Source of the DNA: a virus
Reading direction: 5' to 3' (one strand)
DNA: 20,924 nucleotides
IMG/VR virus record: IMGVR_UViG_3300016745_000460
Span: 1 to 20,924 of that record
Part shown: one piece after another, positions 1 to 20,924 of the stretch
Position numbering within the stretch: position 1 is the first letter of the stretch
Layout: every line of letters begins with the position of its first letter
Notes under the pieces: model-generated
Databases searched by the model: none
The model's input: only the letters and a program-made list of their open reading frames with translations
What the model was told of the DNA's origin: nothing
Made by a program: the position numbers and the translations under genes

Positions 1-2
1 GA

Positions 3-161
3 ATGCGCGATGCCCCTGACGAAGAAAAGAAGAGTCAAGTCGGAAACTTAGTCCGCTATTTAGAAATGGAACTTCTTGATTCTAACTGGGTAGACAACGG
101 GAAGGATGTTTCTGGATTGCAAGCTATTGCCGCTTCTGGCCGTGCTTACTGGTTAGGATAG
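3..161 (+). CDS. C-terminal end of an unidentified gene (partial)
   Basis: This frame is open from the window edge to a TAG at 159-161 and shows 52 residues. The first in-frame ATG is at 3, but the gene probably starts upstream of the window. The piece is acidic, then mixed, and ends in an aromatic stretch (AYWLG). I do not recognise the family. It sits 66 bases before a block of small lysis-region genes, so it could be the tail of a late virion or tail-associated gene, but that rests on position only. Confidence 0.5.
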   Translation: MRDAPDEEKKSQVGNLVRYLEMELLDSNWVDNGKDVSGLQAIAASGRAYWLG

Positions 162-184
162 GTGCTGGCGCCAATGCACTTAGT

Positions 185-201
185 TATACTGGAGAAGTAT
201 A
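185..201. repeat. Short inverted repeat upstream of the lysis block
   Basis: TATACT and AGTATA form a perfect 6-base inverted repeat around GGAGA. It lies in the 66-base gap before the first small gene of the lysis region. It could be a weak hairpin or a protein site. No clear -35/-10 pair accompanies it. Confidence 0.3.
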
Positions 202-227
202 TTCAGTAGACTCTCTGGAGGTAAAAA

Positions 228-422
228 GTGGATAAGCGTACCGTGGCCTCGGCTCACAAAAGAATTGACAGCATCGAAACTCAATTAGTCGCGCACGAAG
301 CGGTATGCGGTGAGCGTTGGAAGGAAACTATTCTGCGCATCAAGAGAATCGAGGGAGTAATGATAGCAACAGCGGGGAGCATCATTGCCATGCTTGTCGC
401 TATCCTAATGAAGATGACCTAG
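228..422 (+). CDS. Small coiled-coil plus single-TM protein (XhlA-like)
   Basis: This 64-residue protein has a GTG start preceded by CTGGAGGT at a good distance. Residues 1-40 are charged and helical, and residues about 43-62 form one hydrophobic membrane helix ending in a short basic tail. The layout of an N-terminal amphipathic helix followed by one C-terminal TM resembles haemolysin XhlA-type phage proteins, which sit at the membrane and often accompany holins. The stop abuts the ATG of the next gene, so the two are translationally linked. XhlA-like is a shape-based suggestion, not a motif match. Confidence 0.6.
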   Translation: MDKRTVASAHKRIDSIETQLVAHEAVCGERWKETILRIKRIEGVMIATAGSIIAMLVAILMKMT

Positions 423-878
423 ATGATCTTTGAAGCAATCGCTGTCGGGAAGGTAGCGCTCGATGCTCTTCAGACAGTGCGTGGACTTCTTGAAGAAGGC
501 AAGGGTATTGCCGAAGCTGGCAGAGACCTCGGTAAATTCTTTGATGCAAAAGAGAAGATTGAGGGTCGCATCTCATCTGGCAAGGCGGGTGATGAAGAGT
601 TCTGGGAACTCGAAAAGATACGCGCCGCCGAGAAACAATTTTACGAACAGATGGATTGGTACGGTCGCGCCGGACTCAAGGACGATTACTTGAGATGGCA
701 GAAAACGCGCAAAGAACTCAAAGAGAAAGAGCAGAAGCGTGAGGAAGCTAAGAGACTGGCTAGAAAAAAAGCCATACAGAATGGATTTCTTTATACTGCT
801 GTCGGCATTGCTGTTCTCGGTGTGGTGGGCGGGGCCGTGGCCTTACTACTTTGGATTATTAGTCTTAAAGGAAAGTAG
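423..878 (+). CDS. Membrane-anchored helical protein of unknown function
   Basis: The protein has 151 residues, and its ATG directly follows the previous stop. Residues 1-45 look amphipathic. Residues 55-115 are very rich in K, E and R and should form long helices or a coiled coil. Residues about 122-146 are a strongly hydrophobic membrane helix near the C-terminus, followed by a basic tail. The topology suggests a large cytoplasmic helical domain tethered to the inner membrane. Its neighbours are small membrane proteins, a likely holin and a lysozyme, so a role in lysis timing or membrane remodelling is plausible. I cannot name the family. Confidence 0.7.
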   Translation: MIFEAIAVGKVALDALQTVRGLLEEGKGIAEAGRDLGKFFDAKEKIEGRISSGKAGDEEFWELEKIRAAEKQFYEQMDWYGRAGLKDDYLRWQKTRKELKEKEQKREEAKRLARKKAIQNGFLYTAVGIAVLGVVGGAVALLLWIISLKGK

Positions 879-1082
879 ATGATCCTGGTCTTCGCGTTGA
901 TAATTGTGATTGACGGGAAGCCACAGCCACAAGATACATCGTACTGGTATAGCATCAATCGGTGTAATTACTTTGCTGAAAGGACCGGGAAGTGGCGTTA
1001 CAATTACTGGACCAAGCGTAAGGTGGACGCTTACTGCGTACCCAAGAAAGTCAAGAAAGGATCTGTTGAGGTACTGAGATGA
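879..1082 (+). CDS. Small protein with hydrophobic N-terminus and two Cys
   Basis: The protein has 67 residues. The first ten are hydrophobic (MILVFALIIV), then comes a polar, aromatic and basic body with Cys at about 29 and 54. The two Cys could form a disulfide if the protein is exported. From memory, similar short proteins of this pattern (hydrophobic start, NRCNYFAER, then a Cys-containing C-terminal part) recur in marine phages without known function. The ATG abuts the previous stop, and the end overlaps the next gene by ATGA, so it belongs to the same transcription unit. Confidence 0.65.
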   Translation: MILVFALIIVIDGKPQPQDTSYWYSINRCNYFAERTGKWRYNYWTKRKVDAYCVPKKVKKGSVEVLR

Positions 1083-1402
1083 GTAAGATATTGGAGACCT
1101 ATGATAAGGACAAGAATGGCGTTATCGATTCGGATGAGCTTGCTCTTATTGAACTTGAGGATCGCCGTCGTAAGATGGAAGATGAGGACGCTCAAAGAGA
1201 TTCGATCAGGAAGATGGCGTGGTTTGCGCTCTTTGGTTTACTGCTTTATCCCAGTGGTATTTTTATATGTAGTCTTGTCGGACTTGATAAAGCGGCTAGC
1301 CTTATCACTGACATCGCAGGGACATACTTCATAGCAGTGTCCGCCCTTGTTGCTAGTTTCTTCGGAGCCAGCGCATATCAATCAAGGGGGACTAGCAAGT
1401 GA
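1079..1402 (+). CDS. EF-hand membrane protein, two TM helices
   Basis: The protein has 107 residues. Residues about 8-20 read YDKDKNGVIDSDEL, a complete EF-hand calcium-binding loop with D at loop positions 1, 3 and 9, N at 5, G at 6, a hydrophobic residue at 8 and E at 12. A charged helix follows, then two hydrophobic membrane segments at about 46-66 and 78-99. A single EF-hand joined to two TM helices suggests a membrane protein that senses or binds Ca2+. It starts inside the stop of the previous gene (ATGA) and its own stop overlaps the GTG of the likely holin, so lysis control is the natural guess. No function is known to me. Confidence 0.75.
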   Translation: MSKILETYDKDKNGVIDSDELALIELEDRRRKMEDEDAQRDSIRKMAWFALFGLLLYPSGIFICSLVGLDKAASLITDIAGTYFIAVSALVASFFGASAYQSRGTSK

Positions 1403-1776
1403 TACAGGCATTGTTGCCCATGATTGGGGATATCGCTGGAGGCTGGATCAAAGGCAAGGCTGAAGAGAAAGCCGCCGCGTCTAAAGCCAGGGTCGCCAAG
1501 GCTGAAGCTGAAGCTGAGGTGATGAAGGTTGCCGCTACGCACGAGGCGTCTTGGGAAAAGATCATGGCCCAGGGTTCTAACGAATCATGGAAAGATGAGG
1601 CGTGGACCGTGTGCTTCATCGTGATAATTTCTATGTGCTTCATTCCGCACACACAGCCGTATGTTGCTAGAGGGTTTGAGGTCTTATCCACCACGCCTGA
1701 TTGGTTTCAGTGGGCAGTGTACGCAAGCATCGCGGCAAGCTTTGGTTTGCGTGGAATGAAGGGGCTGAAGAAGTAA
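1399..1776 (+). CDS. Probable holin (GTA-type 3-TM-like)
   Basis: This 125-residue protein has a GTG start that overlaps the previous stop (GTGA). The N-terminal third is an amphipathic segment followed by an Ala/Lys/Glu-rich helix at about 19-50. Residues about 64-85 and 98-118 are hydrophobic membrane helices, with a basic C-terminus. The order of an amphipathic start, a charged helix, a Trp-containing junction (SWKDEAW) and membrane helices resembles the holin family found in gene-transfer agents and marine phages. The next gene is an endolysin without a signal peptide, which needs a holin to reach the cell wall, and this supports the call. Confidence 0.65.
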   Translation: MIQALLPMIGDIAGGWIKGKAEEKAAASKARVAKAEAEAEVMKVAATHEASWEKIMAQGSNESWKDEAWTVCFIVIISMCFIPHTQPYVARGFEVLSTTPDWFQWAVYASIAASFGLRGMKGLKK

Positions 1777-1791
1777 GTGAGGTATATGGAT

Positions 1792-2214
1792 ATGGACGTA
1801 GATAAGTTAAAAGACCAACTAATTCTACATGAAGGCTTAGAGCTAAAGAGTTACCAATGCAGTGCAGGATTCATAACGCTCGGGGTCGGGCGCAACGTCG
1901 AAGAGTTAGGCATCACCGAAGACGAAGCCAGATACCTTTTGGACAACGACATACTGAGAGTGACCAAGGAACTGGACGACAACCTCCCGTGGTGGAGGGA
2001 CCTGAGCGAAGTACGCCAGAGAGTCCTAGTTGATATGGTATTCAATCTCGGCATCAGTCGATTCCTAAACTTCAAGAATATGATTGCCGCACTAGAAAGC
2101 GGGGACCATGAAGAGTCAGCCGCTCAAATGTTAGACAGCCGTTGGGCAGACCAAGTTGGTCAGCGAGCTACACGCCTGGCGACTGCAATGGTTGAAGATA
2201 CGCTGGAGGTTTGA
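1792..2214 (+). CDS. Endolysin, GH24 (T4-type) lysozyme
   Basis: This enzyme cleaves the glycan strands of peptidoglycan during lysis. The ATG at 1792 is chosen because AGG at 1780-1782 is well spaced for it; a GTG at 1777 and an ATG at 1786 are in frame. From this start (140 residues) the catalytic pattern is E14, C23 and T29, giving the E-8-residue-D/C-5-residue-T spacing of T4-type lysozymes with Cys where T4 has Asp20. It is followed by GVGRNV and the helical C-terminal lobe with a conserved W near WADQVG. The length is slightly below T4 lysozyme. There is no signal peptide or SAR anchor, so export depends on a holin. Confidence 0.9.
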   Translation: MDVDKLKDQLILHEGLELKSYQCSAGFITLGVGRNVEELGITEDEARYLLDNDILRVTKELDDNLPWWRDLSEVRQRVLVDMVFNLGISRFLNFKNMIAALESGDHEESAAQMLDSRWADQVGQRATRLATAMVEDTLEV

Positions 2215-2215
2215 C

Positions 2216-2359
2216 ATGAGTCTTTACGAGAACATGAATAAGCGCAAGAAGAAAGGCACATCGCGCCCTGCGAGTGAGTCAACGATTAGCGATAAGACTT
2301 ACTCTATGATGCGGCGCAAGACCGGCGGGTTTAAGAAGAAGGATAAGGACAATGGCTAG
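2216..2359 (+). CDS. Small basic protein, 47 residues
   Basis: The start is ATG at 2216 with CTGGAGGT upstream; the lysozyme stop ends two bases before. The protein is very rich in Lys, Arg and Ser, with a KRKKKG patch near residue 10 and FKKKDK at the end. It should be soluble and could bind nucleic acid or be a minor virion component. From memory, short proteins starting MSLYxN and carrying this basic patch are common next to the following gene in marine phages, without known role. Its end overlaps the next gene by eight bases. Confidence 0.65.
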   Translation: MSLYENMNKRKKKGTSRPASESTISDKTYSMMRRKTGGFKKKDKDNG

Positions 2360-2645
2360 CTCTCCTGCATGGACTCGCAAGGAAGGCAAGAACCCAAAGG
2401 GTGGGCTGAACCAAAAGGGACGGGACTCTTATAAGGGTGGCACCCTAAAGGCGCCCGTAAAGAAAGGTGACAACCCGCGTCGCGCTAGCTTCCTTGCAAG
2501 GATGGGCAACATGAAGGGGCCGGAAAAGAAGAACGGTGAGCCAACAAGATTGCTCTTGTCACTCAGAGCCTGGGGAGCATCAAGCAAAGCTGACGCCCGT
2601 GCAACAGCAAGGGCTATCAGCAAACGGAATGAAGCCAAAGGTTAG
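2352..2645 (+). CDS. Basic phage protein of the SPAWTRKEGKNP type
   Basis: The protein has 97 residues and is rich in Lys, Arg, Gly and Asn. The N-terminal motif SPAWTRKEGKNPKGGLNQKG and the middle motif NPRRASFLARMGNMKGP are, from memory, hallmarks of a small phage family of unknown function that is common in marine phages (I believe DUF6321, not checked). The C-terminal RAWGASSKADARATA forms a helix. The charge suggests nucleic-acid or virion association. Its TAG stop overlaps the stop of the convergent leftward gene, leaving no room for a terminator between the two transcription units. Confidence 0.7.
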   Translation: MASSPAWTRKEGKNPKGGLNQKGRDSYKGGTLKAPVKKGDNPRRASFLARMGNMKGPEKKNGEPTRLLLSLRAWGASSKADARATARAISKRNEAKG

Positions 2646-2914
2646 CGCATCCATCTAGGGGCGCAGGTTACATCTACTACGATCGATGTAGGCCTTCCGT
2701 TAATTGCTCTCTTTGTCCATATCGGAACGGCACGGAGACCTGATGTCTCGCACTCCTTGATAGCATCAATAGTTTCTGATCTCGACATCGCATACAGCGT
2801 GTCCTCTAATACCAAAGTTTGATTTGGCGTTTCGCTCGTAGGCTTAGACGCCCCGCTAAAAGCGGAGCATCCTTGCACTGCGGCGCATATGAGCATGATT
2901 GTAATCATCTTCAT
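2642..2914 (-). CDS. Small putative lipoprotein
   Basis: The protein has 90 residues. A short basic start (MK), a hydrophobic segment and then VQGC form a probable lipobox, with Cys16 as the lipidated residue. This predicts export and membrane anchoring, although the lipobox is imperfect. The mature part has Cys at about 55 and 84, flanking a conserved-looking core (GLRAVP ... VVDVT). GGAG lies 7 bases before the ATG. It is the last gene of the leftward unit and overlaps its upstream neighbour (ATGA). It might act like an outer spanin near the lysis genes, but it is on the opposite strand from them. Confidence 0.6.
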   Translation of the reverse strand: MKMITIMLICAAVQGCSAFSGASKPTSETPNQTLVLEDTLYAMSRSETIDAIKECETSGLRAVPIWTKRAINGRPTSIVVDVTCAPRWMR

Positions 2915-3081
2915 TTTTTGCTCCGACTATCTGTGTTAAGTACAGCGTCTGGGTTGCGCAGGAATATTGACTGATTCTGAGGCTTCTTCCTGTGTTCAAT
3001 GTCGAGCCTATGAATGTCCATCCTGTTTGCAATCCACGCCTGCCTCAATAGTTTACGCCAGTGATGTCCAGCTTGACCCAT
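2911..3081 (-). CDS. Small basic protein of unknown function
   Basis: The ATG at 3081 is preferred because AAGGTGGGG lies just upstream; an ATG at 3132 is in frame but has weak ribosome binding and would overlap the neighbour by 80 bases. From 3081 the protein has 56 residues, rich in Arg, His, Lys and Gln (HHWRKLLRQAW, RMDIHRLDIEHRKK), and no membrane segment. It overlaps the preceding gene by 29 bases and the following lipoprotein gene by ATGA. I do not recognise it. A DNA-linked role would fit its charge and its neighbours, but nothing proves it. Confidence 0.45.
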   Translation of the reverse strand: MGQAGHHWRKLLRQAWIANRMDIHRLDIEHRKKPQNQSIFLRNPDAVLNTDSRSKK

Positions 3082-3412
3082 TGTCCCCACCTTGATTCCT
3101 AGCCTGCGGTTGCTGTCGCTCTTGCGGCTCATTCACATAAAGGTCTGCATAGCATGTCGCCGGGAATGCTTTGACATCACCCCCAGGAATGCGCTTCTTG
3201 ATTGTCATCTGTAGTTGCATGCCGTTGTCATGCATCAGTTTATGAATCTGATCAACGATAGCCTCCTGCTCTGGGGTCATCGGATTCCTGCGACGGGACG
3301 CTTCGTCCCATCCGTTATCCAATTGCAACCAGCACTGCACCTGATAGGTTTCGTTAGCTGGCATGTCGGCTTTAAGTTTCACTTCGGCTTTTGATATCTG
3401 CGCTCTTGGCAT
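3053..3412 (-). CDS. Unknown protein of the recombination operon
   Basis: The ATG at 3412 is chosen because AAAGGAGAG lies directly upstream; the frame is open further but that part overlaps the next gene. The protein has 119 residues. The body (about 1-95) looks folded and includes ETYQVQCWLQL, a helix from PEQEAIVDQ to KLMHDNG, then a strand-like TIKKRIPGG. The last 25 residues are rich in Gln, Asn, Gly and Ser and look disordered, as in ssDNA-binding proteins, but I see no diagnostic OB-fold motif. It directly follows the annealing protein gene, 16 bases away, so a role in recombination or replication is likely. Confidence 0.6.
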   Translation of the reverse strand: MPRAQISKAEVKLKADMPANETYQVQCWLQLDNGWDEASRRRNPMTPEQEAIVDQIHKLMHDNGMQLQMTIKKRIPGGDVKAFPATCYADLYVNEPQERQQPQARNQGGDNGSSWTSLA

Positions 3413-3428
3413 GATGCTCTCTCCTTTG

Positions 3429-4181
3429 TTAGAACGGTATGTCGTCTTCTGTGTTTGGGTTAGGTAATGGGGCTGGGGTTGGGTCGTCGTTTGGGGCTGG
3501 TGCCCCACCATCACTCGGAACCTCTCCTTCTCCTGGGGACTCAGTAATCTTCCCCGCTCTCTCCTTGACAGCATTTTTAACTAACTCCGCGTTGGCTTTG
3601 TTTTGTTTTTCAAACTGCTCAAGTTTGTTGGCGTTTGCGGCCAGCCACCCTTGCAGTTCTCCTTGTGTCTGAATGTTATTCACCTGGCGAATGTAGTCCT
3701 CCGCCAGTTCAGCGCCAGTGCGTACGTTCGCGACTGGAGCAGGTTTTGCTGTGCGCTTGCTGTTCTCCTCCTTTGCTTTCTCTTTGCGCCCGACTCCATC
3801 AAGCTCATTTGCGCTGGCATACTCCCCACCGCTGAGACCGATAGCACTGAGCGCCCTACCGATTGCAGAAGTTTCGCAGTTCTCTATGGCTGAAGTCTTA
3901 TTGACTAAGCCTACGTCGCGCAATTCTTCTGCATGCCCTGTGCCGAGAGTGACCGAGGGCGAGTCAATAGTATGGATGATCGCCTTAACAACGACGCGAG
4001 TGCCGTCATCGATAAGTATCTGTGTCGAGACACCAACGTCCAACCCGTGATGTTCGCGCAATGCTTCCATTCGATGGACAACCTGCGTGTATAACTTGCC
4101 GCCTTTCTGCGTAACGCCATGCGTCTTGTTCAGTTCAGCAACGTGGGCCATTGTGTCAGCCCACTTCTTTCTAGTCTCCAT
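3429..4181 (-). CDS. erf: Single-strand annealing protein (ERF/Rad52-like) with SSB-like tip
   Basis: This is a phage recombinase of the ERF-like type that anneals complementary single strands. The start at 4181 overlaps the exonuclease stop (TAATG) and has GGAG nine bases upstream, giving 250 residues. Residues about 95-126 carry NKTSAIENCETSAIGRAL followed by SGGEYASANEL, the hallmark segment of these annealing proteins. Residues 130-160 are a charged, Ala/Lys-rich linker, 160-215 are helical, and the end is Pro/Asp/Glu-rich. The last residues, EDDIPF, match the acidic tip of bacterial SSB proteins that recruits partner enzymes. With the PD-(D/E)XK exonuclease next door it forms a two-component recombination system. 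Confidence 0.8.
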   Translation of the reverse strand: METRKKWADTMAHVAELNKTHGVTQKGGKLYTQVVHRMEALREHHGLDVGVSTQILIDDGTRVVVKAIIHTIDSPSVTLGTGHAEELRDVGLVNKTSAIENCETSAIGRALSAIGLSGGEYASANELDGVGRKEKAKEENSKRTAKPAPVANVRTGAELAEDYIRQVNNIQTQGELQGWLAANANKLEQFEKQNKANAELVKNAVKERAGKITESPGEGEVPSDGGAPAPNDDPTPAPLPNPNTEDDIPF

Positions 4182-5116
4182 TATTCGATGCTCCATATTG
4201 ATCGTGCTTCTTGTAAATATCCCTCTGGAGCGTTCCATCCTAGGTTATCCCAATCGGGATAGACCAAAGATAGCAACTCGTGAGGGGTTCTTGCGGCCTT
4301 CAACATATTCTCAGTGATACGATTCATCAGCCTTATCTGCTTCACAACTTCCTCCAGATACTCTGGCTTCAATTGATCGCAGTTATCTTGGTTTAAGATT
4401 CTGTAGTCATCTTTGTTTGCGTATAGTAGCCACACCGGCTTGCGTCCATTGATCTCCCATCCACCGGCGACCTGATAGACGTTCGCAATATCGAAGCGAC
4501 CACTCAGATCTTTGGGTAAATTGTTATTAGCGAACCCACTCTTAGTCCGTGAGTTGCGGGTAGACCATTTAGTTTTGAGGTCACCTACTCCTGCATAGTC
4601 AGGCAGGTTCTTGTGCCCAAGCTCATTCCCAGGCAGTGCCCCGTATAACTCTGTCTCTCCGAAGATCTCCGAGCCAGCCATCACTTCCCGCAAACCAGCT
4701 AGTGCGCTCTGTATCACGCCCTCTAGCTCAGTCTCATACTGCGTCCACTTTGCGGCGTCGATGCCGTCATCCCAATCGCGTGGGATGTACTTCATGTACT
4801 GTTGATAAGTAGACGCCATAACTTCTGCGGGGTCTTTACGTTCAAGCAGGATTGCATCGCATGCAGACTGAACCAGCCTGCCGCATAGCATGTTGGCATT
4901 GTCTGAACCATTGTATCCTTGATCCAGCCGGTAGATAACTTCCCATGCCTGTTCTTGTTGCACGTTATCAGAGTCCGGATTCTTGATGACCTCCCAGGCG
5001 CCCCTTACTTTAGGACGGACCACGCATTTATCGAAGAACACTTTCGCTTGGTCGCGGTTCTTCATGTTGGAATGCCAGAAATAATTGTGGCGTCTCGCCC
5101 AATCAGGGATGATCAT
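4181..5116 (-). CDS. PD-(D/E)XK exonuclease (RecB/YqaJ/Cas4-like)
   Basis: The protein has 311 residues. E154/E156 (GETELYGALP), D173 (LPDYAG), D179-L-K181 (GVGDLKTK) and Q215 (VYQVAGGW) follow the order of the RecB-like nuclease core: acidic residue, D, then D/E-x-K, then a Q-containing helix. Such phage nucleases resect double-stranded ends to give the single strands used by an annealing partner. The gene starts inside the stop of the HTH gene (ATGA) and ends at the start of the annealing protein gene (TAATG), so all three are co-translated. The N-terminal 100 residues are helical and probably cap the active site. Confidence 0.8.
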   Translation of the reverse strand: MIIPDWARRHNYFWHSNMKNRDQAKVFFDKCVVRPKVRGAWEVIKNPDSDNVQQEQAWEVIYRLDQGYNGSDNANMLCGRLVQSACDAILLERKDPAEVMASTYQQYMKYIPRDWDDGIDAAKWTQYETELEGVIQSALAGLREVMAGSEIFGETELYGALPGNELGHKNLPDYAGVGDLKTKWSTRNSRTKSGFANNNLPKDLSGRFDIANVYQVAGGWEINGRKPVWLLYANKDDYRILNQDNCDQLKPEYLEEVVKQIRLMNRITENMLKAARTPHELLSLVYPDWDNLGWNAPEGYLQEARSIWSIE

Positions 5117-5505
5117 GACTGAACCCCCGTACCATGAAGCTCTTCAATTAGCTTTCTAACATATGCTTTGGACTTCATCCGCCTTGGTTTATTAGCTGAC
5201 GATGCGCTACCTGCAGATACCTTGCGCACGTTTCTGTTGTGTCGCTCTGTCGGTTGCACCTGCACCGGAGCCAGCACTTCTTGGTAAAAGTTTTGGAGCG
5301 CGAGCCGCATTCTATTGTTGCGAATCCTGTACAACTTACGGACCTTAGCTTCAGTCAAGCTGTAGCGTTTAGCAACTGACGCAATGGGTTCGCCTCTGTC
5401 AACTAAATCACAGATACGACCGATAGCCCCTAGGATATCAGAGACTACCCGATCAACGTGGTGGTCCTCCGTGGCGTGCCTGATTAAATCTAAATACTGA
5501 TGCAT
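5113..5505 (-). CDS. Helix-turn-helix protein in the recombination operon
   Basis: The protein has 130 residues, and GAGGTGAAAT lies immediately before the ATG. Residues about 37-60 read GEPIASVAKRYSLTEAKVRKLYRIR, a good helix-turn-helix of the kind that matches sequence by a second helix. A basic stretch follows and the last 30 residues are Lys/Arg-rich (KPRRMKSKAYVRKL). It probably binds DNA, either as a regulator of this leftward unit or as a replication or recombination accessory. The last four bases overlap the exonuclease start. I do not recognise a named family. Confidence 0.6.
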   Translation of the reverse strand: MHQYLDLIRHATEDHHVDRVVSDILGAIGRICDLVDRGEPIASVAKRYSLTEAKVRKLYRIRNNRMRLALQNFYQEVLAPVQVQPTERHNRNVRKVSAGSASSANKPRRMKSKAYVRKLIEELHGTGVQS

Positions 5506-5513
5506 ATTTCACC

Positions 5514-5765
5514 TCACAAATTGCTAATGATTTCTTTTTTTACATGCACGATAACGCTCGTGTACCACCCAGGCGCTCGGTCATAAATGATCTCTATGTG
5601 CCTGGGGTATTTCTCTAAGGCAGTATCGAAAAACTTGGCGAAACTATGTGACCCCCCGTAATACACGAAGGAATGTTTGATCTCAGGTACGGTAGTGTAC
5701 GCGCCGAAGTTTGCGTTAATTGCCGCAACCATCGCTCGCATTTGTACACGAAAACTTCCCTGCAT
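5514..5765 (-). CDS. First gene of the leftward recombination operon, unknown
   Basis: The protein has 83 residues with no membrane segment. It contains aromatic and basic strands (HSFVYYGGSHSFAKFFDTAL, YTSVIVHVKKE) and looks like a small alpha/beta domain. No family recognised. The ATG lacks a clear ribosome-binding site; later in-frame ATGs at about residues 9 and 12 do not improve this. It lies about 43 bases downstream of the start predicted from the leftward promoter (TTGACA, 17-base spacer, TACGCT), and 8 bases before the HTH gene. Confidence 0.55.
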   Translation of the reverse strand: MQGSFRVQMRAMVAAINANFGAYTTVPEIKHSFVYYGGSHSFAKFFDTALEKYPRHIEIIYDRAPGWYTSVIVHVKKEIISNL

Positions 5766-5815
5766 AATTTCAAAATCCCACGCTTACATATAGTGTCTTA
5801 GAAAAATACTTGGTC

Positions 5816-5855
5816 AGCGTATTCTTGTTGACGTATCATGTCAACCATCGATAAA
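5816..5855. promoter_or_regulatory. Divergent promoters sharing a palindromic operator
   Basis: The palindrome TTGACGTATCATGTCAAC (5828-5845) contains a -35 box for each direction. Leftward: TTGACA (complement of 5839-5844), a 17-base spacer and TACGCT (complement of 5816-5821). Rightward: TTGACG (5828-5833), a 16-base spacer and GATAAA (5850-5855). The left promoter drives the recombination genes and the right one the Cro-like regulator. A half-site, GTGACGCA, follows at 5869-5876. A bound protein would cover both -35 boxes. A near copy of the palindrome lies at 10318-10335. Confidence 0.6.
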
Positions 5856-5896
5856 AGTCTGATTCATCGTGACGCAGACTGAAACAGGATGGGACA

Positions 5897-6112
5897 ATGA
5901 CACTAGATCAATGGCGCAAAAAACGAGGGTATAGCTACCGGGCATTAGCTCAAATGATAGGGGCTTCTCATGCTTCTGTGGTTCGCAGATGGTGTATGGA
6001 CTTGGATGATGATGACTTCATGATTCCGAAAACGAAGTACATGCTGGTCATTTTGGAGGTCACAGCGGGCGAGGTACAGCCAAACGATTTCTACATTCGG
6101 AGGTCGAAGTGA
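5897..6112 (+). CDS. Cro/XRE-like HTH regulator
   Basis: The protein has 71 residues, with AGGATG upstream of the ATG. Residues 1-35 read as a helix-turn-helix of the XRE/Cro type (LDQWRKKRGYSYRALAQMIG, then ASHASVVRRW), where the second helix reads DNA. An acidic patch (DLDDDDF) follows and the C-terminal part is probably a small dimerisation region. The size is typical of Cro-like phage repressors. It is the first gene right of a palindromic operator, so autoregulation and control of the divergent promoters are likely. The stop overlaps the GTG of the next gene. Confidence 0.75.
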   Translation: MTLDQWRKKRGYSYRALAQMIGASHASVVRRWCMDLDDDDFMIPKTKYMLVILEVTAGEVQPNDFYIRRSK

Positions 6113-6510
6113 GCGGTGTCAATGGCAGAAACAAGGGGGCCGCGTTTGAACGGCAGATTGCGGGCATGTTGCGTGATCAATTGGGCATCGACTGCAAGCG
6201 CAATTTGATGCAGACGGCAGAAGGTGGTCACGATTTGATTGGTTTGCCGGGGTTCGCGATCGAGTGCAAGCGATACGCTGTGATCAGTCACGGAAAATTA
6301 GACAAGTTCTGGGCGCAATGTGTCTCACAGGCACAGAGAGTCGATCTAACGCCATGTTTGATTGTGAAAGGTGATAGACAGCCGGTCAGAGTTTTCATCC
6401 CTTGGAGCGGCTTAGGTTGGGACGCTTATCAGTGGGACAATTTTAATTGTGCGGCTGAAATTTCGTTTGAATTATTTTGCGCAATCGTTCGCGAAGGGTT
6501 GACCAAATAA
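6109..6510 (+). CDS. PD-(D/E)XK nuclease, Holliday-junction-resolvase-like
   Basis: The protein has 133 residues, and its GTG start overlaps the regulator stop (GTGA). The catalytic pattern is visible: E14 in KGAAFERQI, D42 in EGGHDLIG and E52-C-K54 in FAIECKR, followed by a helix with Q (WAQCVSQAQ). This order and spacing match Hjc-type resolvases and VRR-like phage nucleases, which cut branched DNA. It could resolve recombination intermediates made by the leftward exonuclease and annealing pair, or process DNA before packaging. It is the last gene before the repeat-rich gap. Confidence 0.75.
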   Translation: MSGVNGRNKGAAFERQIAGMLRDQLGIDCKRNLMQTAEGGHDLIGLPGFAIECKRYAVISHGKLDKFWAQCVSQAQRVDLTPCLIVKGDRQPVRVFIPWSGLGWDAYQWDNFNCAAEISFELFCAIVREGLTK

Positions 6511-6666
6511 TCTAAAAGCATTACGCTCCGCTTGCGGTCCCGGAGGGGTACGTGTTCAGAACACGTACGTGTTAAGCATGTACGTGTTACTAAACACTTT
6601 CTTATTCAAAACACTTTCAATGCACGTGCTATGCACTGTCTCAAATTCTGTGGATAACTTTCAGGC
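6511..6666. other. Candidate replication origin: repeats plus DnaA box
   Basis: This non-coding gap carries three direct copies of GTACGTGTT (6548-6556, 6565-6573, 6580-6588). One of them is half of a near-perfect 19-base palindrome, TACGTGTTC-A-GAACACGTA, at 6549-6567. Two copies of AAACACTTTC (6592-6601, 6609-6618), the palindrome GCACGTGC (6622-6629) and a consensus DnaA box (6649-6657) follow. The stretch from 6588 to 6620 is AT-rich. Direct repeats, AT-rich DNA and a DnaA box together fit an iteron-type origin. The gap also separates two convergent transcription units. An alternative is a cluster of regulator sites. Confidence 0.45.
6649..6657 (-). other. Consensus DnaA box
   Basis: The plus strand reads TGTGGATAA, the complement of TTATCCACA, the strongest DnaA-binding sequence in Escherichia coli. 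A nine-base match can occur by chance, but it lies directly beside the direct repeats of the same gap. Confidence 0.5.
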
Positions 6667-6692
6667 AAAAAAAAAGCCCGGCGAACCGGGCT
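6667..6692 (-). terminator. Intrinsic terminator of the ribozyme operon
   Basis: On the minus strand the RNA folds as AGCCCGG, loop UUCG, CCGGGCU, followed by a run of nine U (plus-strand A run 6667-6675, whose last A also pairs in the stem). This is a textbook Rho-independent terminator, about 20 bases after the stop of the last leftward gene. No equivalent U run follows any hairpin inside the operon. Confidence 0.9.
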
Positions 6693-6696
6693 GAAG

Positions 6697-6714
6697 ACAC
6701 ACAGGGGAGTGTGT
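6697..6714 (-). other. 3' UTR hairpin exposing an anti-Shine-Dalgarno loop
   Basis: The minus-strand RNA reads ACACAC, UCCCCU, GUGUGU: a six-pair stem with a C-rich loop between the last stop codon and the terminator. The segment UCCCCUGUGUGU is complementary over 12 nt to ACACACAGGGGA, the ribosome-binding leader found before the operon's genes (full 12 nt at three leaders, shorter at the others). It could pair with those leaders in cis or in trans. Regulation is inferred; the complementarity is directly visible. Confidence 0.5.
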
Positions 6715-6896
6715 TAGATAGTCAGTGAGTGACGATACACGATCGCCATCACTGTTCCAAAGTGTTTTTGATTGGGTCTAACCGCACGATACCCCTGATG
6801 AGTGCGGCTAATGTGCATCACGCTCAGATGATTGCGGAGCATGATTGATTTTGCATCCGCTAGCGCATCTAGCGGATTGAGTTTGAATCCAAACAT
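6714..6896 (-). CDS. Last gene of the ribozyme operon, unknown
   Basis: The protein has 60 residues, is basic with several His, and has no membrane segment. No family recognised. It begins inside the previous gene with a 28-base overlap, which suggests translational coupling rather than separation by a ribozyme; this is one of the two gene junctions in the operon without one. The terminator follows shortly after its stop. The frame is moderately convincing because of its position between a gene end and the terminator. Confidence 0.55.
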   Translation of the reverse strand: MFGFKLNPLDALADAKSIMLRNHLSVMHISRTHQGYRAVRPNQKHFGTVMAIVYRHSLTI

Positions 6897-7276
6897 GGAT
6901 TGTCCTTGAGCCTGTATTGGGCAAATCGTTTGCCGTTATGTTTAATCATGGTCGAGGTGATATTGTATCCCCTTCCTCTCAGATCATAAATGCGAGCAGA
7001 CAATCGCATACAGCCAATTTCCATCGTGGATTCCCACTGAGTGATTGAACCATTGCGTTTCATGAATGCCAAAATAAGGTCGCATTGAGCGCCCTTGGTT
7101 TGCTCCTCGGTTGAGTCGAAGTCTTCAGACGGATCGATTGTACGAACGATCGCTGATAGTGCGGCAGGGCCGCTCTCCATTGTGCGTTCTGCGAAATCGT
7201 CTGCCGCATTTTTGCTTTCAGCATAAAAAGTGACAGTCCCGCCGTCAGAATATTCAACGTCGATTGCGTGCTTCAT
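6869..7276 (-). CDS. HTH-domain protein (HTH_39-like)
   Basis: The protein has 135 residues. The start is preceded by the operon's common leader AAGGGGAAATAC. Residues 1-60 resemble a small domain that begins with strand-like segments (VEYSDGGTVTFYAE) and ends acidic. Residues about 66-122 form a winged helix-turn-helix: QCDLILAFMKRNGSITQWESTMEIGCMRLSARIYDLRGRGYNI, then a wing-like NGKRFAQYRL. This domain is common in small phage proteins (I believe the Pfam HTH_39 type) and probably binds DNA. It is the most recognisable gene of the operon and may be a late regulator or host-directed factor. It follows ribozyme A. Confidence 0.65.
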   Translation of the reverse strand: MKHAIDVEYSDGGTVTFYAESKNAADDFAERTMESGPAALSAIVRTIDPSEDFDSTEEQTKGAQCDLILAFMKRNGSITQWESTMEIGCMRLSARIYDLRGRGYNITSTMIKHNGKRFAQYRLKDNPCLDSNSIR

Positions 7277-7298
7277 ATTGTATTTCCCCTTGATGTGC

Positions 7299-7358
7299 GA
7301 CCTGTCTTATCAATACGGGTAGGTCACATCCCGTAGACCGGGCGAACCCGGTTTCGAC
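7299..7358 (-). ncRNA. Type II hammerhead ribozyme A
   Basis: Minus-strand RNA order: GUC (stem II), GAAA, stem III CCGGG-UUCG-CCCGG, UC, then cleavage between 7336 and 7335. Stem I follows as UACGGG/CCCGUA, then the core UUGAUAA, GAC (stem II) and AGGUC. AGGUC pairs with GACCU in loop I, forming the pseudoknot typical of type II hammerheads. The core differs from CUGAUGA at C3 to U and G8 to A, which keeps a Watson-Crick 3-8 pair. The G of the upstream gene's UAG stop is the first base of stem II. Cleavage lies 22 nt after that stop and leaves a 59-nt leader before the next AUG. Confidence 0.85.
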
Positions 7359-7726
7359 TATGCAAGATGGTTCAAGTGGTGACGCTTGAGCAACCCAAAC
7401 AAATATTTTGTCGAGCTTTCTAGCTCATCACCAAACACTCTGAACTCTGTGTGCAGTACGCACTCTTCCATGAACATTGGGACAAAGTCACAGTCGAAGG
7501 GTTCATCATAATCAAGCTCATCCTTGACCATGTTGTAGACCTGTTCGCATGACACAGCCAACTCTGAGATCTTGTCTCTTGTATGAGCCATGCCGTGCTG
7601 TCTTCTGAACGCCTTCAAATCGTGATCGTCGTCCAATTCTTGGAAGTATTCATTGATGACCTGCGCTGTGAACAGCAGTTGGTCAGCCTGAATTCCGCAC
7701 ACTTTTTCATTAAGAATGTTTTCCAT
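7358..7726 (-). CDS. Acidic unknown protein of the ribozyme operon
   Basis: The ATG at 7726 is chosen because it follows the operon's shared leader (AGGGGAAATAAA); longer frames would run into ribozyme B. The protein has 122 residues, is acidic (DDDHD, DELDYDEPFDCDF), helical, and has no membrane segment or signal peptide. No family recognised. Acidic small proteins are frequent among phage inhibitors of host factors, which is a possibility only. Its UAG stop lies at the edge of ribozyme A, and ribozyme B lies upstream. Confidence 0.65.
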   Translation of the reverse strand: MENILNEKVCGIQADQLLFTAQVINEYFQELDDDHDLKAFRRQHGMAHTRDKISELAVSCEQVYNMVKDELDYDEPFDCDFVPMFMEECVLHTEFRVFGDELESSTKYLFGLLKRHHLNHLA

Positions 7727-7744
7727 TTTATTTCCCCTATGTGA

Positions 7745-7811
7745 TTGCCCTGACATCGTCAGATCGGGTAAGGCAAGGTCCCCGATGACGCACCCGGAGG
7801 TGCGTTTCGTC
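7745..7811 (-). ncRNA. Type II hammerhead ribozyme B
   Basis: RNA order: GAC (stem II), GAAA, stem III CGCACC-UCCG-GGUGCG, UC, cleavage between 7787 and 7786. Then stem I AUCGGG/CCCGAU, the core CUGACGA, one extra U, GUC (stem II), and GGCAA pairing with UUGCC of loop I. Stem II is inverted relative to the other copies (GAC/GUC instead of GUC/GAC), a double change that preserves pairing. The extra U after A9 is unusual and may reduce activity. Cleavage lies 24 nt after the upstream stop, and the downstream leader is 60 nt. Confidence 0.8.
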
Positions 7812-8272
7812 TATGCAAAAAGCTCATCAAATTCAGCAACCTGAATTGATAGAACGGATGTGGCTTTGTTGTCGAGACCAATGATGACCTCGATTGCACG
7901 GCCTTGGTTGCTATGCCAGACAGCGGTCAGTCCGGCATCTTCAAGATCATGCACCAGTTGCTGTGCATGCATGTGCATCTGCGCTTCCCGGCGGTCACCT
8001 TTCGGATACCACGGGAAATTAACGTAAACCTGAAAGCCGTTGGTCTCTAGATCATTCGCCAGCACATTGTCGCTCCAATCTGCATGCGATTCAGTCCAGA
8101 AATAGCATGGTTGGTTAAGCTCCTCCATGCGGGCTTTGAACTCCTTGAGCATAGATTTGTTGAGACCTACGCGGGCAGAGACTTTACGCTTGGGCCTGCT
8201 GTCACGCATGACACTTTTGAAAGTTTCATACTGAGCCGCCTTGATACGCTGAATGATTTTCATGTGATTCAT
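7811..8272 (-). CDS. Unknown protein of the ribozyme operon, 153 residues
   Basis: The start is set by the shared leader AGGGGAAGCATT before the ATG. The basic N-terminal half (KRKVSARVGLNKS, then a helix around MLKEFKARMEEL) precedes a mixed half with QVYVNFPWYPKG, DAGLTAVW and RAIEVIIGLD, which look like alternating strands and helices of a compact domain. No membrane segment and no recognised family. The stop lies inside ribozyme B, and ribozyme C lies before the start. Confidence 0.65.
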   Translation of the reverse strand: MNHMKIIQRIKAAQYETFKSVMRDSRPKRKVSARVGLNKSMLKEFKARMEELNQPCYFWTESHADWSDNVLANDLETNGFQVYVNFPWYPKGDRREAQMHMHAQQLVHDLEDAGLTAVWHSNQGRAIEVIIGLDNKATSVLSIQVAEFDELFA

Positions 8273-8291
8273 AATGCTTCCCCTGTGTGTG

Positions 8292-8357
8292 TCATCCTGT
8301 CTAATCATGCCGGGTAGGATGAGGTTCCCGACGACACACCCGAAGGTGTGTTTCGAC
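8292..8357 (-). ncRNA. Type II hammerhead ribozyme C
   Basis: RNA order: GUC, GAAA, stem III CACACC-UUCG-GGUGUG, UC, cleavage between 8333 and 8332. Then stem I GUCGGG/CCCGGC (one U-G wobble), the core AUGAUUA, GAC, and AGGAUGA pairing with UCAUCCU of loop I over seven bases. The core has A3 and U8 in place of C3 and G8, again a compensated pair and a third version of it in this array. Cleavage lies 25 nt after the UGA stop; the leader is 60 nt. Confidence 0.8.
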
Positions 8358-8597
8358 TCAAAGGCAAATGCGTATACGTTCGATGGTGTGCTTGCCGCGT
8401 ACCAGCCGGTGATCGACTTTGACGCGACGGCCAACGAAGGCATGCCAGTCATGCGCTTGCACCCAATTGGCATTGCAGGGTGTGTAAAAGCACTCTGCTG
8501 TGCCGGGCTTGTTACCGATCAATAGCATCCAACGTGGGTTGCCATTACGTGTGTTCAGTTCGCGTGATACTTGCAGTACGTTTGCATGTGTTTCCAT
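8358..8597 (-). CDS. Small basic unknown protein of the ribozyme operon
   Basis: The ATG at 8597 follows the shared leader AGGGGAAATATC. The protein has 79 residues and is basic, with Cys at about 36, 41 and 79. The stretch PRWMLLIGNKPGTAECFYTPCN, then HDWHAFVGRRVKVDHRLVRGKHTI, looks like a small beta-barrel rather than a helical protein; a nucleic-acid-binding OB- or SH3-like fold would be compatible, but this is a guess. It ends in UGA directly before ribozyme C. Confidence 0.65.
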   Translation of the reverse strand: METHANVLQVSRELNTRNGNPRWMLLIGNKPGTAECFYTPCNANWVQAHDWHAFVGRRVKVDHRLVRGKHTIERIRICL

Positions 8598-8617
8598 GAT
8601 ATTTCCCCTGTATGTGC

Positions 8618-8680
8618 CACCCTGTCTTATCAATACAGGTAGGGTGAGATTCCTGTAGACGCCCCGGAGGGCGTTTCGAC
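8618..8680 (-). ncRNA. Type II hammerhead ribozyme D
   Basis: RNA order: GUC, GAAA, stem III CGCCC-UCCG-GGGCG, UC, cleavage between 8658 and 8657. Then stem I UACAGG/CCUGUA, the core UUGAUAA, GAC, and AGGGUG pairing with CACCCU of loop I over six bases. As in copy A, C3-G8 is replaced by U3-A8. The G of the upstream UAG stop is the first base of stem II. Cleavage lies 22 nt after the stop; the leader is 60 nt. Confidence 0.85.
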
Positions 8681-9027
8681 TATGCCATTTCAACCGTTTC
8701 TTCTGTCACGTACTTGCATGTGTATGTGACCTCATCGCCTTTGAATCTATCGAACACCTTGAAGTGCTTAGCGACAAATCGAAACTCGATATCTTTACGG
8801 CCTCGATACGCATGTTCATTTTGAAACTGCCAGTTGACAGCTTTGAGATACCCAACGTCGAAATCATCGTCTGGACTCGGTTCAGCGTCGAATGTTCCAC
8901 CGGGATGTGACACCCGTTGAACTTCAAGCATCGGTATCCATTGTGATGTCTTCCATTCAGACCACTTGCGGCCCTCTTTTTTGCGGTATTGACATGCATA
9001 TGAATTGGCTTGGATTAGATTTTCCAT
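8680..9027 (-). CDS. Unknown protein of the ribozyme operon, 115 residues
   Basis: The ATG at 9027 follows AGGGGAAATACA. The N-terminal half is rich in Lys and Trp (RKKEGRKWSEWKTSQW), an acidic loop follows (PSPDDDFD), and a strand-rich C-terminal half includes IEFRFVAKHFKVF and VTYTCKYVTEE. It is soluble, with no signal peptide. I do not recognise it. The stop touches ribozyme D, and ribozyme E lies upstream. Confidence 0.65.
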   Translation of the reverse strand: MENLIQANSYACQYRKKEGRKWSEWKTSQWIPMLEVQRVSHPGGTFDAEPSPDDDFDVGYLKAVNWQFQNEHAYRGRKDIEFRFVAKHFKVFDRFKGDEVTYTCKYVTEETVEMA

Positions 9028-9048
9028 TGTATTTCCCCTGTGTTGAGA

Positions 9049-9109
9049 TACCTGTCTCATCAGTGCCGGGAGGTAAACCCCGGTCAGACGGGCCGAAGCC
9101 CGTTTCGAC
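9049..9109 (-). ncRNA. Type II hammerhead ribozyme E (consensus core)
   Basis: RNA order: GUC, GAAA, stem III CGGGC-UUCG-GCCCG, UC, cleavage between 9087 and 9086. Then stem I UG(A)CCGGG/CCCGGCA with one bulged A, the full consensus core CUGAUGA, GAC, and AGGUA pairing with UACCU of loop I. The C(UUCG)G tetraloop is one of the most stable RNA loops known. All core bases (C3 to A9, G12-A14, A15.1-U16.1, C17) match the consensus, so this is a strong candidate for activity. Cleavage lies 23 nt after the stop; the leader is 59 nt. Confidence 0.9.
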
Positions 9110-9370
9110 TTATGCAGTTGTGATGCCCTCAGCAATGTAAATTCGGTTGAGGGTAAGCACTAGATCATGCTTGGTATCAGCGCGGGCGATGACTTTGGTG
9201 AAGCCGTCCGCATTGCGTATCGATGTGTCTTTGGCAAGCCACCGACCTCCAACTTTTAAAACGGAGATGTGTTCGTTGCCTTTGACAACCCATTCTGCTG
9301 AGTCTGTTCCCATGCCGTTTCCAAGCCATTCTGTAGACTTAGTTTTGGTCAGCTTGATGTAGTTTTTCAT
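9110..9370 (-). CDS. Small unknown protein of the ribozyme operon, 86 residues
   Basis: The ATG at 9370 is set by the shared leader AGGGGAATAC; the longer frame would cover ribozyme F and the small genes upstream. The protein has a basic, Thr/Lys-rich start (IKLTKTKSTEW), then strand-like segments (SAEWVVKGNEHISVLKVGGRW) and a C-terminal helix (TKHDLVLTLNRIYIAEG). It is soluble. Not recognised. Confidence 0.65.
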   Translation of the reverse strand: MKNYIKLTKTKSTEWLGNGMGTDSAEWVVKGNEHISVLKVGGRWLAKDTSIRNADGFTKVIARADTKHDLVLTLNRIYIAEGITTA

Positions 9371-9388
9371 TTTGTATTCCCCTGTGTT

Positions 9389-9450
9389 TGAGATGTCTTC
9401 ATCAGACCGTGGTCTCTCACACCACGATGACGGGCAAGGCCCGTTTCGAC
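9389..9450 (-). ncRNA. Type II hammerhead ribozyme F
   Basis: RNA order: GUC, GAAA, stem III CGGGC-CUU-GCCCG with a three-base loop in place of UNCG, UC, cleavage between 9429 and 9428. Then stem I AUCGUGG/CCACGGU (seven pairs, one wobble), the consensus core CUGAUGA, one extra A, GAC, and UCUCA pairing with UGAGA of loop I. The extra base between A9 and stem II resembles that of copy B. Cleavage lies 22 nt after the UAA stop; the leader is 58 nt. Confidence 0.8.
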
Positions 9451-9537
9451 TTAGTACCAATCGGTTGACCGTAGGACCGCCCATGCAAGGATGGTGATGC
9501 CCCAAAGGATCAAGAAGGTTTCTTCTGCGCCAGTCAT
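9451..9537 (-). CDS. 28-residue single-TM microprotein
   Basis: MTGAEETFLILWGITILAWA is followed by a short polar tail (VLRSTDWY): one predicted membrane helix with an acidic N-terminus. The ATG overlaps the preceding stop by one base (TGATG) and has GGGAGGTGAT at ideal spacing, by far the best ribosome-binding site of the operon. The stop is followed immediately by ribozyme F. Very small phage membrane peptides often act on host membrane proteins or lysis, but no function can be assigned here. Confidence 0.65.
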   Translation of the reverse strand: MTGAEETFLILWGITILAWAVLRSTDWY

Positions 9538-9611
9538 CAGATCACCTCCCAGAACTTGAGAGTGCCAAATGCGAAAGCCGCGCTAAATGAAAGAATGATT
9601 AATAGTTCCAT
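9537..9611 (-). CDS. 24-residue single-TM microprotein
   Basis: MELLIILSFSAAFAFGTLKF ends in WEVI. The whole peptide is one hydrophobic membrane helix with a single Lys near the end. The ATG lies exactly where a gene start is expected relative to ribozyme G, after the shared leader AGGGGAATACAC and 57 nt from the cleavage site. Its stop overlaps the ATG of the next microprotein. Together the pair forms the only two-gene segment between two ribozymes. Confidence 0.65.
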   Translation of the reverse strand: MELLIILSFSAAFAFGTLKFWEVI

Positions 9612-9630
9612 GTGTATTCCCCTGTGTGTT

Positions 9631-9691
9631 GCCCTGTCTCATCAGTGTGGGTAGGGCGTGATCCCACAGACCGCCCGGAGGCGGTTTCGAC
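9631..9691 (-). ncRNA. Type II hammerhead ribozyme G (consensus core)
   Basis: RNA order: GUC, GAAA, stem III CCGCC-UCCG-GGCGG, UC, cleavage between 9669 and 9668. Then stem I UGUGGG/CCCACA, the consensus core CUGAUGA, GAC, and AGGGC pairing with GCCCU of loop I. Every core base agrees with the hammerhead consensus and all stems are perfect. Cleavage lies 23 nt after the stop of the first gene; the leader of the microprotein pair is 57 nt. Confidence 0.9.
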
Positions 9692-10054
9692 TTATGCGCT
9701 TTCAATCAGCTTTCTGATTTTCTTGATGACTTTGCGTTCTGCTTCAGCCATTTTTTTGTTGCCGTACGCGATGGCTTCTTGAGGTGTTTTAAATGATTTG
9801 GCGCGAGGTGCTTGTCCGAATCTTTCACCGTTCCGTTCATTTCTCAGAAACACTGTAAAATCCCTTGGAACGAAATCTTCAGGTCTGACCCAACACCGCT
9901 TTGACCATTCCGCATTCTCGTCTTTGGTGTAGTCAAACTGCCAAACCAAAAAACTGAATCCGATGACTCTGCCTTGAGCATCTCGCAATCCAAATTCTTT
10001 GCTTTCTTCAGCGACAATTTTTTCTTCACGTGAACATGTAATTAAGTTAGTCAT
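9692..10054 (-). CDS. First gene of the ribozyme operon, unknown
   Basis: The protein has 120 residues and starts after the shared leader AGGGGAATACAC. The N-terminal part (about 20-75) has strand-like segments (GRVIGFSFLVWQFDY, KRCWVRPEDFV, FTVFLRNERNGERFG), and the C-terminal 45 residues form a basic helical stretch (KTPQEAIAYGNKKMAEAERKVIKKIRKLIES). No family recognised. As the promoter-proximal gene it should be the most strongly expressed of the unit. The type III ribozyme lies in its leader, and its ribosome-binding site may be paired within that ribozyme. Confidence 0.65.
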   Translation of the reverse strand: MTNLITCSREEKIVAEESKEFGLRDAQGRVIGFSFLVWQFDYTKDENAEWSKRCWVRPEDFVPRDFTVFLRNERNGERFGQAPRAKSFKTPQEAIAYGNKKMAEAERKVIKKIRKLIESA

Positions 10055-10061
10055 TGTGTAT

Positions 10062-10126
10062 TCCCCTGTGTGTTTCGCGGATACTGCCGCTCATCAGTCA
10101 GGCTGGTTGCCTGAGACACTAGGGGG
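10062..10126 (-). ncRNA. Type III hammerhead ribozyme H in the operon leader
   Basis: RNA order: GUG, UC, cleavage between 10115 and 10114. Then stem I UCAGGC-AACCA-GCCUGA, the consensus core CUGAUGA, stem II GCGG-CAGUAU-CCGC, GAAA and CAC, which pairs with GUG to close stem III. The open stem is III, so this is a different permutation from the seven type II copies. The catalytic core is complete at 10070-10119. Stem III can be extended: UUCCCC upstream of the cleavage site can pair with GGGGAA, the ribosome-binding site of the first gene. The leader after cleavage is 60 nt. Confidence 0.85.
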
Positions 10127-10179
10127 GAAAGTTAACTGGTTGGTGCGTGATGCGAATGCTTGAGTGAGACCTTGCTGAA

Positions 10180-10203
10180 TCAGCGGAACCCCGAAGGCGC
10201 TGA
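10180..10203 (-). other. Leader hairpin upstream of the first ribozyme
   Basis: The minus-strand RNA forms UCAGCG/CGCUGA around a segment that contains GCC-UUCG-GGG, a C(UUCG)G tetraloop. It sits between the promoter and ribozyme H, in the fragment that would be discarded by cleavage. There is no U run, so it is not a terminator. Confidence 0.5.
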
Positions 10204-10260
10204 AACCATCCGGAAACCAGAAGCACCGTCAAGGCGCAGACCAGATAACCAGTAAGCAGG

Positions 10261-10273
10261 TTTTTAAAGAGCT
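10261..10273 (-). promoter_or_regulatory. boxA-like antitermination motif
   Basis: The minus-strand RNA reads AGCUCUUUAAAAA about 25-35 nt after the predicted transcription start. It matches UGCUCUUUAACA, the boxA of ribosomal RNA operons, over the core GCUCUUUAA. boxA recruits NusB and S10 to make polymerase resistant to Rho. Its location at the head of a long, structured operon makes that role plausible, but a nine-base match is modest evidence. Confidence 0.45.
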
Positions 10274-10303
10274 TTGAACCGGGGCCGCCGATCCGTTGAG
10301 AAC

Positions 10304-10344
10304 ATTATAATCATAGTGTGACGCATTACGTCAACACCTATGTG
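10304..10344. promoter_or_regulatory. Divergent promoter region with second operator copy
   Basis: GTGACGCATTACGTCAAC (10318-10335) matches the palindrome at 5828-5845 in 14 of 18 bases. Leftward, TTGACG (complement of 10329-10334), a long 19-base spacer and TATAAT (complement of 10304-10309) would start the ribozyme operon near 10297. Rightward promoter elements are weak (GTGACG with TATGTG at 10339-10344). The site lies between the ribozyme operon and the packaging genes, so the same regulator could act on both. Confidence 0.55.
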
Positions 10345-10355
10345 AAATTTTTTTT

Positions 10356-10427
10356 GAGGGGTACACTGTCAAGTGCGCGGAAGCGTGATGTTCCCTCACT
10401 TGCCCCGGCGCAGACCGGGGACTTTTT
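10356..10427 (+). terminator. Attenuator-like hairpins before the small terminase gene
   Basis: CCCCGG-CGCAGA-CCGGGG (10403-10420) followed by ACTTTTT is a possible intrinsic terminator placed between the promoter and the structural genes. Just upstream, CAAGTG/CACTTG (10370-10375, 10397-10402) can pair, while GAGGG (10356-10360) can pair with CCCTC (10393-10397); the two foldings exclude each other. This arrangement suggests attenuation of late genes. The U run is short, so termination would be partial. Confidence 0.45.
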
Positions 10428-10439
10428 AGGAGAGACGAT

Positions 10440-10844
10440 GTGGCACGAAAGGAACGAGTAAGCAAAGCGCAGATGAAGCGCATTTGTGATGAGCTATGCG
10501 ATGGGCGATCGCTAACCAAGATTTGTCAGGCGGATGAGTTGCCATCGTGGCGCACTGTGCTCCGCTGGGTCCAAGAGGATGAAGATGCCCACGAGATGTA
10601 TCGGAAGGCCAGAGCGTTGCAGGCAGAGATTTTGCGCGACCAGATTATTGATTTAGTCGAACAGCCGCTCCCGGACGATCCAAAGCTCGCACAAGCAGAG
10701 GTCCAGCGTAGACGACTTGAAGCTGATCAAAAGGACAAGTATGTGAGACAGCTTGCTCCGTTGGGTATTCGCAATAAGGCTGTCGATACTAAGGATCAAA
10801 TGAGTGGCACGATCACTCTTAAATGGAATGATGCTGAGAGCTAA
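10440..10844 (+). CDS. terS: Terminase small subunit
   Basis: The protein has 134 residues and starts with GTG at 10440; the overlapping ATG at 10438 hits a stop after seven codons, and AGGAGAG is correctly placed. Residues about 1-55 form a helix-turn-helix with a Trp-containing recognition part (MKRICDELCDGRSLTKICQ, then LPSWRTVLRWVQ), followed by a helical oligomerisation region and a short strand-like tail (GTITLKW). This is the Sf6-type small terminase layout: it recognises the packaging site and delivers DNA to the large subunit. The large terminase gene follows after an unusual 420-base gap. Confidence 0.8.
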   Translation: MARKERVSKAQMKRICDELCDGRSLTKICQADELPSWRTVLRWVQEDEDAHEMYRKARALQAEILRDQIIDLVEQPLPDDPKLAQAEVQRRRLEADQKDKYVRQLAPLGIRNKAVDTKDQMSGTITLKWNDAES

Positions 10845-11263
10845 TATAAGGCTCTGTGAGCGGACTTTGCATAAATGGCACATGTTTGTGCCATGTTTGG
10901 TACAGGTTCTGAAGCAGGGCTTTGAGTGAAGCGAGAGAGATAAGGTCAATGATGATGCGGGATAGAGAGATTGGACTGGCTGAAATGACACATATAGTAA
11001 GTGCTGTGTGGCAGTGGTCTCGCGCACGAGGCTTGAAGGCATGAAGAGATCCGACAACCATGCCCTCCGATTTAACATAATCTACGTTATGCGACACGGA
11101 CGTTCTAGGATTCATGCGGGTTCCAGCCTTTCGATCGCACCGTTCAGCTACCGATCGGCCACGATCGACACCCGGTCGCAAAAGAAAATTGGACCGACCC
11201 AGTCCCCGCCAGACGCCGCGCCGATACATAGCGTATAACTCACCTGTACAGGAGTGTCTTACA
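10845..11263 (+). other. Long gap between the terminase genes
   Basis: This 419-base stretch holds no convincing large gene. It contains a strong hairpin, ATGGCACA-TGTT-TGTGCCAT (10875-10894), a 31-codon frame (10949-11044), and three CGATCG copies at 11132, 11152 and 11162, the last two only ten bases apart. Long open frames here on both strands lack ribosome-binding sites and family features. A packaging (pac or cos) site or a small RNA would be sensible contents, but neither is proven. Confidence 0.4.
10949..11044 (+). CDS. Possible 31-residue peptide
   Basis: The frame starts with three consecutive ATG codons; AAGG lies just upstream and serves the second or third best. The product (MMMRDREIGLAEMTHIVSAV, then a Trp- and Arg-containing end) could form an amphipathic helix. 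The frame stands alone between the terminase genes. It is weakly supported. Confidence 0.3.
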   Translation: MMMRDREIGLAEMTHIVSAVWQWSRARGLKA

Positions 11264-12547
11264 TTGACTGAGATCCACATTCCATATAGCCCAAGGCCAC
11301 TGCAGAGAAAACTCCATGACGCTCTTCGCGATAAACGATGGGGTGTCGTAGTGTGTCATCGTCGATTTGGCAAAACGGTCATGGCGATCAACCATTTGCT
11401 TCGTGACGCGATCTTGACGGACAAGGCGAACCCCAGGTATGCGTACATTGCGCCGACGTACAGGCAGGCTAAGAACGTGGCCTGGGACTATTTAAAGCAG
11501 TTTGGGGGCGCGATCCCTATGGTGAGGTTTCATGAGACCGAATTACGTTGCGATTTGCCAAATGGCGCTCGGATTCAATTGCTCGGCGCGGAGAACCCTG
11601 ATTCGCTTCGTGGCATTTACCTTGATGGAGCCGTGCTCGACGAGATGGCAGACATGCCGGAGTCCTTGTTTCCGGAAATTATTAGACCTGCGTTATCAGA
11701 TCGTAAGGGGTGGGCCGTCTTCATTGGGACGCCCCGTGGTCATAATGCGTTCTTTGAACTGTATGAAGCCGCCACTGGACAGCAAGATTGGTTCACGCAG
11801 GTATATAAGGCCAGCCAGACTGGGATCTTGGACGACGAGGAACTATCAGCCGCCCAAGCAATGATGTCGCATGATCAGTTTGAACAAGAGTTTGAGTGCT
11901 CATGGGTTGCAAACGTGCCGGGGGCTATTTTCGGGAAAGAGTTACAGGAGGCCCAGGAGAAGGGGCGCATCACTGAGATACCTTACGATGAGGGTTACCG
12001 GGTTGATACCTGGTGGGATTTGGGGGTTGGAGACTCGACCGCTGTCTGGTTTACCCAAACGATTGGGCGAGCTATCTATGTAATTGATTTCTACGAAAAC
12101 CGGAATGAGGGCTTGCCGCATTACGCTGGGGTGCTTCAACAGAAGGGATATCTTTACGGGACGCACAATGCCCCGCATGATATTGAGGTCAGGGAACTTG
12201 GGTCCGGGAAGTCCAGACGAGAGATTGCTTACGACCTTGGGATTAATTTCCGGGTTGTTCCGAAGCTTCCTTTGGAGGATGGAATCCATGCGGCTCAATT
12301 GTTGCTGGCTAGATGCTCATTCGACCGGGCAAGGTGTAAGGAAGGCCTGGAGTGTTTACGCCACTACCACCGGGCTTATAATGAGAAGGCTCGATCGTTC
12401 CGGGCAACGCCGGTACATGATTGGAGTTCCCACGGTGCCGATGCCTTTAGGTATCTTGCCGTAGGGTTGCGAGAAAGTAGACAATACGAGCGTCCGCCGC
12501 AAATGATCGCGGACTCAAACTATAATCCACTAGGAGTTAGTCTGTAA
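11264..12547 (+). CDS. terL: Terminase large subunit (packaging ATPase-nuclease)
   Basis: This motor pumps DNA into the prohead and cuts concatemers. The start is TTG at 11264 with AGGAG nine bases upstream; the frame extends to 11114 but that part looks non-coding. From TTG there are 427 residues: adenine-binding region around RPLQRKLHDAL, Walker A CHRRFGKT (31-38), Walker B GAVLDE (122-127) with catalytic E127, and the coupling motif GTPRG (155-159). The nuclease domain has D252 and D257 in WWDLGVGDST and a late D in HDWSSHGADAFRY. Its stop overlaps the next start (TAATG). Confidence 0.92.
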   Translation: MTEIHIPYSPRPLQRKLHDALRDKRWGVVVCHRRFGKTVMAINHLLRDAILTDKANPRYAYIAPTYRQAKNVAWDYLKQFGGAIPMVRFHETELRCDLPNGARIQLLGAENPDSLRGIYLDGAVLDEMADMPESLFPEIIRPALSDRKGWAVFIGTPRGHNAFFELYEAATGQQDWFTQVYKASQTGILDDEELSAAQAMMSHDQFEQEFECSWVANVPGAIFGKELQEAQEKGRITEIPYDEGYRVDTWWDLGVGDSTAVWFTQTIGRAIYVIDFYENRNEGLPHYAGVLQQKGYLYGTHNAPHDIEVRELGSGKSRREIAYDLGINFRVVPKLPLEDGIHAAQLLLARCSFDRARCKEGLECLRHYHRAYNEKARSFRATPVHDWSSHGADAFRYLAVGLRESRQYERPPQMIADSNYNPLGVSL

Positions 12548-12819
12548 TGGGTAAGATCATCAATCAAATTGGCCGAGAAGTCGGCAAGCTGTTCGGTGTG
12601 GATATGAGCGTCCCCGATCTTCCTCCCCCACCTCCAGCGCCGCCAGTCACGCCAAGAGAGGCGATTGACCCAGCGAAATCTGTTAGCGCAGGGACGAAGA
12701 AAAAAGTTGCCGCCAGGAAAAACAGAAGTGGGACGGTCCGCACTTCAACGCGAGGCGTGACCAGCGATGAAGCGATTGTCTATAAATCTTTGCTATCAGG
12801 AAGCGACAAAGCCGAATGA
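12547..12819 (+). CDS. Small Pro-rich protein with RGV C-terminal motif
   Basis: The protein has 90 residues and starts in the terminase stop (TAATG). It consists of an N-terminal amphipathic helix (1-20), a proline run (LPPPPPAPPVTP), a basic linker, and a C-terminal RTSTRGVTSDEAIVYKSLLS segment. The last segment resembles the end of the protein at 13216-13524. Proteins of this type sit beside portal genes in several podovirus-like phages; a role in the virion or in portal assembly is plausible. No enzymatic motif. Confidence 0.65.
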   Translation: MGKIINQIGREVGKLFGVDMSVPDLPPPPPAPPVTPREAIDPAKSVSAGTKKKVAARKNRSGTVRTSTRGVTSDEAIVYKSLLSGSDKAE

Positions 12820-13244
12820 TACGACCTCTTCTGCGGGCTGATGAGCATGAGGCTGATAGGCTGTTCGACCTGATGGTTGATATGGACTATCCGCATATTG
12901 CCGATCATGAGGACAAGCTTGAGTACGCAGTGATGTTTCGTTGCATGAATGAAGATGCGACAGCAGGGTATTTCTGGTTTTATCGTTTAGAGGAATTCCA
13001 TGACAAGTACGCGATGCATGCGATTGTCAAGCCAGAATACCAGTCTCGGTTTTTTTCGCGTACACTCTTGACAACGGTATTCAATTTATTATGGGCTGTT
13101 GGTGCAAGTAAGATTGTAGTCGAGTACGACTACCAAGATTTAGCAATTCGGTTAGGTGGATCAGAGACTGACCTTGGTGTAGAGATCAACTTACCGTTTA
13201 AATGGAGATCAAGACATGTCAAGAGTAATTCGCAAAGTTGTTAG
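12816..13244 (+). CDS. GNAT-fold acetyltransferase-like protein
   Basis: The protein has 142 residues and overlaps the previous gene by ATGA. The layout is that of a GNAT domain: N-terminal strand-helix (MIRPLLRADEHEADRLFDLM), a central strand pair (TAGYFWFYRLEEFHDKYAMHAIVKPEYQ), then a helix (SRTLLTTVFNLLWAVGASKIVVEYD). The usual acetyl-CoA loop (Q/RxxGxG/A) is not clear, so it may be inactive or bind another ligand. Similar proteins occur between terminase and portal genes in other phages, with unknown role. Confidence 0.55.
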   Translation: MIRPLLRADEHEADRLFDLMVDMDYPHIADHEDKLEYAVMFRCMNEDATAGYFWFYRLEEFHDKYAMHAIVKPEYQSRFFSRTLLTTVFNLLWAVGASKIVVEYDYQDLAIRLGGSETDLGVEINLPFKWRSRHVKSNSQSC

Positions 13245-13524
13245 GAACCCCGTTAAGGCGGTTAAAGAAGTTATCTCAGCGGCTGGTGGGACACCAGACC
13301 AACCGGCCCCGGAAGCCCCGAAAGTCGCGGAGCCAACAAAGCCTGCGGTAAAGCCAAAGGAAGCAGTGAAGCCTACGCCATCAACCGGGGCGGTATCCGG
13401 TCAATCAGCGGACGCTAGATCTAAAGCCGCACAACGCCGTGGCAGGCGGTCAAATATCATGACTGGATCGCGTGGCGTAAGCGGTAACGTGCAAACCACT
13501 AAGAAGACATTGCTCGGAGGCTAG
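13216..13524 (+). CDS. Pro/Ala/Lys-rich protein with RGV C-terminal motif
   Basis: The protein has 102 residues and GGAG precedes the ATG; it overlaps the previous gene by 29 bases. A basic amphipathic N-terminus (MSRVIRKVVRNPVKAVKEVI) is followed by a disordered linker of Pro, Ala, Lys and Glu, then SNIMTGSRGVSGNVQTTKKT ending LLGG. The end matches the pattern of the gene at 12547, so the two look like diverged paralogues. The gene sits two bases before the portal gene. A small structural or assembly function is likely. Confidence 0.65.
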   Translation: MSRVIRKVVRNPVKAVKEVISAAGGTPDQPAPEAPKVAEPTKPAVKPKEAVKPTPSTGAVSGQSADARSKAAQRRGRRSNIMTGSRGVSGNVQTTKKTLLGG

Positions 13525-13526
13525 TC

Positions 13527-15134
13527 ATGGATAATCCTCTTGCCCACCATATTTTGCGACAGCTAGGCTCTCTCCAAAGCCAGCGCGAAGTTTGGGAGTC
13601 ACACTGGCAAGAGATTGCTGATTATGTGGTCCCCAGGAAGGCTGATGTCACGAAGAAGAGAACTTCTGGTGACAAGCGCACCGAGCTAATCTTTGACTCT
13701 ACCGCGATTCATGCCGCTGAATTATTATCTGCGTCTCTTCATGGGATGCTCACAAATGCATCAACTAAGTGGTTCTCTTTAAGATTCCGTGACAAAGAAC
13801 TCAACGGAAACGACGAAGCAAAGGAATGGCTTGAGTCTGCTGAAGACACAATGTATGCGGCGTTTGCCCGCTCTAATTTCCAAGAACAGGTCCATGAGCT
13901 TTATCATGACTTGATCACATTTGGGACAGGCGTGATGTTTATTGCGTCTGACAAAGAGCAAACACTGCGTTTCCAGACTAGGCATTGCTCTGAAGTCTAC
14001 CTATCTGAGGATGCGAATGGCCGAGTTGACACAGTGTTCCGTAAGTTCAAGATGCCCGCCAAAGCAGTCATCGAGCGATTTGGAGACGGGGTTAGCCAGA
14101 AAATTATAGACAAGGCGAAAGTAAACCCTTACGAAATGCTGACTCTGGTGCATGCGGTGTACCCCAGGTCTGACAGAGACCCTAAGTTACTGACATCTCA
14201 GAACAAGCCTTTTGCGTCGGTTTATATTGACCCGGACTCCAAGGTGGTGCTGAGTGAGTCTGGCTTTGATGAGTTGCCTTATGTCGCGCCTCGCTTCTTG
14301 AAAGCATCGTTTGAGATTGGGTACGGTCGATCACCTGCAATGACGGCTCTCCCAGATATCAAAATGCTTAACAAGATGTCTGAAGTTACAATCCGCGCGG
14401 CCCAGAAACAGGTTGATCCACCGCTAATGGTCCCAGATGATGGATACATGTTGCCGATTCGGACTGTACCTGGGGGCCTAAACTTCTATCGCTCAGGCAC
14501 TCGTGATCGGATTGAGCCTCTCAACACTGGCGCAAATACCCCGCTGGGCTTGAGCATGGAAGAACAACGCCGGAATGCAATCCGCTCTGCGTTTTACGTG
14601 GACCAGCTAACTCTTTCACAGGGTCCACAGATGACTGCGACAGAGGTCATCCAGAGAACCGAAGAGAAAATGCGGTTACTTGGGCCAGTTCTTGGGCGCT
14701 TGCAGGCAGAAATGTTGCAACCGATGATTCAACGGTGCTTCCAAATTATTGCGAAACAAAAACTGTTTAATGTCGCTCCGGACATTTTGCGTAACGTAGA
14801 TATCGATATTGAGTATGTGTCGCCAATTGCCAAAGCGCAGAGGCAGGGAGACGTTCGCGACGCGCTACAACTCCTAGAGTTACTGTCTCCGTTAGCTCAA
14901 CTAGACCAAAGTGTTATTGACTATGTTGACGCAGATGGTATGGCGAAATATCTGATGCAAACTTTGTCTGTCCCTGCGACAACTGTTCGCGGAGAAACAG
15001 AAGTTGCACAGCGCAGAGAAGAGCGGAAGCAGATGGAACAGCAAATGATGGAACAGCAACAAATGATGGCTGAAGCGCAAGCGATGGGCCAAGCCGCTCC
15101 AGGCATGAAGCTTATACAAGGTGGCGCTGAGTGA
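13527..15134 (+). CDS. Portal (head-tail connector) protein
   Basis: The 535-residue length is typical for the T7 gp8-like connector family. The N-terminus (HHILRQLGSLQSQREVWESHWQEIADYVVPRK) and TELIFDSTAIHAAELLSASLHGMLTNASTKWFSL are characteristic, as are MTATEVIQRTEEKMRLLGPVLGRLQAEML and the following helical part. The protein forms a dodecameric ring at one capsid vertex through which DNA passes and to which the tail attaches. The C-terminus is a Gln/Met-rich, probably helical barrel or disordered tail. The stop overlaps the GTG of the next gene. Confidence 0.92.
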   Translation: MDNPLAHHILRQLGSLQSQREVWESHWQEIADYVVPRKADVTKKRTSGDKRTELIFDSTAIHAAELLSASLHGMLTNASTKWFSLRFRDKELNGNDEAKEWLESAEDTMYAAFARSNFQEQVHELYHDLITFGTGVMFIASDKEQTLRFQTRHCSEVYLSEDANGRVDTVFRKFKMPAKAVIERFGDGVSQKIIDKAKVNPYEMLTLVHAVYPRSDRDPKLLTSQNKPFASVYIDPDSKVVLSESGFDELPYVAPRFLKASFEIGYGRSPAMTALPDIKMLNKMSEVTIRAAQKQVDPPLMVPDDGYMLPIRTVPGGLNFYRSGTRDRIEPLNTGANTPLGLSMEEQRRNAIRSAFYVDQLTLSQGPQMTATEVIQRTEEKMRLLGPVLGRLQAEMLQPMIQRCFQIIAKQKLFNVAPDILRNVDIDIEYVSPIAKAQRQGDVRDALQLLELLSPLAQLDQSVIDYVDADGMAKYLMQTLSVPATTVRGETEVAQRREERKQMEQQMMEQQQMMAEAQAMGQAAPGMKLIQGGAE

Positions 15135-15385
15135 AAGAGCTTGAAGATCTTAGAAACAGTTATCGGTTAATTTTTGGCGCTAATGACGGGGAAACTGTTT
15201 TAGCAGACTTGCAAGCACGTTTTCATTGCCACTCCCCGTCATTTTCTCCAGACTCTCACGAAACAGCCTTTAGAGAAGGCCAGCGATCTGTCGTGCTGTT
15301 TATACAAAATATGCTGGTAAAACAAACACTTAATGGTCAATCATTAGAAGGATATCAAGACAATGTCGGAAGAACAGGTAGCTGA
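15131..15385 (+). CDS. Bbp19-like small phage protein
   Basis: The protein has 84 residues with a GTG start inside the portal stop (GTGA). The pattern YRLIFGANDGETVLADLQARF, then an EGQRSVVLFIQNML helix, resembles the Bbp19 family of podovirus proteins located between portal and scaffold genes. The family's function is not known to me; position suggests an assembly or minor virion role. The end overlaps the scaffold gene by 23 bases. Confidence 0.65.
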   Translation: MKELEDLRNSYRLIFGANDGETVLADLQARFHCHSPSFSPDSHETAFREGQRSVVLFIQNMLVKQTLNGQSLEGYQDNVGRTGS

Positions 15386-16172
15386 AGTCCCTGAAGAAGG
15401 GGTAGCTCAGTCTGTCGAGACTGGGGATTGGAGATCATCCATTCCAGAAGAAATTCGCGAGCATCGTTCGTTATCTACGATCCCGGATGTTGGTGCGCTT
15501 GCAAAATCATATGTGCATGCACAGCAAATGATCGGAGCAGATAAGGTTGTCATACCTAGCGAAGGCGCAAGCGATGAGCAATGGAATGAATTTTTCGCAA
15601 AGGTTGGCAGGCCTGCTGACCCTGATGGATATCAAATCCAGGCATCGGACGGCGATATCCCGGAAATGGTTGATTGGTATAGAAAAACTGCGCATGAGCT
15701 TGGGTTAAATGACCGGCAGGCTACGGAGTTGTTTGCTCGATACAGCGAGTTTGCGCAGAGCATGAATGCTTCTGGCGAAGTTAACCGAGAGCAATTCATT
15801 GCCCAGGCGGAAGCGGATCTTCGAGCGGAGTTTGGTCCAGCTTTTGACGAGCGACTAGATAATGGCCGGGCAATTGTGGAGCAATTCTCTGATCCAGGAA
15901 TTATGGAAATGCAGATGGCCGACGGCACTTTGCTGGGAGATAACCCTGAATTTATCCGGATGGTTATGCACGTTGGAGAGTTTATTTCTTCCAGGATGGG
16001 CGAAGACCAGCTTGAAGGAATGAAGGTATCTAATGCCATGACTGTGCAAGATGCGCAGGAAGAACTTGCGAAGATAAGGAGAGAAGGTTCTCCTTTCTGG
16101 AAGAGCAACGACCCAGAGCATGATGCTTATGTGCGTCGAGGCCTGGAACTGCAAGAGATGATTCATGGATGA
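15363..16172 (+). CDS. Scaffolding protein
   Basis: The protein has 269 residues, is acidic, and is predicted mostly helical. The N-terminal part is acidic and disordered (EEQVAEVPEEG), then WRSSIPEEIREHRSLSTIPDVGALAKSYVHAQQMIG, a segment that recurs in podovirus scaffolds. The middle has PADPDGYQI and long helices (EADLRAEFGPAFDERLDNG), and the end is a helix with a charged tail. Scaffolds direct capsid assembly and leave or are cleaved before packaging. It lies between portal and capsid genes, as usual. AAGGA is nine bases upstream of the ATG. Confidence 0.85.
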   Translation: MSEEQVAEVPEEGVAQSVETGDWRSSIPEEIREHRSLSTIPDVGALAKSYVHAQQMIGADKVVIPSEGASDEQWNEFFAKVGRPADPDGYQIQASDGDIPEMVDWYRKTAHELGLNDRQATELFARYSEFAQSMNASGEVNREQFIAQAEADLRAEFGPAFDERLDNGRAIVEQFSDPGIMEMQMADGTLLGDNPEFIRMVMHVGEFISSRMGEDQLEGMKVSNAMTVQDAQEELAKIRREGSPFWKSNDPEHDAYVRRGLELQEMIHG

Positions 16173-16353
16173 TAGAGAGTTTAAACTTGAAGTTTTACGG
16201 GTTACACTAAGTTATAGCTCTATGAGCCAACAAAGGAATATCCTTGAAGAGGCTCAGAAAAACCTTGACTGGTGCTGTGCTCCGATTGACAAGCCAGTGG
16301 CCCGATCGGCTAAAGCACTAGCTAAGAGTGAGTTGAATCAGGATAAGCGTTAA
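16165..16353 (+). CDS. Small helical unknown protein before the capsid gene
   Basis: The protein has 62 residues and overlaps the scaffold gene end by eight bases. It is helical, with two Cys in tandem (DWCCAP) and a basic C-terminus. Not recognised. Its position between scaffold and capsid suggests a small assembly factor, but coding status is less certain than for its neighbours. Confidence 0.55.
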   Translation: MDDREFKLEVLRVTLSYSSMSQQRNILEEAQKNLDWCCAPIDKPVARSAKALAKSELNQDKR

Positions 16354-16385
16354 GCCCCTGTCGGAAGCAGAATCCGGAATCTGCA

Positions 16386-16431
16386 CGTTATCGTCCCGTG
16401 GTACGGGGTAGCGAGTTGATTATTATTTTTT
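16386..16431 (+). terminator. Possible weak terminator or leader hairpin before capsid gene
   Basis: CGTTAT pairs with GTAGCG (using wobbles) outside the perfect CCCGT-GGT-ACGGG hairpin (16395-16407). A T-rich stretch ending in TTTTTT (16426-16431) follows after a 12-base gap. The distance to the T run makes strong termination unlikely. It may protect the 5' end of a processed capsid mRNA. Confidence 0.35.
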
Positions 16432-16453
16432 GCAACTGAATAGGAGAGACGCT

Positions 16454-17317
16454 ATGTCTAACCAAATCACTACTGCATTCGTGCAACAGTTCAGCAGTAA
16501 CGTACAACTGCTGTCCCAACAGCGCGGGTCTATCCTGCGTGGGGCTGTCTCTGAAGAATCAGTGACAGGTGAAAAAGCTTTCTTTGATCAGATTGGTGCA
16601 TCTGCGGCTGTGAAGCGTACTTCACGCCACGGCGACACTCCGATCGTTGAGACTCCACATTCACGCCGTATGGTCACTATGGACTCATACGAGTGGGCGG
16701 ATCTCATCGATGACGCTGACAAAGTTCGCATGCTGATCGATCCTACGTCTACCTACGCGCAAGCGGCGGCGGCGGCGATGGGACGCGCAATGGATGATGC
16801 AATCATCGACGCGGCCATTGGTACTGCTAAGACAGGTAAGACTGGGGCAACAAGCCAGGCAATGCTTTCTGGGCATCAAATTGCAAACGGCGGGGCTGAC
16901 CTGTCTCTTGCAAAACTCATTGAGACAAAGAAGATTTTGGATTTGGCTTCTGTCGATCCATCAATTCAGCGTCACATTGTTGTTGGTCCAGACCAAATCG
17001 AAGCGTTGTTGAACAGCACAACGGTAACAAGCTCTGATTACAATACAGTCAAGGCTTTGGTCCAAGGTGAGATTAATACCTTCCTGGGCTTCCGTTTCCA
17101 CGTGTCTACTCGTCTTGCAAAAGCTGGGAACATTCGTTCTTGCTTTGCATTCGCAGAAGATGGAATCAAGCTAGCTGTCGGCAAAGACGTTGTGTCTCGC
17201 ATCGATGAGCGTTCTGACAAGTCTTACTCTACGCAGGTTTACTACTGCGCTACATTCGGGGCGACTCGCATGGAAGAAGAGAAAGTTGTTCAGATTGACT
17301 GTGATGAATCAGCATAA
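16454..17317 (+). CDS. Major capsid protein
   Basis: The ATG at 16454 with AGGAGAG upstream is preferred over the ATG at 16430, which would include the leader. The protein has 287 residues. MSNQITTAFVQQFSSNVQLLSQQRGSILRGAV, EKAFFDQIG and the stretch MVTMDSYEWADLIDDADKVRMLIDPTSTYAQAAAAAMGRAMDDAIIDAA follow the pattern of HK97-fold podovirus capsids with an N-arm, E-loop and spine helix. The shell of the head is built from several hundred copies. The Ala-rich helix and well-spaced ribosome-binding site fit a highly expressed gene. Confidence 0.88.
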   Translation: MSNQITTAFVQQFSSNVQLLSQQRGSILRGAVSEESVTGEKAFFDQIGASAAVKRTSRHGDTPIVETPHSRRMVTMDSYEWADLIDDADKVRMLIDPTSTYAQAAAAAMGRAMDDAIIDAAIGTAKTGKTGATSQAMLSGHQIANGGADLSLAKLIETKKILDLASVDPSIQRHIVVGPDQIEALLNSTTVTSSDYNTVKALVQGEINTFLGFRFHVSTRLAKAGNIRSCFAFAEDGIKLAVGKDVVSRIDERSDKSYSTQVYYCATFGATRMEEEKVVQIDCDESA

Positions 17318-17330
17318 GGAGATATGAATC

Positions 17331-17807
17331 ATGGCGACTGTATATTCTAATGTTCGCACGAACCTTACTCAGAACGACCCATCTGAGTTCGTACAAGCCA
17401 ATCAGCTTGGTGGCGTAATGCGTGTAGCCCACGCAGAATACGAAGCTTCTGCTTTGGCTAGCGGGGATGACATCGAGATGTTTGCTCTGCCAAACGGTGC
17501 TCGCATCTTACATGGCAAGTTATGCCATGATGCAATGGGCGCAGGCACAACCTTGTCTGTAGGCCATGCGGCTTACGTCAACTCAGCCGGGACTACTGTC
17601 GCGGCAGATGTTGATGAGTACAAGGCGGCGGCGGCTTCAACTGGAGGGCAGTGTGTTGAGGTAGCCAATACTTTGGCTCTTGGCGCTGGCTCTGAGGTTG
17701 ACCTCGATGGCGAAGATGCTGACAACTCATTCGTTGTGACAGTAACAATGGGTGGTGCCGCAGGCACCGGCACTGTTGCGCTCACAATGTACTATGTTGT
17801 TGACTAA
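17331..17807 (+). CDS. Probable capsid decoration or minor head protein
   Basis: The protein has 158 residues and follows the capsid gene by 13 bases. AAGGAG lies just upstream of the ATG. It is Gly/Ala/Val/Thr-rich with alternating strands (SGDDIEMFALPNGARILHGK, TTLSVGHAAYVNSAGTTVAA, FVVTVTMGGAAGTGTVALTM) and looks like a beta-sandwich. Proteins of this make-up directly after capsid genes often decorate the shell. There is no enzyme motif. A terminator-like hairpin follows immediately. Confidence 0.65.
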   Translation: MATVYSNVRTNLTQNDPSEFVQANQLGGVMRVAHAEYEASALASGDDIEMFALPNGARILHGKLCHDAMGAGTTLSVGHAAYVNSAGTTVAADVDEYKAAAASTGGQCVEVANTLALGAGSEVDLDGEDADNSFVVTVTMGGAAGTGTVALTMYYVVD

Positions 17808-17815
17808 ATGAGTCT

Positions 17816-17840
17816 GGGGGCGGCAACGCCCCCTTCTCTT
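17816..17840 (+). terminator. Intrinsic terminator after the capsid genes
   Basis: GGGGGCG-GCAA-CGCCCCC is a perfect seven-pair stem with a GNRA loop, followed by TTCTCTT. It lies between the decoration protein and tail tube A genes. The U run is interrupted, so part of the transcription should read through to the tail genes, giving more capsid than tail mRNA. Confidence 0.7.
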
Positions 17841-17853
17841 AAAAGGAGGTTGC

Positions 17854-18435
17854 ATGGCAACTCAAGTTGAGATTTGCAATAGCGCATTGACTCAGATTGG
17901 CGCAACCACTATCGCTTCTCTTACAGAGAACAGTAAGAACGCTGAAGTCTGTAACCAACGGTATCATTCTATTAAGCATGCCGTTTTAAGATCGCACCCC
18001 TGGAATTTCGCAGTAACTAGAGTTTCGCTCTCTCCTACTGGAGCAACCCCTGCATTTGGCTTTGCAAGTGAGTTTGCTCTCCCTCGCAACTGCCTCCGCG
18101 TTTTAAACCTAAGTAAGCTAGATATCCCTCATAGGGTCGAGAAAGACAAGATCCTGTGTGATGAGGGGACCTTAGAGATTATGTATGTCGCAGATGTTTC
18201 AGAGAACATGTTCGACGGCCTATTTGAAGAAGCCTTGATTGCTAAGATCGCGGCAGATATTTGCTACCCCATTGTAGGTAGCGTCAATCTTGCGGATTAC
18301 TTCCGGTCTGTTTACGAAGAGAAACTGAAAGAAGCCAGGTTTGTTGATGCTACCGAAGGCACTCCGGCGAGCATTGATAGTGTTTCTGCGGCAGGCTCAC
18401 TAGAGGCAGACGTATTTATTAGATCGAGGTTCTGA
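17854..18435 (+). CDS. Tail tubular protein A (T7 gp11-like)
   Basis: The protein has 193 residues, with a strong AAGGAGG ribosome-binding site. The N-terminus EICNSALTQIGATTIASLTENSKNAEVCNQRYHSIKHAVLRSHPWNFAV is the hallmark of the adaptor ring that sits below the portal in short-tailed phages. The middle (LPRNCLRVLNL, LEIMYVADVSENMFDGLFEEALIAKIAADI) and the helical end (YFRSVYEEKLKEARFVDA) also fit. Its stop overlaps the next ATG (TGATG). Confidence 0.88.
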   Translation: MATQVEICNSALTQIGATTIASLTENSKNAEVCNQRYHSIKHAVLRSHPWNFAVTRVSLSPTGATPAFGFASEFALPRNCLRVLNLSKLDIPHRVEKDKILCDEGTLEIMYVADVSENMFDGLFEEALIAKIAADICYPIVGSVNLADYFRSVYEEKLKEARFVDATEGTPASIDSVSAAGSLEADVFIRSRF

Positions 18436-20924
18436 TGGCTAAAGCGAGTCCTATCCAGACTAACTTCACAGCGGGCGAGCTTTCTCCGCGACTAGATGGG
18501 CGGACCGATGTAGCTAAGTATGACAACGGCTGTAAGACGCTTGAGAACATGTTGGTCCATCCACAGGGCGGCGCAACACGTAGACCTGGAACAAAGTTCA
18601 TTGGCGAGGTTCAAGATTCGTCTAAAGATCATCGGCTAATCCCATTTGAGTTTAATGTTGATCAAACTTATGCCGTTGAGTTTGGGGACAATCAGGCTCG
18701 GTTTGTAACTAACGACGGGTTCCTTGTTGAGACTAAGCAGGTGTATGACACAGATGCGCTCCCTTCTGTTGGGTTCGGAGTTGTTGATAGCTCGGTTTCT
18801 GATGTTCGGATTATCTGGGATGATGATGGCGAGAACGTCTTTTTCTACAAAACTACCGAGGAGAAAACGGGTAGCACTCATACGTTGGAAATTGTTGTTC
18901 GTCAGTACGAAACTGTAGGATTTTCACTATTTGGCGCCAAGCTCAAGGCAGAAAAAACTTTTAATTTACCGGACAGGTACTCTTCTAATGTTCCAGAGGG
19001 CGAGAGACGTTTTCACTGTGGTATCGGGTTCATTGATGGCAACAGGCCCGCTGACAAACACTTTTACGTGTGGGATGGGATACCAGACGCTGACATCACA
19101 GCGCAAAGTACGTCGCACACAGATTGCAATATTTGGGTTGATTACAACACTGGTTATGACATATCGGGTGTTGATGAGGATTTGACAGCCGCAACATGGT
19201 TTAATTATGAGTTAGGTGCCAGCCAAACAACTAACCGTTATCCGATCCCTATCTCAGGGCTTGCGTTTACCCCGCATTTTAAATCGGTGATTCCTGGGCA
19301 AGAATACAATGAGTCAACCCAAAGCTGGGCCTCAAGTAAATTTTATCGGATGAATGACTATAACAACATAGACAATGTTGTTGTGCATTTACAAGATGAT
19401 GATGGTGAACATGGAAGACTGCACGTAATTGTCAGCAACTTGATTGAGGCTGGACAGACAGTTAACTCTATCGTTACCGCCGGAGGCTATTTGATTCACA
19501 TAAACACGTGGAATTCCTCAAGTGGCGGGCCAGACTTTTCAAAAGATTGCTTTACTGAATTTCCATATTCCAATGTTACCAATGATAATTACACCTTTTC
19601 TGAAGATCCATTTGAAGATTTAATCACTGATCCAGGATTCATTACGGGGCTTCAAGTTGTTGCAGGGAATAATTACTGGCTAGCCGACGCCAATGGCAAC
19701 TACGCGCATACCGCTGATTTTGTCGATGCTGGAAGTGGTTACAATACTGATGGCACCCGGTACATATCTTCTCAAGACCCAAGTCTTTTGGATTTGCCTC
19801 GGCATATGCAGAACCCGTCTTACATGTTTATTACTACGCATCTTTCTGAGGATGGGAAGCGGGTTGCGCTTGTGACTGGAACTCAGACTTTCAGTTATTT
19901 TTCGGGGACTAACAACACATCCGCATGGGTTTTTGGTCCGATTGCTGGTTCCGATGACACTACATTTAAGACTGTTCAGTATGCGGCCTTTGCTCTTTCT
20001 GAGTTAGAAGATCTTGCCTCTCCATCTGCGACAAGCGATTGGGGCTGTATAGGTTCTTGGATGCAGGCAGATGGCAAAAGGATGTGGTTCAACGACGGCA
20101 GTGTGTCGTCAACTGTATCAAATGTAGCAACCTCAATCCCTTTAAAGTACCCATATCATGTCCTGAAGATTGAGGAGTCTGTAATCCCATCTGGCGCCTC
20201 GGGGCTTGAAGTTGATTTCTATGCAGGAACTGACACCATCCCTGGGGGTTCTGGCAGTTATACCTGGGGCTTTGATTTTGAAAATGCAGTTTTGCAATCG
20301 TCAAATCCTCTTGCCATTCCGACGCCTTTTTCTGAATCTCAACTTTCTGGTCTTAGGTACGCGCAATCTGCTGACGTATTATTTCTTGCGCACCCGGATG
20401 TCCCTCCGCAGGATCTTGTCCGTTACGGGGCGACTCTGTTTTCTTGCCAGCCAACTGTATTTACAAGAGGCCCAATGCAAGATGTGGTCTTTGATGGGAC
20501 TACACTAACTGCTAGCGGTCGATCGGGATCTGTCACGATTACAGCTTCTGATGGGGTGTTCCGTACAACTGATGTTGATCGACTTGTCAAATTACACGAC
20601 GGGTACGCAAAGATAACAGCGTTCACATCCGGGACCTCAGTAACGGCAACTGTCATCGAGAATGAAGATGGCCGGACAGAGCTTATGCCGTCTTACACTG
20701 CGACGACAATTTCTGCGGTGGAGGGAGATCCCAGCGGGACTGGTCTTTCGCATAACGATCGGTTTGAGGATAGTGCCGGTAAGTTTATTGAAAGGGGCTT
20801 CAAAGAAGGCATGCGCATATCCGTAACCGGGTTTACATCGCATGCCAATAATAATGAGGTAGGTGCCTTAATTGTAAGCGTTACTGACGATACAATTCTG
20901 ATAGCACCTGCGGGAGATTTGACA
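18435..20924 (+). CDS. Tail tubular protein B (nozzle), partial
   Basis: The frame is open from ATG at 18435 to the window edge: 830 codons without a stop, so the gene continues. The first 60 residues (SPIQTNFTAGELSPRLDGRTDVAKYDNGCKTLENM ... GGATRRPGTKFIGEV) are the characteristic start of T7 gp12-like nozzle proteins, followed by strand-rich repeats with many Asp, Gly and Thr. It forms the tapering end of the tail and contacts the host surface. The stretch of about residues 200-550 appears long for this family and may be an inserted domain; I could not align it. Confidence 0.82.
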   Translation, partial: MAKASPIQTNFTAGELSPRLDGRTDVAKYDNGCKTLENMLVHPQGGATRRPGTKFIGEVQDSSKDHRLIPFEFNVDQTYAVEFGDNQARFVTNDGFLVETKQVYDTDALPSVGFGVVDSSVSDVRIIWDDDGENVFFYKTTEEKTGSTHTLEIVVRQYETVGFSLFGAKLKAEKTFNLPDRYSSNVPEGERRFHCGIGFIDGNRPADKHFYVWDGIPDADITAQSTSHTDCNIWVDYNTGYDISGVDEDLTAATWFNYELGASQTTNRYPIPISGLAFTPHFKSVIPGQEYNESTQSWASSKFYRMNDYNNIDNVVVHLQDDDGEHGRLHVIVSNLIEAGQTVNSIVTAGGYLIHINTWNSSSGGPDFSKDCFTEFPYSNVTNDNYTFSEDPFEDLITDPGFITGLQVVAGNNYWLADANGNYAHTADFVDAGSGYNTDGTRYISSQDPSLLDLPRHMQNPSYMFITTHLSEDGKRVALVTGTQTFSYFSGTNNTSAWVFGPIAGSDDTTFKTVQYAAFALSELEDLASPSATSDWGCIGSWMQADGKRMWFNDGSVSSTVSNVATSIPLKYPYHVLKIEESVIPSGASGLEVDFYAGTDTIPGGSGSYTWGFDFENAVLQSSNPLAIPTPFSESQLSGLRYAQSADVLFLAHPDVPPQDLVRYGATLFSCQPTVFTRGPMQDVVFDGTTLTASGRSGSVTITASDGVFRTTDVDRLVKLHDGYAKITAFTSGTSVTATVIENEDGRTELMPSYTATTISAVEGDPSGTGLSHNDRFEDSAGKFIERGFKEGMRISVTGFTSHANNNEVGALIVSVTDDTILIAPAGDLT

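Follow-up and report, generated by a model that had tools for sequence, protein, structure and literature searches.

Layout of the operon

Why should the 3' end of a phage operon carry a short hairpin that reads as the complement of the ribosome-binding leaders of that operon's own genes? We addressed this question in a 20,924-base virus record, the whole of which was analyzed and is called the window here. Its terminase is nearest to those of Pelagibacter podophages (best identity, 57.5%), and no DNA match to the operon was found among named phages. On the minus strand, gene A (10054) opens the operon and gene I (6714) closes it, with an intrinsic terminator at the end. Eight of its proteins were scanned against Pfam, and the only solid match was a winged helix-turn-helix domain in gene H.

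9692..10054, minus strand: gene A
9537..9611, minus strand: small ORF B, 24 amino acids; a second small ORF (9451-9537) overlaps its end
9110..9370, minus strand: gene C
8680..9027, minus strand: gene D
8358..8597, minus strand: gene E
7811..8272, minus strand: gene F
7358..7726, minus strand: gene G
6869..7276, minus strand: gene H, winged helix-turn-helix domain (HTH_39)
6714..6896, minus strand: gene I, small; overlaps gene H and has no preceding ribozyme

A first-pass annotation of this DNA had described a common leader before almost every gene of the operon. It is present ahead of eight minus-strand genes, and the two ORFs without it (9451-9537 and 6714-6896) are small and overlapping.

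10058..10071, minus strand: leader A, Shine-Dalgarno sequence (SD) GGGG
9614..9627, minus strand: leader B
9374..9387, minus strand: leader C
9030..9043, minus strand: leader D
8600..8613, minus strand: leader E
8275..8288, minus strand: leader F
7729..7742, minus strand: leader G
7281..7294, minus strand: leader H, the weakest partner of the hairpin

The leader is the tail of a hammerhead ribozyme

The annotation was right about a shared ribosome-binding leader but overlooked the larger unit to which it belongs. The leader occupies the 3' end of an approximately 100-nt repeat, and this repeat is a hammerhead ribozyme motif. Read on the minus strand, the elements ahead of the leader follow the order GUC-GAAA, hairpin, GUC, hairpin, CUGAUGA-GAC, which is the plan of a type II hammerhead. 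In each intergenic region our descriptor found one type II copy, seven in all, against a background of 2 matches in 1.47 Mb of reversed sequence. A type III-like copy ahead of gene A came from the Rfam search, so that a ribozyme precedes 8 of the 10 operon ORFs. By the descriptor, all seven type II copies have closed stems I and III, an open stem II, the GAAA and CUGANGA core, a 3-8 pair, and an N-U-H triplet. Loop I forms a pseudoknot of 4 to 8 bp per window copy with the tail after stem II, its sequence varying.

10067..10122, minus strand: type III-like hammerhead before gene A (copy 1); the 3' strand of its stem III is leader A
9628..9692, minus strand: type II hammerhead
9387..9451, minus strand: type II hammerhead, above the Rfam threshold
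9046..9110, minus strand: type II hammerhead
8616..8681, minus strand: type II hammerhead, core pair U3-A8
8291..8358, minus strand: type II hammerhead, core pair A3-U8
7744..7812, minus strand: type II hammerhead
7307..7359, minus strand: type II hammerhead, core pair U3-A8; descriptor match, unreported by Rfam

In a search within this record, six of the seven type II copies matched Rfam family RF02276 with E values of 1.6e-4 or better. Against the gathering threshold of 37, one scored 38.7, three scored 35.0 to 36.9, two scored about 24, and one was unreported. Copy 1 scored 28.4 bits against RF00008 (E 0.022), below the gathering threshold of 48.5, and on this basis we class it only as type III-like. 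It is kept in five relatives, among which stem II shows paired changes. The predicted fold of copy 1 has a slipped register and may compete with the active fold; its SD GGGG is predicted to be fully paired before cutting and 26% unpaired afterward. Judging by the ribozyme models, the copies of the operon presumably self-cleave, and the predicted cuts would all leave 5' leaders of 57 to 60 nt. The first bases of the predicted downstream products are 10114, 9668, 9428, 9086, 8657, 8332, 7786, and 7335.

The terminal hairpin is complementary to all eight leaders

Two elements follow the last gene:

6697..6714, minus strand: anti-leader hairpin, loop UCCCCU; an 18-base element directly before the operon terminator
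6666..6692, minus strand: intrinsic terminator of the operon, stem 6692-6675 plus U run

The annotation had placed the complementary segment in a hairpin with its C-rich loop exposed, and folding bears this out. On the minus strand, positions 6696-6714 read ACACACUCCCCUGUGUGUC, and the element forms a hairpin with a 6-bp stem and the loop UCCCCU (-7.1 kcal/mol). The hairpin follows the stop of gene I, which ends at 6714, and is separated from the terminator stem by 4 nt. Folded together, hairpin and terminator give two clean hairpins (-21.1 kcal/mol, z -5.4), and none of 200 shuffles was as stable. The inverted copy was also considered as a ribosome-binding site on the plus strand and was rejected because the next start, a GTG at 6709, reads two codons.

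The central claim of the annotation, that the 3' end of the operon is complementary to all of its own leaders, was confirmed for 8 of 8 leaders. The unbroken Watson-Crick match to the hairpin is 12 nt in leaders B and F, 10 in C and D, 8 in E, and 6 in G and H, and leader A pairs over 12 bp. Three copies do reach 12, as annotated, but here they are A, B, and F rather than C, G, and H. Pairing energies, the check proposed for each leader, ranged from -17.4 to -23.9 kcal/mol for the eight operon leaders, and 28 other start regions of the phage gave -3.0 to -13.3 kcal/mol. When the cost of opening was subtracted, -6.4 (H) to -14.6 (B) kcal/mol remained. We shuffled the 250 nt downstream of the last ribozyme-bearing gene 400 times, preserving dinucleotides, and no shuffle reached the observed mean complementarity; nor did any of 20,036 other positions on the same strand. 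The complementarity is not due to chance. The hairpin has two features of autoregulatory small RNAs derived from 3' untranslated regions (UTRs): it lies at the 3' end of an operon with an intrinsic terminator, and it is complementary to the translation start regions of that operon.

The hairpin is conserved in the window clade

We sought relatives of the operon by terminase, pattern, and protein searches. These gave loci L087, L088, L089, and L090, plus L091 to L093, which are almost identical to the window; L009, L094, L095, and L096 are the same contig as, or near copies of, the L087-L090 set. Despite differing gene content, the relatives have a hammerhead and leader ahead of nearly every gene. 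The hairpin was present in 11 of 11 clade loci examined, which were found via the terminator and thus independently of the hairpin, and is kept in all five related operons found. In L088, the 3' element overlaps the end of gene I. Within the element, UCCCCUGUGUG is invariant across the clade, and a cleavage-like triplet after UCCCCUGUGUG varies. Both pairing partners are near-invariant in the clade, and covariation is therefore not visible within it.

The ribozymes of the clade vary at core pair 3-8, which is changed but still paired in three window copies (8616-8681, 8291-8358, and 7307-7359). Among 25 distinct clade copies, it is C-G in 17, U-A in 5, A-U in 3, and unpaired in none; in other viral loci, it is C-G in 179, U-A in 1, and G-G in 1. 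On sequence evidence, the clade copies with an altered pair are natural hammerheads in which the core pair is compensated. The U3-A8 pair was reported by Perreault 2011, and A3-U8 goes unmentioned in the sections of that survey considered here (PMC3088659).

Anti-leader elements in other ribozyme arrays

Such ribozymes are widespread, based on a pattern scan of viral contigs that returned at least 120 stretches. We assembled 33 arrays with at least three ribozyme-leader genes, with overlapping loci of the same contigs removed before counting. The 3' zone was readable in 29 and unreadable in four; of the readable arrays, six that are closely related to the window or to L225 (L087-L091 and L246) were left out, giving a set of 23. 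Each phage tends to be marked by its own standard leader, and we tested the zone after the last ribozyme-bearing gene for complementarity to the leaders of that same phage. Shuffles did as well in 0 of 400 trials for each of six window-clade contigs and for L225, in 1 of 400 for L246, in 4 of 400 for L223, and in 6 of 400 for L255. For L225, L246, L223, and L255, no equally good position occurred elsewhere on that strand of the same locus.

Leader-swap permutation among the 23 unrelated arrays gave P = 0.00025 (0.0029 with the window removed), and adding four arrays from bacterial genomes gave P = 0.00025 (0.0025 with the window removed). Without the window and the L225 family, P was 0.046, and with L255 also removed it was 0.12; the signal thus rests on few families. 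An array's own 3' zone ranked first for its own leaders in 5 of 23 cases, with about 1 expected. A convincing anti-leader hairpin was absent from at least 16 of the 23 viral arrays, and an anti-leader element was found in none of the four bacterial-genome arrays (L291, L325, L315, and L284). Fifteen further genome regions yielded only L328, a negative two-copy array, and L330. The latter shares its source symbiont with L284 and scored 8.0, a value reached at 20 of 17,079 background positions. Across several contigs of this organism, the Bathymodiolus japonicus methanotrophic gill symbiont (L284, L325, and L330), there are 14 Hammerhead_II matches, arranged in arrays that share a leader.

The L225 family is among the clearest cases outside the window clade. 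In L225, L246, L262, and L263, a strong, long hairpin starts at most 30 nt after the stop of the last gene, and its pyrimidine loop complements the leader GAAAGGGAAG. L264, whose last protein shows 63% identity, has a homologous hairpin that retains GGCAGG/CCUGCC, with loop UAGUUGCCCG and leaders GAAAGGGCAACG. The loop motif GUUGCCC is the exact complement of GGGCAAC in its own leader, and leader and loop have therefore changed together in L264; within the family, the contrast is that of L261 with L264. More distant relatives (L265-L269) have a large hairpin whose loop fits the leader imperfectly. Named phages matched L225 only in its last gene, in actinophages, and the descriptor found no hammerhead in five named phage regions with a relative of that gene. 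In both the window clade and the L225 family, gene content varies between relatives and ribozyme-leader modules recur, some of them in front of different genes, as though the cassettes had been reshuffled.

In L255, which had no DNA match among named phages, the loop UUCUCUCUCC faces the leader GGAGAGAGAA; this leader is a purine-rich SD that pyrimidine runs match easily, as its shuffle count reflects. Energies computed across families were strongest on the diagonal, that is, for each hairpin with its own leader, which illustrates the pairing rather than tests it, because the elements were picked after the fact. Three other high-scoring loci were kept out of the clear cases: the L223 match lies in a partly paired stretch (its hairpin possibly matches its own leader), the L227 match lies some 430 nt downstream and has no clear hairpin, and the L256 match, judged by eye, apparently misses the SD. 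L223 (reverse-complement coordinates 1251-4843) has eight hammerheads, mostly with a long stem III and with little or no loop I pseudoknot, the CA-repeat leader GGCACACACAUG ahead of most genes, and one 87-base match among named phages. At L189 4238-4304, a hammerhead over the Rfam cutoff (46.1 bits) precedes a stretch that has many possible hairpins and no ORF.

The last leader is the weakest partner

The leader of the last ribozyme-bearing gene was the weakest partner of the hairpin in all five window-clade contigs tested, in three of four members of the L225 family, and in L264. It tied for weakest in L255 and was second weakest in L223. The "whole set" of genes that, according to the annotation, could be silenced may therefore exclude the last cistron. 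This pattern fits action in trans that spares the hairpin-bearing RNA. Another reading is that the last genes are a fixed anchor that simply retained an older leader.

A proposed model for control of the operon and its alternatives

That the hairpin-leader pairing is a real, selected feature is well supported by these comparisons. We favor, as reasonably probable, an autoregulatory anti-leader RNA, in which ribozyme-leader-gene cassettes would be turned down by the terminal hairpin. The operon would consist of interchangeable cassettes, each joining a small gene to a hammerhead and the common ribosome-binding leader. Ribozyme cleavage would turn the transcript into mRNAs that mostly have a single gene and a 5' leader of 57 to 60 nt, and the last mRNA would carry the 3' hairpin, whose loop UCCCCU is the complement of the shared leader. 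The loop would dock on the leader GGGG and then zip up via the 3' arm of the hairpin, blocking ribosome binding so that translation of the cassette drops. Repression would strengthen as the operon transcript accumulates, giving negative feedback. The hairpin would work mainly in trans and would spare the last cistron. The predicted cutting into mostly single-gene mRNAs would explain the use of a trans-acting anti-leader. Pairing in cells, repression, processing, and ribozyme cleavage are inferred. The antisense regulator of the first-pass annotation stands as far as the pairing goes, given its presence in 11 of 11 clade loci, its recurrence in unrelated arrays, and the joint loop-leader change, but that reading had overlooked the hammerheads.

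More tentatively, and with rather less than an even chance of being right, several phage lineages may have independently built plug-in regulons of cassettes that are cut apart, share a common leader, and answer to one complementary hairpin in the last cistron. The cut-apart genes would be under common control because all share one leader. A new gene arriving with the standard leader would be regulated at once, the last cistron would be spared by its deviant leader, and leader and loop would change together when a lineage changes its code. The window suggests a logic in which ribozymes would make separate mRNAs, a standard leader would mark them, and one terminal hairpin would control them all, a compact natural way to control many genes through a single short RNA.

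The strongest alternative, although an unlikely one, is that 5'-3' pairing takes place in cis or between whole mRNAs, with no separate small RNA. In icaR, the 3' UTR pairs in this way, with the UCCCCUG motif set against its SD (PMC3868564), and release of a short RNA is a prediction of the favored model. However, the predicted ribozyme cuts would part leaders A to G from the 3' end, and leader H, which would remain joined to the hairpin, pairs with it least well in all five window-clade operons.

Less probable still is that the hairpin is a mere 3'-end protector or part of the terminator, with a functionless leader match inherited from a copied leader. Its stable fold 4 nt from the terminator stem and the near-invariance of both partners in the clade are what such an origin would give, but the hairpin loops of unrelated arrays complement their own, differing leaders, and in L264 loop and leader are altered together.

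We regard as very improbable a generic anti-SD decoy against host mRNAs, or a mimic of the 16S tail, comparable to toxic small RNAs with C-rich loops. The Betaproteobacteria toxic small RNA family (RF02278/S17; PMC11722255) also has a hairpin with a C-rich loop followed by a GCCCGG terminator, and our hairpin resembles it weakly (29.3 bits versus a threshold of 50, E 0.024). With a score far below the family threshold, the hairpin is not assigned to RF02278, a family that is not known to be linked to phage operons. In addition, other gene starts are much poorer partners for the hairpin than the leaders of its own operon, and in L264 the loop GUUGCCC fits its own leader without resembling an SD.

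Finally, the hairpin could scarcely be a hammerhead relic or substrate, a stem III 5' strand and cleavage triplet pairing with the 3' strand of stem III in copy 1: UCCCCUGUGUGUC is indeed complementary to GAAACACACAGGGGA in that strand, but we rejected the idea because the triplet is not conserved (GUC becomes GAC in L088 and L089), and hairpins of other arrays have no such triplet.

Comparison to known systems

The c4 RNA of phages P1 and P7 is a phage antisense RNA that comes from the same transcript as its target and is aimed at the ribosome-binding region; it lies upstream of that target, has only the one, and serves in immunity.

OppZ and CarZ of Vibrio cholerae are small RNAs derived from 3' UTRs that repress their own operons from the 3' end; RNase E releases them, Hfq is required, and OppZ pairs at oppB, after which oppBCDF fall together (PMC7398697). 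As in the window, RNA from the operon's own 3' end is complementary to the translation start region of that operon. The phage operon differs in that it is predicted to be split by hammerheads and in that one loop fits a leader repeated before eight genes. In icaR of Staphylococcus aureus, UCCCCUG in the 3' UTR pairs with the G-rich SD region and blocks the SD, and compensatory changes demonstrated the pairing in vitro (PMC3868564). The phage hairpin likewise sets UCCCCUG in a 3' region against a G-rich SD, but icaR is a single gene with a long 3' UTR and has neither ribozymes nor a repeated target.

Clusters of type II hammerheads with a loop I-tail pseudoknot are found in prophages, where they flank single genes or short blocks, and polycistronic RNA from three arrays, all other than that of this phage, was cut in vitro (Perreault 2011, PMC3088659). 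In the sections considered, that survey, which found the clustered phage hammerheads, left their role open and described neither a shared leader nor a complementary 3' element; the phage operon has both, with its ribozyme before 8 of 10 ORFs. In the open-licence literature we found no antisense element whose target is a leader recurring within its own operon and no anti-leader element in a hammerhead array. The combination of hammerheads, shared leader, and anti-leader hairpin is unusual. OppZ and CarZ, icaR, and the prophage hammerheads are precedents showing that steps of the kind proposed here are each possible.

Flanking sequences

Two features lie just outside the operon. Upstream, at 10319-10333, the palindrome TGACGTAATGCGTCA overlaps a promoter-like site and is a possible operator. 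Downstream of the terminator, at 6546-6603, a long inverted repeat gives a weak match to a microRNA model on both strands and is probably a structural hairpin.

Follow-up and report, generated by a model that had tools for sequence, protein, structure and literature searches.

A type III hammerhead that may gate translation of the first gene in a phage operon

A virus record of 20,924 bases (hereafter the window, meaning the whole stretch of DNA analyzed) carries a minus-strand operon of small genes that is headed by a ribozyme, H. Judged by covariation among related leaders, H has a genuine type III hammerhead fold and is predicted to cleave itself, and the masking of the Shine-Dalgarno (SD) sequence of gene 1 by H is a sound prediction from folding. 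The tentative explanation that we place first, at slightly less than an even chance, is that H gates translation of gene 1 on removal of the leader. If this reading of H is right, some phage hammerheads gate the translation of first genes besides cutting messages apart, which would amount to a natural example of a laboratory-invented device. Ever since hammerhead rows were described in 2011, their role in phage transcripts has been unsettled.

The operon and its leading hammerhead

The terminase large subunit encoded in the window shares ∼57% identity with its counterpart in HTVC010P-type Pelagibacter phages. The operon extends from ∼10297, through gene 1 and the genes that follow it, down to an intrinsic terminator (Table 1). 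Among the genes tested, the only clear family match was to HTH_39, in the gene at 7276 to 6869, and the operon DNA from 7000 to 10700 had no match in the phage collection. The promoter-like sequence is not a strong consensus match; its TTGAC element and the overlapping palindrome TGACGTAATGCGTCA are largely conserved in relatives. The palindrome (10333 to 10319, minus strand) is a possible operator. The length of ∼180 nt that had been proposed for the leader fits a start near 10297, a position placed by eye from the promoter-like sequence only, and the leader is highly conserved in an alignment of five related records. Near the leader start is the element GCUCUUUAA, which we take to be akin to the boxA of rrn operons and phages and which suggests an antitermination leader later removed by H.

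Table 1. Coordinates of the operon features in the window (hammerheads, cuts, and regulatory elements are predictions)
Feature	Position	Strand	Details
Promoter-like sequence	10304..10334	-	TTGACG (10334-10329) and TATAAT (10309-10304), spacer 19; read from sequence; overlaps palindrome TGACGTAATGCGTCA
Leader RNA, ∼180 nt	10115..10297	-	5′ product of predicted cleavage; from alignment, start inferred
boxA-like element GCTCTTTAA in leader	10264..10272	-	TCTTTAA conserved in 5/5 related leaders
Leader tail UUUCCCCCCUA	10120..10130	-	UUCCCC (10129-10124) pairs with gene 1 SD
Hammerhead H, type III	10070..10119	-	stem III GUGU/ACAC 10119-10116/10073-10070; stem I 10114-10109/10103-10098
H core and stem II		-	CUGAUGA 10097-10091; stem II 10090-10087/10080-10077; GAAA 10076-10073
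Gene 1 SD, GGGGAA	10061..10066	-	predicted buried in extended stem III
Gene 1, 120 aa	9692..10054	-	no known family
Hammerhead G, type II	9636..9691	-	cut 9669/9668
Hammerhead F, type II	9387..9451	-	cut 9429/9428; extra A between A9 and stem II
Hammerhead E, type II	9054..9109	-	cut 9087/9086
Hammerhead D, type II	8624..8681	-	cut 8658/8657; core U3-A8
Hammerhead C, type II	8299..8358	-	cut 8333/8332; core A3-U8
Hammerhead B, type II	7744..7812	-	cut 7787/7786; extra U between A9 and stem II
Hammerhead A, type II	7304..7357	-	cut 7336/7335; core U3-A8
3′-UTR hairpin ACACAC-UCCCCU-GUGUGU	6697..6714	-	loop and 3′ arm UCCCCUGUGUGU antisense to shared RBS motif ACACACAGGGGA
Intrinsic terminator of operon	6668..6692	-

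The earlier note described H as open at stem III and all other copies as open at stem II, and this was borne out, with seven type II copies in the operon besides H, by the Rfam RF00008 match, a descriptor scan, matches to RF02276, and a scan allowing core swaps. Stems I and II of H are closed by loops and stem III is open, the CUGAUGA, GAAA, and GUC elements are all present, and the descriptor scan gave 6, 4, and 4 bp for stems I, II, and III, with the predicted cut between C10115 and U10114. H shares topology and core with RF00008 (Hammerhead_3) and RF02276 (Hammerhead_II); its RF00008 match (10122 to 10067, minus strand) scored 28.4 bits (E value of 0.022) and did not reach the gathering score of 48.5.

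Related leaders were collected from viral contigs, and 19 sequences were aligned without gaps. All 266 base-pair cells of the H structure (100%) held standard pairs, the core columns were nearly all invariant, and both sides had changed in 10 of the 14 pairs; the corresponding figures for shuffles were 72% and 7.3. When the structure was slid by 1 to 3 columns along the same alignment, only 22 to 40% of the cells were kept. In the two loops that would make a loop I-loop II tertiary contact, the letters NANYA in loop I and of the NNGUA type in loop II were also conserved, the latter having been selected for by the pattern searches.

Mixed-type arrays start with a type III copy in the window's clade (the window, L010, L012, L090, and L092) and in L101, L106/L107, L109, L110, L198, L205, and L099/L100/L104, with the type III matches checked by eye. 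Because L110 has a later type III copy as well and such copies also occur within the array of L245, the rule that type III comes first is strong but not absolute. Starting from the first genes of L198 and L205, cultured relatives were reached (phages of Rhodobacter, Erythrobacter, Pseudomonas, Roseobacter, Pelagibacter, and Mycobacterium), and the stretches fetched from them contained no type III leader hammerhead; one type II-like match was obtained, in a Tunturiibacter phage. When genome contigs were scanned with the type III pattern, no match convincingly passed the full hammerhead test. Four relatives with a similar terminase (80 to 82%; L028, L030, L033, and L040) carry type I hammerheads and not type II or convincing type III ones.

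Predicted masking of the gene 1 Shine-Dalgarno sequence

The complementarity between UUCCCC upstream of the cut and GGGGAA at gene 1, pointed out in the earlier note, is real, with coordinates a few bases from those first given. Under a nearest-neighbor model that includes neither tertiary contacts nor pseudoknots, the best fold with the active core imposed comprises GUGU/ACAC, a 4 × 3 internal loop, and UUCCCC/GGGGAA, at −25.8 kcal/mol versus −16.5 kcal/mol for the core alone, and the UUCCCC/GGGGAA extension adds ∼9 kcal/mol. A rival register, in which GUGU pairs with a second ACAC, is 0.9 kcal/mol lower (−26.7 kcal/mol); it is cleavage incompetent and also buries the SD sequence. In the full context, the four G's of the SD sequence are predicted to be paired with a probability of 1.0, and opening the site is predicted to cost 10.2 kcal/mol in the uncut RNA and 2.1 kcal/mol in the 3′ product, in agreement with the proposal that the site would be buried before cleavage. 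The corresponding predictions for the seven type II copies are 1.0 to 3.4 kcal/mol uncut and 0.2 to 2.4 kcal/mol cut. Since these sites are cheap to open either way, H would be the only copy that masks an SD sequence, and cutting would level it with the others.

When the actual C-rich sequence upstream was shuffled by mononucleotides, the SD sequence was buried equally in 19% of cases, which argues that the composition of the C run is what matters. Shuffling of the 30 nt upstream was dropped as a null because six C's in 30 bases make most shuffles bury the G run, and real genomic segments were used instead. When the 30 nt upstream were swapped for random stretches of the same record, the opening cost was 3.1 ± 2.3 kcal/mol, and 11/1,000 (∼1%) reached the observed value.

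The tail UUCCCCCCUAGUGUC and the ribosome-binding site (RBS) ACACACAGGGGAAUA do not vary among the five related records, whose first genes are of at least three kinds; since much of the remaining leader is highly conserved as well, this invariance is not special by itself. An extra A in L012 extends the pairing to 8 bp (UAUUCCCC/GGGGAAUA), and no compensatory change in the UUCCCC/GGGGAA pairing was found within the window's clade. Thirteen further type III leaders from outside the clade were compared. Three of them are predicted to bury a different SD sequence significantly, namely, L103 (UGGAGU; 7.3 kcal/mol uncut, with 33/1,000 random segments as good), L198 (UGGAGA; 7.9 kcal/mol, 13/1,000), and L205 (GGAGAG; 12.7 kcal/mol, 7/1,000). 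Significant burial was absent from the other 10, including the most H-like leaders (L101, L106, L109, and L110). Masking is thus not general but a recurring option rather than a family trait.

Burial of the SD sequence had also been seen by eye in L106, L109, L110, L097, and L099, and it was not supported by folding with a fixed core: in L106, L097, and L099, the stretch that could pair with the SD sequence folds preferentially into an upstream hairpin, and the pairing is weak in L109 and L110 (opening costs of 2.0 and 2.4 kcal/mol). Four lineages, not nine, were therefore counted as burying the SD sequence. In L103, ∼2 kb downstream of the type III leader, positions 10067 to 10149 (plus strand) gave a near-threshold match to the Rfam Proteo-phage-1 RNA (38.9 bits versus 42).

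Leader removal and competing explanations

In the reading that we favor, H would cut at 10115|10114 and so detach the ∼180-nt leader from the phage operon. Before the cut, stem III would continue past the small internal loop into UUCCCC/GGGGAA and bury the SD sequence of gene 1, and cutting would remove the covalent link between the leader strand and the message. Once the leader strand had been displaced or degraded, the gene 1 message would be like the other seven, with a 5′ untranslated region (5′ UTR) of ∼60 nt, the stem I hairpin first, and an open SD sequence. Translation of gene 1 would then wait for removal of the leader, as behind a gate that is constitutive and self-timed and not a switch under ligand control. 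We infer cleavage in the cell, release of the 5′ strand, and an effect on translation. The earlier note had called H a self-cleaving on-switch; the masking and unmasking of the SD sequence are supported by the folding, the five related records, and L103, L198, and L205, but the word "switch" is not, because no ligand or trigger was found, and a one-way processing gate fits better. Rfam searches gave no riboswitch match in the window.

The weakest step of the on-switch proposal, by the predicted energies, is that the cut 5′ strand can leave. The 5′ product would still be held by −13.4 (active register) to −14.3 (shifted register) kcal/mol at 37°C, which, if the on-rate is taken to be 1e6 per M per s, corresponds to off-rates of ∼4e-4 to 8e-5 per second, far lower when cold, and to a predicted half-life of passive dissociation of tens of minutes or more. 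Because passive release would be slow on the time scale of a phage, ribosomes, RNases, or chaperones would be needed for it. A type II cut would leave the stem III hairpin on the upstream 3′ end and the stem I hairpin on the downstream 5′ end. After a type III cut, both hairpins would stay downstream, with none on the leader, whose end could then be degraded.

Several elements of this arrangement are known from other systems. Clustered prophage hammerheads flank single genes or short blocks, and their suggested role is the division of long transcripts into messages of gene length (Perreault et al. 2011, PMC3088659). The window resembles them in having several hammerheads in a phage transcript and differs in its eight copies per operon, with type III first and then type II, and in its shared RBS; masking of the SD sequence is not mentioned in the available portions of that paper. 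The same portions describe the HHphage variant of haloviruses HF1 and HF2, which is, like H, a natural virus hammerhead a few nucleotides upstream of the start codon of an early gene; unlike H, it is a variant ribozyme of archaeal viruses, and pairing with the SD sequence is not described there (PMC3088659). In engineered twister devices, and in hammerhead designs cited with them, the SD sequence is placed in a stem required by the ribozyme and freed by cutting, as predicted for H (PMC5052635). With the SD sequence in a twister stem, the active ribozyme raised expression in Escherichia coli 5-fold or ∼100-fold relative to the inactive one, an effect traced to access to the SD sequence and not to cutting as such (PMC5052635). 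The design can therefore work in cells. Such devices are artificial and many are ligand controlled, whereas H would be a natural device, apparently with no ligand. Phage hammerhead arrays and SD-masking ribozymes by design are thus already known. In searches of the open-access literature, no natural case that combines the two, with a hammerhead masking an SD sequence, came up. As far as folding predictions go, H is a plausible natural counterpart of the engineered devices.

Gating is the leading explanation, and close behind it, with a real but minority chance, comes the possibility that the sole task of H is to mature the 5′ end and detach the leader, in the way that the type II copies act between genes, with burial of the SD sequence as a by-product of stem III stability and with cutting too fast for the burial to matter. 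Since stem III of H has only 4 bp, the CCCC/GGGG pairing would help the ribozyme to fold, and since 2 nt separate the SD sequence from the stem, a longer stem III could not avoid including it. The 5′ UTRs left by the predicted cuts of copies A to H fit this explanation, being 57 to 60 nt long in all eight messages (8/8) and starting with a flush stem I hairpin. So does the absence of SD burial from most type III leaders; in L101, L106, and L109, stem III has ∼5 to 7 bp without the SD sequence, and the extension in the window may replace missing pairs. Its ∼9 kcal/mol nonetheless exceeds the apparent need of stem III, which has 4 to 6 bp in L111, L115, L116, and L117, and the same burial occurs in three unrelated leaders with other sequences, which speaks against a by-product.

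Decidedly less probable is an antisense role, in which, after cutting, UUUCCCCCCUAGUGU of the leader and the 3′-UTR hairpin UCCCCUGUGUGU would bind the shared RBS and damp translation of the operon in trans, the pairing at H being one case of anti-RBS binding. The leader tail is predicted to bind every RBS at −14 to −16.5 kcal/mol, compared to a mean of −8.4 kcal/mol for random operon stretches, and the 3′-UTR element, which is conserved in the five related records, is predicted to bind the RBSs at −18 to −30 kcal/mol. A comparable sequence, UUUCCUCCA, precedes the terminator of an unrelated array (L144). However, given a shared RBS, any anti-SD tail automatically matches all genes, and the leader 3′ end, with no protecting hairpin after the cut, may be short-lived. 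Mere coincidence, with no function behind the hammerhead-like fold or the complementarity, is very improbable, for despite an RF00008 score under the gathering cutoff and the shortness of a 6-nt complement to a G-rich SD sequence, the covariation (n = 19), the constant place directly before the first gene, and the conservation in five records stand against it.

The 3′ untranslated region and the type II copies

The operon genes share the RBS motif ACACAGGGGAA. The hairpin antisense to this motif lies just before the operon terminator and is conserved in the window, L010, L012, L090, and L092; fewer than 0.4 antisense 9-mers are expected by chance in the stretch scanned. On the minus strand of L144, an unrelated type II array, UUUCCUCCA lies ∼1,050 nt past the last hammerhead and directly before an intrinsic terminator and is antisense to the array's own RBS, UGGAGGAAA. 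Most other arrays showed no anti-RBS element; many of the contigs end before the operon does. Going by complementarity, this second anti-RBS element supports either the antisense explanation or an added layer of control, and the parallel in L144 hints at a possibly wider association of ribozyme arrays with anti-RBS elements. We regard as doubtful a wider, RNA-only circuit in which the eight hammerheads give near-identical 5′ ends with a shared RBS, the leader keeps the RBS of gene 1 masked up to its own removal by self-cleavage, and the 3′-UTR hairpin, with a 12-nt antisense stretch, can damp all messages.

Positions 6720 to 6668 bear a weak resemblance to the Betaproteobacteria toxic sRNA (RF02278), and downstream of the terminator, a long hairpin with ACGTAC-type inverted repeats (6546 to 6603) gave a false mir-299 match on both strands. 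These two Rfam matches were below threshold and were rejected.

Six of the type II copies (B to G) were found with Rfam RF02276, and the seventh, A, came from the scan that allowed core swaps. Compensated swaps of the C3-G8 core pair replace CUGAUGA with UUGAUAA (U3-A8) in A and D and with AUGAUUA (A3-U8) in C. The available portions of an earlier survey describe the U3-A8 swap in active hammerheads and contain no mention that we found of the A3-U8 swap (PMC3088659).

Of the 174 distinct type II copies that the fetched loci contain, 163 have an upstream open frame whose end lies shortly before the ribozyme. In the commonest arrangement, the stop codon ends 2 or 3 nt before GAAA and overlaps or touches stem II. 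Type II copies thus appear to be built onto stop codons, of which the leader has none. A ribosome terminating at such a stop codon would cover the ribozyme. In type II copies (e.g., 9691 to 9628, minus strand), letters of loop I (GCCCU) are complementary to the tail after stem II (AGGGC), and this match covaries between copies and relatives (ACCU/AGGU and GAUCCU/AGGAUC), which points to a pseudoknot.
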